In this document: piece after piece, positions 1 through 64,000 of the stretch
How the letters are laid out: each line of letters begins with the position of its first letter
How positions within the stretch are numbered: the first letter of the stretch is position 1
NCBI RefSeq assembly: GCF_028021195.1
Contig: NZ_CP115668.1
Location: 744,001-808,000 of the forward strand
DNA: 64,000 bases
Source of the DNA: Cutibacterium equinum
GTDB taxonomy: Bacteria; Actinomycetota; Actinomycetes; Propionibacteriales; Propionibacteriaceae
Direction of reading: 5' to 3'
Position numbers and translations under genes: made by a program
Notes under the pieces: model-generated
The model's database searches: none
The model's input: only the letters and a program-made list of their open reading frames with translations
Told to the model about the DNA's origin: nothing

Positions 1-1012
1 TGCCGGTGTCGACGAGGATCTGCTTGAAGCCACCGCCGGCGGCCACGATGAGGAGGATGCCAGCGATCGGGGGAAGGGAGGCCCCGATGCTGTCACTGAT
101 GGCCTCGGTGTCCATGCCAGACGCCTTGCCCAAGGTGAAAATTGCCAGCAGGGTGGTCAGCAGCAGGGCAAACATTGGCTGCCCCAGGAAATCCAGGACA
201 TTACGGACGACCGTCCCCTTCGCGGCGAAAATGTCGGCGAGAGCCTTGCCCATCATGAGGATGACGGGCAGTAGGACGGTCATGAGAGTGATCGAGAACT
301 TCGGGTGGCTGGGGGCGATACCGGAGCGTCCGTTCTCGTCAGAGTTGAGGAAGAGGTCAGGCGCGTCGACGGGTACCCAGCGGGCAGCCAGGTGGGAGAA
401 GAGCGGACCGGCGACGACAACCGTCGGGATGGCAATGAGGACGCCCAGGCCGAGAGTGATCCCGAGGTCGGCCTTCAACAGGCCGATGGCTGCCAGTGGG
501 CCAGGATGCGGTGGGACGAGGGCATGCATCGTCGACAGACCAGCCAAGGCAGGGATGGCGATCCTCATGAGGGGCAACTTGGACCGGCGGGTGACCAGCA
601 CGATGACGGGAACCAGCAGCACCAGGCCGATCTCGAAGAACATGGGCAGGCCGATGACGGCACCAATGAGGGCCATGGCCCACGGCAGGCTGGCGGGAGA
701 GGCCTTGGACACCAAGGTGTCGACGATCTCGTCGGCGCCACCGGAGTCGGCCAGCAATTTGCCGATGATTGCGCCCAGGGCGATGAGGACGCCTACTGAC
801 GCGACCGTCGATCCCACTCCCGTGGAGTAGGCGTCGAGCATCTGGGCAAGGGAGAGCCGGGCGATGGCACCGACGGCCAGGGCGCCGATCGTCAGGGAGA
901 GGAAGGGATGGAGCTTGAACTTGGTGATGAGGATGATGATGACGGCGAAGCCGATGACGGCTGCCGCGATCAACTGGCCGGTGCCGGCTGTTGTCTCGAG
1001 GATGACGGGCAT
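1..1012 (-). CDS. gntP: Gluconate permease, GntP family (3' end outside window)
   Basis: Integral membrane proton symporter of the GntP family, expected to import gluconate for the kinase encoded just upstream. The 337 codons present begin MPVILETTAGTGQLIAA and alternate hydrophobic helices with short loops. Family-like segments such as GAIIGKLLADSGGADEIVD, PMFFEIGLVLLVPV and HALVPPHPGPLAA are present. The start ATG (1010-1012) has a strong AAGGAGGAG ribosome site and lies 30 bp after the gntK stop, so the two are co-transcribed. The C-terminal part continues past base 1. Family assignment is firm; substrate is inferred from gntK. Confidence 0.93.
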   Translation of the reverse strand, partial: MPVILETTAGTGQLIAAAVIGFAVIIILITKFKLHPFLSLTIGALAVGAIARLSLAQMLDAYSTGVGSTVASVGVLIALGAIIGKLLADSGGADEIVDTLVSKASPASLPWAMALIGAVIGLPMFFEIGLVLLVPVIVLVTRRSKLPLMRIAIPALAGLSTMHALVPPHPGPLAAIGLLKADLGITLGLGVLIAIPTVVVAGPLFSHLAARWVPVDAPDLFLNSDENGRSGIAPSHPKFSITLMTVLLPVILMMGKALADIFAAKGTVVRNVLDFLGQPMFALLLTTLLAIFTLGKASGMDTEAISDSIGASLPPIAGILLIVAAGGGFKQILVDTG

Positions 1013-1042
1013 GGACTCCTCCTTGAGTCTGGCGGTGTGGTG

Positions 1043-1567
1043 TCATTCGAGGCTGGCCACCCAGGTGGCTGCCTCGTCGGTGAGTTCGTCTCGGGATGCG
1101 TCGAAATTGAGGGTGATGCCGACCTCGTCGGGGGTAAGGGGTTCGAGGGTGGCGTACTGGGAGTCGACGAGGCTGGCTGGCATGAAGTGACCGGCTCGAG
1201 CCGTGACCCGCTCGGTGACGACCTCACGATCGCCGGCGAGGTGGATGAACACGACGTCCGGGCAGGCTTGCCTCAGTTGATCGCGGTACATGCGCTTGAG
1301 GGCCGAGCAGGCCACGACAGCTCCCTCGCCAGTGTGCTCACTGAGCCAGGCTGCGATGTTTGCCAACCAAGGGCGCCGGTCGTCGTCATTGAGGGGATGG
1401 CCAGAAGCCATCTTGTCGATGTTGGCCTGGGGGTGGAGGTCGTCGCCGTCCATGAAGTCCACGTCAAGGCGTGTGGCAAGCATGGTGCCGATGTCCGTCT
1501 TGCCAGCTCCAGCCACACCCATGACAACTATTGGTGGCACGCGGTGCAGGGGTGGGATGACACTCAT
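1043..1567 (-). CDS. gntK: Gluconokinase
   Basis: Cytoplasmic kinase that phosphorylates D-gluconate to 6-phosphogluconate for the pentose phosphate pathway. It is 174 aa, the usual length for GntK. A P-loop GVAGAGKT lies at residues 17-24, followed by the family segment DGDDLHPQANIDKM and the CSALKRMYRDQLR segment. The start has GGGAG upstream. It is the first gene of a two-gene operon with gntP and is divergent from a GntR regulator. The 162-bp region between them carries several palindromes that are candidate operators. Confidence 0.95.
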   Translation of the reverse strand: MSVIPPLHRVPPIVVMGVAGAGKTDIGTMLATRLDVDFMDGDDLHPQANIDKMASGHPLNDDDRRPWLANIAAWLSEHTGEGAVVACSALKRMYRDQLRQACPDVVFIHLAGDREVVTERVTARAGHFMPASLVDSQYATLEPLTPDEVGITLNFDASRDELTDEAATWVASLE

Positions 1568-1595
1568 GAAGCTCCCTTCAGAAGTCTCGGTCGTC

Positions 1596-1666
1596 GTTGA
1601 CTCAACCGAGTGTACGCGTTGAGATCAGATCTGTATAGGGGTGTATGAGTTGAACTCACATCTCAA
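1596..1666. promoter_or_regulatory. Palindrome cluster between gntK and the GntR regulator
   Basis: Three short perfect palindromes with a one-base centre lie here: GTTGACTCAAC (1596-1606), AGATCAGATCT (1622-1632) and TGAGTTGAACTCA (1646-1658). In addition TTGAGAT at 1619-1625 is repeated in inverted orientation at 1660-1666. The position between divergent gntK and a FadR-type regulator suggests operators for that regulator. Which palindrome is bound cannot be told from sequence. Confidence 0.5.
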
Positions 1667-1716
1667 GGAGATGGCCATGGGGGCAGTCCTCGACAGGTGC
1701 GCGAGGCTGGCATCGG

Positions 1717-1722
1717 TAGGGT
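1717..1722 (+). promoter_or_regulatory. -10 box TAGGGT of a probable leaderless gntR transcript
   Basis: TAGGGT ends 7 nt before the GTG at 1730, which has no Shine-Dalgarno. This is the geometry expected when the transcript starts at the initiation codon. The same hexamer and spacing precede uvrB. Confidence 0.5.
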
Positions 1723-1729
1723 TGTACCC

Positions 1730-2413
1730 GTGTCAGACTCCTCCATGGCCATGACGGTCTCGAACGTCATCGGGGCCCGTATCGTCAGTGGCGATGTCGC
1801 TCCCGGAACGGCCATGCGGCTGGAGGAACTTGACGCAGAATTCGGAGTGTCCAGGTCTGTCACCCGGGAGGCCGTCAAGCTTCTTGAAGCTCTCCACATG
1901 GTGCGTGCCCGGCGCCGGATTGGCATTGTCGTCACCGATGAATCGGAGTGGGACGTCAGTTCCCCCGCTGTCATCGAGTGGTTCCTGGCCGGCCCAAGGA
2001 GGGACGAGGAAATCACCTGGATCAGCGAGCTGAGGTCAGCCGTCGAGCCCCTGGCTGCTGAATTGGCCGCCCAGCGAGCTACTCGGGAAGAGATGACGAC
2101 GCTGGCCCTGGCCGTCACGGGGATGATCTCGGCCGCCGTCGATGGTGACCTTGACGAATATCTGCGCTGCGACATCGATTTTCACACCACGTTGCTGCAG
2201 GCTTCTCACAACCCGCTCGTCGCATCCCACGTCAAGGTCATTGCTGCGGTTTTGGAAGGTCGTACTCACCTCATGCCCTTCCAACCCAAGCAGGAGGCGA
2301 TTGGATTCCACCGCAGCATTGCGGACGCGGTTGCCACCCACGATCCAGAGGCGGCTGCGGAGGCCATGAGGCAGATCGTCAGGGAGGCTCACCAGGCGAT
2401 GACTTCGCAGTGA
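1730..2413 (+). CDS. GntR-family regulator, FadR/FCD subfamily (gluconate-linked)
   Basis: Transcription factor with an N-terminal winged helix-turn-helix (roughly residues 10-75, with RLEELDAEFGVSRSVTREAVK) and a C-terminal all-helical FCD ligand domain. FCD metal-site candidates are the Asp/His of CDIDFHTTLL and the His of IGFHRSI. I chose GTG 1730 because it gives exactly the same N-terminal spacing as the paralogue at 2586 and follows a TAGGGT box by 7 nt. It is divergent from gntK-gntP and likely represses it, with gluconate or a phosphate derivative as probable ligand. Length with this start is 227 aa. Confidence 0.85.
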   Translation: MSDSSMAMTVSNVIGARIVSGDVAPGTAMRLEELDAEFGVSRSVTREAVKLLEALHMVRARRRIGIVVTDESEWDVSSPAVIEWFLAGPRRDEEITWISELRSAVEPLAAELAAQRATREEMTTLALAVTGMISAAVDGDLDEYLRCDIDFHTTLLQASHNPLVASHVKVIAAVLEGRTHLMPFQPKQEAIGFHRSIADAVATHDPEAAAEAMRQIVREAHQAMTSQ

Positions 2414-2512
2414 CCATTGCGTCGAAATAGGTGCCTTGCGACGTAAAGAAAACTCGCCCCGGCAGGCTGTAAACATCCTATGAGTGGGGTGAAAAACGTT
2501 GTTAAACGGCAC

Positions 2513-2541
2513 TTGAGATCTCGATTGGTGAGCTTTACCAA
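2513..2541. promoter_or_regulatory. Candidate operator upstream of the second GntR gene
   Basis: TTGAGATC at 2513-2520 also occurs at 1619-1626 in the gntK/gntR region. Next to it is an inverted repeat TTGGT (2525-2529) / ACCAA (2537-2541), resembling the TGGT...ACCA half-sites of FadR-type operators though with a wider spacer. Function is inferred. Confidence 0.35.
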
Positions 2542-2572
2542 GCGAAATCAGGCCTCGTGGCAGGACATGCGT

Positions 2573-2578
2573 TATCGT
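2573..2578 (+). promoter_or_regulatory. -10 box TATCGT of a probable leaderless transcript
   Basis: TATCGT ends 7 nt before ATG 2586. The bases between (TCCTCCC) are pyrimidine-rich and cannot serve as a ribosome site. The same hexamer precedes pyk. Confidence 0.45.
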
Positions 2579-2585
2579 TCCTCCC

Positions 2586-3278
2586 ATGCCTCAGGAATTC
2601 CTCGCTTCATCGGTTGCAAGCCGTTTGGGGGCCCGCATCGTCGACGGTGACCTTCAAAGCGGTGACGTGCTCCGGTTGGAGGACATCGAGCAGGAGTCGG
2701 GAGCGTCCCGTTCCGTCTGTCGCGAAGCAGTCAAGATTCTCGAGTCCCTGAACCTCGTGCGCTCCCGGCGTCACGTGGGTGTGACGGTGTTGCCACCCCA
2801 CCAGTGGGACGTGCTGTCCCCCAAAGTGGTGCACTGGCACATGTCCGGCAACAAGCGTGAACAGGAAATGGGCTGGACGAACGAACTGCGCATCGCGCTG
2901 GAACCCGCTGCGGCTCGTCTGGCGGCCGAGCGCGCCGACGGTGCGGACCTCAAGTTGCTGCAGGACGCCGTGTCTGGCATGACGGAGGCCATTCGCAACG
3001 GCGACTCGAAGGCCTTCGCCCATCACGACCACGCCTTCCACCGTGGCCTTCTTGCGGCCACGCGCAACCCCTTGTACGTCGCTCACGTCGCGATGCTGCT
3101 CACCTGGCTTGTCGAACAGCACGAGGACCGAGAGCTGACCGATGAGGATCGCGCCAACCTGGTCCAGCATCGCGACATCCTCGATGCCATCACCATGAGC
3201 GATCCCGACACTGCTGAGAAGTCCACCCGTGCCCTCCTCCTGGGGCTCGGCAGGGTGATCCCGCAGGAAGCCGTCTGA
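2586..3278 (+). CDS. GntR-family regulator, FadR/FCD subfamily (paralogue)
   Basis: A 230-aa paralogue of the regulator at 1730, aligning along its whole length: wHTH with RLEDIEQESGASRSVCREAVK and FCD domain with HHDHAFHRGLL. Conserved His/Asp residues for the FCD metal site are present. The tandem position suggests local duplication. It probably acts on the same locus or responds to a related sugar acid. It has no Shine-Dalgarno but a -10-like box 7 nt upstream. A strong bidirectional terminator follows. Confidence 0.85.
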   Translation: MPQEFLASSVASRLGARIVDGDLQSGDVLRLEDIEQESGASRSVCREAVKILESLNLVRSRRHVGVTVLPPHQWDVLSPKVVHWHMSGNKREQEMGWTNELRIALEPAAARLAAERADGADLKLLQDAVSGMTEAIRNGDSKAFAHHDHAFHRGLLAATRNPLYVAHVAMLLTWLVEQHEDRELTDEDRANLVQHRDILDAITMSDPDTAEKSTRALLLGLGRVIPQEAV

Positions 3279-3315
3279 CTCACACGCCGCGAGGCTGGTC
3301 CTCGCTGCGACAAAC

Positions 3316-3362
3316 AACTGGCCGGGGCCCGATCCACCAATGGGATGGGGCCCCGGCCAGTT
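3316..3362. terminator. Bidirectional terminator between GntR gene and gcvP
   Basis: A perfect 15-bp inverted repeat, AACTGGCCGGGGCCC (3316-3330) and its complement (3348-3362), encloses a 17-nt loop between convergent genes. There is no long T-run, which is common for actinobacterial terminators. Confidence 0.8.
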
Positions 3363-3372
3363 CTGAGGTCAC

Positions 3373-6360
3373 TCAGTCCTCGAACGCCTCGGGAGGTGGA
3401 CACGTACACACCAAGTGACGATCTCCGTAGGCGTTGTCGACTCGGCCCACCGGGGGCCAGTACTTGGCCTGGATTCGGGTGAAGGCGGCGACGTCCAACC
3501 CGCGCTGCTGGTCGCGTTGCACACCCAGACGCATACCGGGGTAGCAGCCCAACTCGCGAGAGTACGGATGATTCCACTCGTCAGCCACCAGGCGGGCTGC
3601 CGGGTGCGGGGCATTGACGAGCGGGTTGTCGTCGGCCGGCCAGTGGCCCGATTGCACCATACGGGCCTCCTCGACGATCGCCAGCATGGCGTCGCAGAAG
3701 CGGTCCAGTTCGGCGAGGTCCTCCGACTCGGTTGGTTCGACCATGAGGGTTCCGGCAACCGGGAAGCTCATCGTCGGGGCGTGGAAACCGTAGTCGATGA
3801 GACGTTTGGCGACGTCGTCGACGGTGATCCCTGTCTCGGCGGTCAGTGGTCGCAGGTCAAGGATGCACTCGTGGGCCACGTAACCGTTCTGACCGGTGTA
3901 GAGGACCGGGATGGTGTCCTGAATGCGGTGCGCGATGTAGTTGGCGTTGAGAACCGCCACCTCGGTGGCGAACTGCAGGCCCTCAAGTCCCATGAGTCGC
4001 AGGTAGGCCCAGGAAATGGGGAGCACTGAGACCGATCCGTACGGGGCTGCCGAGACAGCGTGATCGTCATGGGTGACCGTCCCGCCACCATTGAGGGGGT
4101 GCTCGTTGCGCGGATTGAGCGGGTGACCTGGCAGGAATTCAGCCAAGTGCGCCTTGGCTGCCACTGGGCCGACACCAGGGCCGCCACCGCCATGAGGAAT
4201 GGCGAAGGTCTTGTGCAGATTGAGGTGGCTGACGTCGCCGCCGATACGGCCGAACTGTCCCCATCCGACCAAGGCATTGAAGTTTGCCCCATCGATGTAG
4301 ACCTGTCCGCCAGCCTCGTGAACCATGTCACAGACCTGACGCACCCCATCCTCGTAGACGCCATGGGTCGACGGATAGGTGATCATGATCGCGGCGACGC
4401 GACCCTCGTTCTCGGCAATCTTGGCCGCCAAGTCGTCTCGGTCGATGGTGCCATCGTCGTTGGACGCGACGACGACGACCTTGAGACCAGCCAGGGCCGC
4501 CGACGCCGCGTTGGTGCCGTGAGCCGAGGCCGGGACGAGGCACACAGTGCGCTCGGTGTCCCCGCGCGACAGGTGGTAGCCGCGAATGGCCGCCAGGCCG
4601 GTGTACTCACCCTGGGAACCGGCATTGGGCTGCAGGGAGACGGTGTCGTAGCCGGTCAGCTCAGCCAGCCAGATCTCCAGGTCACGGATGAGTTTGAGGC
4701 TTCCCGCCTGATCCTCTACCGGTGCGAAGGGATGCATCTGGCCGAATGCCGGCCACGTCATGGCCTCCATCTCGGCTGCCGCATTGAGCTTCATGGTGCA
4801 CGAGCCGAGCGGAATCATGCCGCGATCCAGACCGTAGTCACGATCGGCCAATCTCTTGAGGTAGCGCATCATGGTGGTCTCGGTGTGGTAGCTGGAGAAC
4901 ACCGGATGGGTCATGAAGTCGCTCGTGCGGCACAGATCCTGTGGCCACACCTCGTCGGCAGACTCGAGGCTGTCGGCGTCGCCCCCCAGCAGTTGGGCGA
5001 GTTCGCGCAATTCGTCAGGGGTCACCGTCTCGTCGATGGCGATCTGGAGGGTGTCCTCGTCAACGAGATCGAGGGTGTAGCCGCCGTCACGGGCCCTGTC
5101 CCACAATTCCTTGGCACCACCGGTGGCGGTGACACGAATGGTGTCGAAGAACACCTCATCGGAGACCTCCAGGCCGCCAGCCCGAAGGGCCGAGGCGAGC
5201 TGGTGAGCGCCATCTCGCACCTGCGTGGCGATTCGGGTGAGCCCCTTGGGGCCATGCCAGATGGCGAAGGCAGCGGCGACGACGGCAAGGAGCACCTGAG
5301 CGGTACAGATATTGCTGGTGGCCTTGTCCCGACGGATGTGCTGCTCGCGGGTCTGGAGGGCCAGGCGGTAGGCAGGATTGCCGTCGGCGTCGGTGGAGAC
5401 ACCCACCAGGCGTCCGGGGATCTGACGCTCCAGACCGGCGCGCACCGACATGAATGCGGCGTGCGGTCCGCCGTTGCCCATCGGGACGCCGAAGCGCTGC
5501 GAGGAGCCGATGGCGACGTCCGCGCCGAGTTCTGCCGGCGGGGTCATGAGGGTCAGAGCCAGGATGTCGCACTCGGCGATGGCGAGGCCGCCGACCTGGT
5601 GGACGGCCTCGAAAACCTCGGATGGATTCCACAGTGCGCCAGTGCTGTCCGGGTAGGGGGCCAGCACGCCGAAACAGCCAGCTTCCACCTCGGGCTTCCA
5701 GGACTGTGGGTTGCGCAGGTCCGCCTCGACGACCTCGATGCCTGCCGCCTCAGCATGACCGAGGATGACGTCTCGAACCTGATCGAAGACGTGGGTGTGG
5801 ATGAGGAAACGGTTGGACTTCACCTTGCGGGCGGCGCGGCGGGCCAACAGCATCCCCTCGAAGGCCGCAGTGGCCTCGTCAAGCAGGGAGGAGTTCGCCA
5901 GAGCCAGACCGGTGAGATCGGTGATGACCTGCTGGTAGATCGTCAGGACTTCAAGACGTCCCTGGGAGATCTCCGGCTGGTACGGGGTGTAGGCGGTGTA
6001 CCAGGAGGGATTCTCCAGAATGTTTCGACGGATGACTGGCGGGGTCAGGGTTCCGTAGTAGCCACGTCCGATGAGGGCGCGGGTGACCCGGTTCTGCTGT
6101 GCGATGTCGACGAGTTCGGCCACGGTGGCCGTCTCATCGGCGGCCGGAGGCAGGCTCGGGGTGCGCACGGAGGACCCGTTTCCGTCGCAGTCCAGGACGG
6201 AGGCCGGGATGGCATCGCGAACGATCTGTTCGTAGTCGCTCACCCCGACAGTCTCGGCGATGTATCGCAGCTCTTCGTCGACAGACCCGACGTGGTGGCT
6301 CGAGAAGGGGCGCGGCCCCTTGAGGCCGCGCCGCTGCTCAGTGTGATCGGTCATCATCAT
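3373..6360 (-). CDS. gcvP: Glycine dehydrogenase (decarboxylating), P protein
   Basis: Pyridoxal-phosphate enzyme of the glycine cleavage system. It decarboxylates glycine and passes the aminomethyl group to lipoyl-GcvH. It is about 995 aa, so both halves (P1 and P2) are fused in one chain as in most aerobic bacteria. The PLP lysine lies in LHKTFAIPHGGGGPGVGP, and QPNAGSQGEY is also diagnostic. Start choice is ambiguous: GTG 6363 and ATGs at 6360, 6357 and 6354 are in frame. ATG 6360 shares one base with the gcvH stop, so translation is coupled. Last gene of gcvTHP. Confidence 0.96.
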   Translation of the reverse strand: MMMTDHTEQRRGLKGPRPFSSHHVGSVDEELRYIAETVGVSDYEQIVRDAIPASVLDCDGNGSSVRTPSLPPAADETATVAELVDIAQQNRVTRALIGRGYYGTLTPPVIRRNILENPSWYTAYTPYQPEISQGRLEVLTIYQQVITDLTGLALANSSLLDEATAAFEGMLLARRAARKVKSNRFLIHTHVFDQVRDVILGHAEAAGIEVVEADLRNPQSWKPEVEAGCFGVLAPYPDSTGALWNPSEVFEAVHQVGGLAIAECDILALTLMTPPAELGADVAIGSSQRFGVPMGNGGPHAAFMSVRAGLERQIPGRLVGVSTDADGNPAYRLALQTREQHIRRDKATSNICTAQVLLAVVAAAFAIWHGPKGLTRIATQVRDGAHQLASALRAGGLEVSDEVFFDTIRVTATGGAKELWDRARDGGYTLDLVDEDTLQIAIDETVTPDELRELAQLLGGDADSLESADEVWPQDLCRTSDFMTHPVFSSYHTETTMMRYLKRLADRDYGLDRGMIPLGSCTMKLNAAAEMEAMTWPAFGQMHPFAPVEDQAGSLKLIRDLEIWLAELTGYDTVSLQPNAGSQGEYTGLAAIRGYHLSRGDTERTVCLVPASAHGTNAASAALAGLKVVVVASNDDGTIDRDDLAAKIAENEGRVAAIMITYPSTHGVYEDGVRQVCDMVHEAGGQVYIDGANFNALVGWGQFGRIGGDVSHLNLHKTFAIPHGGGGPGVGPVAAKAHLAEFLPGHPLNPRNEHPLNGGGTVTHDDHAVSAAPYGSVSVLPISWAYLRLMGLEGLQFATEVAVLNANYIAHRIQDTIPVLYTGQNGYVAHECILDLRPLTAETGITVDDVAKRLIDYGFHAPTMSFPVAGTLMVEPTESEDLAELDRFCDAMLAIVEEARMVQSGHWPADDNPLVNAPHPAARLVADEWNHPYSRELGCYPGMRLGVQRDQQRGLDVAAFTRIQAKYWPPVGRVDNAYGDRHLVCTCPPPEAFED

Positions 6361-6731
6361 CACTTGGTGGTGATCTCGAGGTAGGCGTCGCGGTCCATGA
6401 GGTCCTCAGCGAGCTGTCCGCCGGAGACCTTGAACAGCCATCCTTGGCCGAAGGGGTCGGAGTTGACGAGCTCGGGAGACTCGGAGACGGCCTCGTTGAC
6501 CTCACAGACGGTTCCGGTCACCGGGCTGAAGAGGTCAGAGACCGACTTGGTGGACTCGACCTCGCCGACGGCCGACCCGGACTGGACGTCGCTGCCGGTC
6601 TCGGGAATGTCGACGAAGACGACGTCACCCAGGGCGTCGGCGGCGTAGTCGGTGATGCCGACGGTCATGATGTCGCCGTCAACGGCGACCCACTCGTGGT
6701 CGGGGGAGTACTTGAGATCGGACAGTTCCAT
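6360..6731 (-). CDS. gcvH: Glycine cleavage system H protein
   Basis: Lipoyl carrier of the glycine cleavage complex, 123 aa. The lipoylated lysine is K62 in VGEVESTKSVSDL, the canonical ESxKxxSD context. ATG 6731 follows a GAGGAG ribosome site by 5 nt. It lies between gcvT and gcvP and shuttles the aminomethyl group between them. Confidence 0.97.
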   Translation of the reverse strand: MELSDLKYSPDHEWVAVDGDIMTVGITDYAADALGDVVFVDIPETGSDVQSGSAVGEVESTKSVSDLFSPVTGTVCEVNEAVSESPELVNSDPFGQGWLFKVSGGQLAEDLMDRDAYLEITTK

Positions 6732-6775
6732 GTCTGCTCCTCACAGGTTGTGCGGGGTTGGGTGGGCGGTTGGTG

Positions 6776-7891
6776 TCAGGAACGCTTGTAGAACGGCAAC
6801 TCGACGACGGTGACGTCGAGGGCCTTGCCTCGCACGTCGACGCTCAGAGAGGTGCCCACTTCGGCGACGTCAGGATCGACGAAGGCCATCGCGATGGGGT
6901 GGCCCAGGGTGGGGGAGAGGGCACCGGAGGTGATGGATCCGACCTCCTGGCCCTCATTCATGACGGGGTAGCCGGCACGTCCGGCGCGACGCCCCTCGCC
7001 GGCCAGACCAACCAGCACGCGCTCGTCAGTGGCCTCACGGTTTTCGAGGGCGGAACGACCGACGAAGTCACCCTCCTTCTTGAAGCTGACGACTCGCCCC
7101 AGGCCGGCTTGGGACGGATGAATGTCGGTGCCCAGCTCATGGCCGTAGAGGGGCATACCGGCCTCCAGACGCAGGGTGTCGCGGCAGGCGAGGCCACACG
7201 GGGTGAGGTCGTCGCCCCCCGCGTCTGTGAGGAGATTCCAGAGGTGCTCGGCCGCCTCGGCTGCGACGTAGAGTTCGTAGCCGTCCTCGCCGGTGTATCC
7301 GGTGCGGGCGACGAGCACGCGGGAGCCGTCAAGCTGTCCGGTCAGGCAGCGGTAGTACTTGACGTCGCGGACCTCCTCGGGATTGAGGGTGGTGTCGGCC
7401 TTCGCCAGGGCTGCCAGCACGATGTCGACGGCCTTGGGTCCCTGCACTGCGACGAGGGCTGTCTGGGCTGACTCGTCGGAGACGGTGACGTCGAAGTTGG
7501 CGCACCTGGTGGTGAACTCTGCCAGATCGGTTTCGGCGTTGGCTGCATTGGCAACGACGAGATAGTCACCGTCAGGCAGGTGGTAGGTCACCAGGTCGTC
7601 GACGACACCCCCATCCTCGGTCAACATGAGGGAGTATTTCGCGCGACCCTGCCCGACAGCCGAGAGATTGCCTGCCAAGGCGTAATCGAGAGCTTTGCCG
7701 GCATCAGGCCCCGAGACCGAGATCTCTCCCATGTGGGACAGGTCGAAGATGCCGGCATTCTTGCGGACGGCGTGATGTTCAGCCAGGTCTGAGGAGTACC
7801 GCACGGGCATGTTCCAGCCCGCAAAATCGGTGAAGGATGCTCCGAGACTCTCGTGTACGGCCGCCAGTGGTGTACGTCGAAGCGTGGTCAT
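6776..7891 (-). CDS. gcvT: Aminomethyltransferase, T protein
   Basis: Transfers the methylene carbon from GcvH-bound aminomethyl to tetrahydrofolate and releases ammonia. 371 aa, typical length. Family segments include the N-terminal TPLAAVHESLGASFTDFAGWNMPVRY, the folate-site segment RTGYTGEDGYELY and the C-terminal barrel. It is the first gene of the operon. ATG 7891 has no Shine-Dalgarno but a CATACT -10-like box 7 nt upstream, suggesting leaderless translation. I found no glycine riboswitch in the 125 bp to the divergent DUF3040 gene. Confidence 0.96.
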   Translation of the reverse strand: MTTLRRTPLAAVHESLGASFTDFAGWNMPVRYSSDLAEHHAVRKNAGIFDLSHMGEISVSGPDAGKALDYALAGNLSAVGQGRAKYSLMLTEDGGVVDDLVTYHLPDGDYLVVANAANAETDLAEFTTRCANFDVTVSDESAQTALVAVQGPKAVDIVLAALAKADTTLNPEEVRDVKYYRCLTGQLDGSRVLVARTGYTGEDGYELYVAAEAAEHLWNLLTDAGGDDLTPCGLACRDTLRLEAGMPLYGHELGTDIHPSQAGLGRVVSFKKEGDFVGRSALENREATDERVLVGLAGEGRRAGRAGYPVMNEGQEVGSITSGALSPTLGHPIAMAFVDPDVAEVGTSLSVDVRGKALDVTVVELPFYKRS

Positions 7892-7898
7892 GTTTGGA

Positions 7899-7904
7899 AG
7901 TATG
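7899..7904 (-). promoter_or_regulatory. -10 box CATACT of a probable leaderless gcvT transcript
   Basis: On the minus strand CATACT ends 7 nt (TCCAAAC) before the gcvT ATG. No ribosome site is present. Confidence 0.45.
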
Positions 7905-8016
7905 GCATGACGGGGGAACTCATGCTTGCGTGCGGCCAGAACTGAGGACGTAAACTTGGTCGTGTACGACGGAGTTCAGCCCGCCAGCCGCCTGGCAGGC
8001 CAGGTAGGAGTTCGAG

Positions 8017-8439
8017 ATGCCCTTGTCAGCAGAGGAGCAGCGGCGCCTTGCCGAGCTTGAGGAATACCTGTCCGCCGACGATCCTGACTTTGCCCGATCG
8101 TTCGCTCGGAAAGCCTCGGCACCCCGTCGCCCCGACAATGGGCTGGAACAGCGGCGGATGCGTCATCGTCGCGCCCGTCGCCGGCAGATCCTCCTCGGTT
8201 CGGCCATGGTGGTGCTTGGCCTGGCCGGAGTCGTCGGAGGGGTGGTGATGAGCAGTGGCCTCTTGGCTGTTGTCGGTTTCGTCATCATGGCCGTGGCGGT
8301 CGGGGTGCTGCTGTCGCCGGGCCAGGGCATGATGCCGCGCAGCCGGGGACGTCGACCACGGGTCAGGAATCGCGAGACGAATCCGGGCTCGTTCACCGCT
8401 CGGATGGAGGAGAGGTGGCGTCGACGTCAGTCGCGATGA
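8017..8439 (+). CDS. DUF3040 small membrane protein
   Basis: A 140-aa protein of the actinobacterial DUF3040 family, beginning MPLSAEEQRRLAELEEYL, the family's hallmark N-terminus. An acidic cytoplasmic stretch is followed by a very basic segment (MRHRRARRRQ), two adjacent transmembrane helices (about residues 56-105) and a basic Arg-rich tail. TAGGAG precedes the ATG by 8 nt. Function is unknown; members commonly sit near the mraZ division cluster, as here. The stop codon lies in the first copy of a 22-bp tandem repeat. Confidence 0.85.
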   Translation: MPLSAEEQRRLAELEEYLSADDPDFARSFARKASAPRRPDNGLEQRRMRHRRARRRQILLGSAMVVLGLAGVVGGVVMSSGLLAVVGFVIMAVAVGVLLSPGQGMMPRSRGRRPRVRNRETNPGSFTARMEERWRRRQSR

Positions 8440-8490
8440 GGCCCGTCGTCAGTCGCGATGAGGCCCGTCGTCAGTCGCGATGAGGCCCGC
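8425..8490. repeat. 22-bp tandem repeat, three copies, spanning the DUF3040 stop
   Basis: Units at 8425-8446, 8447-8468 and 8469-8490 are identical (CGTCAGTCGCGATGAGGCCC plus GT) except for one base at the end of the last copy. The DUF3040 stop (8437-8439) falls in copy 1. A small hairpin GGCCC/GGGCC follows at 8484-8498. The repeat lies between convergent genes. Confidence 0.9.
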
Positions 8491-8508
8491 CGTGGGCCGC
8501 GATAGGTG

Positions 8509-10716
8509 TCAGCGCCGGAAGAGGGATGCCGGCATCCAGACAGCCAACCAGTGTGGTTTCGGAGTGCGCGTCTTGGACAGCCAATCCTTGACGGTTGCGA
8601 GGTCGAAAGCCATCGACTCGTAGCGGCCGTCCTTGCCTGACCAGCGGTCCTTTTCCTCGGCCAGGGCCAGTCGTTGCACGGCCTGTGCGGTGTACTCATC
8701 CATGTCGTGGGTCAAGGCGGTGGCCTGGTGACGAGGTGTTCCCTCGGGCCAGGGCAGTCCATGATCGATCCATAGTGCGCGCAGCTCTTGCCAGGCGCGG
8801 GCTGTTGACCCGTTCGAGACTCGGTGCCGGGATACCAGGATGCGGATGAGCATCGGCGCAACGAGCAGGAGCACGACGACGAGCACCATGACCAGGACCG
8901 GCCAATTCATGGTGGTGTGACCGGGGGTGCTGACGGGAACCGGGCTGCTTGACGCAGTCGGAGTGCTGGATTCCGTCGCCGAGGGAATGGCGGACGACTC
9001 AGCCGAGGGAGTGGGGCTGGCCGACGGGATCGGAGTGGGAGATGGGGTGGGGGCGGGCTTGCCGGTCCACGTCGGCGCGGGAGCCACTGCAGCGGTCGGC
9101 TCGAACCTCACCCATCCGTAGTCCTGGAAGTACAGTTCCGGCCAGGCGTGCATCTGGTTGGCTCGCACCTTCCAGCTGTCACCATCGTGATCTCCGGGCA
9201 GGAATCCGACGGACACCCGTGAGGGGATCCCCTCGATACGGGCCATGAGCGCCATCGAGGCGGCGAAGTGAATGCAATACCCTCGGTGGGTTCGCAGCAG
9301 GAAGTTCTGGAGTATTTGGAAGCCGTCGCCTTCGGGGGCATCGATGTCGTAGTGGAACCGGGAGCCGTCGCGCAACCAGTCCTGGATGGCGATGGCCTTG
9401 GCCACCGGGGCGCTCTTGCCCTTGACGATCCCGTGAGTCAACTCCGCGATGTCGGCCGGCATGCCATCGGGGACTTCGTTGTAGACCGTGCTGGCAGGAA
9501 TGCCGGCCTTCACCTTGCTGAAGGCTGACGGATCAGGGTCCGGCTCCTCAGCGGAGACGCTGTACTGCATGGTGTCAGTGGCGTGGTCGTGATCGGCGGA
9601 TGTCGAGACGATTGTCAGACTGTCGGGGTCCCAGGCCCAGGTCTGGTCCACGTCCGCGTTGATCGGTCCGTATGGGGCAGGCAAGTACTGCGACGAGAAA
9701 CCGTGGATGGTGACGTCGACGTTGCGGGTCTGCGAATGACTCGTCAACCCCGGGACCTGCCCAGGGGCCGAGCGCTGCAAATCGACCGCCATGAGTCCCC
9801 ACCCTCGGGCCGTCATCGTGGGCAGGGAGGTCATGCGCAGGTATTCACCCTCAGAACCATTGGTGGTGTAGTCGATCACCGCGGCCGTCGAGGTGTTGTG
9901 CAGGTTGCGGCGCAGATCGATGGTGGGATCACTCATGCGCACCGGGCCCGAACGGCCTTCTGAGGGGCGGGCCAGGTCGACGTGTCCCCACACCGGGATG
10001 ATGACCGCCAGAACCGTGGCGAGAGAGATGGTGATGGCGCCGATGATGGCTGCCAACACTCTGGTGAGCCGGGCGCCCCCGCGCAGCGCGTGATCGACGG
10101 CGAGGATGAGGAGCCAGCCGGCTGCGACCAGGGTGAAACTCCACCACGGAGCATCATTGGCGATGGCCAGGACAGCGGCGAGATGTGTGGCCAGCAGAGG
10201 TGCAAGGGACCATCCAGGGCTCTCCAAGGTGATCGTGAGTAGATCGATCAGCACAGTGAGGACACCGATGACTGTCGTCGCCAACCAGGTGATGCCAATT
10301 GACGTGGGCAGCGGGCCGTAGGTCGTCTGGATGAGGGTGATGGTGTCTCGGTACAGATGCAGGAAGGTCAATGGGAACTTGCCTGGCAATCCGGCCGCTG
10401 ATGCGCAGATTCCACCCATCACGACGGAGACGATGACGACGAGGATGGCTTGGACGCCCTGTACCTCGGCGTGGTCCCAATGATGACGCCGGCACAGCAG
10501 TGCAACGGCTTCCAGCGCGATGATGATGGCCGTCGGGCCAATCCAGTACCAGGGATCAGCGGTGAGATCCGCCAGGGAGAAGGTCGCCAGGATCATGGCG
10601 AGGGCAACGGCAAGATGGATCATCAGGCCGTGGGAGTACTCGGGTGGCGGCTCGATCGGTCCGAGGAACTCTGCGAGCCGGGACTCAGGCTGGGCAGCGC
10701 GACGTGGGTTGTTCAT
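8509..10716 (-). CDS. Transglutaminase-like membrane protein (TgpA-type)
   Basis: About 735 aa. The N-terminal half holds several transmembrane helices. An extracellular transglutaminase-like domain follows, with catalytic Cys in HRGYCIHFA, His in HAWPELY and an acidic residue in GWVRFEP. A Ser/Thr/Pro-rich linker, one more transmembrane helix (WPVLVMVLVVVLLLVAPML) and a cytoplasmic tail complete it. ATG 10716 overlaps the DUF58 stop by 4 bp (ATGA), which fixes the start. Third gene of a MoxR-DUF58-TgpA operon, an arrangement linked to envelope processes. Substrate unknown. Confidence 0.88.
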   Translation of the reverse strand: MNNPRRAAQPESRLAEFLGPIEPPPEYSHGLMIHLAVALAMILATFSLADLTADPWYWIGPTAIIIALEAVALLCRRHHWDHAEVQGVQAILVVIVSVVMGGICASAAGLPGKFPLTFLHLYRDTITLIQTTYGPLPTSIGITWLATTVIGVLTVLIDLLTITLESPGWSLAPLLATHLAAVLAIANDAPWWSFTLVAAGWLLILAVDHALRGGARLTRVLAAIIGAITISLATVLAVIIPVWGHVDLARPSEGRSGPVRMSDPTIDLRRNLHNTSTAAVIDYTTNGSEGEYLRMTSLPTMTARGWGLMAVDLQRSAPGQVPGLTSHSQTRNVDVTIHGFSSQYLPAPYGPINADVDQTWAWDPDSLTIVSTSADHDHATDTMQYSVSAEEPDPDPSAFSKVKAGIPASTVYNEVPDGMPADIAELTHGIVKGKSAPVAKAIAIQDWLRDGSRFHYDIDAPEGDGFQILQNFLLRTHRGYCIHFAASMALMARIEGIPSRVSVGFLPGDHDGDSWKVRANQMHAWPELYFQDYGWVRFEPTAAVAPAPTWTGKPAPTPSPTPIPSASPTPSAESSAIPSATESSTPTASSSPVPVSTPGHTTMNWPVLVMVLVVVLLLVAPMLIRILVSRHRVSNGSTARAWQELRALWIDHGLPWPEGTPRHQATALTHDMDEYTAQAVQRLALAEEKDRWSGKDGRYESMAFDLATVKDWLSKTRTPKPHWLAVWMPASLFRR

Positions 10717-11939
10717 GAGACCGCCGTCCTGTTGCCACGGAGCAGTTGTTGCCACGCTGCCGTGACAGTAGTGCGAGCGTCGACGTGAACGACTGTCCAC
10801 CCGGAATCTGACAGAGCGTTCACCGCTCGTTCGTGTTCCTCGGCCTGCTCAAGGGTTCCGCGAAATCGTCGGGCAACGAAGGTGTCGGTGTCGAGGACGA
10901 GGGCGAGTCCGGCAACCCGGTCTCGCCTCAGGTCCACAAGATCGTCGATATCAGCCGACTCCAGCCGGCCGAGGATGGCGATGGCTGGGCCGTCTATTCC
11001 CTGACAGGATTCGACCGCCACACGTAACGTGCTGTCCGGGCGCAGTGGTTGGTCGACGAGAGCCTCGAGAAGATCACCCATGAGCGGGCCGGCCGAATCG
11101 CACACATGCGTGACGTATCCGTCTGCCCTGAGTCGAGTGGCTATTGACGCCACCGAGTTGACGGCCCACTCGAAGGAGGCATCGGGGCCAGTACCGGCAT
11201 GGCGTTGGGCGCGAGAGTCCAGCACCACCACCACGGACGGGTTCCAGGCTTGTTCCTCCCGACGAACCATGAGGTCGCCGCGGTGTGCCGTGGAACGCCA
11301 GTGGACACGGCGAATGGAATCCCCGGAGCGCCAATCTCGCACCATGGCGTCATCGGCGCCGCTGCTTCCGGCATTGACGGCAGAGGATCTGGTGTCGAAT
11401 CCCTGGCTGGCGAGTTCGCTGGAAGTGCTGAGGTCGGCGATCCTCGGCGTCACGACGACTTCTGCTGTTTGTGCGAGGTCGGTGTGGCGACAGGCCATGC
11501 CGAAAGGGTCGACGGTACGCATCATGACGGGCCCGATCGTGAATCGACCACGAGTGGTGGGCACGATCGGCGTCTGGATGGTCGATGACCCCCACCCGGA
11601 CTGGCCCAGGGCAGGGGGCACGGTGTCACTGAATTGTGCTGCGCCCAGCGGCAATCCTCCACGACGCTCCACGGTGGCGGTCTCGAGAGCCTCAGAGCCC
11701 AACGGCATCCGCACGGGGGCCAGACTTCGCTCAGTGCGCACCTGGGGACGCAACCACGCCACGACAGCAACGGCGACCAAGGGCAACAGGATGAGCAGGA
11801 TGCCCATTCGGGCCAGATCACGCTGATCAATGCTCAAGCCGGTGACCGCCAGGACGATGCCGACGATCCCGACGGCACGTCCTCGCGGGGTGAGAACCCC
11901 CCAGCGGCGAGGAGAGGTGGACGTCGAGGAGGAAGTCAT
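10713..11939 (-). CDS. DUF58 domain protein
   Basis: 408 aa with two N-terminal transmembrane helices (about residues 20-65) and a DUF58 domain containing DSIRRVHWRSTAHRGDLMVRREE, the family signature. A vWA-like segment VVVLDSRAQ follows. It overlaps moxR upstream and the transglutaminase gene downstream by 4 bp each, so the three are translated together. MoxR ATPases act as chaperones on vWA-type partners. Role here is inferred from that pairing. Confidence 0.9.
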   Translation of the reverse strand: MTSSSTSTSPRRWGVLTPRGRAVGIVGIVLAVTGLSIDQRDLARMGILLILLPLVAVAVVAWLRPQVRTERSLAPVRMPLGSEALETATVERRGGLPLGAAQFSDTVPPALGQSGWGSSTIQTPIVPTTRGRFTIGPVMMRTVDPFGMACRHTDLAQTAEVVVTPRIADLSTSSELASQGFDTRSSAVNAGSSGADDAMVRDWRSGDSIRRVHWRSTAHRGDLMVRREEQAWNPSVVVVLDSRAQRHAGTGPDASFEWAVNSVASIATRLRADGYVTHVCDSAGPLMGDLLEALVDQPLRPDSTLRVAVESCQGIDGPAIAILGRLESADIDDLVDLRRDRVAGLALVLDTDTFVARRFRGTLEQAEEHERAVNALSDSGWTVVHVDARTTVTAAWQQLLRGNRTAVS

Positions 11940-12979
11940 CGGTCCTGATCGGTCCGCTCGGGTACCCGCACCTGACGCAGAATCGAGTCGATGACCGACT
12001 CGGCTGCCCGGGCAGTGTCGTGGCTGGCCACCCCGCTGCGCCCTGTGAACACCAGACGGTGAGCCAGGATCGGGGCAGCGAGGGCCTGGACGTCGTCAGG
12101 AATGACGTAGGCGCGGCCACTCATGGCGGCGCGAGCTCGACAGGCCCGAACCAGGTGGAGGGCGGCGCGTGGGGATGCCCCCAGCCGAATGGATTCGTGA
12201 CTGCGGGTCGCTGCGACGATGTCCAGGACGTACTCGTGGATGTCACGTGCCACGTGGACTCCCAGGACAGCCGAGATGAGGCTGCGAACCGTTGCGGCGT
12301 CGGTGACCGGGGTGGTCTGGTCGAGAGGAGAGGCCGCACCGTGGTGTTCGAGCATGGCGAGCTCGGCGGACCTGGTCGGGTAGCCCATGGTGATGCGGGC
12401 CATGAAGCGGTCTCGCTGGGCCTCCGGTAGGCGGTAGGTCCCCTCCATCTCAATGGGGTTCTGGGTGGCCATCACCATGAAGGGGGCGTCAAGGACGTGA
12501 GTCTGACCATCCGCTGAGACCTGACGTTCGGCCATCGCTTCGAGGAGGGCGGACTGGGTCTTGGGGGAGGCCCGATTGATCTCGTCGCCGACGACGATGT
12601 TGGCGAAGATTCCGCCAGGTTTGAAGACGAACTGCTTCTTCTCCTTGTCGTAGACGCTGACTCCGGTGATGTCGGAAGGCAGCAGATCAGGGGTGAACTG
12701 GATGCGGTGCACGGTGCAGTCGATGGCGCGGCCGAGCGCACGGGCGAGCATCGTCTTACCGACGCCGGGAACGTCCTCCACGAGGAGATGACCTTGAGCG
12801 AGGAGGACCACGAGGGCGGTGTCGATACGTCCGACCTTGCCTTCGATGACTCCGGCCACAGCCGAGCGGATGGCATTCGTCACGGCCACCACGTCGTCAA
12901 TCGTCGCTGCTGTGCCAACGGCGTCGTCGAAGGGTTGGGCATGGGCCGGGGCGACCGACTGTGCTTTTTCGTGGCTCAA
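11936..12979 (-). CDS. MoxR-family AAA ATPase
   Basis: 347-aa cytoplasmic AAA+ ATPase. Walker A is GVGKTMLARAL, Walker B is VVGDEINRASPKTQSALLEAM, and sensor 1 is MVMATQNPIEMEGTYRLPEAQRDRF. I chose TTG 12979 because AGGAGG stands 6 nt before it and the length then matches the family; a longer reading frame extends upstream without a ribosome site. First gene of the operon with DUF58 and the transglutaminase. Divergent from mraZ across 277 bp. Confidence 0.92.
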   Translation of the reverse strand: MSHEKAQSVAPAHAQPFDDAVGTAATIDDVVAVTNAIRSAVAGVIEGKVGRIDTALVVLLAQGHLLVEDVPGVGKTMLARALGRAIDCTVHRIQFTPDLLPSDITGVSVYDKEKKQFVFKPGGIFANIVVGDEINRASPKTQSALLEAMAERQVSADGQTHVLDAPFMVMATQNPIEMEGTYRLPEAQRDRFMARITMGYPTRSAELAMLEHHGAASPLDQTTPVTDAATVRSLISAVLGVHVARDIHEYVLDIVAATRSHESIRLGASPRAALHLVRACRARAAMSGRAYVIPDDVQALAAPILAHRLVFTGRSGVASHDTARAAESVIDSILRQVRVPERTDQDR

Positions 12980-13185
12980 CGGAATCCTCCTGGCGTGCGC
13001 GGCAGTGACCGAACCCATGCTATCGGGATCTGCTGACGGTGAGGTTCCTCGCTCCGCCGCGACGGCTAAAACAGGGGTGAAAGGCCTTCTCAGAGCCATA
13101 TTGACGGTCCTGTCCCTCGAGTCTGCCGCGTGATGGCGCGGTGGGGGGAGGAAAGGGGAGATTGCGGGGACACAATGGTGGCATG

Positions 13186-13221
13186 GTGGAGCGATGTGGA
13201 GTATGTTGGAGGCAAGTGGAG
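13186..13221 (+). promoter_or_regulatory. MraZ box array: four GTGGAG repeats at 10-bp period
   Basis: GTGGAG at 13186, GTGGAG at 13196, TTGGAG at 13206 and GTGGAG at 13216 are spaced exactly one helical turn apart, directly upstream of mraZ. MraZ proteins are known to bind 3-4 direct repeats of this kind at their own promoters, which points to autoregulation of the division cluster. The 277-bp moxR/mraZ intergenic region holds no gene; apart from the boxes I see only a weak TTGACG at 13100. Confidence 0.85.
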
Positions 13222-13256
13222 GAGATTGCCTCGATCGGGGAGCTAGGAGGTGCCTG

Positions 13257-13685
13257 GTGTTTCTGGGTACGCACACTCCAAAGCTCGACGAAAAGGGCCG
13301 CTTCTTCCTGCCGGCGAAGTTCCGCGACGAGTTGGACGACGGGTTGGTCATCACCAGAGGCCAGGACAGGTGTCTGGCGGTCTACCCGACCGAAACCTTC
13401 GTGGAGATGACCCGGGAGATCGCCAAGGGTTCGGTGAGCGTCAAGAAGGTTCGTGACTACCAGCGCATGCTGGCAGCCGGAGCCAGCGACACCGCTCCTG
13501 ACAAGCAAGGGCGGGTCATGATTCCGCCAATGCTGAGGCGCTACGCCGGTCTCGACAAGGAGATCGTCGTAGTGGGTGCGATCACCCGTGTCGAAGTCTG
13601 GGACGCCGCCGAGTGGGAGAAGTACTCCGAAGCCCAGGAGGAGGCCTTCGCCGAGATGAACGAGGAGGTCTTCGCCGAACAGTGA
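13257..13685 (+). CDS. mraZ: Transcriptional regulator MraZ
   Basis: 142-aa AbrB-fold DNA-binding protein with two SpoVT-AbrB-like repeats: [17 protein letters not shown] near the N-terminus and [19 protein letters not shown] in the middle. GTG 13257 follows AGGAGG by 6 nt and starts the conserved [15 protein letters not shown]; a longer frame starts at 13194 but would run over the MraZ boxes. First gene of the division cluster. A 12-bp palindrome GATCACGTGATC overlaps its stop codon. Confidence 0.96.
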
Positions 13686-13834
13686 TCACGTGATCCGCGG
13701 CTCCGCTCCGACCGGGCACCCTGACACAACTTCCCCTGTGCCAGGTGGTCCAGCCGGAACGGAACCCCGAATCACGGGTCGTCGACACCGGTCGAGGACG
13801 TTGCTGGCACACCGTGCCGGGGAGGGGGATGCTC

Positions 13835-14842
13835 ATGGCGACCGATGCCATCGGTAGCGATGCCGTTCACATCCCCGTCATGCGATCCCGTATTCTCGAC
13901 CTTCTCGCCCCGGCTCTCACGGGGGACCATCCCGTTCACATCGACGGCACCCTTGGCATGGGGGGCCACGCCGAAGCTGTGCTGAATCGGTTCCCTCACG
14001 TGCAGCTCGTCGGTATCGACCGGGATCAGCAAGCCCTGGCAATGGCGGGCGCGCGGCTTGAACCGTTCGGGTCTCGCGTCCATCTCGTCCACGCCGTCCA
14101 CGACGAGATCCCCGAAGTCCTCGATGGCCTCGGGGTCGAGTGCGTGGATTCGGTTCTCCTGGATCTGGGGGTGTCCTCCCTACAGATCGACGAGGTGGAT
14201 CGTGGGTTCTCATACTCCGTCGATTCCCCGCTGGACATGCGCATGGACCAATCCGGTGGACGCACTGCCGCCGAGGTGATCAACGAGTCCACATCGGCAG
14301 AGTTGGTCCGGATCCTGCGCGACTACGGTGAGGAAAAGTTCGCCGATCGTATCGTGCGCGCCATCGTGGCCGAGCGAGATCGTCAACCCATTGAAACCTC
14401 TGGACGCCTCGTCGACATCATCACGGAGGCGATTCCTGTCGCCGTCCGACACAAGCGCTCAGGTCATCCCGCCAAGCGCACCTTCCAGGCACTGCGGATT
14501 GCGGTCAACCGTGAGATGGAGACCCTTCCGGCGGTACTTCCACGCTCACTCGACCGGCTGGCCGTCGGGGGTCGGATGGCGGTTCTCGCCTACCACTCCC
14601 TGGAGGACCGTCCCGTCAAGGACGTGTTCCGTGAGGCCTGCGCTGACAGCGCGCCAGCAGGGTTGCCGATGGTTCCCGAGTCCATGGCAGCCAAGTTCCG
14701 TCCCATCACTCGGGGGGCGGAACGCCCTGACGCCGACGAGGTGTCGACCAATCCACGATCCGCGTCAGCACGGTTGCGGGTCATTGAACGGGTCCGTCCT
14801 GGATCCATCAGCCCCCAGAACACGACCAAGGAGAGCCGATGA
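13835..14842 (+). CDS. rsmH: 16S rRNA (cytosine1402-N4)-methyltransferase
   Basis: AdoMet-dependent enzyme that methylates C1402 of 16S rRNA, 335 aa. The AdoMet loop is HIDGTLGMGGHAEAVL; ALRIAVNREMETLP and VLAYHSLEDRPVK are conserved C-terminal motifs. ATG 13835 is favoured because a GGGGAGGGGG ribosome site lies 6 nt upstream; upstream in-frame starts lack one. The 149 bp after mraZ contain only short hairpins. The stop overlaps the ftsL-like gene. Confidence 0.95.
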   Translation: MATDAIGSDAVHIPVMRSRILDLLAPALTGDHPVHIDGTLGMGGHAEAVLNRFPHVQLVGIDRDQQALAMAGARLEPFGSRVHLVHAVHDEIPEVLDGLGVECVDSVLLDLGVSSLQIDEVDRGFSYSVDSPLDMRMDQSGGRTAAEVINESTSAELVRILRDYGEEKFADRIVRAIVAERDRQPIETSGRLVDIITEAIPVAVRHKRSGHPAKRTFQALRIAVNREMETLPAVLPRSLDRLAVGGRMAVLAYHSLEDRPVKDVFREACADSAPAGLPMVPESMAAKFRPITRGAERPDADEVSTNPRSASARLRVIERVRPGSISPQNTTKESR

Positions 14843-15303
14843 GCGCCGAACCAGCACCGCGTCCCCAGCCGGCCACGGCTGTCGCAGCGCCGACGCCCCT
14901 GTTGCGTCCCACGCTGCGACCCCTTCCGCGCAGGATTCCACAGCACCGAATGGGCAGACTCGGCTTCGCCATCCTCATCGTCGTCATGCTGGGCATCGGA
15001 TTGGCTGGGCTCCTGGTGCTCAACACCACGATCCAGGCACAGTCCATGCAGATCGCCCAGGAGACTCGCAATCTCAACGTCCTGCAGCATCAGCAGGCCG
15101 TGCTGGCTGCTGACGTGGACCACCTGCGAGGGCCCCAGAACTTGCAGGAAGAGGCCAAGAAGCTGGGTATGAGGCCCAATCCCTACGGTTCCTACATCGA
15201 CCTGCGCACTGGCAAGGTCATGGGAACTCAGACAAAGGTCAATGGCAAGGAGGCGCTGGGAGTCATTGGTGAGACGGCCAAGCCAAAGGTGGACAAGCCG
15301 TGA
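14839..15303 (+). CDS. ftsL: FtsL-like cell division protein
   Basis: 154-aa bitopic protein with a Pro/Ala-rich cytoplasmic N-terminus, one transmembrane helix (about residues 46-68) and an extracellular coiled coil (QIAQETRNLNVLQHQQAVLAADVDHLR). Position between rsmH and ftsI is the canonical ftsL slot. It should link FtsQ and FtsB-like partners to FtsW/FtsI at the septum. Overlaps rsmH and ftsI by 4 bp each. Sequence conservation in this family is low, so assignment relies on topology and context. Confidence 0.88.
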   Translation: MSAEPAPRPQPATAVAAPTPLLRPTLRPLPRRIPQHRMGRLGFAILIVVMLGIGLAGLLVLNTTIQAQSMQIAQETRNLNVLQHQQAVLAADVDHLRGPQNLQEEAKKLGMRPNPYGSYIDLRTGKVMGTQTKVNGKEALGVIGETAKPKVDKP

Positions 15304-17228
15304 GTGATTCCCGGCGCTCCAGCGGCCCGACTCGACGTCCCGGTTCCGCCCGACCTCCGGCGTCCGGGCGTGGATCGGCATCATCACGACCCGGTTCTAC
15401 GCCGGGTCGTCGGGCGTCAGACGCCAAGGCGGCCCCAAAGATGGCTTCCCAGCGCGGCCGTCTGACGATCATCATGGCGGCATTTCTCGTGTTCGCGGTG
15501 GGTCTGGCTGGCCGTGCTCTGCAGTTGCAGGCCATTGAGGCTCCTGCGTATGCGGCCTCGGCGGCGGCGCGGATGAAATACACCTACAGCCTGCAGCCCG
15601 ACCGCGGACAGCTCACTGATCGTAACGGCACCGTCATGGCTCGGACCCAGCCGGCAGTGCTGGTATTCGTCGACCCCCGGATGATCTCGCGCAATGGTGT
15701 TGACGAGCGCGTCACCATGAGCCGCGCCCAGCGGGAGAAAGCTGCTGCCGCCCCGAAGGCGGTCGCCAAGATCCTGGCCAAGCACCTTGGTGGCCGTCCC
15801 GAGGATTACCGCAAGGCCGTCACGGCCACCGATTCCAAGGGCAATCTCAGCCGCTACTCCGTGGTGCGTCGCCATGTCGACAGCTATACCTTCGACCTCA
15901 TCAAGGAGGACATGAAGAAGGGGGAGTGGTACGGCGTCTTCAAGTCCAATGATCCGATCCGTACCTATCCTTCCGGAGACGTGGCGTCCAATGTCGTCGG
16001 GTTCGTCAATGCCGAGGGTAAGGGAGCTGGCGGTTTCGAGTACACCCATGACAAGGCCTTGGCAGGTGTGCCCGGCAAGGAGTCCTACGAGGCGTCGACG
16101 TGGGGACGCATCCCGCTGGGGTCCAACACCCTCGTTCCTGCTGTCAACGGCACCAGTTACACCCTGACCCTTGACGCCCAGTTGCAACTCATGGCCCAGC
16201 AGGCACTGGAGACGGCCATCAAGAACGCCAAGGCCAAGAGTGGCGAGATCATCATCATGGACGTCACCAATAGTGAGGTGCTCGCCATGGCGTCGATGCC
16301 CACCTTCGACGCGAACAAGCCTGGAAAGGTCAAGGAGGACCAGACCCGCAACCGGGCCATCCAGGACGCCTACGAGCCGGGATCCGTTCAGAAGGTCCTG
16401 ACGATGGCCGCCCTCACCGACCAGGGAATCATCACCCCTGACACGCGCATCGTCGTACCTCCGGCCCTGACTTCTGGCGGCGGCAAGATCACCGATGCCG
16501 AGCCTCACGGCACCGAGCACCTGACCGCTCGCGGGGTTCTCGTGCACTCCTCGAACATCGGAACGGCCCTGTTCGCCCGAAAGCTCGACAAGCCGACGAT
16601 GGTCTCCTACCTCAAGAGTTTCGGTCTGGGGGTGCCGACCGGAATCGGTCTGCCCGGCGAGGCTCAAGGACAGATTCCCAAGCCGGACATGCCTGATTAC
16701 ACCCGGGACCAGGTGGCATTCGGCCAGGGGCTGTCGGTGACCGCGATCCAGGAGGCCGCCGCAGTGGCTGGCATTGTCAATGGTGGCGTCTATCACTCCC
16801 CGACGATCATCAAGTCTGCTGTTGACGGTCACGGCGAACCTGTTGAAGTTCCCGGGACGACGACCCGCCGAGTGATCTCGCAGCAGGCCTCCGAGCAGGT
16901 CCGCGACATGATGGAGAACGTCGTTTCGACGGCCAAGGGCCGCCCCATCGCGGATTACCGGATGGGTGGAAAAACGGGTACCGCTCAGCGGGTCGACCCG
17001 GAATGCCACTGCTATCGCGGTTACATCTCCTCATTCATGGCCGTCGCTCCCATCGAGAAGCCGCGTATTCTCACCTACGTCGTCATCAACCAGCCCACCC
17101 ACGGACACACAGGTACGGAGGTGGCCCAGCCTGCGGCGCGGCAACTCATGTCCGTCGCCCTGCCGCGCTACGGTGTGCGACCGTCCACCGACAAAGCGCG
17201 CAAGGAACCTTTGGAGTACGAGCCGTGA
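15300..17228 (+). CDS. ftsI: Penicillin-binding protein, division transpeptidase
   Basis: 642-aa class B PBP for septal peptidoglycan cross-linking. A disordered basic N-terminus is followed by one transmembrane helix (about residues 57-78), a dimerisation domain (LQPDRGQLTDRNGTVMA) and the transpeptidase domain. Active-site motifs are SVQK with Ser about 362, the SSN of VHSSNIGTAL and KTG about 558. The GTG start overlaps the ftsL stop and its own stop overlaps the murE start. Confidence 0.96.
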   Translation: MSDSRRSSGPTRRPGSARPPASGRGSASSRPGSTPGRRASDAKAAPKMASQRGRLTIIMAAFLVFAVGLAGRALQLQAIEAPAYAASAAARMKYTYSLQPDRGQLTDRNGTVMARTQPAVLVFVDPRMISRNGVDERVTMSRAQREKAAAAPKAVAKILAKHLGGRPEDYRKAVTATDSKGNLSRYSVVRRHVDSYTFDLIKEDMKKGEWYGVFKSNDPIRTYPSGDVASNVVGFVNAEGKGAGGFEYTHDKALAGVPGKESYEASTWGRIPLGSNTLVPAVNGTSYTLTLDAQLQLMAQQALETAIKNAKAKSGEIIIMDVTNSEVLAMASMPTFDANKPGKVKEDQTRNRAIQDAYEPGSVQKVLTMAALTDQGIITPDTRIVVPPALTSGGGKITDAEPHGTEHLTARGVLVHSSNIGTALFARKLDKPTMVSYLKSFGLGVPTGIGLPGEAQGQIPKPDMPDYTRDQVAFGQGLSVTAIQEAAAVAGIVNGGVYHSPTIIKSAVDGHGEPVEVPGTTTRRVISQQASEQVRDMMENVVSTAKGRPIADYRMGGKTGTAQRVDPECHCYRGYISSFMAVAPIEKPRILTYVVINQPTHGHTGTEVAQPAARQLMSVALPRYGVRPSTDKARKEPLEYEP

Positions 17229-18814
17229 GCCCTGAACCTACTACCACCCCCATGTCATCTGCGGACGCCGCATTGCGGCCCACGCAGGTCAATCCCATCG
17301 CCTGGGTTGACGTGGTGGCGGCCCTCGACGGGTGTTCGGCCGACGAGAACGGTCCTGCCATCAGTGGGATCACCTTGGATTCTCGCCAGGTACGTCCCGG
17401 CGACCTGTACGTCGGTCTGCGCGGTCTCCATGCCCACGGGGCCCGATTCGCTGCCTCAGCCGTCGAGGCCGGCGCGGTGGCAGTTCTCACTGACGCCGAG
17501 GGTGCGACGCTCGCGGCGGATGCTGGTGTGCCGATCATCGTCGTCCCGCATCCCCGTGCTGCCATGGCAGTTGCGGCGGCCACGATCTTCGGCCATCCCG
17601 CTGACGACATGACGATGTTCGGGATCACCGGCACCAACGGCAAGACGACGACAGCCTTCTTGGTGGAGGCGGGTCTGCGCTCCGCCGGACACCACGTCGG
17701 GACGATCGGGACGATCGGGTTCCGGCTCGATGGTGCGGAGTTGCCAAGTGCCCGTACCACGGTGACGACTCCGGAGGCTCCGGATCTTCAGGGCCTCTTT
17801 GCTGCCATGGCGCAGCAGGGAGCGACCGACGTCGTCATGGAGGTGTCCTCCCACGCACTTGCCCTGCAGCGGGTCAACGGCACCCGGTTCGACGTTGCCG
17901 CCTTCACCAACCTCGGTCGCGATCATCTTGACTTCCACAAGACCCTCGACGAGTACTTCGAGGCCAAGGCGCGACTTTTCACCCCGGATGTGGCCAGGAT
18001 CGGCGTCATCAACGTTGACGACCCGCGTGGCCGTCAACTTGTCGAGAGGATGCAGGCCAGTGGCGTCACGGTGGTGACGACCTCGATCCACGAACCTGCG
18101 GATTACCAGGTGACCTCGTGGTATCCCGGGCCACGTGGGGCCATCTTCGACGTCACGACCCCGTCGGGGCAGCGCACCCTCGAATTGTCCCTGCCCGGTG
18201 AGTACAACGTCCGCAACGCGGCCATGGCTTTGGCCATGTTGGAAGCCGCAGGGCTGTCCTTCGACGAGGTCGTGCAGGGGCTGTGTTCTGCTCAAGTGCC
18301 AGGTCGGATGGAACGCGTCGATCTGGGGCCGGACTCACCGACCGTTCTGGTGGATTTCGCGCACACTCCGCAGGCGATTGCTTCTGCTCTCGATGCGGCG
18401 CGCTCCTCGGTCCACGGGGGACGTCTCATCGCTGTTCTGGGAGCTGGGGGAGACCGTGACGCGGCCAAGCGCGGTCCCATGGGTCGGGTTGCGGCCGAGA
18501 GGGCTGACGTCGTCATCATCACTGACGACAACCCACGTACTGAGGATCCGGCAGTGATCCGTGCTGCGGTGCTGGAAGGAGCCCACGAGGCGGCCAGGGA
18601 CGGCGTCATCGTCGTTGATGGTGGGCGCCGTCGCGAGGCAATCAACGAGGCGTTGAGAATGGCTGAGGTCGCAGACGTCATCTGCGTGCTCGGCAAGGGC
18701 CACGAAACCGGACAACACGTTGGCAGCGAGGTGTTGCCATTCGACGATCGTGAGGTCATTCGCGCTGAATGGCACACCCTCGCCGGGCGCGCCGAGGAGG
18801 ATCTGACGCGATGA
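17225..18814 (+). CDS. murE: UDP-MurNAc-L-Ala-D-Glu:diamino acid ligase
   Basis: 529-aa Mur ligase adding the third stem-peptide residue. The ATP loop is [18 protein letters not shown] (about residues 133-150). The segment DDNPRTEDPAVI contains DNPR, the signature of meso-diaminopimelate-type MurE enzymes. Some Propionibacteriaceae use LL-diaminopimelate, so the isomer is not settled from sequence. GTG 17225 overlaps the ftsI stop. Confidence 0.95.
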   Translation: MSPEPTTTPMSSADAALRPTQVNPIAWVDVVAALDGCSADENGPAISGITLDSRQVRPGDLYVGLRGLHAHGARFAASAVEAGAVAVLTDAEGATLAADAGVPIIVVPHPRAAMAVAAATIFGHPADDMTMFGITGTNGKTTTAFLVEAGLRSAGHHVGTIGTIGFRLDGAELPSARTTVTTPEAPDLQGLFAAMAQQGATDVVMEVSSHALALQRVNGTRFDVAAFTNLGRDHLDFHKTLDEYFEAKARLFTPDVARIGVINVDDPRGRQLVERMQASGVTVVTTSIHEPADYQVTSWYPGPRGAIFDVTTPSGQRTLELSLPGEYNVRNAAMALAMLEAAGLSFDEVVQGLCSAQVPGRMERVDLGPDSPTVLVDFAHTPQAIASALDAARSSVHGGRLIAVLGAGGDRDAAKRGPMGRVAAERADVVIITDDNPRTEDPAVIRAAVLEGAHEAARDGVIVVDGGRRREAINEALRMAEVADVICVLGKGHETGQHVGSEVLPFDDREVIRAEWHTLAGRAEEDLTR

Positions 18815-20268
18815 GAACTGTCGACATTGCCACGCTGTCTCGCATCGTTGAGGCCGAACCGGTCGATGGCTGTGCACAGGTGGGCCCTGACGTCGTCATC
18901 GACACTCGCAAGGTGACTCCGGGGGCTCTCTTCGTCGCCTTGCCAGGTTCCAAGGCGGACGGACACGACTTCAGCACGGATGCCCAGGACGCTGGCGCGG
19001 CTGCTGTGCTGGGTACCCGCACCACCGACGCCCAGTTGCCGCACCTCGTGGTTGACGACGGTCAGGCTGGACTGTCGCGGTTGGCTCGTCACGTCGTGGA
19101 CACTGAGCGGGCTCGCGGTATGCGCACCATTGCCCTCACGGGGTCCAGCGGCAAGACGAGTACCAAGGACATGCTGGCCCAGGTCCTCGAGGTCTGTGGT
19201 CCTACGGTGGCTCCGGTGGGATCGTTCAACAATGAGATCGGTGTGCCGCTGACGGCATGCCGCGTCGATGAGAAGACCGCATTCCTGGTGTCCGAGATGG
19301 GGTCTCGCGGGCGTGGTCACATTGCATGGCTGACCTCCATCGTTGCCCCTGACGTCGCCATGGTCCTCAATGTCGGGACCGCCCACCTGGGTGAGTTCGG
19401 ATCCCGTGAGGGCATTGCCGAGGCCAAGGGCGAAATCGTCGAGGCCCTCAGCCCTGACGGCTGGGCCGTACTCAATGCCGCCGATGATCTGGTGGCTGGG
19501 ATGGCTGCGCGGACCCGCGGCCATATCGCGTGGTTCAGCCCTGACCCCGATCATCGGCGTCGCGATGCCGAGATCGAGGTGTGGGCCGAGTCGATCACGT
19601 CTGATGATCTGGACCGTCACTCCTTCACCCTGGGGGTTCGTCGGGGGGAGTCGACCTGGACCAGCCCGGTTCAGTTGACGACGATGGGAGCCCACCAGGT
19701 TGCCAACGCTGTCGCCGCCACGGCCGCAGCGCTGGCAGCTCTGGAGCTCAACTCAGCCGTCGATGAGAACACCGTCGGTCGCATCGCGACGGCCTTGAGC
19801 AAGGCTGTGTCGCGGTCTGCCATGAGGATGCAACTGCTCGAGCGGGCTGATGGTCTGGTCCTGGTTGAGGATTGTTACAACGCCAACCCTGACTCGATGG
19901 CTGCCTCCTTGACGGCCATGGGGCACGTCCTGAGGTCGCGTCGGGTCACGGACCCCAGCACCCGTGGAATCGCTGTGCTCGGCGACATGCTCGAGCTCGG
20001 CGATGATTCCGCGCGACTCCACGTCGAATCGGGTCGACGTGCTGGTCAGGCCGGGTTTGACGTCGTCATCGCGGTTGGTGACCAGGCCGAGAGTATTGCC
20101 GCTGGCGCATCCGCTGAAGGCGCACATGTGATCGTCACTACCGTCGACGAGGCTGCTGGGTCGCTAAGTTGGACCTCGCACGATGTCGTCCTGCTCAAGG
20201 CATCCCGGGGCCTGGCCCTGGAGCGGGTGGGGCGCGCTGTGTTCGAGGAGAGGGAGGCTCAGGCGTGA
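18811..20268 (+). CDS. murF: UDP-MurNAc-tripeptide:D-Ala-D-Ala ligase
   Basis: 485-aa Mur ligase that adds D-Ala-D-Ala to the stem peptide. The P-loop GSSGKTSTKDM differs from the more common GTxGKT, as often seen in actinobacterial MurF. SFNNEIGVPLT and EDCYNANPDSM are diagnostic. ATG 18811 overlaps the murE stop (ATGA), with GAGGAGG 10 nt upstream. Confidence 0.95.
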   Translation: MRTVDIATLSRIVEAEPVDGCAQVGPDVVIDTRKVTPGALFVALPGSKADGHDFSTDAQDAGAAAVLGTRTTDAQLPHLVVDDGQAGLSRLARHVVDTERARGMRTIALTGSSGKTSTKDMLAQVLEVCGPTVAPVGSFNNEIGVPLTACRVDEKTAFLVSEMGSRGRGHIAWLTSIVAPDVAMVLNVGTAHLGEFGSREGIAEAKGEIVEALSPDGWAVLNAADDLVAGMAARTRGHIAWFSPDPDHRRRDAEIEVWAESITSDDLDRHSFTLGVRRGESTWTSPVQLTTMGAHQVANAVAATAAALAALELNSAVDENTVGRIATALSKAVSRSAMRMQLLERADGLVLVEDCYNANPDSMAASLTAMGHVLRSRRVTDPSTRGIAVLGDMLELGDDSARLHVESGRRAGQAGFDVVIAVGDQAESIAAGASAEGAHVIVTTVDEAAGSLSWTSHDVVLLKASRGLALERVGRAVFEEREAQA

Positions 20269-21335
20269 AGAACATCCTGCTCGCCGGCGTGGTGTCAATG
20301 ATCGGCACCCTCGTCGGCACGCGGTGGTTCATTCACTGGCTCGCCGCAAGGGGATACGGCCAGATCATTCGTGACGACGGCCCGACCACCCACAAGACGA
20401 AGAAGGGCACCCCGACGATGGGCGGTGCCGTCATCATCGCCTCAGTGCTGTTGGCCTACTCCGTCGCCCATCTGGTGACGTGGACCCACCCGAGTGTCTC
20501 GGCCGTCCTGGTTCTCTGGCTGTTCGCCGGCCTGGGGCTCATCGGATTCCTCGACGACTGGACGAAGATTTCCAAACAACGCTCATTGGGCCTCAAACCC
20601 AAGGGAAAGCTGCTTGGCCAGGCCTTTGTCGCCGTCACCTTCGCCGTTGCAGTGATGTACTTCCCGGATTCCCACGGGGTCACTCCGGGCTCCCCGGCAA
20701 TCTCCTTCCTGCGCGACATCTCCTGGCTCAACCTGCCGATCTGGTTGGGCATCATCTGGGTGATCCTGCTCATTGCGGGCAGCTCCAATGCGGTGAATCT
20801 CACCGATGGTCTGGACGGGTTGGCAACGGGTGCCTCCACGATGGTCTTCGGCGCCTACACCCTGTTGACCATTTGGCAGTTCAACCAGTGGTGTTCGCGT
20901 CCGACCACTGCCGGTAGCCATTGCTACGCAGTGCGTGATCCGTATGACATCGCTGTGGTGGCCATTGCCATCGCGGGAGCCTGTTTCGGTTTCCTGTGGT
21001 GGAATGCGAAGCCTGCCAAGATCTTCCTCGGTGACACCGGGTCCTTGGCTCTCGGTGGTGCTGTCGCAGGTATGGCCGTCGTCAGTCGTACTGAACTGTT
21101 GCTGGTCATCATTGGTGCCCTGTTCGTCATCGAGACGGTCTCGGTGATGATTCAGGTGAGCGTGTTCAAACTCACCGGCGGAAAACGCGTTTTCAAGATG
21201 GCCCCGTTGCATCACCACTTCGAGTTGAAGGGGTGGGCTGAGGTGACCGTGGTCATCAGGTTTTGGATCATTTGCGGCCTGGCCGTCGCGGCTGGCCTGG
21301 GAATCTTCTACGCAGAATGGGTGGCAGGGCAGTGA
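20265..21335 (+). CDS. mraY: Phospho-MurNAc-pentapeptide translocase
   Basis: 356-aa polytopic membrane enzyme making lipid I. Motifs are GTPTMGG, the aspartates of [21 protein letters not shown] and the His-rich loop [13 protein letters not shown]. About ten transmembrane helices. GTG 20265 overlaps the murF stop; the following murD GTG overlaps the mraY stop. Confidence 0.97.
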
Positions 21336-22813
21336 CGTTCTCCGGAAGAGTTGATCTGAGCACGGCCGATCGGCTGTTCGACTGGTCGGGAGTGCGCGTC
21401 GTCGTCGCAGGCCTGGGAACCTCTGGCTTCGCCGCTGCCGACGCCCTGCTCGACCTCGACGCACGTGTTCTCGTCCTCGACGATTCTGACGACGACTCCC
21501 ACCGCGACAAGGGAGGGCTGCTCGAGGTCCTGGGAGCCGAGGTGCGATTGGGGCCTGGCTCGGCAGCCGAGCTTCCCGAGGACACCGACCTTGTTGTCGT
21601 GTCCCCAGGGTGGCGTCCGACCCAGCCCTTGGTGGCCAGCGCCCTCCTTCAGGGGATCCCGGTCTGGGGAGAACCAGAACTGGCTTGGCGTCTCATGCAT
21701 CCGGATCGCGTCGTCACGTGGCTGGGCATCACCGGCACCAATGGCAAGACGACAACCACCCAGATGACCGAGTCGATTCTCAACGCCGCAGGGTTGCGAG
21801 CCAGCGCTGTCGGCAACATCGGCCGCCCCATCCTGGAGGCGATGGCCGACGAGATCGACTACGACGTCTTTGCCGTCGAGCTGTCCAGCTTCCAACTGCA
21901 CTGGTCGCCTTCCCTGTCCCTGCGCTCGGCTGCCGTGCTCAACCTGCAGCAGGATCATCTGGAGTGGTACGCCCACGACGACGATCCCCTCTCCTCCTAT
22001 GCCGCTGACAAGGCACGCATCTACCACCAGGTGACCAATTCCTGCGTCTACAACGTTGCCGATCCCGCTACCGAGCGCATGGTCGAGGAGGCTGACGTCG
22101 TCGAGGGGGCTCGCGCCATCGGCTTCACCACCGGCATTCCGGGCCCCTCCATGATCGGTGTCGTCGACGATCTCATCGTCGACCGTGCCTTCGTCGAACA
22201 ACGGGCGACCTCTGCCATGGAGTTGGCTCGCCTCGAGGACGTCCATCCTTTCGCCCCACACAATGTCGAGAATGCCTTGGCAGCAGCTGCCCTGACCCGC
22301 TCCTTCGGAGTCCCCGCGACCGCTGTCGGACAGGGATTGCGTGATCTCCACCTGGGCGGTCATCGCATCGAGACCGTCCATGAGGCTGGGGGCATCACCT
22401 GGGTCGACGACTCCAAGGCCACCAACCCTCATGCCGCGAACTCCTCGATGCGAGCCTTCGAGCACATCGTGTGGATTGCCGGAGGTCAGGCCAAGGGCAC
22501 CACCTTCGACGAGCTGGTCACCACCCACGCTGAGAAGCTGCGTGGCGCCATCCTGCTGGGAACCGACCGCGCTGTCATCGCCGCGTCCTTGGCCGAGCAT
22601 GCCCCGCAGGTCCCCGTCGTCGTCATCGATGACATGTCGCCAGAGTGCATGGTCAAGGCAGTCCACGAGGCCGCCAGGATGGCTCGTCCGGGAGACACCG
22701 TCCTGCTGGCCCCGGGATGCGCAAGCCTTGACATCTGGCCTGGATACGCTGCTCGCGGCGACGACTTCGCCAGCGCGGCACGACAGATCGACGGGCCGGC
22801 TGCCGATGGCTGA
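21332..22813 (+). CDS. murD: UDP-MurNAc-L-Ala:D-Glu ligase
   Basis: 493-aa Mur ligase adding D-glutamate. The ATP loop is [30 protein letters not shown] is the N-terminal UDP-binding Rossmann segment and [13 protein letters not shown] is the C-terminal signature. GTG 21332 overlaps the mraY stop. In the cluster murD directly precedes ftsW. Confidence 0.96.
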
Positions 22814-24104
22814 GAAGTCGGCTGACACCCGGACTCCTCAGCAGGTGAGTAGAGCCCGACGCCGGACCCCCGCACGATGGCTGCAGCATGTCCTGCGGCT
22901 CGACAGCGGCGATGGGTCCTCAGGTCACTTGCTGGCTCAACCCTTCTTGGACTACTACGTCATCCTCGCCACCACCGTGCTGCTGTGCGGCATCGGTGCG
23001 TTGATGGGGCTGTCCTCGTCATCGGTGTACTCCCAGTCTCTGGGGAACGGGCCCTACCACTTCGCCATTCGCCAGATCCTCTTCCTCGTCGTCGGGGCGA
23101 TTGCCGCAGCGGTGGTGTCTCGGCTCTCGGAAGCGCACCTGCGTCAACTGGGCGGGCTGAGCTATGCCGTCGTGTGCCTCATGCTGGTTCTGGTGCTGAC
23201 CTCGCTGGGATCTGATGCTGGCAAGGGAAACCAGTCGTGGTTGGTTCTTGGCCCGGTCAGCTTGCAGCCCTCGGAGTTCGCGAAGTTCGCCCTGGTCCTC
23301 ATCGGTGCCAGCTACATGTCGTCGCGGCGCGAGGAGATGGCAACGCTCAAGGGCGTGGGCATTTATCTCGCGCTGTATGGAGTCATCGGGTTGCTGGTCG
23401 TCGCCCAGGGAGACCTTGGTACGACGATGATCATCGGGCTCATCATGCTGGCTCAGATGTGGAACTTTGGGGTGCCAAAACGCTATTTGGGTGCCCTCAT
23501 CGGTCTGGGCCTGGTAGCAGTCCTGATGCTCATCGCGATCACTCCCTACCGAGCTCAGCGGGTGTTGTCCTTCCTGCATCCTGACAATGGTGCGACGACC
23601 TCCCAACAGCCGCTCTCGGCGATCTACGCCCTGGCAACTGGTGGCTGGTGGGGAGTCGGTATCGGTGCCTCCCGCCAGAAGTGGGGAGGACTCTACGACG
23701 GTGCTCAGAACGACTTCGTCTTCGCCGTCCTCGGTGAGGAGATGGGTCTGCTCGGCACCCTCGGCGTCATCGTGCTGTTCACCCTGCTCGTGTGGGCGGG
23801 AATCAGGACCGCGATGCGTCAGGACTCCCTCTTCCGTCGTTCGGCCGCATCGACGGCCACCGCCTGGATTGCGACCCAGGCCATCATCAACATGGCGGTC
23901 TCGTTGAACCTGTTGCCGGTCGTCGGCGTGCCGCTTCCCTTCATCTCCATCGGTGGATCGGCCTTGGTGTCGGTGCTGCTGGCGGTCGGCATCATGTTGG
24001 CGTGTGCCCGTACCGAGCCAGACGCTCGGCGCAGTGCCGAGGCTTCCCGACGCAGCGAGCCTGCTCGTGTGACCAGTGTGGTCGACGGAGGTCACCGTGG
24101 CTGA
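22806..24104 (+). CDS. ftsW: Septal peptidoglycan glycosyltransferase FtsW (SEDS)
   Basis: 432-aa SEDS protein with about ten transmembrane helices. It polymerises glycan strands with FtsI. SEDS-type segments include [53 protein letters not shown] and [19 protein letters not shown] 22806 lies 8 bp inside murD, and the first residues are a basic cytoplasmic tail. Confidence 0.95.
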
Positions 24105-24140
24105 TATCGACGCCGTATTCCATTGTCACGAGGAGTATCC

Positions 24141-25244
24141 ATGGTGAACGTTGTCCTGGCGGGCGGAGGAACGGCCGGCCACACCTCCCCGCTCATTGCC
24201 ACCGCGAAGGCTCTGCAGGACCGTGGCGTCACGGTGTCGTGCATCGGGACTCCCAAGGGCCTTGAGGGGAAAGTCATCCCGGAGGCCGGTCTCGAACTCG
24301 ACATGATTCCTCCGGTGCCGCTGCCGCGCACCCTCAACGCCGATCTGTTCAAGGTTCCTGGACGGTTGGCCTCAGCGGTACGCCAGGCAGGTGCGGTGCT
24401 CAAGCAGCGCCAGGCCGACGTCGTCGTGGGCTTCGGCGGCTACGTCTCGCTGCCGGCGTATCTGGCTGCCAGGAAGGCCAAGATCCCCGTCGTCGTCCAC
24501 GAGCAGAACGCTGTTCCCGGGCTGGCCAACAAGATCGCCGCCCGGTTCGCGGCCTTCGTCGGTACGGCGTTCCCGCAGACCCCGTTGCCCAAGGCCACCT
24601 TTGTCGGTATGCCGCTGCGCACGCAGATCACTGACCTGGCAGACGCCAGCCAGGAAGATCGAGCTGAGCGTTGTGCCCGGGCTCGTGGCAGCCTCGGGCT
24701 GGATGCCGACCGTCCCACCCTGCTCGTGTCGGGCGGATCCCAGGGGGCGGTTGCCATCAATGACGCCGTCATCGCAGCACGTGAGACCCTCCTTGCCGAT
24801 GGTGTGCAGATCCTCCACGTCCTGGGCCCCAAGAACATCAAGGACAACACCAAGGTCGTCGACGAGGCGACCGGAGCTGCCTGGGTCCCGGTCGGATACG
24901 TTGACGACATGGCCAGTGCCTACGCGGCTGCCGACCTCATGGTGGCTCGTTCCGGAGCTGGAACAGTGGTGGAGACCGCCACGGTCGGTCTGCCGACGAT
25001 CTACGTTCCGTTGCCGCACGGCAATGGAGAACAGGCGCGCAATGCCACCTCGGCCGTTACGGCCGGGGCTGGTGTCGTCGTCGCCAATGCGGACCTGGAC
25101 GCTCAACGACTTCTTGCTGAGACCGCGCGCATCCATGACGCCGACGCCCTGGCCACAATGTCGGCTGCTGGGCGAGGACTCATGCCTGCCCACGCCGCCG
25201 AGGAGATGGCGACCCGGGTGATCTCGCTCGCCAATTCGAAGTGA
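24141..25244 (+). CDS. murG: Lipid II synthase (UDP-GlcNAc transferase)
   Basis: 367-aa peripheral membrane glycosyltransferase that adds GlcNAc to lipid I. N-terminal loop GGGTAGHTSPLIA, VGFGGYVSLPAYL, HEQNAVPGLANK and C-terminal VARSGAGTVVETATVGLP are all present. ATG 24141 has CGAGGAG 5 nt upstream. The 36-bp gap after ftsW is one of only three sizeable gaps from ftsL to ftsZ. Confidence 0.96.
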   Translation: MVNVVLAGGGTAGHTSPLIATAKALQDRGVTVSCIGTPKGLEGKVIPEAGLELDMIPPVPLPRTLNADLFKVPGRLASAVRQAGAVLKQRQADVVVGFGGYVSLPAYLAARKAKIPVVVHEQNAVPGLANKIAARFAAFVGTAFPQTPLPKATFVGMPLRTQITDLADASQEDRAERCARARGSLGLDADRPTLLVSGGSQGAVAINDAVIAARETLLADGVQILHVLGPKNIKDNTKVVDEATGAAWVPVGYVDDMASAYAAADLMVARSGAGTVVETATVGLPTIYVPLPHGNGEQARNATSAVTAGAGVVVANADLDAQRLLAETARIHDADALATMSAAGRGLMPAHAAEEMATRVISLANSK

Positions 25245-25275
25245 TCGACCCGACGACTGTTTGAGGAGGAATCTC

Positions 25276-26691
25276 ATGTCATTGCGGGAACCTGTCGAGC
25301 TGCTCGACCCCAGCACCATTGGGCCGGTCCACTTCATCGCTATCGGTGGAGCCGGGATGAGCGGTGTGGCGCGGATCTACCACGACATGGGAGTCGATGT
25401 CCGGGGCTCTGACCAGGTTGATTCTGCCAATCTGCGTGAGTTGGCAGCCGCAGGAGTCCAGACCTGGGTGGGCCATGATCCGGCCCATCTGGCAGGGGCT
25501 CGTACCGTCGTGGTCTCCTCGGCGATCCGTCCCGACAACCCGGAATTGGCGGAGGCCAACCGACTCGGCCTGCGCGTGTGGCACCGCTCGGCTGCTCTGG
25601 CTGCCCTCATGTTGGGTCGTGAAGGGGTCTCGATCGCTGGTACCCACGGCAAGACGACAACCACCGGGATGGTCGCCACCATGCTCGACCACGCGGCAGT
25701 TGACCCGTCCTACGTCATTGGTTCACCGCTGGCATCCACCGGAAAAGCGGCTCACCTGGGCCGAGGAGAGGTCTTCGTCGTCGAGGCCGACGAGTCCGAT
25801 GGCTCCTTCCTGCAGTACCCCAGCCAGATCGTCGTCGTCACCAACGTGGAAGCTGACCATCTCGACAACTGGGGCACCCCGCAGGCCTACTTCGACGGTT
25901 TCGTCTCGATGGCAACCCGTCCCGAGGTGCGCTACGTCGTCACCAACGTCGACGACCCGGGTGCAGCCGAGCTGGCAGCTCGACTGGAATGCACCGGGAC
26001 GGTCAAGGTCGTCACCTACGGTGAGTCGCAGCAGGCCGAGGTCCGTCTCGTTGACCTCGACCTGGAAGGCACGACGGCCTCAGCCACCCTCGTCCACGGG
26101 TCCACCCGGGGTCGTCTCAAGCTTCAGGTTCCTGGCCGCTACAACCTCTCCAACGCTGCTGCCGCCTACTGCGTCGGGTCCTTGCTGGGGATTGGCCATG
26201 ACGAGCTCCTGGCCGGGATCGGGGCTTTCACGGGGACACTGCGGCGCTTCCAGCTGATAGGGCGCGTCGGTGAGGTGGCAGTCTTTGACGATTACGCCCA
26301 CCATCCGACCGAGCTGTGCGCCACTCTCGGGGCTGCACGTCGGGTGGTGACGGGGCAGGGGAGGGTCATCGCCTGTTTCCAGCCCCATCTGTTCTCCCGT
26401 ACCCGGGACTTCGCCGACGAATTCGGTCGGGCCCTCACCCTGGCTGACCGCGTCATCGTGTCCGACATCTACCCTGCCCGAGAGGACCCGATTCCTGGGG
26501 TCACCGGCGAACTGGTGCACGAGGCGACCATTGCGGCGGGTGGTGATTCCCGCTACGTCCCCGACAAGCAGGATCTTCCGGAAGCTCTTGCCGAAGAGGT
26601 GCGGCCCGGCGATCTGGTCATCACCTTGGGAGCCGGTGACGTCACCTTGGTGGGTCCGGTCCTGGTGGGATTGCTGGAGGGCACGTCCTGA
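25276..26691 (+). CDS. murC: UDP-MurNAc:L-Ala ligase
   Basis: 471-aa first Mur ligase, adding L-alanine to UDP-MurNAc. Motifs are FIAIGGAGMSGVARIY, the ATP loop AGTHGKTTTTGMV and DDYAHHPTEL. Strong AGGAGGA 5 nt before ATG 25276. The stop shares one base with the ftsQ start. Confidence 0.96.
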   Translation: MSLREPVELLDPSTIGPVHFIAIGGAGMSGVARIYHDMGVDVRGSDQVDSANLRELAAAGVQTWVGHDPAHLAGARTVVVSSAIRPDNPELAEANRLGLRVWHRSAALAALMLGREGVSIAGTHGKTTTTGMVATMLDHAAVDPSYVIGSPLASTGKAAHLGRGEVFVVEADESDGSFLQYPSQIVVVTNVEADHLDNWGTPQAYFDGFVSMATRPEVRYVVTNVDDPGAAELAARLECTGTVKVVTYGESQQAEVRLVDLDLEGTTASATLVHGSTRGRLKLQVPGRYNLSNAAAAYCVGSLLGIGHDELLAGIGAFTGTLRRFQLIGRVGEVAVFDDYAHHPTELCATLGAARRVVTGQGRVIACFQPHLFSRTRDFADEFGRALTLADRVIVSDIYPAREDPIPGVTGELVHEATIAAGGDSRYVPDKQDLPEALAEEVRPGDLVITLGAGDVTLVGPVLVGLLEGTS

Positions 26692-27404
26692 TGGCCGTGT
26701 CTGACATCAACGTCGCCATCGAGTTGCGACGCCGACGCCGCCGACGCCGCAACATGATCATCGCGGGGATCGTCGCTGCGGTGGTGGTCCTCGTCCTGGT
26801 GGCGATCTGGGTGGTGCGTAGTTCCTCGGTATTCAGCGTCGACACCGTCGAGGTGCATGGAACACACTTGACGACGGTCTCCCAGGTTGAGCAGGCCGCC
26901 AAGGTGCCCAAGGGTCAGCCCCTGGCCCGAGTCAATACTGACGAGGTTGCCGCTCGTGTCACGGCGATGGGCATCGTCGACCATGCGCAGGTGCATCGGA
27001 AGTGGCCGCACACCGTCGTCATCGATGTCACCGAGTTGAAGGTCGCCTACCAGGTGAAAACTCCTGAGGGGTATCTGTGGGTCGATCCCACCGGGGTGGT
27101 CTTCCACCGGACCGCCAAACCCGCCCCGAAGGTGGTGTGGGCCACCACCTCGTCGAGCAATCGTGCTCTGCTGCGTGACGTCGCAACTGTGGCTGGTTCC
27201 TTCCCTCCCGAACTGAGACGTCAGGTCGACCACATCGAGGCCAGATCCCGCGACGCCATCGTCGTGGCGCTGTCGGGCAAGCGGACGGTGGTGTGGGGAT
27301 CGGCCGATCAGTCTGAGTTCAAGGGCAAGGTTGCTGCTGCCATGCTCAACGTCAAGGCAACTCGTTTCGACGTCTCCTCCCCGGAGCATCCAACCTCTCG
27401 GTGA
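26691..27404 (+). CDS. ftsQ: Cell division protein FtsQ/DivIB
   Basis: 237-aa bitopic protein. A highly basic N-terminus (ELRRRRRRRRN) precedes one transmembrane helix (about residues 24-44) and a POTRA domain starting VFSVDTVEVHGTHL. A beta-domain follows. It links early and late divisome proteins with FtsL/FtsB. TGATG overlap with murC. Confidence 0.92.
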   Translation: MAVSDINVAIELRRRRRRRRNMIIAGIVAAVVVLVLVAIWVVRSSSVFSVDTVEVHGTHLTTVSQVEQAAKVPKGQPLARVNTDEVAARVTAMGIVDHAQVHRKWPHTVVIDVTELKVAYQVKTPEGYLWVDPTGVVFHRTAKPAPKVVWATTSSSNRALLRDVATVAGSFPPELRRQVDHIEARSRDAIVVALSGKRTVVWGSADQSEFKGKVAAAMLNVKATRFDVSSPEHPTSR

Positions 27405-27452
27405 ACAGTCTCAAGCCGGGGTTGAGGGTCGAGGTCCAGGTGGCCTGCACCG

Positions 27453-27480
27453 TTGGACACCCTTCTGAGGTGCTCATACC
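27453..27480 (+). promoter_or_regulatory. Candidate ftsZ promoter
   Basis: In the 121-bp ftsQ-ftsZ gap, TTGGAC (27453-27458) and CATACC (27475-27480) are separated by 16 bp, about 45 nt before the ftsZ GTG. Separate ftsZ promoters are known in actinobacteria; this one is a weak match. Confidence 0.3.
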
Positions 27481-27525
27481 CTTTCCCTAGACCGGTCCGT
27501 CAGACAAGAGTGAGGCAGAACTCCA

Positions 27526-28779
27526 GTGGCTATTCCATCCCAGAACTACCTCGCCGTGATCAAGGTCGTGGGGGTAGGCGGTGGCGGCTGCAATGCCGTG
27601 AACCGCATGATCGAGGCGGGACTCAAGGGAGTCGAGTTCCTTGCCGTCAACACTGATGCCCAGGCCCTCCTCACGAGCGATGCCGACGTCAAGCTTGACA
27701 TCGGTAGGGACCTCACCCGAGGACTGGGAGCAGGTGCCGACCCTGACAAGGGACGTCAGGCTGCCGAGGATCACGCCGACGAGATCGAGGAGTCCCTCAA
27801 GGGTGCGGACATGGTCTTCGTCACCGCCGGTGAGGGCGGTGGGACCGGCACAGGTGCTGCCCCCGTCGTCGCCAAGATCGCTCGTTCCCTCGGGGCGCTG
27901 ACGATTGGTGTCGTGACCCGCCCGTTCTCCTTCGAGGGTCACCGTCGTTCCTCCCAAGCCGAGTCCGGGATCACGAATCTGCGCGACGAGGTCGACACCC
28001 TCATCGTCATCCCCAACGACAAGTTGCTGGACATGACCGACCAGCGCATCGCCATCCTGGACGCCTTCAAGCAGGCAGACCAGGTGTTGATGCAAGGCGT
28101 GTCTGGTATTACCGACCTCATCACCACGCCTGGCCAGATCAACCTGGACTTCGCCGACGTCAAGTCCGTCATGTCGAATGCGGGATCGGCCCTCATGGGC
28201 ATCGGGCGGGCTTCCGGGGAGGATCGTGCCCGCGCCGCTGCGGAGATGGCCATCTCGTCCCCGCTGCTCGAGGTGTCCATCGACGGTGCTCGCGGCGTGC
28301 TGTTGTCCATCGCCGGTGGCTCCGACCTCGGCTTGTTCGAGGTCGCCAGCGCCGCGAACCTCATCGAGGCTGCTGCCCACGACGAGGCCAACATCATCTT
28401 CGGCACCATCATCGACGATGCCCTCGGTGACGAGGTGCGCGTCACGGTCATCGCGGCCGGGTTCGAGAACGGTCAGCCGACCAGTATCAAGCAGCCTGGC
28501 ATCAGTCAGCGTCCTGCCTCGCGTCCAGCGATGAGCAATCATTCCTCGGCAGGTGTCTTCGCTGCCGGAACGGCCCCCTCCGAATCGGCCTCCGGTGCGA
28601 ACCGTCAGGCCAGCACCAACCCGCAGCCGACCCCGATTCGTCCGCAGACTCAGGGCAGCCCCTTCGGTAATCGTCCTTCTCAGCCGGAGCCGTTGAACCA
28701 GCCGGTTCAGCGTGCCAGCGAGCGTCCGCAGCTTGATGATCCCGAGGACGATCTGGACGTTCCCGACTTCTTGAAGTGA
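27526..28779 (+). CDS. ftsZ: Cell division GTPase FtsZ
   Basis: 417-aa tubulin homologue that forms the Z-ring. The GTP signature loop [10 protein letters not shown] lies about residues 105-114, with N-terminal [13 protein letters not shown] and T7 loop region [12 protein letters not shown] disordered Gln/Pro linker ends in the conserved acidic peptide [10 protein letters not shown] that binds partners such as SepF. GTG 27526 has only a weak GAGG upstream. No ftsA is present, as usual in Actinobacteria. Confidence 0.98.
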
Positions 28780-28780
28780 C

Positions 28781-29566
28781 GTGCTGAGATTCGTCATCGA
28801 CCCCGGCGCCAACCGTGGCGTCGGGGTCGCCTTCACCGATCGTGTCGACCCTGCCGGTCGAGGGTTGGGCGGTCATGGTTTCGACGGGTTCAACCTGGGA
28901 CGCACTGACGAGGATCCCCGGGTTCTTGAGCATGTGGAGGCCCTGCGTGCACGCCTTGGCCTGGGTCCGGTGATGGTCTGTCACCAGGTTCACGGCAAGG
29001 ATGTGTGGCAGGTCGGGCCTGGCGACGTCGAGGGATGGACTGTGCAGCGCTATCTCGGCGACAAGGTGGCGGGGCAAGGCAAGCTTCCCGTCGCCGATGC
29101 CATGGTCACGGATCTACCCGGGGTCGCACTGGCCATCCGGGTCGCTGATTGCCTGCCCGTCGTGCTGGCCGACCCGAGGGCCGGTGTCATCGGGGTGGCT
29201 CACGCCGGTCGAGTGGGGTTCCTGGCGGGGGTACTTCCAGCCACCGTCGAGGCCATGCGAGGCATGGGGGCCACTGACCTGCTGGCATGGGTGGGACCCC
29301 ACATCTGCGGGAACTGTTACGAGGTCCCCGCTGACATGGCACAGCAGGTGTGGGCCGAGTACCCGGCGACCCGGGCGGTGACCCGACAAGGCACTCCTGC
29401 CCTTGACCTGGGGGCTGGTGCCCTGGCTCAGTTGGAGTCGCTGGGGGTCGCGGCAGTCGGGCTTGACCCCTGCACCTTCGAGGGGCAAGACCTGTTTTCC
29501 CACCGGAGAGATCACGGTGCAGGACGTCTTGCTGGCCTGGTGTGGAGGGCTCCCGGTCCTCAGTGA
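28781..29566 (+). CDS. pgeF: Laccase-domain purine nucleoside phosphorylase (YfiH/PgeF family)
   Basis: 261-aa cupredoxin-like multicopper-family protein. Zn/Cu ligands are the His of CHQVHGKDVW, the Cys of RVADCLPV and the His of GVAHAGRVG. GPHICGNCYEV is the C-terminal signature. Relatives phosphorolyse purine nucleosides or edit peptidoglycan precursors. GTG 28781 follows the ftsZ stop by 1 bp. The PLP-binding yggS gene that often follows it is missing. Confidence 0.87.
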   Translation: MLRFVIDPGANRGVGVAFTDRVDPAGRGLGGHGFDGFNLGRTDEDPRVLEHVEALRARLGLGPVMVCHQVHGKDVWQVGPGDVEGWTVQRYLGDKVAGQGKLPVADAMVTDLPGVALAIRVADCLPVVLADPRAGVIGVAHAGRVGFLAGVLPATVEAMRGMGATDLLAWVGPHICGNCYEVPADMAQQVWAEYPATRAVTRQGTPALDLGAGALAQLESLGVAAVGLDPCTFEGQDLFSHRRDHGAGRLAGLVWRAPGPQ

Positions 29567-29693
29567 GGGTGGATTTCTTCGCGGGTTGATGTGTCGGCAG
29601 TTCGCGTGTCCCGTCAAACCGTGGCAATATCCGTGGCAGGCTTGAACGGTGAGATCCCCGTGTCGGGGACATGCCCACGAGAAGGAGCTCCAG

Positions 29694-30212
29694 ATGGCAG
29701 GAATCGGCAGGAAGATCGCCTCGTACGTCGGCATTGTCGATGATCGTCGCTACGACGAGGAGGATCTTCCGGACGAGGAGCTCACCACGGAGGTCTACTC
29801 CGACGACGGGTACGAGCCATCTTCGGAGGTGACCCAGTTGCATCATCGCGATTCCACTGATCAGCGTGGTAGGGAGCACAAGGCGGTCCAGCAGCATCGT
29901 CGCCCGGAGCTCGACGAGCCGAGCATCGCTGACATCAACCGCATCCTGACCGTTCACCCGCGCAATTACAACGAGGCGCGGACGATTGGCGAGCAGTTCC
30001 GTGACGGCATTCCGGTCATCATGAACCTCACCGAGATGGACGACGCCGACGCCAAGCGTCTGGTCGATTTCGCTGCCGGCCTCATCTTCGGTCTGCGCGG
30101 AACCATCGAGAGGGTGACGAGCAAGGTCTTCCTGCTGTGCCCGCGCAATGTCAATGTCACCCCGGAAGACAAGGCCCGCATCGCCAGCGGCGGGTTCTTC
30201 AACCAGTCCTGA
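29694..30212 (+). CDS. sepF: Cell division protein SepF
   Basis: 172-aa membrane anchor and organiser of FtsZ. The N-terminal amphipathic helix ([13 protein letters not shown]) is followed by an acidic linker and the SepF core with [26 protein letters not shown] and [24 protein letters not shown] 6 nt before ATG 29694. The 127-bp gap after pgeF holds a 6-bp hairpin (29655-29669) and a CAATAT at 29629-29634 that might be a -10. FtsZ recruitment in lineages lacking FtsA depends on SepF. Confidence 0.95.
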
Positions 30213-30223
30213 CGGCGACATCC

Positions 30224-30514
30224 ATGATCCTGGCCGGGACCATCCTCGCGTGGCTCATTCATATTTACACGATGTTGCTCATCGTGCGGATGATCATGTC
30301 CTGGGTGCCGCTGCTGGTCCCCGGCTTTGAGCCGCACGGCGTCCTGGCGGTGATTTTCGAGATTGTCTACACGATCACGGATCCTCCGATCAGATTCTTC
30401 GATCGACTCGTGCCTCCCTTGAGGTTTGGCAGCGTCGGTTTCTCGGTCGGGTTCATCATCGTGTTCGTCCTGCTGGCCCTCCTCCAGAGGCTGGTCGTTG
30501 CCGTCTTTTTCTGA
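30224..30514 (+). CDS. YggT-family membrane protein
   Basis: 96 aa with two transmembrane segments (about residues 3-25 and 72-94). The family motif TDPPIRFFDRLVPPLRFGSVGFSVGF lies between them. ATG 30224 is 11 bp after sepF. Conserved neighbour of sepF and divIVA; role in division or envelope not established. Confidence 0.9.
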   Translation: MILAGTILAWLIHIYTMLLIVRMIMSWVPLLVPGFEPHGVLAVIFEIVYTITDPPIRFFDRLVPPLRFGSVGFSVGFIIVFVLLALLQRLVVAVFF

Positions 30515-30668
30515 GGGGCCACAGATATACCCCGAAGGTGAGGTTGAGCCTTCCAAGTGACGCGAGGGCCGCGGTGGAGTAACCTTGCTCCCATCTCGTG
30601 TCCACCTCGGACCACCCATACGGTCCGCCTCACGGGACCTGACTGTTGCCGACATCTTGGAGTGCACA

Positions 30669-31754
30669 ATGACGCTGACCCTCGAAGAGGTGCGTAAGGT
30701 TCGTTTCCCGATGGTCAAACGCCCCGGAGAGGGCTACCGCGCCATTGAGGTCGATGATTTCGTCGACAAGGTTGAAGCGGCGTTCATGACCCTCACCGAT
30801 GAGAACGAGCGTCTCAAGGCTCAGGTCGAGGCCCTCAAGGCCGGCGACCAGGGTGAGCAGAAGCACGACCAGGATCTCGTCAACGAGAATGAGTACCTGC
30901 GTGCTCAGATCGAGGAACTGCGCTCCCAGCAGAATGATCGTCCGGTCTTCGATGCCGGACAGGCCGATCGTGCCAAGGCTGCCCAGCAGGAGGCCGAGAA
31001 TCGCGCCCGTCAGCTTGAGCAGGAGAAGGCATCCCTGCAGTCCGAGATCGCTGAACTGCGCCAGGCGGCCCAGCGTCCGGGCCAGGACATCGACCCGGCC
31101 GAAGTGGCCCGTCTGCGCAGCGAGAACGAGCGTCTCACCGCTCAGCTGCGTGACGCCCAGGCCCTCGCCTCTCGTAACGAGGCCGCTCCTGTCGCCCAGC
31201 CGACGACCACCGAGGACGGTGTCCAGAAGATCGTCGTGACCACCAGCGCCGAGGCCTCTCCGGCCGTCGTCCGCATGGTTGAGCTGGCCCTCGCCGACGC
31301 CGAGCGTGTCGTCAACGAGGCCGACGAGGAGGCCAACCGCAAGCTCCATGCCGCTGAGACCAAGGCTCACGAGCTCACCGTCGACGCCCAGACCCGTGCA
31401 GAGCGCATCGAGTCCAGTGCCCGTGTCAACGCTGAGAAGATGACCTCGGACGCCAAGAGCAATGCCGACAGGATCAACGCTGATGCCCAGAACCGCCGCA
31501 CCGAGCTCTTCCGCGAGCTCGAGGCTGAGCGTGACACCTTGGCCAGCAATGTTGACCACCTGCGTTCCTTCGAGGCGGGCTACCGCGACGCTCTCACCTC
31601 CCACCTGCGCGCTCAGGCTGACAACCTCGAGAAGGGTGTCTTTGAGCCTGCCGAGCTGCCCGAGCTGCTCAAGTCGGAGAACCGAGTCGCCCCCGGTGGC
31701 TCCTCCACCCCGCGTCTTGACGCCCTCATCGGCCGCGGCCAGCAGCAGAACTGA
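30669..31754 (+). CDS. divIVA: DivIVA/Wag31 polar growth scaffold
   Basis: 361-aa cytoplasmic scaffold that senses negatively curved membrane and recruits polar cell-wall synthesis. The N-terminal domain (MTLTLEEVRKVRFPMVKRPGEGYRAIEVDDF) is followed by long Glu/Ala/Gln-rich coiled coils split by a variable Gln-rich region. TTGGAG 6 nt before ATG 30669 supports the start. Monocistronic-looking, with a terminator at 31776. The 154 bp upstream hold no other gene. Confidence 0.95.
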   Translation: MTLTLEEVRKVRFPMVKRPGEGYRAIEVDDFVDKVEAAFMTLTDENERLKAQVEALKAGDQGEQKHDQDLVNENEYLRAQIEELRSQQNDRPVFDAGQADRAKAAQQEAENRARQLEQEKASLQSEIAELRQAAQRPGQDIDPAEVARLRSENERLTAQLRDAQALASRNEAAPVAQPTTTEDGVQKIVVTTSAEASPAVVRMVELALADAERVVNEADEEANRKLHAAETKAHELTVDAQTRAERIESSARVNAEKMTSDAKSNADRINADAQNRRTELFRELEAERDTLASNVDHLRSFEAGYRDALTSHLRAQADNLEKGVFEPAELPELLKSENRVAPGGSSTPRLDALIGRGQQQN

Positions 31755-31775
31755 CGCGACGCCCACTTCTCCAGA

Positions 31776-31811
31776 CATCGTGCTCCCAGCCACATGGCTG
31801 GGGGCACGATG
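31776..31811 (+). terminator. Terminator after divIVA
   Basis: A 16-bp stem (31776-31791 with 31796-31811, one G-T pair) closes a 4-nt loop ACAT. No T-run follows. Confidence 0.75.
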
Positions 31812-31975
31812 CCGTTCATGTGGAGTTCAACGTCGGAGCCGACACCAAGGATGACGAGTGAGTGGCATAGGTGTATTGTCTGCCCACAGTTCATGGCGCA
31901 CCGCGCATAGGTGATGACATGAACGGCACAGACCACCAAGCCGAGGACGATCCTCCCATGACGATGGAGACTTCC

Positions 31976-32398
31976 ATGTCAGATCACGATGTCGAGGCCA
32001 TCGCGGCCTCCCTGCCAGTGCGCGACGGCGATGAGCCCTGGACCGCTGATGAGGTTCGCGAAATCATCGCAGCCCTGGAATCGGATGTTCAGAGGATGGG
32101 TACCGCCCTTGCCAAGGCCGAGAACGACCTCGCGGATCTCATGAAGCAGGGCAACGACGGTGCGGGCATGGACACCATCGACGTCGGCTCATCCCAGTTC
32201 GAGCGTGACCAGGAGATCTCCGTCACCCGCAACGCCCGTGCCGTCTACAGCCAGTCCCAGCTTGCTCTGCGGCTGCTCGACGAGGGCACCTGGGGAACCT
32301 GTGAATCGTGTGGCAAGGCTATTGGAAAGGCTCGGCTGCAGGCCTTCCCGCGAGCCACCATGTGCGTCACGTGCAAGCAGCGCGAAGAGCGCCGGTGA
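31976..32398 (+). CDS. DksA/TraR-type zinc-finger protein
   Basis: About 140 aa. An N-terminal helical coiled region (EVREIIAALESDVQRMGTALAKAENDLADLM) precedes a C4 zinc finger, CESCG...CVTCK, typical of DksA/TraR. Such proteins insert into the RNA polymerase secondary channel; actinobacterial members resemble RbpA/CarD-era regulators less than DksA itself, and their role is not settled. Start uncertain: ATG 31976 has TGGAGA 5 nt upstream, while ATGs at 31919, 31958 and 31964 are also in frame. Stop overlaps lspA. Confidence 0.82.
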   Translation: MSDHDVEAIAASLPVRDGDEPWTADEVREIIAALESDVQRMGTALAKAENDLADLMKQGNDGAGMDTIDVGSSQFERDQEISVTRNARAVYSQSQLALRLLDEGTWGTCESCGKAIGKARLQAFPRATMCVTCKQREERR

Positions 32399-32964
32399 CG
32401 TCTCCCACGGACCCGACCGCGCTGCCAGCACAGCAGCTCAAGCGCTGGCGTCTCATCATGGCCGCCATCGCGGTGGTCGGTTATGGCCTTGACCAGTGGA
32501 CCAAGGCTGAAGCCGTCGCCCATCTGGACCCCAATGATCCACCGAGCTGGCTGGGTGGGTTGTTCACCCTGCGGTTGTTGCGTAATCCGGGGGCTGCCTT
32601 CTCCATGGGATCGACGGCGACGGTCCTCATCAGCCTTTTCGCCGTGGCGATGCTCCTCGTCGTGTGCGTGTGGGCGGTGCCGAGGGCTCGTCATCGGTGG
32701 TCTCTCATCGCCTGCGGAATGCTCATCGCTGGTATCTGTGGCAACCTCACTGATCGGATCTTCCGTGCCCCTGGGCCGTTGCGTGGCCATGTCGTCGATT
32801 TCATTAGCGTGCCGCACTTCGCGGTCTTCAACGTCGCCGACATCTTCATCACCTGTACCGCGATCCTCGTCGTCGTGATCTCGATCTTCGGTCACCATGA
32901 CGAAGAAGGCCACGGGAGCGATGACACTGTGAAGGGGGAGCGCGACGAGAAGGAGGAGATGTGA
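32395..32964 (+). CDS. lspA: Lipoprotein signal peptidase II
   Basis: 189-aa aspartyl protease with four transmembrane helices. It cleaves prolipoprotein signal peptides, including those of the window's lipoproteins. Catalytic aspartates lie in GNLTDRIF and [17 protein letters not shown] is also conserved. GTG 32395 overlaps the previous stop, and rluD overlaps the lspA stop. Confidence 0.95.
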
Positions 32965-33881
32965 GCGTCCTGCTGATACCCGATGGTCTTGACGGAGAGA
33001 GGGTTGACGTCGCTGCCGCTCGGATGAGCGGGGTGTCGCGATCCCGGATTGCTGATCTCATCGAGGAAGGTCTGGTCTTCCTGGACGGGCAGAAGGTGTC
33101 ACGGGCCTCGGTGCGCGTCTCCACGGGTCAAATGCTCGACGTCGACCTGTCTGATCCCGTCGCCACCCCGGCGATCACCCCTCAGATCGTCGAGGGGATG
33201 AGAATCGTTCATGATGACTCTGACATCGTCGTCGTCGACAAGCCGGCCGGTGTGGCCGCTCATCCATCTCTGGGCTGGGAAGGTCCTAGTGTTGTCGAGC
33301 ATCTGGCTGCTGCCGGGTTCACCATCTCCACGAGCGGGGCACCCGAGCGCCAGGGCATCGTGCAGCGACTCGACGTGGGGACCTCCGGCCTCATGGTGGT
33401 GGCCAAGAGCGAGCACGCCTACACCTTGTTGAAGCAGGCCTTCCGAGACCGCACCGTCAACAAGGTGTATCTGGCCTTGGTCCAGGGGCATCCTGATCCG
33501 TTCACGGGAACGATCGATGCCCCCATTGGGCGCGATCGCCGGCACGACTGGAAGATGGCGATCACTGATGGTGGGCGTCACTCCGTCACCCATTACGAGA
33601 CGATGGAGGCCTTCCGGCACGCGACCCTGCTCAGGGTTCATCTGGAGACCGGTCGAACCCATCAGATCCGAGTGCACATGGCGGCCATCAATCATCCTTG
33701 CTGTGGCGATCCCCTCTACGGATGTGATCCGGTGCTGGCCAAGGAACTGGGACTGGACAGGCAGTGGTTGCATGCCGCCGAGCTGTCCTTCACACATCCA
33801 GGAAGTGGCGAGTGGGTGACGTTCCACTCGGGGCTGCCCGAGGATCTTCAGCACGCTCTGGATGTGGTGAGGCAGGCCTGA
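32961..33881 (+). CDS. rluD: 23S rRNA pseudouridine synthase, RluD type
   Basis: 306 aa with an N-terminal S4 RNA-binding domain (about residues 15-70, [17 protein letters not shown]) and an RluA-type catalytic domain. The catalytic Asp lies in [17 protein letters not shown], and [10 protein letters not shown] is the second signature. lspA-rluD coupling is widespread in bacteria. GTG 32961 overlaps lspA. Confidence 0.93.
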
Positions 33882-33909
33882 ACCCTCGCTCCCGGGGGTA
33901 TGGGTATTC

Positions 33910-33937
33910 GTGCACCAGGGATGAACGTCTGGTGTAC
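33910..33937. promoter_or_regulatory. Inverted repeat between rluD and pyk
   Basis: GTGCACCAG (33910-33918) pairs with CTGGTGTAC (33929-33937) across 10 nt, with one G-T pair. No T-run follows. It may terminate rluD or act as an operator for pyk, whose candidate -10 box lies 48 bp downstream. Confidence 0.35.
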
Positions 33938-33985
33938 ATCCGACGGCGACAGACCCCTGAGGCGGTCTCCCGTGATGTAGGGCGC

Positions 33986-33991
33986 TATCGT
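33986..33991 (+). promoter_or_regulatory. -10 box TATCGT of a probable leaderless pyk transcript
   Basis: TATCGT ends 6 nt before GTG 33998. The intervening GAGGGT is too close to act as a normal ribosome site. Confidence 0.45.
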
Positions 33992-33997
33992 GAGGGT

Positions 33998-35431
33998 GTG
34001 CGTAGAGCTAAGATTGTGAACACCCTTGGACCGGCTGTGTCCAACCATGACGCCATGAAGGAACTCATGGAGGCTGGCATGAACATTGCCCGCCTCAACA
34101 TGAGCCACGGCGACTACTCCGAGCACCAGCAGCGTCTTGACCTGGTTCGCTCGGTGTCGGAGGAGCTCGGGCTCAACGTGGCGGCCTTGGCCGACCTGCA
34201 GGGCCCCAAGATCCGTACCGGCCTGTTCGAGAAGGCCGAAGGGGAGTCGAACGGCAAGATCGACCTCAAGATTGGTGACAAGTTCACCATTACCACCGAC
34301 GACATCCTGGGCAACCAGGACCGCGTCTCCACCACTTTCAAGGGGCTGCCCAAGGACTGCAAGCCCGGCGACGTCATCCTCATCGACGACGGCAAGACCG
34401 TTCTGCAGGTTGATTCCGTCACTGGCAATGACGTCAACTGCCATTGCACCGTCGCCGGCCCGGTTGGTGACCACAAGGGCATCAACCTTCCCGGTGTGGC
34501 CGTGTCCATCCCGGCCCTGACCGAGAAGGACGAGGACAACCTGCGTTGGGCCCTCAAGGCCGGAATCGATCTGGTCGCCCTGTCCTTCGTGCGTCACGGT
34601 TCCGACATCGACCGCGTCCACGAGATCATGGATGAGGAGGGACGCACCGTCCCGGTCATTGCCAAACTCGAGAAGCCGCAGGCCATCGAGAACCTTGACG
34701 AGATCATCGACGCCTTTGACGCCGTCATGGTTGCCCGTGGCGACATGGCCGTCGAGTGCCCGCTCGAGGAGGTCCCGCTGATCCAGAAGCAGATCATCGA
34801 GAAGGCTCGTCTGCAGGCCAAGCCGGTCATCGTGGCCACCCAGATGCTTGAGTCGATGATTCACGCTCCTCGCCCGACCCGCGCCGAGGCCGCTGACGTG
34901 GCCAACGCCATTCTGGACGGCGCCGACGGCGTCATGACCTCGGCTGAGACCAGCGTTGGCGACTTCCCGGGCGAGACCGTGCGCACCATGGCCAAGATCG
35001 TGGAGTCCACCGAGGCTCACGGTCTGGACAAGATCGCCAAGATCGACTGGGATCCGCACACCACCAGCGGCATCATGTCGAAGGCTGCTGCCGAGATCGC
35101 CGAGCGCGCCGAGGCCAAGTTCATCGTGGCTTTCACCAAGTCCGGTGACACCGCTCGTCGCATCGCCCGTCTCCGTCCTCGGACCCCGCTCATCGTCTTC
35201 ACCCCTGATGAGACCACCACCAAGGATCTCGCCTGGGTGTGGGGCGCCCACGCCGTTGTCACCCCGGTATTCAAGAATGCTGAGGAGCTGTACCGCTGGG
35301 TCAACGCCTACTTGCGTGACAAGGGTTTCGTGCCGGTCGGCGACCGCGTTGTCGTGCTGTCCGGGTCCCCGATGGACATCCCGGGCAAGACCAACGATCT
35401 GCGCATTCTTCGCATCAAGGAGGACGACTGA
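33998..35431 (+). CDS. pyk: Pyruvate kinase
   Basis: 477-aa glycolytic enzyme converting phosphoenolpyruvate and ADP to pyruvate and ATP. N-terminal RRAKIVNTLGPA, substrate-site segment NIARLNMSHGDY, catalytic-lysine region IAKLEKPQAIENL, metal/ADP segment VMVARGDMAVECPLEEVPLIQK and MTSAETSVGDFP are present. GTG 33998 starts the conserved MRRAKIV; a frame running further upstream lacks homology. A strong terminator follows. Confidence 0.96.
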   Translation: MRRAKIVNTLGPAVSNHDAMKELMEAGMNIARLNMSHGDYSEHQQRLDLVRSVSEELGLNVAALADLQGPKIRTGLFEKAEGESNGKIDLKIGDKFTITTDDILGNQDRVSTTFKGLPKDCKPGDVILIDDGKTVLQVDSVTGNDVNCHCTVAGPVGDHKGINLPGVAVSIPALTEKDEDNLRWALKAGIDLVALSFVRHGSDIDRVHEIMDEEGRTVPVIAKLEKPQAIENLDEIIDAFDAVMVARGDMAVECPLEEVPLIQKQIIEKARLQAKPVIVATQMLESMIHAPRPTRAEAADVANAILDGADGVMTSAETSVGDFPGETVRTMAKIVESTEAHGLDKIAKIDWDPHTTSGIMSKAAAEIAERAEAKFIVAFTKSGDTARRIARLRPRTPLIVFTPDETTTKDLAWVWGAHAVVTPVFKNAEELYRWVNAYLRDKGFVPVGDRVVVLSGSPMDIPGKTNDLRILRIKEDD

Positions 35432-35455
35432 TCGCGGGTACACCTCGATTGTCGC

Positions 35456-35496
35456 GATGTCCCTCACCCTTCCGGGGTGGGGGACATCCCCTTTTT
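35456..35496 (+). terminator. Rho-independent terminator after pyk
   Basis: A 14-bp stem (35456-35469 with 35475-35488, one G-T pair), loop TTCCG, then CCC and five T's at 35492-35496. The clearest intrinsic terminator in the window. Confidence 0.9.
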
Positions 35497-35561
35497 CCAG
35501 ACGGCGTGGGCGACATAGCCTGGACGGCGGATGACCTCGAGATGGTGGGGCGATGGGCTGG

Positions 35562-35567
35562 TAAAGT
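35562..35567 (+). promoter_or_regulatory. -10 box TAAAGT for the fluoride riboswitch transcript
   Basis: TAAAGT ends 7 nt before the first G of the aptamer core at 35575, so the transcript should begin at or just before the aptamer. No clear -35 element. Confidence 0.5.
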
Positions 35568-35574
35568 CCCCTAC

Positions 35575-35631
35575 GGCGATGGATCCCGCCAGGCTGATGC
35601 CGAACTGCCGATCTGGCTGATGGTTCCTACC
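35575..35631 (+). ncRNA. Fluoride riboswitch (crcB motif)
   Basis: GGCGATGG followed by TCCCGCC, then GGCTGATGGTTCCTACC, match the conserved blocks of the crcB-motif aptamer (GGnGAUGG, YCnCC, GCUGAUG, CCUAC). Two crcB fluoride-exporter genes follow, as expected. The 3' CCTACCC (35626-35632) is complementary to GGGTAGG (35643-35649), giving a 7-bp hairpin that would compete with aptamer pairing; this is the likely expression platform. The 390-bp pyk-crcB gap holds this element, the pyk terminator and two micro-ORFs. Confidence 0.9.
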
Positions 35632-35679
35632 CCGTGACGCGTGGGTAGGAGTCTGCCCTCGCCCCACTGATTGAGCGAG

Positions 35680-35733
35680 ATGAAGATGGATCCCGTGCAG
35701 CATCCTGGCTCTGAGTGCGGAGGATGGTCATGA
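35680..35733 (+). CDS. Possible 17-aa leader ORF
   Basis: ATG 35680 opens a 17-codon frame (MKMDPVQHPGSECGGWS) between the fluoride riboswitch and the next ORF. Its stop overlaps the ATG of the 33-codon ORF (ATGA). Ribosome site weak. May be fortuitous; listed because it forms a chain with the next two frames. Confidence 0.25.
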   Translation: MKMDPVQHPGSECGGWS

Positions 35734-35831
35734 GCGCCCACACCGTGCCGCAGCCGCACCCCTCCCGCATGGTCGCGTTCGAGAGGCATCCCGTCGTCGT
35801 CGAGTGGAAGGGTTCGTCACCATGGCAGTGA
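35730..35831 (+). CDS. 33-aa ORF overlapping crcB start
   Basis: ATG 35730 follows a strong GGAGG (35719-35723) by 6 nt and encodes 33 residues ending VVVEWKGSSPWQ. Its stop lies 10 bp inside crcB1, so ribosomes ending here could re-initiate at ATG 35822. I recognise no domain. Either a leader peptide coupling crcB translation to the riboswitch or a small protein of its own. Confidence 0.5.
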   Translation: MSAHTVPQPHPSRMVAFERHPVVVEWKGSSPWQ

Positions 35832-36253
35832 GATCGGGATTTCTCGATCGTCGCGGGGTACTGGTGGGGTTGGTTTTCCTGGGAGGATGCTTAGGCACTC
35901 TCATGCGGGCCGGGATCGCGCATGCCTGGCCTGCCCCTGCTGACGGTGTGCCCTGGGCGACCCTGGTGACCAATCTCCTTGGAGCCTTCCTGCTGGCCAC
36001 CCTGCTTGAAATCTTGCTCCAGGTCGGCCCTGACGAGGGGATTCGTCGAGCGATTCGGCTGTGTCTTGGTACCGGTGTCCTGGGTGGGTTCACGACGTAT
36101 TCCACCCTCGCCGTGGAGACTGGGCAACGGGTCATGTCCGGGCGGTGGCTGATGGGTGTTGTCTACTTGCTGGCCAGCGTCGGGATGGGCGCCTTCCTGG
36201 CCTGGGCCATGATCGCCATGGTGCGTGCTGCATGGGGCAGGAGGTCGTCATGA
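35822..36253 (+). CDS. crcB1: Fluoride channel/exporter CrcB (FluC), first copy
   Basis: 143 aa with four transmembrane helices. The Fluc signature is GGFTTYSTLAVET; the first helix has GGCLGTLMRAG and the second ATLVTNLLGAF. Forms part of a heterodimeric fluoride channel with the next gene. ATG 35822 has GGAAGGG 9 nt upstream. The stop overlaps crcB2. Confidence 0.93.
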   Translation: MAVRSGFLDRRGVLVGLVFLGGCLGTLMRAGIAHAWPAPADGVPWATLVTNLLGAFLLATLLEILLQVGPDEGIRRAIRLCLGTGVLGGFTTYSTLAVETGQRVMSGRWLMGVVYLLASVGMGAFLAWAMIAMVRAAWGRRSS

Positions 36254-36621
36254 CGATGCTGTGGATGTGCCTTGCTGGTGGTCTTGGTGCAGTCGCGCGG
36301 TTCCTCCTTGATTCGCGTGTCAACTCCCGATTCCCGGCGCCGGTGCCGGTGGGAACCATCATCATCAATGTGGTCGGGTCCCTGCTGCTGGGATTCATCA
36401 CCGCGGTAGCTCTCACTCACGTGGGGTTGTCACACAGTCTCAAGGGTCCGCTGGGCACCGGATTCTGCGGTGGTTTCACGACCTTCAGCACGGCGTCGGT
36501 CGAGACGGCGCGCACAGCTCTCGACCGTGGGATGAGCCTGGCTGTCGTGCACTGTCTGGGGATGGCGATTGCGGGAGTGCTGGCAGCGATCCTGGGTTTG
36601 TTCCTGGGATCACTGGTGTAA
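36250..36621 (+). CDS. crcB2: Fluoride channel/exporter CrcB (FluC), second copy
   Basis: 123 aa, four transmembrane helices, signature GGFTTFSTASVET and GTIIINVVGSLLLGF. Paired crcB genes with a 4-bp overlap are usual in Gram-positive bacteria, where the dual-topology dimer has become two genes. Lies directly before tRNA-Leu on the other strand. Confidence 0.93.
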   Translation: MTMLWMCLAGGLGAVARFLLDSRVNSRFPAPVPVGTIIINVVGSLLLGFITAVALTHVGLSHSLKGPLGTGFCGGFTTFSTASVETARTALDRGMSLAVVHCLGMAIAGVLAAILGLFLGSLV

Positions 36622-36629
36622 GCCGACGG

Positions 36630-36712
36630 TGCCCGAGAGGGGAGTCGAACCCCTACGCCCGCAAGGACAGCGCATTTTGAGTGCGCCGCGTCTACCATTC
36701 CGCCACTCGGGC
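36630..36712 (-). tRNA. tRNA-Leu, anticodon CAA
   Basis: The minus strand folds as an 83-nt type II tRNA. Acceptor stem GCCCGAG/CTCGGGC with discriminator A, anticodon stem GCGCA/TGCGC with loop CTCAAAA (anticodon CAA), a long variable arm and a T-arm with GGTTCGACTCC. It reads UUG leucine codons. The CCA end is not fully encoded (ACCG follows). Convergent with crcB2. Confidence 0.95.
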
Positions 36713-36857
36713 CGGCTTGCCTATTGTGCCACAGTTGCGCCGGTATGCCGATTTTGCGGCCATTGAGCGTTGCCGGTGACCGACGATCTGGTCGTGACCA
36801 AGCATGATGCCGTCATGATCGGGCGCGCAGGCGGGTGCGTTACGACCTGTCAACCAT

Positions 36858-36863
36858 TAGAAT
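36858..36863 (+). promoter_or_regulatory. -10 box TAGAAT upstream of the ANTAR regulator
   Basis: TAGAAT lies about 40 nt before the GTG start, giving a short leader with a ribosome site. No clear -35. The 190 bp between the tRNA and this gene hold no other feature I can support. Confidence 0.35.
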
Positions 36864-36902
36864 TGGACCGAATTGTCAACGATCGACATACAAGGAAGCA
36901 CC

Positions 36903-37535
36903 GTGAGCAAGCCACAAAACCCCACCCGGTCGACCTCTGATTCGTTGGTGGAGACGGAACATCCGCGTGTCGTGGTGGCCGAGGACGAGGCTCTCATCCG
37001 CCTCGATCTCGTCGAGCTTCTCGAGGAGCACGGTTACGAGATCGTCGGTCAGGCCAGTGACGGCGAGGAGGCCGTCCGGCTGGCCAATGAGCTTGAACCC
37101 GACTTGGTCGTCATGGACGTCAAGATGCCGAAGATGGACGGCATCACCGCAGCCGACAAGATCGCCGAGGACCGCATCTGTGCGGTGGTCATGTTGACTG
37201 CCTTCTCCCAGCGCGACCTCATCAAGCGCGCCAAGGAGGCTGGCGCGATGGCCTATGTGGTCAAGCCCTTCGATGCCTCTGACGTCATTCCGGCCATCGA
37301 GATCGCCATGGCCCGCTTCGCTGAGATTCGCAGCGTGGAGGACGAGGTCATGGACCTGGAGGAGCGCCTGGAGTCGCGCAAGATCGTCGACCAGGCCAAG
37401 GGCATCCTGCAGGCCAGCCTTGACCTCACCGAGCCGGAGGCTTTCCGCTGGATCCAGAAGACCGCCATGGACCTGCGCAAGTCGATGCGCGACGTGGCTC
37501 AGGGAGTTATCGACCACGCCGAGAACGAGAAGTGA
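36903..37535 (+). CDS. pdtaR: Response regulator with ANTAR RNA-binding domain (PdtaR-like)
   Basis: 210 aa. Receiver domain (about residues 20-135) with acidic pocket VVAEDEALIR, phosphorylation Asp in LVVMDVKMPKMDG and Lys in AYVVKPFD. The C-terminal ANTAR domain ends in ALxFRWIQ-type residues (EAFRWIQKTAMDLRKSMRDVAQ) and binds paired RNA hairpins as a transcription antiterminator. No cognate kinase gene nearby. GTG 36903 has AAGGA 6 nt upstream. The mycobacterial orthologue (Rv1626) also lies near polA. Confidence 0.93.
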   Translation: MSKPQNPTRSTSDSLVETEHPRVVVAEDEALIRLDLVELLEEHGYEIVGQASDGEEAVRLANELEPDLVVMDVKMPKMDGITAADKIAEDRICAVVMLTAFSQRDLIKRAKEAGAMAYVVKPFDASDVIPAIEIAMARFAEIRSVEDEVMDLEERLESRKIVDQAKGILQASLDLTEPEAFRWIQKTAMDLRKSMRDVAQGVIDHAENEK

Positions 37536-37547
37536 TCTCGACGCGCC

Positions 37548-37967
37548 TCACTGTCCGATGACCTGACAGGTCATCCTTCCCACAGCGCAGATACGACCCT
37601 CATCGTCGACGATCTCGACGGTGTGGGTCGTCGTGTGTTTCCCCAGGTGCACCGCCGTCGCGGTGGCAATGACCTGATGGCCGCGCGGTGGGCGCAGATG
37701 CGATACCGACAGTTCGGTGCCGACGGCGGAGTGGTCGAAGGTGCGCGCGTGAGCCATGGCTGCCAGGGAGCCGGCGGTCTCCACGAGGACGCCGGAGCCG
37801 CCGCCGTGCCACAGGCCCATGGGCTGGGTGTTGCCATCCAGCGGTGCGGTGACGACACAGCGGGTCGGAGAAATCTCTCGGACCTTGACGCCGAGCTTGT
37901 CGTCAAGAGGGCTGACGAGATCGGCCAGCCAGGTGGGCAACGGGTGTTCAGGGATGGAATAGGTCAC
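37548..37967 (-). CDS. Hotdog-fold thioesterase (PaaI-like)
   Basis: About 139 aa, single hotdog domain with GLWHGGGSGVLVETAGSLAA, the helix carrying the conserved active-site region, and GHQVIATATAVHLGK. Expected to hydrolyse acyl- or aryl-CoA thioesters; substrate unknown. Start uncertain: GTG 37967 gives family length and has CATGCT 6 nt upstream; TTG 38006 would add 13 residues. Convergent with the ANTAR regulator (12-bp gap) and divergent from polA. Confidence 0.8.
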   Translation of the reverse strand: MTYSIPEHPLPTWLADLVSPLDDKLGVKVREISPTRCVVTAPLDGNTQPMGLWHGGGSGVLVETAGSLAAMAHARTFDHSAVGTELSVSHLRPPRGHQVIATATAVHLGKHTTTHTVEIVDDEGRICAVGRMTCQVIGQ

Positions 37968-38025
37968 AGGTGAAGCATGCCACCGTGTGCCATGCCGATC
38001 CCGCAATACTGTCCGGGGCGTCCTC

Positions 38026-38031
38026 TAGAGT
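38026..38031 (+). promoter_or_regulatory. -10 box TAGAGT of a probable leaderless polA transcript
   Basis: TAGAGT ends 7 nt (CGAAGAC) before ATG 38039, with no Shine-Dalgarno. Confidence 0.5.
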
Positions 38032-38038
38032 CGAAGAC

Positions 38039-40717
38039 ATGAGTGAGACGACGCAGCCGACCCTCATGGTCCTTGACGGGCATTCCATGGCCTTCCGCGC
38101 CTTCTATGCCTTGCCGGTTGAGAACTTCATGACCTCGACGGGCCAGCACACCAATGCGGTGCACGGGTTCGTCGCCATGCTCATCAACCTGTTGCGCCAC
38201 GAGAAGCCCACGCATGTCGCGGTGGCCTGGGATCTTCCTGGTGGCACGTTCCGCACCACTGAATATTCCGAGTACAAGGCGGGGCGAGCCGCCACTCCGC
38301 CAGAGTTCCCTGGCCAGATCGATCTCATCAAGGAGGTTCTCGACGCCCTTCACATCGTTCACCTGTCCAAGGAGAATTACGAGGCCGATGACATCCTCGC
38401 GACCCTGTCGACCCAAGCGACTGCTGAGGGGTTTGCGACGTTGCTCGTCTCGGGGGATCGGGACGCCATGCAGTTGGTCAACGATCAGGTGACGGTGCTC
38501 TATCCGCGCAAGGGGGTCTCCGATCTGGCCCGGATGACACCGCAAAGCGTTGAGGAGAAGTACCTCGTACCGCCGGCCCGCTACCCTGAACTGGCGGCCC
38601 TGGTGGGGGAGAGCGCTGACCATCTTCCCGGCGTTCCCGGTGTTGGTCCCAAGACGGCGGTGAAGTGGCTCAACGCCTATGACGGTCTGGAGAACCTCAT
38701 TCGTCAGGCCGACACCGTCACTGGGAAGGCGGGGCAGTCCTTCCGCGACCATATTGACGACGTCATCCGTAATCGTAAGCTCAACGCTCTGGTTCGCGAC
38801 CTCGACCTCGACGTCACCTTGGCCGACCTTGCTCGCCAGCCCTGGGACCCGAAAGCCACCCGCGCCGTCTTTGACACTCTGGAATTTCGTAGCCTGTGGG
38901 ATCGGGTGCGTGCGCTGGCCGGGGAGTTGGACGCTGATGAGGTCGTCGCGGTTGACCAGACCCTCGACGTCTCCGGGGCGGTGCTCGAGCCAGGCACCTT
39001 GGGTGAGTGGCTGTCCCAGGTGGACGGCCGTGTCGGTATTGATGTGACGGGCACCTGGGGTAGCGGGTCCGGCGACGTGGAGGCTGTGGCGTTGGGAGCC
39101 GGGGACGGCACCGCGGTGTGGTTCGACACGGCTGATCTTGGCCCCGATGACGAAAGGGCCTTCGCCAGGTGGCTGGCTGACGAGGCCCACGCCAAGGCGA
39201 TGCACTCGGCCAAGGGACCCGTGGAAGCTCTGGCCGAACGTGGCTGGCAGGTCGATGGGCTGACCTGTGACACCGAACTTGCCTCGTACCTGCTGCACCC
39301 GGATCGGCGTGCTCACATCTTCGACGACGCGGTGCGGACCTCCCTCAACGTCACCTTGGGTGGGCAGGAGGACCAGCCCGACCAGGGGATGCTCGATTTT
39401 GGGGACGACCGCTCAGCTGAATCCATGGAGAGGGCAGTGGCCGTCACCATGCTGGCTGACGTCATGGAGACCGAGGTCGAGGCTCGTGGTGGGTCCGAGT
39501 TGCTCCATGCCGTCGAGATGGGGGTACAACGGTGTCTCATCTCGATGGAGCGGGCTGGTATCGCCGTCGACACCGACGTCCTGGAAGGGCTGCGATCCGA
39601 GTTCGACGAGCGTGTGACCCGCGCCCAGGAGGCGGCGTGGGAGGCCGCTGGCGAGAAGATCAATCTGTCCTCTCCCAAGCAGCTGCAGGGGGTGCTCTTC
39701 GACAAGCTTGACATGCCGAAGACGCGGCGCACCAAGTCCGGGTACACCACTGACGCTGACGCGCTGGCTGATCTGTACGACAAGACTGAGCACCCTTTCC
39801 TGGCCCACCTGCTTGAGCATCGCGATGCCATCAAGCTGCGTCAGACCGTCGACGGGCTGCTCAAGGAGGTTCGTGACGACGGCCGGATCCACACCACGTT
39901 CATGCAGACCGTCGCCGCGACCGGACGGTTGTCGAGCAAGGACCCCAACCTGCAGAACATCCCGATGCGTACCGAGGAGGGCCGACGTATCCGGGAAGGG
40001 TTCGTCGTCGGTGAGGGGTACGAGTCCCTCATGAGTGCTGACTACTCCCAGATCGAGATGCGGATCATGGCTCACGTCTCGGGGGATCAATCCCTCATCG
40101 ACGCCTTCCGGTCTGGGCAGGATTTCCACACGGTGACGGCCTCCCACGTCTTCAACGTGGCTCCTGAGGACGTCAGCGTCGCCCAACGTTCCAAGATCAA
40201 GGCCATGAACTACGGTCTGGCCTACGGCCTGAGCGCCTATGGGCTGTCCAACCAGCTCAAGGTCAGCGTCGGTGAGGCCAAGGAACTCATGGCCGATTAC
40301 TTCAGCATCTTCGGGAAGGTCCACGAGTACCTGGAACAGGTCGTTGACCAAGCTCGTCGTCAGGGATACACCGAGACCTTGCTGGGACGTCGTCGGTACT
40401 TGCCTGACCTCACCTCCCCCAACCGTCAGCGTCGCGAGATGGCCGAGCGTGCCGCCCTCAACGCTCCCATCCAGGGCTCGGCCGCCGACCTCATCAAGTT
40501 GGCCATGCTCGCCACCGACGAGAAACTTGGCGAGGCTGGTCTGGCGAGTCGGGTCCTGCTGCAGGTCCATGACGAGCTCATTGTCGAGGTCGCCAGTGGC
40601 GAGGAGGAGAAGGTCCGCGAGATCGTCACCGACGCCATGAGCCACGCCCTGGAATTGTCAGTGCCGCTGACCGTGTCCATTGGTGTCGGTCGATCCTGGT
40701 TCGCCGCTGCGCACTGA
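38039..40717 (+). CDS. polA: DNA polymerase I
   Basis: 892 aa. N-terminal 5'-nuclease domain (LDGHSMAFRAFYAL, DLPGGTFRTTEYSEYKAGR, VSGDRDAMQLV, LPGVPGVGPKTAVKWL), a central 3'-5' exonuclease-like domain, and the polymerase domain with motif A SADYSQIEMRIMAHVSGD (about residue 668), O-helix RSKIKAMNYGLAYG and motif C QVHDELIVEVA. The proofreading domain lacks the DxE metal ligands (the segment reads GIDVTGTWG), so proofreading is probably absent, as in mycobacterial PolA. Confidence 0.96.
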   Translation: MSETTQPTLMVLDGHSMAFRAFYALPVENFMTSTGQHTNAVHGFVAMLINLLRHEKPTHVAVAWDLPGGTFRTTEYSEYKAGRAATPPEFPGQIDLIKEVLDALHIVHLSKENYEADDILATLSTQATAEGFATLLVSGDRDAMQLVNDQVTVLYPRKGVSDLARMTPQSVEEKYLVPPARYPELAALVGESADHLPGVPGVGPKTAVKWLNAYDGLENLIRQADTVTGKAGQSFRDHIDDVIRNRKLNALVRDLDLDVTLADLARQPWDPKATRAVFDTLEFRSLWDRVRALAGELDADEVVAVDQTLDVSGAVLEPGTLGEWLSQVDGRVGIDVTGTWGSGSGDVEAVALGAGDGTAVWFDTADLGPDDERAFARWLADEAHAKAMHSAKGPVEALAERGWQVDGLTCDTELASYLLHPDRRAHIFDDAVRTSLNVTLGGQEDQPDQGMLDFGDDRSAESMERAVAVTMLADVMETEVEARGGSELLHAVEMGVQRCLISMERAGIAVDTDVLEGLRSEFDERVTRAQEAAWEAAGEKINLSSPKQLQGVLFDKLDMPKTRRTKSGYTTDADALADLYDKTEHPFLAHLLEHRDAIKLRQTVDGLLKEVRDDGRIHTTFMQTVAATGRLSSKDPNLQNIPMRTEEGRRIREGFVVGEGYESLMSADYSQIEMRIMAHVSGDQSLIDAFRSGQDFHTVTASHVFNVAPEDVSVAQRSKIKAMNYGLAYGLSAYGLSNQLKVSVGEAKELMADYFSIFGKVHEYLEQVVDQARRQGYTETLLGRRRYLPDLTSPNRQRREMAERAALNAPIQGSAADLIKLAMLATDEKLGEAGLASRVLLQVHDELIVEVASGEEEKVREIVTDAMSHALELSVPLTVSIGVGRSWFAAAH

Positions 40718-40732
40718 GCCCGGGCGACGAAA

Positions 40733-40784
40733 TGGGGGCTCCCCAACCGGGCAGCCCCCAAGGTGTCGTTGATCGTGACGATCA
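40733..40784. terminator. Terminator region between polA and the monooxygenase
   Basis: TGGGGGCT (40733-40740) pairs with AGCCCCCA (40753-40760). A second element, the 15-nt palindrome TGATCGTGACGATCA (40770-40784), overlaps the stop codon of the convergent monooxygenase gene. No T-run. Confidence 0.55.
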
Positions 40785-42341
40785 GGCCATGTCGAACCAG
40801 GCTGGGTCGAAGTGGCCATTCTGGGCGCGGAAGTCGTAGGCGTAGTCGGGCCAGATAGCGGTCAGCTGGCCGGAGCGGTCGTCGACGTACCAGGCCGAAC
40901 AGCCTCCATCGGAGGTCCACACTGTGTTGCGGGACCACTCGCGCAACCAGTCATTCCATGCCTTGTCGGCCTCGGCCGTCGGCTCCATGACGGTACGGCC
41001 GGTGTCATGGCAGTAATCGAGGGCCTGCACCACGGCCGCAGCCTGGGACTCGATGATGTGCACCGAGGAGTTGTGTCCCAGGCCGGTGTTGCGGGCATTG
41101 ACGGTGAACAGGTTCGGGAACCCTCGCTGAGCCAGGGTGTGGGTGGGAGCCCCGCCCTTGCCCCACACGTCGGCCAAGGTCTCGCCCTTCCCGTTGTGGA
41201 CATGGGCGGCATAGATGGGTTGGCTCACCGTGAACCCGGTGCACAGGATGATGGCGTCGACCTCGTAGCGCTCGCCGTTGGCCGAGACGACGGTTGATCC
41301 CTCCACCGAGGTCAGGGCTGAGGGCTCCAGGGTGACGTTGTCGCGGTTGAATGCCTTGAAGTAGTCATTGCTGACGAGGATGCGCTTGCACCCAGGGGTG
41401 TACTTCGGGGTGAGGAGTTCGCGGGTCTTGGGATCCTCGACGAGGGATTCCAGGTGGTTGAGGGTGAGCTTCTTGACGTGCTCCTGCATCGCCGGGATGA
41501 GACGCATCGCGCCGTAGAGGGCCTCGGCCTGCCAGAAATGGTCGTCGCGCTCGCGCTGAATCTCGTCGGGGTGACGGCGGTAGGTCTTCTTCTCGATCTC
41601 GGTGTAGGCCGGGTCGATGCGCGGCATGACGTAGGCCGGGGTGCGCTGGAAGACGACGAGTTGGTCAGCCATGGGGGCGACGGCGGGCGTCACCTGGATC
41701 GACGATGCGCCGGTGCCGACGACGGCGACCCTCTTACCGGTGAGGTCGAACGAGGTGTCCCAGCGGGCCGAATGCAGGATCGTGCCGGGGAAGCCATCGA
41801 TACCTGGAATGTCGGGGATCTTGGGATCAACAAGGTGGCCCGATCCCGTGATGAGGAAGTGGCAGGTGTACTCGCCCTGGGGAGTCTGGATGTGCCACAG
41901 ATTGTTGTCGGGATCCCAGGTGGCCTCCTCCATCGCCGTCGAGGGACGGTAATGCTCGTCGAGGTCCTCGTTGTGGGCAGCAGCCTTGAGGTACTCACAA
42001 ATCTCTGCACCGCGTCCGTAGGCATGGGACCAGTCCGGATTGAGCTCGAAGGACAGGGAGTACAGGTGGCTGGGGACGTCGCAGGCGACGCCGGGGTACT
42101 TGTTGTCCAGCCAACAACCGCCCCAGTCGTCGTTGCGGTCAATGATGAGGAAGTCACGATGGCCGCGGCGACGTAGCAGACCGCCCAGGCAGACACCGGA
42201 GAATCCACCTCCGGTGATGATGATCTCGGCGTGGTTGCCGGTGGGCACCGACTCGCCGAAATCGGATTCGGTGATGAACTTCGGGTCAGGGGTGAATGAA
42301 TCGACTCCCGACATGTTGGGAACCTTGATCGGAGTAGTCAT
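40782..42341 (-). CDS. FAD-dependent Baeyer-Villiger-type monooxygenase
   Basis: 519-aa class B flavoprotein. FAD-binding GGGFSG (about residues 44-49), the BVMO fingerprint FPGTILHSARW (FxGxxxHxxxW, about 182-192) and NADPH-site GTGASS follow in order. These enzymes insert oxygen next to a ketone using NADPH and O2, giving an ester. The alpha/beta hydrolase gene 11 bp upstream on the same strand could cleave that ester. Substrate unknown. C-terminal half is typical of the cyclohexanone/phenylacetone monooxygenase group. Confidence 0.9.
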   Translation of the reverse strand: MTTPIKVPNMSGVDSFTPDPKFITESDFGESVPTGNHAEIIITGGGFSGVCLGGLLRRRGHRDFLIIDRNDDWGGCWLDNKYPGVACDVPSHLYSLSFELNPDWSHAYGRGAEICEYLKAAAHNEDLDEHYRPSTAMEEATWDPDNNLWHIQTPQGEYTCHFLITGSGHLVDPKIPDIPGIDGFPGTILHSARWDTSFDLTGKRVAVVGTGASSIQVTPAVAPMADQLVVFQRTPAYVMPRIDPAYTEIEKKTYRRHPDEIQRERDDHFWQAEALYGAMRLIPAMQEHVKKLTLNHLESLVEDPKTRELLTPKYTPGCKRILVSNDYFKAFNRDNVTLEPSALTSVEGSTVVSANGERYEVDAIILCTGFTVSQPIYAAHVHNGKGETLADVWGKGGAPTHTLAQRGFPNLFTVNARNTGLGHNSSVHIIESQAAAVVQALDYCHDTGRTVMEPTAEADKAWNDWLREWSRNTVWTSDGGCSAWYVDDRSGQLTAIWPDYAYDFRAQNGHFDPAWFDMA

Positions 42342-42352
42342 GGTCCTTCCTC

Positions 42353-43204
42353 TCAGGCGTGGGTCTCGGGAATGATGGTCCCGGCCGGGTAGTGGTGGGG
42401 ATCGCGGATGAACAGGTCGATGAGCTGAATGACCTCGGTCGGACGCTCCATCGGGATGCCATGTCCGGTGGAGGTTTCGGTGTAGCGGGCGTCAGGGATG
42501 ACCCCGAAGAGGGCTCGGGAGTGATGCTTGGGGACCATCATGTCCTCGGCCCCGGCGACGACGAGGGTGGTTGCCGAGATGTCGCCGATGACATCGGAGA
42601 CGTCGACGCGGCCATTGAGGTCCATCTGTGCAGCGACGAATTCGTTGATCGGCAGGGCGGCGATGGCGGCCTCGACCATGGTGGGGTCGGCCTTGCGCAC
42701 GAAGTTGGGGGAGAAGGCACAGAAGGCCATGTAATGACGGATGGCCTCGGACTTCTCCTCGTACAACTTGCGCCAGACGCCGTTTCGCAGTTTCTGGTGG
42801 CCGTCCGTGGTGATCCAGCCGGCCAACAGGACGAGGGAGGGAACGCGCTCGCCGTGAGTCGCCGCGATGTACTCGGCCACTGCGGCACCGAGTGAGTATC
42901 CGACGAGATCGAAGGGCTCGTCGCCGATGGCGTCATTGACGGCAGCCAGGACCTGGTCTGCCAGCGCCTCGACGGTGAGGGGAGTGGAGGGATCGGCCAG
43001 CGGGGACCAGTCGGCCGAGATGACACGGGTTCGGGTGGCCAGCATCGGGAAGATCTGACCGTAGTGGGCGGCGGTTGATCCTGAGGTGCCATGGACGAGG
43101 ACGAGGGGACGGTTCCCGTCGTGGGCCTCGACCGAGTCGAAGTAGGTGACTTCGGCACCATCGACGGTGACGGTTCGGGTTTCGGTGGTATCGGTGAAAG
43201 GCAT
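42353..43204 (-). CDS. Alpha/beta hydrolase
   Basis: 283 aa. Oxyanion-hole segment LVHGTSGS, nucleophile elbow GYSLGAA (Ser), acidic residue in VVAGAEDMMVP and His in STGHGIPMERP form a full triad. First gene of a pair with the monooxygenase, so likely an esterase acting on its product. ATG 43204 has GGGAG 5 nt upstream; a GTG two codons earlier is less likely. Upstream lies AT-rich DNA with a GAGAAA/TTTCTC inverted repeat. Confidence 0.88.
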   Translation of the reverse strand: MPFTDTTETRTVTVDGAEVTYFDSVEAHDGNRPLVLVHGTSGSTAAHYGQIFPMLATRTRVISADWSPLADPSTPLTVEALADQVLAAVNDAIGDEPFDLVGYSLGAAVAEYIAATHGERVPSLVLLAGWITTDGHQKLRNGVWRKLYEEKSEAIRHYMAFCAFSPNFVRKADPTMVEAAIAALPINEFVAAQMDLNGRVDVSDVIGDISATTLVVAGAEDMMVPKHHSRALFGVIPDARYTETSTGHGIPMERPTEVIQLIDLFIRDPHHYPAGTIIPETHA

Positions 43205-43279
43205 CTTCACTCCCGGCGTTGCAACGGCGATGTAGTACGCAGTGCAGTGGACTGTACCTCGGTGAAGACCATTCTTCGA

Positions 43280-43299
43280 GAGAAAAAGAGATATTTCTC
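43280..43299. promoter_or_regulatory. AT-rich inverted repeat upstream of the hydrolase-monooxygenase pair
   Basis: GAGAAA (43280-43285) and TTTCTC (43294-43299) flank 8 nt, in an unusually A/T-rich patch about 75 bp upstream of the hydrolase start. Candidate operator or promoter; no family regulator adjacent. Confidence 0.35.
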
Positions 43300-43363
43300 A
43301 CAGTTTGGGATGGTGGGGGTCGCAGAGTCTTCAGGAACCGAGAGGCTACCGGACTCGACACGC

Positions 43364-43395
43364 CGCTGGCCCGGCCGAGATGGGCCGGGCCAGCG
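43364..43395 (-). terminator. Terminator after the FAD/Fe-S dehydrogenase
   Basis: A perfect 13-bp stem CGCTGGCCCGGCC (43364-43376) with its complement (43383-43395), loop GAGATG, starting 18 nt downstream of the dehydrogenase stop on the minus strand. No T-run. Confidence 0.7.
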
Positions 43396-43413
43396 GGGAC
43401 GACGAATCAACGA

Positions 43414-46257
43414 TTATGCCGGGGCGTACTCCACCATCCGCTCGGCAAGGACCGAGAGCACATGACGCCACGGCTTCCCGGTGGCCCTTTCCATGCCAAG
43501 TTCACAGGTGCGGTTCGCCGACACGTAGAGGTCGAAATCTCGCGTTGCCAGTTCGGCTGCCTCCCGGCGGGTGGCTGATTCGGTGAGCTCGGGATGCAAC
43601 ATGCCTCGATCGCCGGCGAATCCACAACAACCCCACGCGTCTGCCACGACAACCTCGTCAGCGACGGCCTCGGCGCAGCGTCTGAGGGCGTCGTTCCAGC
43701 CCATCCGAGTGGAGGAGCAGGTGGGATGAAGGGCGGCCGACCTTACCTTGGGCAGGGATGGCATGATCGTCAGCACCTCGTCGGCGACATACTGAACGGC
43801 GTCGACGACCCGGATGCCCTTGACCCCCTCGTACTCGAGTTCGTGTACGAATCCTTCCGAGCAGCTGACGGCATCGCAGATGATGGTCAGTTCGCCATCC
43901 CCGTTGGCCCGACGCATGATGTCGACGACACGACGCCTCATCGTCGCGTATCCCGTCGTCATTCCTTTGGACTTCCACGGTGTGCCACAGCACAGCGCAT
44001 TGATGCCCTCGGGGACCGTCACCCCAATTCCAGCTGCGGTGAGCAGCGCGATGATCGAGAATTCCGTGGTCTGTTCGCCTGGCGCCGCAGCGCCGAACAT
44101 GGTGTTGACACAGGCTGGCAGGTAGATGACCTCTGGTCGTCCTGTTGGGGCACTGCGATGGCCGGCCCTGCGTCGCGGCCCGCCACCGGGCAAGTCGTCG
44201 GAAACCGTCGGGACTCGGTCGGCCCCCAGCACAGCGCGTGCCGCACCGGTGAGCACATTGGTGGCGGCAGCCGGAATCGGCTTGATGGCAGACATCCCGG
44301 CGCTCGCCGCGGTGACGAAGGGGCCCCATCCCTTGGCGGCCAGGTCCCAGGTGGTCTGCCAGGCAGCCGGGTTCTGCTCGGCTCGCAGGCGACGAACCAA
44401 GTCACCGGTATTGATGTGCAATGGGCAGTTCGTCTCGCACATCCCGTCGACAGCGCAGGTCTGCACCACCGGGTAGGTGGCGCGTTGCCCAAGATCGGCA
44501 GCCAGCTCCTTGTCACCGTCGGCACGGGCCTGAGCGATGGCACGCTGCATGACGATGCGCTGACGAGGGGTCAAGGTGAGATCGCGGGACGGACAGACCG
44601 GCTCGCAGTATCCGCACTCGACGCAGCGATCGACCTCCTCCTGAACGGTCGGGGTCAGCTTGATCTCCTTGAGGTGCAGCTTGGGGTCGTCAGTGATGAT
44701 GCTGCCGCAGTTGAGCACACCTGCCGGGTCCACGGCATCCTTGACCTGCCGCATGATCCGGTAGAGGTCGGCCCCGTACTGACGCTCCACGTAGGGGGCC
44801 ATGATGCGTCCGGTCCCGTGCTCGGCCTTGAGGGTACCGTGGGCGTCGAGGACGAGGGTGACCATGTCCTCGGTGAAGCGTTCGTAGCGGTCCAAGCCCT
44901 TCTTCTCCCGAAAATCCTCGAGGACCAGGAAGTGGATGTTGCCGTCCTTGGCATGGCCGAAGATGATCGACTCGGGGTAGTTGTGCTCGCTGAACAGCTG
45001 CTGCAGATCCCCGCACACCCCGGCGAGGGTCTCGACGGGAACGGCAATATCCTCCAACAGGGCCGTCTGGCCAGACGCTCGGGTGCCGGCAATCTTGGCA
45101 TACAGGCCATTGCGCAGGGTCCAGATCGGCCCGCGAACCGCAGGGTTGTCGGTAAAGGTGGGCTCGTTGACGAGGTCAAGCCTGGAAATGACGGCGTTGC
45201 CAGCATCGATGGCATCCCTGCGGGCCTGCTCATCGGGGCAGTGGTACTCGACCAGAAGGGCGGCGTCGGTGCTCCCGGGGGCTGGCGGGATGATGTGGCC
45301 GTTGGCTGGGTCGTCGCGGCACAGCTGGAGGGATGCGGAGTCCAGGAGTTCGGTGACGGTGACGCCGGATTCCACCAGGGCGGGAAGAGCTTTGGTCGCG
45401 GCGTCGAGAGTCGGGAAGTGGAGCAGGGCAGTGGCCAGTTTCGGCATGATCTCCACGGTGTTCATGACCGCCGAAGAGATGAACCCGAGGGTCCCCTCCG
45501 AACCAATCATGAGGTGGGAGAGGATCTGGGCCGCAGTGTCGTAGTCGAGGAAGGAGTTGAGCCCATAGCCCATGGTGTTCTTGCGCGAGAATTGGAAGGC
45601 GATCTCGTCAGCGCGGGCCTTCTCACGGCATTGGTCGCGCAATGCCAGCAGGGTGTCGACCAGTTCTGGCTCGTCGTGGGCCAGCTTGTCCTCGCACTGG
45701 GGGTCGGAGGTGTCGACGACGGTCCCTGAGGCCAGTACGAAGACCATGGAATCGAGGGTCTGGTAAGAGTTGGCGACGGTGCCGCAGCTCATGCCTGAGG
45801 AGTTGTCGGCGAGGACTCCACCCAGGGTGCAGGCCACCGACGAGGCCGGATCAGGGCCGAGCTTGCGTCCGTACCTGGCAAGGACCGAATTAACGGAGAC
45901 GACGGTCGCCCCAGGCTGGACGCGAACCTTGCGGCCGCCGTCAAGAACCTCGATGCCCCGAAACGACCGACGAGTGTCGACCATGACCCCGTTCGTCAGG
46001 CCCTGCCCAGACAGGCTCGTCCCGCCCGAACGGAAATTGACAGCTACCTTATGGCGTTTGGCGGCTGCCATGGCTGCCGCGACATCGGAGGTTGATCCGG
46101 CTCGGACGAGGACGCCGGGGGTCAGTAGGTAGTGGGATGCGTCGGGGGCGACTGCAGCCAGTTCGAGAGGATCGTGGCTGACCTTGGCTGGTCCGAGCGT
46201 CTTGTGTAGATCGGAGAGAAGTGAGGATGATATGGACGAGCGTGCACCACGGTTCAT
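43414..46257 (-). CDS. FAD- and Fe-S-containing dehydrogenase (D-lactate/glycolate type)
   Basis: 947-aa fusion. The N-terminal half is a PCMH/vanillyl-alcohol-oxidase FAD domain (NFRSGGTSLSGQGLTNGVMVD) with a GlcD/DLD-type cap (MIGSEGTLGFISSAVM). Then two ferredoxin clusters, CVECGYCEPVCP and CAVDGMCETNCP, and two CCG domains (CCGTPWKSKGM; GCCGFAGDRGML). This architecture is known for quinone-linked D-lactate or 2-hydroxy-acid dehydrogenases; lactate is a likely substrate in a propionic fermenter. No Shine-Dalgarno; TACAGT ends 7 nt before ATG 46257. Confidence 0.88.
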   Translation of the reverse strand: MNRGARSSISSSLLSDLHKTLGPAKVSHDPLELAAVAPDASHYLLTPGVLVRAGSTSDVAAAMAAAKRHKVAVNFRSGGTSLSGQGLTNGVMVDTRRSFRGIEVLDGGRKVRVQPGATVVSVNSVLARYGRKLGPDPASSVACTLGGVLADNSSGMSCGTVANSYQTLDSMVFVLASGTVVDTSDPQCEDKLAHDEPELVDTLLALRDQCREKARADEIAFQFSRKNTMGYGLNSFLDYDTAAQILSHLMIGSEGTLGFISSAVMNTVEIMPKLATALLHFPTLDAATKALPALVESGVTVTELLDSASLQLCRDDPANGHIIPPAPGSTDAALLVEYHCPDEQARRDAIDAGNAVISRLDLVNEPTFTDNPAVRGPIWTLRNGLYAKIAGTRASGQTALLEDIAVPVETLAGVCGDLQQLFSEHNYPESIIFGHAKDGNIHFLVLEDFREKKGLDRYERFTEDMVTLVLDAHGTLKAEHGTGRIMAPYVERQYGADLYRIMRQVKDAVDPAGVLNCGSIITDDPKLHLKEIKLTPTVQEEVDRCVECGYCEPVCPSRDLTLTPRQRIVMQRAIAQARADGDKELAADLGQRATYPVVQTCAVDGMCETNCPLHINTGDLVRRLRAEQNPAAWQTTWDLAAKGWGPFVTAASAGMSAIKPIPAAATNVLTGAARAVLGADRVPTVSDDLPGGGPRRRAGHRSAPTGRPEVIYLPACVNTMFGAAAPGEQTTEFSIIALLTAAGIGVTVPEGINALCCGTPWKSKGMTTGYATMRRRVVDIMRRANGDGELTIICDAVSCSEGFVHELEYEGVKGIRVVDAVQYVADEVLTIMPSLPKVRSAALHPTCSSTRMGWNDALRRCAEAVADEVVVADAWGCCGFAGDRGMLHPELTESATRREAAELATRDFDLYVSANRTCELGMERATGKPWRHVLSVLAERMVEYAPA

Positions 46258-46264
46258 GAACCTA

Positions 46265-46270
46265 ACTGTA
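46265..46270 (-). promoter_or_regulatory. -10 box TACAGT of a probable leaderless dehydrogenase transcript
   Basis: On the minus strand TACAGT is followed by 7 nt (TAGGTTC) and the ATG of the FAD/Fe-S dehydrogenase. Confidence 0.5.
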
Positions 46271-46336
46271 GGTATGCCTGAACGTGCACGCTCGTCTCGG
46301 GGTAACCGTTTGTGAAGTTGTGGTGAACTTTTGGGG

Positions 46337-47110
46337 TCATGCGACCGGATTGGCGTAGAACAGCACGCGGGACGCCCAGTCGTCCTTGCCTCGGTAATCG
46401 TCACAGACGACGATGACGATCTGAGCGGGACCGTTGTCGTCGTAAAGGACATTCGAGTTCGGATCGTAATTCTTGACCATGATCTTCGTCTTGTGATCGA
46501 AGCGGTAGCAGACTGTCTGCCCAGCCTTGTCACTGATACGAATGATGTCGCCGGTCTTCAGATCGGCCAGCAAGCGGTTTCCGATGGCCCCACCCTTGTG
46601 GTAAGTGTGCCCATTCAGGGCGACCTTGCCCTTGTTGGAACCCGGCATCGGTCCTTCGTTGAACCAAGCCCACGAGGACGGATCGCTCTTCGGCGGGGTG
46701 GCAGCTGCGCCAGTGCTATCGACACCGAGTGCCATCACCTTGGCGGAGACCTTCATGCCGTCGATGGAGTACTTGGTGGGCATGATGGGCTTCGGGTTCG
46801 TCATGCAGCCGGCAGGAACGGGGCCCTTCTTCTGCGGCGTTGCCGCGGCCGCAGAATCGGCTGCTGACGTTGTTGCAGCAGGGACATTGGACGAAGCCGT
46901 GGAGGATGAGGCTGCCCCACCCGCGGCGGACTCGTCGTCCTTGTTGCGCTGAACGAAGATGGCGGCGATACCAGCGATGATGAGGGCGACGACCACCACG
47001 ATTGCGGCGATCCGCCACTTCGGGCCGCTGGAGCGGGGGCCTCCGTCGTCAGGAGTAGTGGAATCGGTCGACGGGTCTTGGCTCTCGGGGTGAGGATACT
47101 GATCAGTCAT
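46337..47110 (-). CDS. Sortase, class F-like
   Basis: 257 aa. Cytoplasmic N-terminus, one transmembrane helix (about residues 32-54), an Ala/Ser/Thr linker and a sortase domain. Candidate catalytic residues are His in LNGHTYH, Cys about 236 in VIVVCDDYRG and Arg about 248 in WASRVLF; the TLxTC motif is replaced by IVVC. Fits the actinobacterial class F sortases, one of which has been studied in Cutibacterium acnes. The LPATG-bearing HtaA protein 4 kb downstream is a candidate substrate. Ribosome site weak. Confidence 0.85.
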   Translation of the reverse strand: MTDQYPHPESQDPSTDSTTPDDGGPRSSGPKWRIAAIVVVVALIIAGIAAIFVQRNKDDESAAGGAASSSTASSNVPAATTSAADSAAAATPQKKGPVPAGCMTNPKPIMPTKYSIDGMKVSAKVMALGVDSTGAAATPPKSDPSSWAWFNEGPMPGSNKGKVALNGHTYHKGGAIGNRLLADLKTGDIIRISDKAGQTVCYRFDHKTKIMVKNYDPNSNVLYDDNGPAQIVIVVCDDYRGKDDWASRVLFYANPVA

Positions 47111-47439
47111 GACTGTGATGTTCTCCAGGTCGTGTAAGGGTTGAGTCTCGGGGTGGATGCCCCGACTGATTGGGCGTGTAACGAAATCGGTTTTACGAAT
47201 GCAGGGTACCTTCTCCTGGCAATGACCTCCCACATGCTCAACGTTGTGTTGACGGAGTGCGTGACGATCACGTGTCGGCGAGGGGGATGACGCTGGTTGA
47301 CCCCTCGAGGGGCCAAGTATTACGCTGGTTTCTGCGTTGTGGTCTGTGCGATCTCGGACGGGAGTAGATCGCGCTCGATCCCCAAGGTCAGGGCTGCACC
47401 GCATTCACACCACCTGACATCAATCGGAGTCCTAACTAC
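47111..47439. other. 329-bp intergenic region, sortase/rpsA
   Basis: Divergent promoter region without a supported gene. It includes the rpsA promoter candidate and the rpsA leader of roughly 110 nt. I found no recognisable riboswitch or attenuator. Confidence 0.6.
47297..47326 (+). promoter_or_regulatory. Candidate rpsA promoter
   Basis: TTGACC (47297-47302) is followed after 18 bp by TACGCT (47321-47326); TATTAC at 47318 is an alternative with a 15-bp spacer. Gives a leader of about 105-110 nt. Confidence 0.45.
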
Positions 47440-48936
47440 ATGACCTCCTCCACTGAGGCCTCCACCTCGAACCCGGTCGACATCGACCAGCAGAATGCCG
47501 CCAACACCGCCGATGGATCCGTGGCGGTTGACGACCTTGGCAGCCCGGAGGCCTTCCTGGCCGCTGTGGACGCCACCATCAAGTACTTCAACGACGGCGA
47601 CATCGTGTCTGGCACCGTCGTCAAGGTGGACCGCGACGAGGTTCTCCTTGACATCGGTTACAAGACCGAGGGTGTCATCCCGTCCAAGGAGTTGTCGATC
47701 AAGCACGACGTGGACCCCTTCGAGGTCGTCAACGTCGGTGACGAGATCGAGGCCCTTGTCCAGCAGAAGGAGGACAAGGAAGGTCGCCTCATCCTGTCCA
47801 AGAAGCGCGCTCAGTACGAGCGCGCCTGGGGCACGATCGAGCAGATCAAGGAAGAGGACGGCGTCGTCACCGGTACCGTCATCGAGGTCGTCAAGGGTGG
47901 CCTGATCGTCGACATCGGCCTGCGTGGCTTCCTCCCCGCATCCTTGGTTGAGATGCGCCGCGTCCGCGATCTCCAGCCCTACGTCAGCCAGGAGATCGAG
48001 GCCAAGATCATCGAGCTCGACAAGAACCGCAACAACGTTGTGTTGTCTCGTCGCGCCTGGCTCGAGCAGACCCAGTCCGAGGTCCGCCAGAACTTCCTGC
48101 ACGAGCTGCAGAAGGGGCAGATTCGCAAGGGTGTCGTCTCCTCGATCGTCAACTTCGGTGCCTTCGTCGACCTCGGTGGTGTGGACGGTCTGGTCCACGT
48201 CTCCGAGCTGTCCTGGAAGCACATCGACCACCCGAATGAGGTCGTCGAGGTTGGTCAGCCCGTCACCGTCGAGGTGCTGGACGTCGACATGGACCGCGAG
48301 CGTGTCTCGCTGTCTCTCAAGGCGACCCAGGAAGATCCGTGGCAGGCCTTCGCCCGTCTGCACCAGATCGGTCAGATCGTTCCTGGCAAGGTGACCAAGC
48401 TTGTCCCGTTCGGTGCCTTCGTCCGCGTCGAGGACGGCATCGAGGGTCTGGTTCACGTCTCCGAGCTGGCCGAGCGCCACGTCGAGATCCCCGAGCAGGT
48501 CGTCACCGTCAACGACGATGTCATGGTCAAGATCATCGACATCGACCTCGACCGTCGCCGCATCTCGCTGTCGCTCAAGCAGGCCAACGAGGGCATCGAC
48601 GTCCAGTCCGACGAGTTCGATCCGTCGCTGTACGGCATGACCGCCTCCTACGACGAGGACGGCAACTACATCTACCCCGAGGGCTTCGATCCGGAGACCA
48701 ACGAGTGGAAGCCGGGCTACGACGAGCAGCGCATCGCTTGGGAGCAGCAGTACGCCGAGGCCCAGGCTCGCTGGGAGGCTCACCGCAAGCAGGTCATCGA
48801 GGCCGAGCAGGCCGACCAGGAGGCCGCCCCAGTCGACAGCGCTGGCCAGTCCTCCTACACCAGCGGCCCGGCTGAGGGCTCGCTGGCGTCCGACGAGGCT
48901 CTGCAGGCTCTCCGTGACAAGCTGACCAACAACTGA
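47440..48936 (+). CDS. rpsA: 30S ribosomal protein S1
   Basis: 498 aa with four S1 (OB-fold) repeats beginning about residues 49, 135, 220 and 308 (GDIVSGTVVKVD, EDGVVTGTVIEV, GQIRKGVVSSIVNFGAFVDL, GQIVPGKVTKLVPFGAFVRV). The acidic C-terminal extension is typical of actinobacterial S1. S1 helps the 30S subunit bind structured or leader-poor mRNA. ATG 47440 has CGGAG at a long 11-nt spacing. Terminator follows. Confidence 0.96.
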   Translation: MTSSTEASTSNPVDIDQQNAANTADGSVAVDDLGSPEAFLAAVDATIKYFNDGDIVSGTVVKVDRDEVLLDIGYKTEGVIPSKELSIKHDVDPFEVVNVGDEIEALVQQKEDKEGRLILSKKRAQYERAWGTIEQIKEEDGVVTGTVIEVVKGGLIVDIGLRGFLPASLVEMRRVRDLQPYVSQEIEAKIIELDKNRNNVVLSRRAWLEQTQSEVRQNFLHELQKGQIRKGVVSSIVNFGAFVDLGGVDGLVHVSELSWKHIDHPNEVVEVGQPVTVEVLDVDMDRERVSLSLKATQEDPWQAFARLHQIGQIVPGKVTKLVPFGAFVRVEDGIEGLVHVSELAERHVEIPEQVVTVNDDVMVKIIDIDLDRRRISLSLKQANEGIDVQSDEFDPSLYGMTASYDEDGNYIYPEGFDPETNEWKPGYDEQRIAWEQQYAEAQARWEAHRKQVIEAEQADQEAAPVDSAGQSSYTSGPAEGSLASDEALQALRDKLTNN

Positions 48937-48953
48937 TTGGTCGACCCATCGCA

Positions 48954-48991
48954 ACGTGGGCCCCGCCATTGTGGCGGGGCCCCACGTGTTT
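48954..48991 (+). terminator. Terminator after rpsA
   Basis: ACGTGGGCCCCGCC (48954-48967) pairs with 48973-48987 across a 5-nt loop, with a single bulged base, then GTTTGT. It also lies beyond the 3' end of the convergent lipoprotein gene. Confidence 0.8.
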
Positions 48992-49055
48992 GTGGGTAGG
49001 AGTGTGAAAGAGCCGAGCCCCGACAGATCGAGGCTCGGCAAGGTCAGGCTAGGAC

Positions 49056-49964
49056 TTACTTGGTTGCGGCTTCCTTGAGGGTCTGGCCGTAATGCTGCTT
49101 GAACCAGGACGCGATGGTCTTGTTATCGCCCTCAGCGCCCTGTTTCACCATGTCCCAACGAGAACCCATACTCTTGAGCGTTTCGGTGATGTCGGTGCCG
49201 TCGTTTTTGGCGGCCTTGGTCATCTTTCCGCTGGCCAGATCAACGGTGAAGTTGTACTCCTGGCCCATGGCATCGCTGTACTTGTGCTTGATCATGGTGT
49301 TGGAGTTGAAGTCGTAGGTGTAGTGGTCCTTGAATGGCTTCTCGGTGCTCGGGTCAATCTTGGTGAGCACAACCTTGTGAGCGGATCGGTCGATGGAGAT
49401 GGCGAGGCCAGCGTCTGCAAATGGGGAACCGGTGGTGACAGTGTCAGTGAGCTTGCCGCCCTTCTCGACGAATTTGCCCGACGAGCCGTGACGCTTCGTG
49501 GCCGGAGCCCCTGCGCCGCGGTGGCTCTTCTTGGTGGCCTTGTGTGCCGAGGTGTGCGAGGGGCTTCCAGACTTCGTGGCCGGAGCCCCTGCGCCGCGGT
49601 GGCTCTTCTTGGTGGCCTTGTGTGCTGAGGTCTGTGACGAGTCGTGTCCCTTGTCCTGGGTCTTGTGCGCTGAGGTCTGAGGGGAGTACTCATTTCCCTT
49701 GCCCCCAGAGGTCGTAAAATCATCGTCCTCCTCCGTGACCGCGCTCGACGAGGCATGTGAGGGCGTGGAGGATACTGATGCCGCTGATGCAGGAGTGGAC
49801 GGCGACGCCACAGTAGATAGCGTGACAGACGAGGATGCCACAGCAGACGGGTTGCCAGACGGTATGGCGGACACTGACGAACCAGATCCGGAGTGGCCAC
49901 ACGCGGTCGCGGTGAGGGACAGTCCGAGAACGAGTCCGGTTGTGAGTAACTTGCGCGGTTTCAT
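49056..49964 (-). CDS. Putative lipoprotein with 26-aa tandem repeat
   Basis: 302 aa. Signal peptide LVLGLSLTATAC with the lipidation Cys about residue 22, then a Ser/Thr/Val-rich linker. Two near-identical 26-aa repeats (TSAHKATKKSHRGAGAPATK plus six variable residues) and a diverged TSAHK copy follow. A C-terminal beta-rich domain (VVLTKIDPSTEKPFKDHYTYDF) resembles no family I recognise. AAGGAGA 6 nt before ATG 49964. The start overlaps the stop of the CobN-like remnant (ATGA), so the two were probably one operon. Likely surface or cell-wall exposed. Confidence 0.8.
   Translation of the reverse strand: MKPRKLLTTGLVLGLSLTATACGHSGSGSSVSAIPSGNPSAVASSSVTLSTVASPSTPASAASVSSTPSHASSSAVTEEDDDFTTSGGKGNEYSPQTSAHKTQDKGHDSSQTSAHKATKKSHRGAGAPATKSGSPSHTSAHKATKKSHRGAGAPATKRHGSSGKFVEKGGKLTDTVTTGSPFADAGLAISIDRSAHKVVLTKIDPSTEKPFKDHYTYDFNSNTMIKHKYSDAMGQEYNFTVDLASGKMTKAAKNDGTDITETLKSMGSRWDMVKQGAEGDNKTIASWFKQHYGQTLKEAATK
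49494..49633 (-). repeat. 78-bp tandem repeat inside the lipoprotein gene
   Basis: The segment starting 49494 recurs at 49572 with a 78-bp period and almost no base changes over about 60 bp. It encodes the basic TSAHKATKKSHRGAGAPATK units. Near identity at DNA level implies recent duplication and possible copy-number variation. Confidence 0.9.
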
Positions 49965-50734
49965 TGGTGTTCTCCTTGGGGTTGATTGTTTCCGTGTGGT
50001 CCGTCCTCCAGACCGGCGTCGAGGTCGATCAGGAGGTCGGTGAGTTCCTGGATGCGCGACTGGTCGGGATGCCAGTAGCTGCGTCGTTGCATCGTCAAGA
50101 GACTTGTGACGACCGACATCAGAGCTGTGGGATTGTTGGCTCGCAGACGTTCCCGGACCGCCAGGTCGTCGATGTAGCACTCGTGCATGCGCTCGATCGC
50201 CCATTCGGGTACCGCTTTCGCAGTGGCCGCCAGCCCGAGGACATTGGTGAATCTCTTGGCGATCTCGTCTCCACCGTGCTGGTCGTGGGAGAGCATGGCG
50301 TCGATCCACGCCGGGTTGAGGGCTCGAGTTCGCAGGCCGCGCACCGTGGAGTCCTCGATGTCGTCGACGTGGATGGTGGGGTCGACGGTGTCACAGATGA
50401 CGGCCTGGGGACGCTTGCCCCGGGTCCGTTCGACCCCGGACATCAGTCCGCCGATGAACTCGTAGTAGTGGTCGAGGTCGCTGATCTCGTACTCGTGGTT
50501 CGACCGTGCCTGGGTGACCAGTTCGACCTGGCCGAGATGGGCGTCGAACAGCTCCGGAGCCGCATCACCATGGTGGGTCCGGGTGTAGACGTGGTTCATG
50601 CGGCGCGCGTAGATCTCGGCGAGGTCGCCGTCAGCACCCCAGGAGTTCGTCTCGACGATGGAGGTCAGCGAGGTGCCGTAATCAGTCGGGGAGGGGCCGA
50701 ACAACCGCGCCCGGGACAGCTCCGGATTCTCACC
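49961..50734 (-). pseudogene. CobN/HmuS-like chelatase remnant (C-terminal fragment)
   Basis: About 255 codons match only the C-terminal end of CobN/ChlH-type large chelatase subunits: NPELSRARLFGPSPTDYGTSL, YARRMNHVYT, ISDLDHYYEFIGGLMSGVERTRGKRP, LNPAWIDAML and an HGGDEI segment. Full-length members exceed 1100 aa. Upstream the frame closes at TAA 50780-50782 and no further CobN-like sequence appears before the DtxR box, so the N-terminal three quarters are gone. The listed 247-aa reading frame would start at TTG 50704 without a ribosome site. CobN-like HmuS removes iron from haem in some anaerobes, which fits the adjacent haem operon; this link is inference. Confidence 0.8.
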
Positions 50735-50893
50735 GGTATTCGTTGTCGAAGAGACGGTTGCGTGGCAACGATCGGAAGCTTAGCAAGCCTGAGTGGGAGT
50801 CGTCCCGGGCCCCCGTATCTCCTCTTGTCAGCGCGGTTGTAACCAACGTTCCAGCCCGCGCGCGTCAAGGAGTGAGACCCTTGCGCATAGCAC

Positions 50894-50912
50894 TTAGGTA
50901 AGGCTACCCTAC
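50894..50912. promoter_or_regulatory. DtxR/IdeR iron box upstream of htaA
   Basis: TTAGGTAAGGCTACCCTAC matches the DtxR/IdeR consensus TTAGGTTAGGCTAACCTAA at 16 of 19 positions. It lies 47 bp before the htaA ATG and in the divergent region with the CobN-like remnant, so it could repress both directions when iron is plentiful. A 5-bp hairpin GGCTC/GAGCC (50918-50932) sits between box and gene. The 224-bp divergent region holds no other gene. Confidence 0.85.
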
Positions 50913-50958
50913 AGGTGGGCTCAAGGAGAGCCTCATGTGTTAGCAAAGGGGACGTCTC

Positions 50959-52371
50959 ATGACCACATCGGCCATGCGCAGACTCGTCGCCAGCGTGCTC
51001 GGGGCCATGGTGGCTCTGGCCGGAGTTCTTGTTTCTCCGGCAGCGTGGGCGGCCGACGGTCCGACTGTGACCGTCTCATCAGCATCTCGCGATGGTGGCA
51101 AGGTCACCATCACCGGACAGGGATTCGCGGCCGAAGGGACCGGCGTCTACGTCGCCGTCGCTCCCTCATCGGTCCAGGAGTTTTATGGCAATTCGGACAA
51201 GTTCGTCGGATATGACCCAAACGCGTCCATGACGGAATCTGCCTCCACGATCTGGGTCTACCCACCGGCGATGAAGGCCGTGGGCTCCAAATTCGCCCAG
51301 GGTGCACCGATGGCTGCAGACGGTTCGTTCACCATCGAGATGTACGTGCCTGCCTTCGAGAAGGGTAAGGACTACGTCGTCCTGACCACCAAGGCCCACG
51401 GCGTCGGGAAGCGCGACAAGACCAATGACACTCGTACCACGGTGACCTATGAGGCTGTTCCGGCTTCCCCGGCACCAGGTGCGTCGGAGTCCCCGTCGGC
51501 TCCAGCCAAGCCCAGCACCCCTGCCAAACCGAGCACCCCGGCCAAGCCGGGCGTTCCTGCCAAGCCCAGCACCCCCGCCAAGGCCTCGTCCACGATCAAG
51601 CCTGCTCCGGCCAAGCCGGCTGCTACCACCCCGGCTCGCCACCGTACCGTCACCAAGAAGGTCTGCACCGCTGGCCAGTCCAAGGTCACCGCAGGTTCCC
51701 TGAAGTGGGGTCTGCGCACGTCATTCACCAGCTACCTGCGTGGTCCGATCGCCAATGGCTCCTGGAAGCTGTCGAACGGCGCTGAATGGGACGGCTCGGC
51801 CTTCACCTTCCCGCTGAGCAACGGATCCTTCGATCCCGCCACGAAGTCGGGCACCCTCAACTATTCCGGGACCGTCCACATGACTGGTCACAACGGCATC
51901 CTCGACATGACGATCGCCAACCCCACCTTGGTTGTCAAGGGATCGACGGGTCACGTGTACATGGACGTCAAGTCCTCCTCGATGGACGGCAAGAAGACCG
52001 ATTACGGACGAGTTGACTTCGCCACCTTCTCCACGTCCACCTCGGGAAACGTCAAGATCGCTGGCTCCTCGGTCAAGCTCACCGCCCAGGGGGCGAAGGC
52101 CTTCGCCGGGTTCTACAAGACTGGTGAGCCGATGGATTCGCTGTCCTCGAGCCTCACCCTCTCCACCGAGAAGGTGTGCCACGACGTCACCGTCGATGCC
52201 GTCACCGGCAAGATCATCAGCGGGGGCAGTGGCTCTGGACACACCCTGCCCGCCACCGGTGCCCTCGGACCATCGACCGCCCGCGGTGACCTCGCTGCTG
52301 CTGGCAGCGTGGCCTTCATCGTCGTCATCTCGGCGGCCCTCGCGTGCCGGCGCCGCTACTGCGAGCTCTGA
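50959..52371 (+). CDS. htaA: HtaA-domain haem-binding surface protein with LPATG anchor
   Basis: 470 aa. Sec signal peptide (about residues 1-31, ending SPAAWAADG), an immunoglobulin-like N-terminal domain, a PAKPST repeat linker (about 182-208), and an HtaA domain (about 230-360: LKWGLRTSFTSYL, GSWKLSNGAEWDGSAFTFPLSNGSFDPATKSG). C-terminal LPATG (430-434), a hydrophobic segment and CRRR tail form a sortase signal. Expected to take haem from host proteins and hand it to HmuT. AAAGGGGA 8 nt upstream of ATG. First gene after the iron box. Confidence 0.9.
   Translation: MTTSAMRRLVASVLGAMVALAGVLVSPAAWAADGPTVTVSSASRDGGKVTITGQGFAAEGTGVYVAVAPSSVQEFYGNSDKFVGYDPNASMTESASTIWVYPPAMKAVGSKFAQGAPMAADGSFTIEMYVPAFEKGKDYVVLTTKAHGVGKRDKTNDTRTTVTYEAVPASPAPGASESPSAPAKPSTPAKPSTPAKPGVPAKPSTPAKASSTIKPAPAKPAATTPARHRTVTKKVCTAGQSKVTAGSLKWGLRTSFTSYLRGPIANGSWKLSNGAEWDGSAFTFPLSNGSFDPATKSGTLNYSGTVHMTGHNGILDMTIANPTLVVKGSTGHVYMDVKSSSMDGKKTDYGRVDFATFSTSTSGNVKIAGSSVKLTAQGAKAFAGFYKTGEPMDSLSSSLTLSTEKVCHDVTVDAVTGKIISGGSGSGHTLPATGALGPSTARGDLAAAGSVAFIVVISAALACRRRYCEL
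51502..51582 (+). repeat. 18-bp repeat encoding the PAKPST linker of HtaA
   Basis: Four to five imperfect 18-bp units encode PAKPST/PAKPGV in tandem. Proline/lysine linkers of this kind span the cell wall. Confidence 0.8.
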
Positions 52372-52394
52372 TCCATCCATCCCGATTCACCTCA

Positions 52395-52428
52395 GGTGGG
52401 GGTGAGGTCAGCCGACCTCGCCCCCACC
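52395..52428 (+). terminator. Strong intercistronic hairpin, htaA/hmuT
   Basis: A 15-bp stem (52395-52409 with 52414-52428, one G-T pair) closes a 4-nt loop AGCC. There is no T-run, and hmuT starts 21 nt later. It may partly terminate transcription or stabilise the htaA mRNA, so that surface receptor outnumbers transporter. Confidence 0.6.
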
Positions 52429-52449
52429 ATCTCCCTGAAAGGTCATCCC

Positions 52450-53562
52450 ATGCCTCGGATGCGCCGTCGAATTGCCGGAGTCGGCCTCGTCCTCGCGATG
52501 CTGGTTGCCGGGTGTGGCCCTTCCTCCGCACAGTCCCAGACATCTCCCCAATCCGTGGCCTCCGCGGCGTCGTCACCGTCGTCACCGTCGGCGCACCCGA
52601 GCACTCCCGCCACGACGGCGCCGAAGCTGCCCGACCCGCGTAGCCTTCGCGGCCTCACCGAGGTGGCGGAACTGTCTGACCCGGCACCCGTCAATGGGTC
52701 GTTCAACCAGAAGCTTCCGGTTACGGTCACTGACGTCGAGGGCAACAAGGTGACGATCACCGACACCTCCCGAATCCTGGCCCTCGACCTCTATGGCACC
52801 CTCTCCCGTACCCTCATCGGACTGGGCATGGGAGACAAGATCGTCGGGCGCACCGTCTCCTCAACCGAGGACCAGTTACACGATCTGCCCGTCGTCACCG
52901 AGAACGGCCACGTCCTCAACGTTGAGGCTATTGCCGCCCTCAAGCCGTCGGTGATCATTGCTGACCGTAGCGTTGGCCCTCGTGAAGCCCTTGATCAGCT
53001 TCGCAAGTCCGGGATTCCCGTTGTTCTCGTCGACCCGCATCGCAGTGTCGACACCACCCCCGATCTCATCCGCACGGTCGCGAAAGCAGTAGGTATGCCT
53101 GCTGCCGGTGAGGCCCTGGTGAAGCGCACCCAGGGCGAGATCGATGCGGCCAAGAAGCAGATCGCCCAGTGGGCACCGAAGAAGCCGATGAAGGTCGCCT
53201 TCCTCTACGTGCGTGGCACGGCCGGCATTTTCTTCATCCTCGGGTCCGAGGACGGGGCCAGTGAACTCATTCACGGTGTGGGAGGCGACGATGTTGCCGG
53301 GGACAAGGGAATCAAGAGCGTTGCTCCCGCCAATGCGGAATCCCTCGTCTCCCTCAACCCGGATGCCATCTTCGTCATGAAGGCCGGGCTGGCCTCCACC
53401 GGCGGCATGAAAGGTCTGCTGGCCAGAGCTGGAGTCGCCAACACCACTGCCGGCAAGAACCAGCGCGTCATCTCCATCCCGGACGGTATCTCCCTGTCCT
53501 TCGGACCGCAGACCGGCGAGGTGCTCACCTTGGTCGCCAAGGCACTGTACGGGGTCAAATGA
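52450..53562 (+). CDS. hmuT: Haem ABC transporter, substrate-binding lipoprotein
   Basis: 370 aa. Lipoprotein signal VLAMLVAGCGPS (Cys about residue 21), a Ser/Pro linker and a class III periplasmic-binding fold (SRILALDLYGTLSRTLIGLGMGDKIVGRT, NVEAIAALKPSVIIAD). Receives haem from HtaA at the outer membrane face. ATG 52450 has GAAAGG upstream. The stop overlaps hmuU. Confidence 0.9.
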   Translation: MPRMRRRIAGVGLVLAMLVAGCGPSSAQSQTSPQSVASAASSPSSPSAHPSTPATTAPKLPDPRSLRGLTEVAELSDPAPVNGSFNQKLPVTVTDVEGNKVTITDTSRILALDLYGTLSRTLIGLGMGDKIVGRTVSSTEDQLHDLPVVTENGHVLNVEAIAALKPSVIIADRSVGPREALDQLRKSGIPVVLVDPHRSVDTTPDLIRTVAKAVGMPAAGEALVKRTQGEIDAAKKQIAQWAPKKPMKVAFLYVRGTAGIFFILGSEDGASELIHGVGGDDVAGDKGIKSVAPANAESLVSLNPDAIFVMKAGLASTGGMKGLLARAGVANTTAGKNQRVISIPDGISLSFGPQTGEVLTLVAKALYGVK

Positions 53563-54617
53563 GCGCGCTCGCCCAGCCCGCGAAGGCGCGGACGGGAATG
53601 GCCCGACGAGCGCGAACCCGAGTCGTCACGGTAAGCCTCCTGGTCGTCATCCTGTGTTGCCTGGTGCTGGTCTCGGCGATGGTCGGGCAGTACCGAGTCG
53701 AGGCTGCTGATGTTGTCAGAGCCGTGTTCGGGCGTTCGTTGTCCGACCCGATGGCGACGTCAGTGCTGTGGCAGATTCGGTTCCCGCGTATCGTCCTGGG
53801 CCTGTTGGTGGGAGCCAGCCTTGCGGTGGCCGGAACTGTCATGCAGGCGCTGTTCTCCAACCCTCTTGCTGAACCCGGTGTCATCGGCGTCTCGTCGGGG
53901 GCTGCGGTGGGGGCGTCGCTCATGATCGTGGTGGCTCCCACCTTCCTGTCCGGATTCGGGGTTCCCGCGGCTGCCTTCGTCTCGGGATTACTGGCGGCCA
54001 GCGCCGTCTACGTCATGGCACGCTCCGGACAACGGGCGGAATCGACGACCCTCGTGCTGACCGGCATCGCGGTGACGGCGATCTGCTCGGCGATCACATC
54101 GGTGTCGACCTTCGTCGCCCCGACGACCGCACGAGACCAGATCGTCTTCTGGCAGATGGGCTCCCTCAACGGGGCCACCTGGAATCAGGTGGCGACAGTG
54201 GGGACGGTGGCCGCAGTGGGCATCGTCTGGGCCCTGCTCATCGCCGCCAAGCTCGACACCTTGGCCCTGGGGGAGAGGGCTGCCGGACATCTCGGCATCA
54301 ACGTCAATCGGCTGAGGTTGTCGTCGATCGCCCTGACAGCCCTGCTCACCTCTGCCGCGGTGGCCTACGCCGGGGTCATCACCTTCGTCGGACTGATCGT
54401 GCCCCATGTGCTTCGGCTGATCATCGGACCGGCGAACACATGGCTCATCCCGGCCTCCTTGCTGGGCGGATGTGTGTTGGTGACCTTGTCAGACGTCGCT
54501 GCTCGCACCCTCGTTCCGTACGCCGACCTTCCCATCGGCATCTTCACCGCCATCGTGGGCGGGCCAACCTTCTTCATCCTGTTACGACGGGGGATGCGAC
54601 GAGGGGGAGCGTTGTGA
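53559..54617 (+). CDS. hmuU: Haem ABC transporter, permease
   Basis: 352-aa FecCD-family permease with about ten transmembrane helices. Family segments: RFPRIVLGLLVGASLAVAGTVMQALFSNPLAEPGVIGVSSGAAVGA, and YAGVITFVGLIVPHVLR. ATG 53559 overlaps the hmuT stop by 4 bp. Confidence 0.93.
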   Translation: MSALAQPAKARTGMARRARTRVVTVSLLVVILCCLVLVSAMVGQYRVEAADVVRAVFGRSLSDPMATSVLWQIRFPRIVLGLLVGASLAVAGTVMQALFSNPLAEPGVIGVSSGAAVGASLMIVVAPTFLSGFGVPAAAFVSGLLAASAVYVMARSGQRAESTTLVLTGIAVTAICSAITSVSTFVAPTTARDQIVFWQMGSLNGATWNQVATVGTVAAVGIVWALLIAAKLDTLALGERAAGHLGINVNRLRLSSIALTALLTSAAVAYAGVITFVGLIVPHVLRLIIGPANTWLIPASLLGGCVLVTLSDVAARTLVPYADLPIGIFTAIVGGPTFFILLRRGMRRGGAL

Positions 54618-55423
54618 TGATCCGTGCCCGTGATGTGTCCTTCCGGTACGGGGAGCGCACGATCCTCGACGGGGTCGATCTCGACGTCGAGGCCGGGGAA
54701 TTCGTCGGCCTGCTCGGGCCCAACGGGGCCGGCAAGACGACCCTGTTGAGCGTGCTGTGTGGAGACCTTGACGGGTGGCAGGGAAGCGTCGAACTCGACG
54801 GGGTGCCGCTGCAGGACCTCACGCGACCCGAGTTGGCCCTGCGCCGCTCTGTCATGCCCCAGTTCAGCGAGTTCCCGTTCTCCTATCTGGTTCACGACAT
54901 CGTCATGATGGGACGTGCCCCGCATCCGCGCAGTTTCGATGACGCCCTCCTCGTCGAGGCTGCGATGGAGCGCACCGAGGTCACCGCCCTGGCAGACCGG
55001 GAGGTCACCGCCCTGTCAGGAGGCGAACGCTCCCGGGTGACCCTGGCCCGGGTGCTGGCCCAGGACGCCCGCTGTGTCTTTCTCGACGAGCCGACCGCTG
55101 CCCTCGACATCTGTCATCAGGAACGCACCATGGCGATCTGTCATGACCTGGCTGCAGCGGGATGTGCCGTGGTTGCAGTGATGCATGACGTGGGATTGGC
55201 GGCAGCCTGCTGCGACCGCATCGCCCTGCTCTCCGAAGGCAAACTCGTGGCCGTCGGCACACCCGAGGAGGTGGTCACGGAGAGTAACCTCAGCCGCGTG
55301 TACGGATGGCCCATTGACGTCATCACATTGCCGACCGGGGAAATTGTCGTCCTGCCCAGACGGTCCCGGACGACCATCCGAGACGAGCGAAGGACACCAT
55401 GCCCACAGATACAACAGCGGTGA
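54614..55423 (+). CDS. hmuV: Haem ABC transporter, ATPase
   Basis: 269 aa. Walker A GPNGAGKTTLL, Q-loop PQFSEF, signature LSGGERSRVTLARVLAQ, Walker B CVFLDEPTAALD and switch His in MHDVGLAAA. Start is GTG 54614 (overlapping the hmuU stop) or ATG 54617. Its 3' end overlaps the next ABC gene by 25 bp, indicating one transcript. Confidence 0.93.
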   Translation: MMIRARDVSFRYGERTILDGVDLDVEAGEFVGLLGPNGAGKTTLLSVLCGDLDGWQGSVELDGVPLQDLTRPELALRRSVMPQFSEFPFSYLVHDIVMMGRAPHPRSFDDALLVEAAMERTEVTALADREVTALSGGERSRVTLARVLAQDARCVFLDEPTAALDICHQERTMAICHDLAAAGCAVVAVMHDVGLAAACCDRIALLSEGKLVAVGTPEEVVTESNLSRVYGWPIDVITLPTGEIVVLPRRSRTTIRDERRTPCPQIQQR

Positions 55424-57108
55424 TGTCTCCCCGGTCGACCCATCGGGCTCGACAGGTGGCAGCAGTACACCTCCTCGAGGTCACTGCCACGGCCGTCGTC
55501 CTCGTTGCTGTGGGACAGGCCATCGGTGGTCACCTCGAGGGATTCGTCCTCAGCCCTGGGTGGTACTGGGCGATGGGAATCGGCGGCGTTGTCGCGGCGA
55601 TGGCAGCAGGAGTCGCGATGGGGATGTCAGGTCGTCATGCCCGTGCCGAGGAAGCTGCCCTGCATCCTCGAGTCCTCGATGTGTTCTATCGGCGCTCCCT
55701 GTCCGCGCCACCTGCTCCCGATGAAGGTGGCAGGGTCGTCACCTTGGCCGGTGACAACGCCGAGCGGGTGAGCGAGTACCGTCAGGTGTTCTACCCGGAC
55801 ATGATCGCCGCATTGGCCACTCCCGTCCTTGCATGTCTGGGGATCCTCATCGGTCTGGACTGGCTCACCGGGCTCGTCCTGCTGGCGATGTGCCCTCTCA
55901 TCCCGGCCTTGATCACGGGATTCCTCAAGCTTTTCCGCAAGAGGTCGGCGCAGTCGCGGCAGGAACGTGCACGCCTGAGCGCTGCCTATCTGGACGCCAT
56001 TTCCAACCTCGTCCTCATCAGGATGCTGGGGGCCGGTCAGCGGGTCGAGGATGATCTGCGTCAGCGGGGAGAGGCCAACCGTGCCACGATCATGAGGTTG
56101 TTGGCGGGAAATCAGGTGGTCATCATCATCGTGGACGGCCTGTTCTCCCTGCTGTTCATCGTCATGTCGTCGGGGATGGCCATGACGCGCTGGCGCGACG
56201 GCCACATCACGGCGACCTCGGCCATCACCATCGTGCTGCTCTCGGTTCTGTTGCTGGAACCGCTGCATCAGGTGGCGGCCTTCTTCTACATCGGCATGGG
56301 TGGCAAGGCGTCGCAGAAGGCTCTCGGCAGGTGGTTCGACGAGGCCCCGCAAGCCCCGGCATCGCATGGGTCCACCAGCAGCACAGGTGAGGGTTCGGGA
56401 GCCATGACCCTGCGCGACGTCACTGTGGGGTACGGCGACTCAGAGATCCTGCATGGCGTGGACCTCGTCATCGCGGGCGGGTCCCGAACCGCCATCGTCG
56501 GGCGTTCGGGGGCCGGGAAGTCAACCCTCCTGGGGGTCATGACAGGGACGTTGCCCCCGCGCAGCGGTCAGGTCGTCGTCGACGGTCTCGACGCCGAGAT
56601 CGCCGGGCCCGGCGCCATCCGTGGCGCCAGTGCATCGGTCAACCAGCGGACCTGGTTGTTCGCCGGCACGATCGCTGACAACCTCGCTGTAGCCAACCCG
56701 CATGCCACGGCCGAACAGATGTGGGATGCCCTGAGGCGCGCCGATGTCGCCGACGAGGTGGCGTCGATGCCTCGGGGGCTGGACTCTGATGTCGGCGAAC
56801 AGGGCTGTCTGGTCTCAGGGGGTCAGGCCCAGCGTATTTCCCTGGCGCGGGCCTTCCTGTCGGGGCGGAAGATCCTTCTCCTCGACGAGCCCACCTCCCA
56901 CGTGGACATGGATTCGGAGCGGCGCATCATCGACGCCATCTCCAGGATTGGTGACGACACCACGGTCGTCATGGTCACCCACCGACGCCGTCTGTTGGAA
57001 CTGGCTCGTGACGTCTACCGGGTCACCGACGGCACCCTCGTACCCCTCAGTGCTGACGAGGTGGCTCGCGAGGACACGGAGAGAGCCGAGAGGCAGGATC
57101 GAGCATGA
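55399..57108 (+). CDS. ABC exporter half-transporter, CydD-like
   Basis: 569 aa. Six-helix exporter membrane domain (about residues 20-300) fused to an ATPase with Walker A GRSGAGKSTLLGVM, signature LVSGGQAQRISLARAFLSG and Walker B ILLLDEPTSHVD. Pairs with the next gene as a heterodimer. The membrane domain resembles the CydDC group, which exports thiols and influences haem/cytochrome assembly. Translationally linked to hmuV, so haem- or porphyrin-related export is plausible but unproven. Confidence 0.82.
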   Translation: MPTDTTAVMSPRSTHRARQVAAVHLLEVTATAVVLVAVGQAIGGHLEGFVLSPGWYWAMGIGGVVAAMAAGVAMGMSGRHARAEEAALHPRVLDVFYRRSLSAPPAPDEGGRVVTLAGDNAERVSEYRQVFYPDMIAALATPVLACLGILIGLDWLTGLVLLAMCPLIPALITGFLKLFRKRSAQSRQERARLSAAYLDAISNLVLIRMLGAGQRVEDDLRQRGEANRATIMRLLAGNQVVIIIVDGLFSLLFIVMSSGMAMTRWRDGHITATSAITIVLLSVLLLEPLHQVAAFFYIGMGGKASQKALGRWFDEAPQAPASHGSTSSTGEGSGAMTLRDVTVGYGDSEILHGVDLVIAGGSRTAIVGRSGAGKSTLLGVMTGTLPPRSGQVVVDGLDAEIAGPGAIRGASASVNQRTWLFAGTIADNLAVANPHATAEQMWDALRRADVADEVASMPRGLDSDVGEQGCLVSGGQAQRISLARAFLSGRKILLLDEPTSHVDMDSERRIIDAISRIGDDTTVVMVTHRRRLLELARDVYRVTDGTLVPLSADEVAREDTERAERQDRA

Positions 57109-58778
57109 CTGAACCGTCGACGCGCGAGGTCGTGACGTGGCTGACCGGAATCACCCGTCCGGTTCATCCGCCGCTGTACTTTTCGGCGGTCATGAGGGTC
57201 CTTCACCTGGTTGCCGACATGGGGTTGTTCGCGGTGGCGGCCGGCGGAATGGTCGCCGTCGTCACCTCTGGCTGGTCTGTGGGGGCCTGGCTGGGATGGT
57301 TGGTCGGGCTGGCCCTGGTGCAGGCTGCGGCCTTCTACCTGGAGCAGTTCAGTGGCCATTACGTGGCCTTCAAGGCTCTCGAAGTGTTGCGCACCCACGC
57401 CTTTTCCCAGTTGTGGCCCAAGGCTCCGGCTGTTGTCAGTCATTCGCGCACCGGTGATGTGTTGGCCAGCCTCACCCGGGACGTCGACCGCATCGAGGTC
57501 GTCTACGCCCACACCTTTGCTCCCGTCGTGGCAGCTTTCTTGGCCCCGCTCATCGCTGTCATCACAGGGGGAGTGGTCTACGGATGGTCAGTGGTGGCCA
57601 TCCCTGCGGTCATACTGGTGGCCCTCATCGCGGTCCTGCTCGTCGTCGGGACGAGATCCAGCCTGCACGCCACCCATGAGGTTCTGGGATTGCGACGCGA
57701 GTTGGCTGCTCACCTCACCGATTCTGTCTTCGGTGCGGCTGAAGTGGTGGGGTACGGTCGCCAGGACGACCGGATGGCCGAGATGGCTCGTCTCGACAGC
57801 CAGATCGCCGAAGGGGCGGCCAAGGCGCGCCGATACGTCGCCGTGCGGCGAGCCGCGTGCGTGGCGGCGGCGATGGGGATCGTCGTCTCAGTGTCCCTGA
57901 TGGCGATCCATGAAGGGGTTGGTCCTGTCGGGGTGTGTGCCCTGGCCGCCGCTGGCCTGAGGATCGTCGAGGGGCCGCGTGGCATTGAGGATGCTGTCGG
58001 GTATCTTGACCATTCCTTGGCGGCGGCACGGCGGTTGTGGCAGATCAGCCACTCGCCCATGGAGGTCGTGGACGGGCCACGAGAGTTGTCCTTGGACCAT
58101 GCTCCGACAGTCGAGTGGCGCGACGTCACCTTCTCCTACCGTGAGGCCGATGGAACGGTCCTGCCTCCTGCCCTGGAGGACGTGAACCTCAGCGTTCCTG
58201 CCGGTGGGCACGTCGTCGTGACGGGGGTGTCGGGTTCCGGGAAGACGACCTTGGTGAATGTGTTGCTGCGCCATCACGACCCCGATTCCGGCCAGGTTCT
58301 CCTCGACGGTGAGCCGGTCTCGTCGTTCACCCTGGACTCGCTGCGTCGTTGCATCGCCGTGGTCTCCCAGCGTGTGGAACTGCTCAATGCGTCGATCGCC
58401 GACAACCTGCGACTGGCCGTTCCCGATGCCAGCGACGATGACTTGTGGCAGGTGCTGCAGGAGGTCGGACTGGCTGATGAGGTGCGCGGGATGGAGGACG
58501 GTCTGAGTACGGTCATCGGTCCACGAGGAACAAGGTTGTCGGGAGGTCAGGCCCAGAGATTGACGGTGGCACGGGCCATCCTGCAAAAGCCCAGCATCCT
58601 CGTGCTCGACGAGTTCACCGCATCAGTTGATCCAGGACTGGCCGCAGAAATCCGAACCAATCTGGCACGATGCCTGCCTGAGGTGACAGTGGTGGAGATC
58701 AGTCATGGTCTCGACCACGATGGTGAGGTCGTCGTCATGGACAGGGGGCGCATGGTTGACCCGGCCACCATCGGGTGA
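57105..58778 (+). CDS. ABC exporter half-transporter, CydC-like
   Basis: 557 aa. Exporter membrane domain followed by an ATPase with Walker A GVSGSGKTTLVNVL, signature LSGGQAQRLTVARAIL and Walker B ILVLDEFTASVD. In the last motif Phe replaces the usual Pro. ATG 57105 overlaps the previous stop by 4 bp. The final operon partner of hmuTUV and the CydD-like subunit. Confidence 0.82.
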   Translation: MTEPSTREVVTWLTGITRPVHPPLYFSAVMRVLHLVADMGLFAVAAGGMVAVVTSGWSVGAWLGWLVGLALVQAAAFYLEQFSGHYVAFKALEVLRTHAFSQLWPKAPAVVSHSRTGDVLASLTRDVDRIEVVYAHTFAPVVAAFLAPLIAVITGGVVYGWSVVAIPAVILVALIAVLLVVGTRSSLHATHEVLGLRRELAAHLTDSVFGAAEVVGYGRQDDRMAEMARLDSQIAEGAAKARRYVAVRRAACVAAAMGIVVSVSLMAIHEGVGPVGVCALAAAGLRIVEGPRGIEDAVGYLDHSLAAARRLWQISHSPMEVVDGPRELSLDHAPTVEWRDVTFSYREADGTVLPPALEDVNLSVPAGGHVVVTGVSGSGKTTLVNVLLRHHDPDSGQVLLDGEPVSSFTLDSLRRCIAVVSQRVELLNASIADNLRLAVPDASDDDLWQVLQEVGLADEVRGMEDGLSTVIGPRGTRLSGGQAQRLTVARAILQKPSILVLDEFTASVDPGLAAEIRTNLARCLPEVTVVEISHGLDHDGEVVVMDRGRMVDPATIG

Positions 58779-58815
58779 GGCCACGTATGCTGGTGCCACG
58801 ACTGATGGAGGTGTC

Positions 58816-59307
58816 ATGGGAGCTGCGCGAGGTGCCACGGCAGCCCTGATCCTGATCACTGCCGCCGCGATGGCCGGCTGTGCCCATTCGGACGAGGGTT
58901 CCAGTTCCGACGAGGCTGTCAGGCCGGCGGCCACCCAGGCGAGTTCCGACGTCTCCAACCTCGGGGTGGGATGCGATGCTGCGCTGGCCAACCGGATGGT
59001 CAAACCCGCCACGGTTGCCGCTGTGACAGGGTGGAAGGGCAAGACCGTCACGGTGTGCCTCATGGACTCCGACGGGAAGGTCAACGAGTCCATGCAACAG
59101 ACCTTCAACGGTGATGACGACATCAAGGACGTCATCTGGGGCAATGCCGAGACCGCCCAGGACCGACCTGCCACCTGTCACCCGAAGAAGGATCAGTGGA
59201 CCATGATCATCGACCAGTCGGGCAAGGCGTGGCGTCTGACCCCGTTGGACTGCGTCACGACCCCCGGCGGGTCGTTGACCCCGTCTGAGGAGAAGACGTC
59301 ATCCTGA
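58816..59307 (+). CDS. Small lipoprotein, unknown function
   Basis: 163 aa. Signal peptide with lipobox AMAGC (Cys about residue 22), then an acidic linker and a small domain with four Cys (GCDAAL, TVCLMD, ATCHPKK, LDCVTT) that could form two disulfides. GGAGG 4 nt before ATG 58816. The stop shares a base with coaE, so it links the haem block to the backbone gene. Confidence 0.78.
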   Translation: MGAARGATAALILITAAAMAGCAHSDEGSSSDEAVRPAATQASSDVSNLGVGCDAALANRMVKPATVAAVTGWKGKTVTVCLMDSDGKVNESMQQTFNGDDDIKDVIWGNAETAQDRPATCHPKKDQWTMIIDQSGKAWRLTPLDCVTTPGGSLTPSEEKTSS

Positions 59308-59933
59308 TGCCACGTCGAGACGAAGAATCCCGCATCATTCGGGTTGGCTTGACGGGCGGAATCGCCAGCGGCAAGTCGACGGTGGCCCAGCTGTTGGCCG
59401 CACACGGCGCCGTGGTCATCGATTACGACCAGCTCTCCCGTGACGTCGTGGCAGTCGGATCCGAGGGGCTTGGCCAGGTCGTCGACATCTTCGGCGAGAA
59501 GGTGCTGCACGACGATGGTTCCCTGAACCGTGCTGTGCTGGGGTCCATCGTCTTTGCTGATCCCGCTGCCCGACGGCGTCTGGAAGGCATCATCCACCCG
59601 CTGGTCGAGGAGGCTGCGCGACGAGTCGATGACCGAGCCCGTGGCGCAGGTGGTCAGGTCGTCGTGGTCCACGACATTCCCTTGCTCGTGGAAACTGGCA
59701 GGGCTGACGAGTTCGACACGGTTGTCGTCACCGATGTGGACCCTGCCGAGCAGGTGCGACGTGTCGTCGAGAGGGACGGGGGCCGCGAGGAGGACGCCTG
59801 GGCCAGGATTCGTGCCCAGGCTTCTCGGCAGGAGCGTCTCGAGGTTGCCGACATCGTCATTGACACCGCCCGTCCGCTTGAAGACCTTCCCGGCGAGGTC
59901 GATCGGGCCTGGGATCGCATCCTCGGGAAGTGA
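59307..59933 (+). CDS. coaE: Dephospho-CoA kinase
   Basis: 208-aa last enzyme of coenzyme A synthesis. P-loop GLTGGIASGKSTVAQLL (about residues 14-30), DYDQLSRDVV and HPLVEEAAR. TGATG overlap with the lipoprotein. In Mycobacterium it directly follows rpsA; here the haem block separates them. Confidence 0.95.
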   Translation: MPRRDEESRIIRVGLTGGIASGKSTVAQLLAAHGAVVIDYDQLSRDVVAVGSEGLGQVVDIFGEKVLHDDGSLNRAVLGSIVFADPAARRRLEGIIHPLVEEAARRVDDRARGAGGQVVVVHDIPLLVETGRADEFDTVVVTDVDPAEQVRRVVERDGGREEDAWARIRAQASRQERLEVADIVIDTARPLEDLPGEVDRAWDRILGK

Positions 59934-59980
59934 AGAATTTTGCCAGGGGGCGGTCGTTCCCTTCAGAATTGGTCGTGGGA

Positions 59981-59986
59981 CAATAT
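59981..59986 (+). promoter_or_regulatory. -10 box CAATAT upstream of the YeiH-family gene
   Basis: CAATAT ends 5 nt before GTG 59992 (ACAATA would give 6). No ribosome site, so a leaderless start is likely. Confidence 0.4.
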
Positions 59987-59991
59987 GCGCC

Positions 59992-61002
59992 GTGCCACAA
60001 TCTGTGTCGAAACTTTTGCCCGGTTTGGGGCTGATGGCCATTGCGGCCGCAATGTCATACGGGATCAGTCACTTTGTTCCCCTGCTGTCCAGCATGCTCA
60101 TCGCCATCATCCTCGGGGTGATTGCGCGTAATACCAAGTTGATCCATCCGTCAGCCGAACCTGGAGTGGCCTTCACCAACAAGGTCGTCCTGCGTACTGG
60201 TGTCGTCCTGCTCGGTCTGCGACTGTCGATACCGACGGTGATGTCGTTGGGCTGGGCTCCCATCGTCGTCATCCTCGTCACCTTGACGGTGACCTGGTTC
60301 GCCACCACCTACATCGGCCGTGCGATGAAACTGTCCGGGCCGACCCGTATCCTCACCGCCACCGGTACCGGCATCTGTGGTGCCGCAGCAGTGGCCGGTA
60401 TGTCGGCTGTCGTCCGCCCCGACCTCAAGGGCGAGGAAGGACGCGGTCAGGTCGACGATGCTGCGGCCACCGCAGTGGCATCGGTGACCGTCTTCGGCAC
60501 CGTGGCACTTCTGCTCCTGCCCTGGTTGGCCGGCGTCATGGGGCTGACCGCGCGTCAGACTGGCGTGTGGCTCGGGGCGTCCATCCACGAGGTTGGTCAG
60601 GTGGTCGCTGCGGGCAATATCGCCCATGTCACTGACGTCGCCGTGGTGACCAAGCTTGGTCGCGTCGTGTTGCTGGCTCCCCTCATTGCCCTGGTGGGTC
60701 TGTCTCAGAAACGCAGTGCACAGCGTCACACCGGGACGAAGATGGGGCCGATCATCCCGCACTTCGTTGCGGGGTTTCTCATCATGGTCGTCATCCGGTC
60801 GATCTTCGATCTGCCCTCCTGGCTGGTCGGAGGGGTCAATGAGATCGCCACGATCTTGTTGACGGCCGCCATGGCTGCGATGGGTGCCGGTGTCCGCATC
60901 AAGACCATCGCATCGACGGGTGGACAGGCCATCGGGCTGGGCGCCATCTCAGCGGTTGTTGCTGCTGGTGTCTCCCTGCTTGCTGTCGTTGCCCTGGTCT
61001 GA
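59992..61002 (+). CDS. YeiH-family membrane transporter
   Basis: 336 aa with about ten transmembrane helices. Family segments: RTGVVLLGLRLS, TATGTGICGAAAVAGMSAVV, GASIHEVGQVVAAG and GAGVRIKTIASTGGQAIGLG. Often annotated as putative sulfate exporter; actual substrate unestablished. Start at GTG 59992 by homology length (MPQSVSKLLPG). Confidence 0.88.
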   Translation: MPQSVSKLLPGLGLMAIAAAMSYGISHFVPLLSSMLIAIILGVIARNTKLIHPSAEPGVAFTNKVVLRTGVVLLGLRLSIPTVMSLGWAPIVVILVTLTVTWFATTYIGRAMKLSGPTRILTATGTGICGAAAVAGMSAVVRPDLKGEEGRGQVDDAAATAVASVTVFGTVALLLLPWLAGVMGLTARQTGVWLGASIHEVGQVVAAGNIAHVTDVAVVTKLGRVVLLAPLIALVGLSQKRSAQRHTGTKMGPIIPHFVAGFLIMVVIRSIFDLPSWLVGGVNEIATILLTAAMAAMGAGVRIKTIASTGGQAIGLGAISAVVAAGVSLLAVVALV

Positions 61003-61052
61003 GTTCCCACCGGGCTGAATCTCGGGGGTGCCGCATCGGGGCGGCGTCGAAC

Positions 61053-61058
61053 TAGGGT
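61053..61058 (+). promoter_or_regulatory. -10 box TAGGGT of a probable leaderless uvrB transcript
   Basis: TAGGGT ends 7 nt (TGTCCCC) before ATG 61066. Identical hexamer and spacing to the first GntR gene. No LexA-type box recognised. Confidence 0.5.
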
Positions 61059-61065
61059 TGTCCCC

Positions 61066-63171
61066 ATGCGTCCCGTCACCGACATCACTCGCCGTGTTGC
61101 GCCCTTCCACGTCGTCAGTGAGTTCGAGCCTTCTGGCGATCAGCCGCAGGCCATTGCGGAGCTGGAGAAAAGGGTCAACAACGGTGAGCAGGATGTCGTC
61201 CTGCTTGGTGCCACTGGCACGGGTAAGACGGCGACGGTGGCGTGGCTGGCGGAGAAGTTGCAGCGGCCGATGCTCGTCATGCAGCCCAACAAGACCTTGG
61301 CGGCCCAGTTCGCGCAGGAGTTGCGCACCTTCTTCCCCGACAATGCCGTCGAGTATTTCGTCTCGTACTACGACTACTACCAACCTGAGGCCTACATTCC
61401 GCAGACGGACACCTACATCGAGAAGGACTCCAGCCTCAACGAGGAAGTTGAGAGGCTGCGTCACTCCGCGACGAACTCCCTGCTGACCCGACGAGACGTC
61501 ATCGTGGTCGCCACCGTCTCTGCCATCTACGGTCTGGGTACTCCGCAGGAGTATGTCGATCGGATGATCCCGCTGGAGGTTGGCCAGGAGTGGGACCGTG
61601 ACGAGCTGCTACGAGACCTCGTCACCAACCAGTACGTCCGCAATGACCTCTCGGGGGAGCGCGGCACCTTCCGAGTCCGCGGGGACACCCTGGAGATCTT
61701 CCCGGTCTACGAGGAGAACGCCCTGCGCGTGGAGTTCTTCGGTGATGAGATCGAGGCCCTCACGACGATGCACCCGCTCTCCGGTGAGGTCATCAGTGAG
61801 GACGAGCAGGTCTACGTCTTCCCGGCCACCCACTACGTTGCCGGACCCGAGCGTATGGAGAAGGCGATCGCCTCGATCCAGAAAGAACTGGAGGAGCGCC
61901 TCGGGGTCCTGGAGCGTGACGGCAAACTGTTGGAGGCCCAGCGGCTGCGGATGCGCACCACCTATGACGTCGAGATGATGCAACAGGTCGGTTCCTGCGC
62001 CGGGATCGAGAACTACTCGCGTCACATTGACCAACGCGCTCCCGGCTCGGCCCCGAACTGTCTGCTCGACTACTTCCCCGAGGATTTCGTGCTCGTCATC
62101 GACGAGTCCCACGTCACCGTCCCACAGATTGGTGGCATGTACGAAGGTGACATGAGCCGTAAGCGCACCCTCGTGGAGCACGGTTTCCGGCTGCCCAGCG
62201 CGATGGACAACCGTCCTCTCACCTTCGACGAGTTCACCCAGCGGATCGGCCAGACCGTCTACCTGTCGGCGACTCCCGGGGCTTATGAGACCGAGCGGGC
62301 CGATGGCGTCGTCGAGCAGATCATCCGCCCGACAGGGCTGGTGGATCCCGAGATCATCGTCAAGCCCACTCGTGGCCAGATCGACGATCTCATGGCCGAG
62401 ATCCGCGCGCGAGTGGAGCGTGACGATCGTGTCCTGGTGACGACCCTGACCAAGAAGATGGCCGAAGACCTCACCGACTACCTCATGGAACACGGCATCC
62501 GGACCCGCTACCTGCACTCGGAGATCGACACCCTCAAACGCATCGAGCTTCTCAAGGAACTGCGTATGGGCGAGTTCGACGTCCTCGTCGGCATCAACCT
62601 GCTGCGAGAGGGACTCGACCTTCCTGAGGTGTCCCTGGTGGCGATTCTGGACGCCGACAAGGAAGGATTCCTGCGCTCGGAGCGCTCCCTCATTCAGACC
62701 GTCGGCCGTGCGGCTCGAAATGTCAACGGCCAGGTCATCATGTACGCCGACCAGATGACCGACTCGATGCGGGTTGCCATCGAGGAGACGAATCGGCGTC
62801 GCGAGATCCAGATGGCCTACAACGCCGAGCATGGCATCGACCCCCAGCCGCTCCGCAAGAAGATCGGCGACATCACTGAGATGTTGGCCCGCGAGGAGGC
62901 CGACACTGACGCCTTGGTCGAGAAGTTCAACTATGGCAAGGGCCATCGCGGCTACAACTCGATGATCACCGACGAGCAGCGGGCGGCTCACGGCAAACGC
63001 CTTGACACCTCGACGATGGCCGAGGAGGATCTCGGCGCCCTCATCGTCGAGCTGACCAACGAGATGCGCTCTGCTGCTGGTGAGCTCAAGTTCGAGGTGG
63101 CGGCTCGTCTTCGTGACGAGATCGCGGAGTTGAAGAAGGAATTGCGCCAGATGGTGGAAGCGAACCGATAA
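61066..63171 (+). CDS. uvrB: Excinuclease ABC subunit B
   Basis: 701-aa DNA damage recognition helicase of nucleotide excision repair. Walker [15 protein letters not shown], beta-hairpin [24 protein letters not shown]-like [19 protein letters not shown], motif [11 protein letters not shown] and a C-terminal UVR motif ([18 protein letters not shown]) that contacts UvrC. ATG 61066 supported by family N-terminus and the -10 box. Confidence 0.97.
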
Positions 63172-63223
63172 TCCGGTCGTGACTCGCGTCGGATGAGGCG
63201 GATGTGAGACAATGGCAGTCCTT

Positions 63224-63336
63224 GGAGGGGAGTACTCCTGAGAAAAGTGTGGTCGTCATCACGATCGTGCCATCACGGTCCGGCTGCACAGCCTCGGTAA
63301 AGCGGCATCCGTCGCACCGATGCGGACGAGACCTCC
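63224..63336 (+). ncRNA. Manganese riboswitch (yybP-ykoY)
   Basis: GGAGGGGAGTA (63224-63234), GTCGTCATCACG (63252-63263) and GACGAGACCTCC (63325-63336) match the three conserved blocks of the yybP-ykoY aptamer. P1 pairs GGAGG (63224-63228) with CCTCC (63332-63336). A -10-like GACAAT (63207-63212) fits a start just upstream. A TerC-family gene, the classic partner, follows. The 198-bp uvrB-terC gap is filled by this element. Confidence 0.9.
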
Positions 63337-63367
63337 GGACCTTCTCGCTAACTCATGGGAGGCCCGG
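63335..63367 (+). promoter_or_regulatory. Expression platform of the Mn riboswitch (SD-sequestering stem)
   Basis: CCGG (63335-63338) plus CCTTCT (63340-63345) can pair with GGGAGG (63357-63362) plus CCGG (63364-63367), burying the ribosome site. Its first two bases belong to P1, so Mn-stabilised P1 would weaken the stem and free the site. Inference from pairing only. Confidence 0.55.
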
Positions 63368-63369
63368 TT

Positions 63370-64000
63370 TTGCACGTTCACGCGTCTGTCTGGATCATCA
63401 CCATCTTGGTGATGGGAGCTCTACTCCTCTTCGATGTCATGGTCTTGGGACGAAGACCCCACGTCCCTTCCACCAAGGAATGCACCGCCTTCGTCGGTGT
63501 CTTCGTCGGCCTGGCCGTGTTGTTCGGCCTGGGGGTGTGGATCCTCCAGGGGCATGCCGCAGGCGGTCAGTTCTTCGCGGTGTGGTTGACCGAGTACAGC
63601 TTGTCGATTGACAACCTGTTCATCTTCCTCATCCTCATGGAGAAGTTCAACGTCCCCCGGAAGTTGCAGCAGTTCGCTCTGCTGGTCGGCATCATCGTCG
63701 CCCTGGTCTTCCGAGGTGTGTTCATTGCTCTGGGCCAGGCGATCCTGGAGGCCTGGGCCTGGGTGTTCTTCATCTTTGGCGCCTTCCTGCTGTACTCGGC
63801 GATCGACCAGGTGCGTGAGTACCGTCATCGGGACGACGAGGACGAGGACACCGGGGAAGAGGGCCGCTTCATGTCGTGGTTCAAGCGCACGGTTCCGACC
63901 ACTGGTGACTTCCGCGGCACCAAGTTCTTCGTGCGTGAGAACGGCAAGACCTTGGCCACCTCGATGTTCATGGTCTGCGTCGCGCTGGGCATGACCGACC
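63370..64000 (+). CDS. TerC-family membrane protein (cut by window end)
   Basis: First 210 codons of a TerC-family protein, linked in other bacteria to manganese export or metalation of secreted proteins. TTG 63370 has GGGAGG 7 nt upstream; an in-frame ATG at 63355 has none. Transmembrane helices carry the conserved acidic residues, including EYSLSIDNLFIF and the C-terminal MTD at the window edge. An acidic loop (RDDEDEDTGEEG) follows the fourth helix. The remaining helices lie outside. Confidence 0.88.
   Translation, partial: MHVHASVWIITILVMGALLLFDVMVLGRRPHVPSTKECTAFVGVFVGLAVLFGLGVWILQGHAAGGQFFAVWLTEYSLSIDNLFIFLILMEKFNVPRKLQQFALLVGIIVALVFRGVFIALGQAILEAWAWVFFIFGAFLLYSAIDQVREYRHRDDEDEDTGEEGRFMSWFKRTVPTTGDFRGTKFFVRENGKTLATSMFMVCVALGMTD

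What the first reader, a model, noticed from the sequence alone, without database searches (positions are those of the whole stretch)
49961..50912. Decayed CobN/HmuS-like chelatase beside a haem-uptake operon
Seen: about 255 codons match only the C-terminus of CobN-type large chelatase subunits; the frame closes upstream at 50780 and the rest is missing. It is divergent from htaA-hmuTUV across a DtxR box. Known: HmuS, a CobN homologue in anaerobe hmu operons, removes iron from haem. Inference: an ancestor of this strain carried an iron-controlled haem dechelatase together with HtaA/HmuTUV, and this lineage lost it. If relatives keep a full gene, that would be a CobN-like haem dechelatase in Actinobacteria.
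Basis: partly seen in the sequence, partly recalled or inferred. Interest (0 to 1): 0.72.

Follow-up and report, generated by a model that had tools for sequence, protein, structure and literature searches.

The report
Remnant of a lost metal-chelatase operon
A skin-type bacterium keeps only the tail end of a large metal-handling enzyme; relatives show that it came from an operon that imports a metal compound and probably works on its metal, and that here the operon's leader was a vitamin-B12 switch rather than an iron switch.

Summary
An open minus-strand frame (closed by a stop at 50780-50782) encodes only the last ~235-240 residues of a CobN/ChlH-type subunit, divergent from a genuine htaA-hmuTUV operon with a DtxR-type box at 50894-50912. 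The inference is half right. A full-length relative exists in the same genus (G001; frame-broken in C. modestum) and in other Propionibacteriaceae, in a conserved operon: binding protein-permease-ATPase-CobN-lipoprotein-ChlD-ChlI. The lipoprotein next to the fragment belongs to that operon, so this lineage did lose a chelatase. But the full relatives are not HmuS: they lack the His254 position, the Met-rich insertion and membrane anchors. They are not cobalamin CobN either. And the lost operon was not simply iron-controlled: the upstream end of the open frame is the 5' half of an AdoCbl riboswitch (50712-50741, minus). The sister genome G002 keeps more of that riboswitch, joined to the lipoprotein's last codons, so the two deletions are independent. 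Relatives carry DtxR-like boxes, an AdoCbl riboswitch or (Virgibacillus) Zur-type boxes. Best reading: relic of an importer-linked, ATP-dependent metallo-tetrapyrrole chelatase whose metal differs by lineage. Substrate and direction of reaction are untested.

The parts
49961..50713 (-). C-terminal remnant (~235-240 aa) of a CobN/ChlH-type class I chelatase large subunit; no stop or frameshift inside; lacks the region with the GTHG motif
49056..49964 (-). Lipoprotein (302 aa), start overlaps the fragment's stop; partner gene of the chelatase operon, open frame intact, good ribosome-binding site by eye
50712..50741 (-). 5' half (core) of an AdoCbl riboswitch, fused to the chelatase remnant by a deletion
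50894..50912 (.). DtxR-type iron box upstream of htaA
50959..52371 (+). htaA, haem-binding surface protein (divergent neighbour)
52396..53562 (+). hmuT, haem-type binding protein; not an orthologue of the chelatase operon's binding protein
53559..54617 (+). hmuU, FecCD-type permease (about 36% to G001's chelatase-operon permease, against 59-63% between G001 and the other genera's)
54617..55423 (+). hmuV, ATPase (start inferred within the ORF listed at 54440-55423)

Best explanation
The feature is a deletion relic. In the common ancestor of this Cutibacterium and its nearest congener G002, an operon lay on the minus strand between rpsA and htaA: an AdoCbl-riboswitch leader, then genes ending in a CobN-type chelatase and a lipoprotein (by analogy with relatives: binding protein, permease, ATPase, CobN, lipoprotein, ChlD, ChlI). 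In this genome a deletion joined the middle of the riboswitch to the last ~240 codons of the chelatase gene; in G002 a different deletion joined the riboswitch to the last ~20 codons of the lipoprotein gene. The intact operon most likely imported a metal complex through an ABC importer and let the cytosolic three-subunit ATP-dependent chelatase take the metal out of, or put it into, its tetrapyrrole. Removal fits all three kinds of regulator seen on relatives (derepressed when Fe, Co/B12 or Zn is scarce); insertion fits only the B12 case. Shown: homology, gene order, riboswitch half, different break points in the two genomes. Inferred: former importer and ChlD/ChlI genes at this place, substrate, direction, metal. 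The remnant itself is unlikely to be a chelatase (it lacks the part with the GTHG motif); the lipoprotein may still work.
For: Fragment 39-42% identical to nine clade-A C-terminal stretches, 29.5% to the genome's own CobN, 25% to HmuS; groups with clade A + Virgibacillus type at 99/95 in a 93-row tree; grouping with the Cutibacterium CobN rejected, p-AU 9e-8. Lipoprotein directly after the chelatase gene in 9 of 10 clade-A loci and in the window. Riboswitch: G002 AdoCbl 29.6 bits, E 0.0011, partial; window 28 nt, 12.3 bits, E 0.3, cut at 3'; 65 of 71 positions identical to G002 at 50712-50782; the A. jensenii core 25-mer, at up to 3 mismatches, occurs once in the window (with 2), 0.01 expected; A. 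jensenii's operon is led by an AdoCbl riboswitch, 55 bits. G002 keeps the lipoprotein's last codons at the junction (64 bases, 72%, E 8e-4).
Against: Rfam gives no match on the uncut window stretch and only E 0.3 when the stretch is cut at the junction; the riboswitch claim rests on orthology with G002, whose own match is below the gathering score. The fragment has a long branch; a 27-row tree does not exclude grouping with HmuS (p-AU 0.439) and leaves its place beside clade A unresolved; grouping with the G001/G004 genes is borderline rejected (p-AU 0.047), so it may come from a sister operon and not from theirs. Whether importer and ChlD/ChlI genes stood here is inferred from relatives. In G001/G004 the riboswitch-like element sits before an HtaA paralogue, not before the binding protein.
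Confidence: 0.78

Rival explanations
1. Relic of an iron-controlled HmuS-type haem dechelatase that worked with HtaA/HmuTUV.
For: Next to htaA-hmuTUV across a DtxR box. Clade-A operons in two genera (G062; G173 and the near copies G074/G158) have DtxR-like boxes upstream: 4 of the 5 best places among 741,344 positions, nearest edge 37-163 bases from the first gene. The clade-A binding protein scores best with IsdE (haem) in NCBIfam, 96.5 bits, but under the cut-off of 298.65. G001 and G004 have an HtaA paralogue beside the operon, frame-broken in G004. A fragment-HmuS clade is not rejected on the C-terminal stretch alone, p-AU 0.439.
Against: AdoCbl riboswitch at the fragment's own leader and an AdoCbl-like element upstream of the HtaA paralogue in G001. 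HmuS features not met in full-length relatives; HmuS is among the least similar rows. The clade-A importer is not orthologous to HmuTUV and its binding protein is most like siderophore-type proteins in the PDB searches.
Confidence: 0.2
2. Relic of a cobalt-inserting chelatase that completes imported incomplete corrinoids (a salvage branch of B12 synthesis).
For: AdoCbl riboswitch on A. jensenii's operon, AdoCbl-like element before the HtaA paralogue in G001, relics in the G002/window leader.
Against: The same operon has DtxR-like boxes elsewhere, and the related Virgibacillus operon Zur-type boxes. G001's protein misses the cobaltochelatase cut-off (573.6 against 822.05) while the genome's own second CobN passes (899.8).
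Confidence: 0.25
3. A functional short protein kept by selection, working with the lipoprotein.
For: No stop or frameshift; 21 of 21 superfamily-invariant and 54 of 82 clade-A-invariant positions kept; coding-like GC by codon position. In G076 a 394-aa CobN N-terminal-like piece also stands alone near the lipoprotein.
Against: Present in 1 of 9 Cutibacterium genomes; the first start is a TTG inside a conserved motif; the break differs from G002's, so the truncation looks younger than that split and an open frame needs no selection.
Confidence: 0.15

Closest known systems
Class I chelatases CobN-CobST / ChlH-ChlI-ChlD (cobalto- and magnesium chelatase)
   Same: Large subunit plus ChlI and VWA-bearing ChlD in one operon; GTHG motif; best PDB matches of the full relative are ChlH 4zhj (2.4e-126) and CobN 9uk9 (5.2e-115)
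   Different: Operon begins with its own ABC importer and holds a lipoprotein; G001's protein meets no curated CobN or BchH cut-off; control elements differ by lineage
HmuS haem dechelatase of Bacteroidota (PDB 9d26; PMC12583661, abstract, outline and 12 passages seen)
   Same: Homologous large subunit (9d26 8e-89); conserved GTHG histidine
   Different: No Met-rich insertion, no His254, no membrane anchors; has ChlI/ChlD genes beside it
BtuS family (Rodionov 2003, known here only through a passage of PMC6460266)
   Same: CobN-related third type proposed for salvage of metalloporphyrins
   Different: Described there for Bacteroides; not compared residue by residue here
P. aeruginosa PA1922-PA1925 (PMC4542158, passages seen)
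   Same: CobN-like gene in a zinc-starvation (Zur) operon with an uptake receptor, role undetermined
   Different: TonB-dependent receptor and ExbD homologue in the passages, no ABC importer or ChlI/ChlD named there
HtaA-HmuTUV haem uptake
   Same: Lies next door; G001/G004 hold an HtaA paralogue beside the chelatase operon
   Different: Separate transporter; chelatase genes are not part of it

Membership tests
HmuS | Methionine-rich insertion between body halves | tested here: not met
   THG-to-GGD distance 198-283 aa in 7 full clade-A relatives against 598 in an Aureivirga HmuS; the region is missing in the fragment itself
HmuS | Haem ligands Met79 and His254 | tested here: not met
   His254 column holds G or S in all 7 clade-A proteins; the Met79 column could not be aligned with confidence
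HmuS | Transmembrane segments at both ends | tested here: not met
   Maximum 19-residue hydropathy at most 1.71 (first 60) and 0.36 (last 60) in 7 clade-A proteins against 2.57 and 2.22 in HmuS
HmuS | Closest in sequence to HmuS | tested here: inconclusive
   By blastp the fragment is 25% identical, rank 92 among 93 rows, and the 93-row tree puts it with clade A; but a fragment-HmuS clade is not rejected in the 27-row tree, p-AU 0.439
Cobalamin CobN (TIGR02257) | Curated score cut-off 822.05 | tested here: not met
   Full relative P0002 573.6; fragment 155.5 (too short to judge); own second CobN 899.8 passes
Cobalamin CobN (TIGR02257) | Lies among cobalamin biosynthesis genes | tested here: inconclusive
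   Neighbour tables of ten clade-A loci show importer, lipoprotein and ChlD/ChlI; other neighbours were only partly identified
Magnesium chelatase BchH (TIGR02025) | Curated score cut-off 829 | tested here: not met
   P0002 698.2
Importer-chelatase operon (clade A, defined here) | CobN gene followed by the lipoprotein gene | tested here: met
   9 of 10 loci and the window
Importer-chelatase operon (clade A, defined here) | Importer upstream, ChlD and ChlI downstream | tested here: not met
   Absent in the window between rpsA and htaA: taken as lost
AdoCbl riboswitch (RF01482) | Rfam gathering score 50 | tested here: not met
   Partial relics: G002 29.6 bits; window 12.3 bits with the related RF00174, nothing in the uncut stretch; met in A. 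jensenii, 55 bits

The most novel reading that the evidence does not exclude
There is a family of importer-linked, ATP-driven (CobN-ChlI-ChlD) dechelatases in Propionibacteriaceae and some Bacillota that strip a metal from an imported metallo-tetrapyrrole. The wanted metal switches between lineages and can be read from the control element: iron (DtxR-type box), cobalt/B12 (AdoCbl riboswitch, here with an HtaA paralogue behind the same type of element, which would make HtaA domains bind something other than haem), zinc (Zur box). The chelatase is lost again and again, leaving the lipoprotein and pieces of the enzyme behind.
Probability: 0.3. Interest if true: 0.8.

Novelty: new variant of a known kind. 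Interest (0 to 1): 0.52.

Why it matters
Anaerobes are known to take iron out of haem with HmuS; whether Gram-positive bacteria have an ATP-driven counterpart is open. The operon family described here gives intact enzymes from named organisms with three different control elements on one architecture, so the metal each one serves can be predicted and tested. It also corrects a tempting inference: standing beside a haem operon and an iron box did not make this gene iron-controlled.

Tried and rejected
HmuS membership: rejected on features of full-length relatives; on the C-terminal stretch similarity speaks against it but one tree test does not exclude it. Plain cobalamin CobN: rejected by cut-off and tree. 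HmuTUV as the importer of the lost chelatase: rejected by identity. The open frame upstream of 50712 as chelatase sequence: rejected; it is riboswitch. An Rfam look at the uncut window stretch found nothing, and the gathering-score scan missed the G001 element that the sensitive scan then gave at 38.2 bits. Fold search with the lipoprotein model gave no match at E 0.001 or better; its profile has no convincing PDB relative (best E 0.031), and neither lipoprotein given to Pfam passed a cut-off. The binding-protein model matches many siderophore-, citrate- and haem-binding proteins and does not settle the substrate. A class-wide search (394 genomes drawn, E up to 1e-100, list cut short) had no match above 606 bits, the best being G298 and G509, whose genes fall outside clade A in the tree. 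No B12 riboswitch at the genome's own CobN operon. The strong riboswitch in P. acidifaciens lies before a divergent gene, a methylmalonyl-CoA-mutase-like protein by eye, and was not counted for the operon. The G006 remnant is 88-93% identical to the Cutibacterium CobN and not of the fragment's kind. Paper searches showed no report of this operon in the titles, abstract starts and passages that I saw; that covers only the held library.

Rows dropped: from the 95 distinct C-terminal pieces two were left out of the 93-row tree (a second copy of the window fragment and a partial duplicate of P. acidifaciens); the 27-row tree is a chosen subset.

Full report
Place and context. The window is part of a 2.51-Mb genome. 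It shares a genus with G004, whose contig length equals that of Cutibacterium modestum M12 (908,018), so the genus is Cutibacterium; the species is probably C. acnes, which is recalled and not shown by a call. Between rpsA (47440-48936) and htaA (50959-52371) lie, on the minus strand, the fragment (49961 to about 50713) and a 302-aa lipoprotein (49056-49964) whose start overlaps the fragment's stop.

Observation. The fragment matches Pfam CobN-Mg_chel over positions 857-1088 of 1090 with E 5.9e-67. It has no internal stop. It keeps 21 of 21 positions that are invariant in a chosen set of 22 sequences (9 clade A, 2 Virgibacillus type, 3 type B, 8 CobN) and 54 of 82 positions invariant in the 9 clade-A rows. 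The htaA-hmuTUV neighbours and the iron box are real.

Full-length relatives. Of 9 Cutibacterium genomes, 8 have a PF02514 match. Seven have a separate CobN at another place; G006 has only a 99-residue remnant of that CobN (88-93% identical to it); G008 has none. The fragment is only in the window's genome. G001 has a second, full gene (1300 aa, P0002) and C. modestum a frame-broken one, both on the far side of coaE: after coaE comes an HtaA paralogue, then on the opposite strand ChlI, ChlD, lipoprotein, CobN, ATPase, permease, binding protein. In 197 family genomes further relatives at about 43-49% identity turned up in G062, G173, G074, G158, G185, G068, G085 and a partial one in G098. Five of these carry names through matching contig lengths: Propionibacterium sp. 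oral taxon 192 (G062), [Pseudopropionibacterium] massiliense (G074), a Propionibacteriaceae MAG (G185), Acidipropionibacterium jensenii (G068), Propionibacterium acidifaciens (G085). The lipoprotein follows the chelatase gene in 9 of 10 loci; in P. acidifaciens only a weak lipoprotein-like stretch (41 residues, E 2.3e-6) was seen, upstream of CobN. This adjacency ties the window's pair to that operon.

Not HmuS, not cobalamin CobN. Against an Aureivirga HmuS (1087 bits to PDB 9d26) the 7 full clade-A proteins tested lack the insertion, the His254 position and membrane anchors, features named in passages of PMC12583661. The genome's own second CobN passes the cobaltochelatase cut-off, P0002 does not. 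In the 93-row tree the fragment joins clade A and two Virgibacillus-type proteins at 99/95, on a long branch. A 27-row tree is less clear: grouping with HmuS is not rejected (p-AU 0.439), grouping with clade A is not rejected (0.269), grouping with the G001/G004 genes is borderline (0.047), and grouping with the Cutibacterium CobN is clearly rejected (9e-8). By blastp HmuS is rank 92 among 93 rows.

The leader. G002, the nearest congener (84-88% DNA identity), has about 140 bases between the end of the rpsA match and the start of the shared htaA leader; they hold the last ~20 codons of the lipoprotein (64 bases, 72%, E 8e-4), joined to a stretch that matches window 50712-50951. Across this junction runs an AdoCbl riboswitch core, 29.6 bits, E 0.0011 in 371 bases, below the gathering score of 50. 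In the window the same core runs up to 50712 and then turns into chelatase codons. At 50712-50782, 65 of 71 positions agree with G002 (58 of 75 in the best-aligned rest of the leader), and the truncated core gives 12.3 bits, E 0.3 (nothing in the uncut stretch). The core of the A. jensenii riboswitch, used as a query at up to 3 mismatches, is found once in the window, at 50712-50736, with 2 mismatches (0.01 expected). Since the two genomes break at different places, I take the deletions as independent. G007, G001, G004 and G005 have the htaA leader right after rpsA with no insert; G003, G006 and G008 have no DNA match to the htaA-hmuTUV part there.

Control elements in relatives. A weight matrix from six Cutibacterium htaA boxes, run over 741,344 positions of 21 loci, puts 4 of its 5 best places upstream of a clade-A binding-protein gene, nearest edge 37-163 bases away (L050, L051, L052, L053; the last two are near copies; two genera in all); the fifth lies before the P. 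acidifaciens CobN gene. Of the nine clade-A loci with that upstream region, G001 and G004 have a weak, half-like site (rank 8), and L054, L055 and L056 nothing notable there (p 0.11, 0.97, 0.05). A. jensenii (L055) instead has an AdoCbl riboswitch, 55 bits, just before the operon, and G001 an AdoCbl-like element, 38.2 bits, before the HtaA paralogue. In Virgibacillus halotolerans and one relative (G592) the operon binding protein-permease-ATPase-ChlI-ChlD-CobN follows Zur-type boxes, and a further box lies before the COG0523-like gene downstream; in V. halotolerans a ZnuA-family gene with two more boxes stands upstream (the box consensus and the COG0523 label are recalled). Among 100 genomes around V. 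halotolerans, itself included, 3 had a match, one of them a scrap.

Repeated loss. The lipoprotein family has 14 strong hits (E below 1e-50) in 13 of 197 family genomes. In 10 it stands beside clade-A CobN or, in the window, its relic. G045, G107 and G076 are not among the genomes with a P0002 match: in G045 and G107 the lipoprotein follows permease and ATPase with only a stub resembling the first codons of CobN between; in G076 a 394-aa CobN N-terminal-like piece (Pfam positions 3-247, E 1.1e-23) stands alone nearby, though tblastn with three clade-A proteins did not find it, so it may be another kind of CobN. The lipoprotein model is confident from residue ~60 on (pLDDT about 96), strands followed by a long helix, with no PDB match at E 0.001 or better.

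Mechanism. The importer brings in a metal complex; the cytosolic CobN-ChlI-ChlD set acts on it with ATP. Removal of the metal agrees with derepression under iron, B12 and zinc shortage alike; insertion agrees with B12 shortage only. This is inference. Prior hints exist: BtuS was proposed for metalloporphyrin salvage (passage in PMC6460266), and a CobN-like gene sits in the Zur regulon of P. aeruginosa with an undetermined role (passages in PMC4542158 and PMC13083405). Searches for this operon in print are those; besides PMC12583661 (abstract, outline, 12 passages) I saw passages of PMC4542158, PMC13083405, PMC2770081, PMC6460266 and PMC8123684 and otherwise listings only.

Noticed in passing
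G000:C1:75638-79018 (L017): The genome's own intact CobN (passes TIGR02257) also sits behind binding-protein, permease and ATPase genes and before a ChlI/D-type gene: a second importer-linked chelatase operon; no riboswitch found in front of it.
   Followed up: partly
L014:2329-2480 +, L015 counterpart: An HtaA paralogue with two HtaA domains stands behind an AdoCbl-like riboswitch in G001; the same core is present in C. modestum (read, not scored). It suggests an HtaA protein tied to B12 and not to haem.
   Followed up: partly
L188:4683-5867 (G076): A 394-aa stand-alone CobN N-terminal-like protein (Pfam only) next to binding-protein and lipoprotein genes.
   Followed up: partly
L009:1501-1797 (G006:C1:354885-355181): A 99-residue remnant of the ordinary Cutibacterium CobN (88-93% identical) in another Cutibacterium: an independent loss of the other CobN.
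   Followed up: yes
window 49056-49964: The lipoprotein has a long low-complexity linker with a stretch around SAHKATKKSHRGAGAPATK twice (seen by eye); Tandem Repeats Finder reports no array.
   Followed up: partly
window 35566-35636 + and 13682-13787 +: Fluoride riboswitch (41.7 bits) and mraW RNA (69 bits) over Rfam gathering scores.
   Followed up: no
L056:2365-2575 -: Strong cobalamin riboswitch (88.8 bits) in P. acidifaciens before a divergent gene that looks by eye like methylmalonyl-CoA mutase small subunit, next to the chelatase operon.
   Followed up: partly
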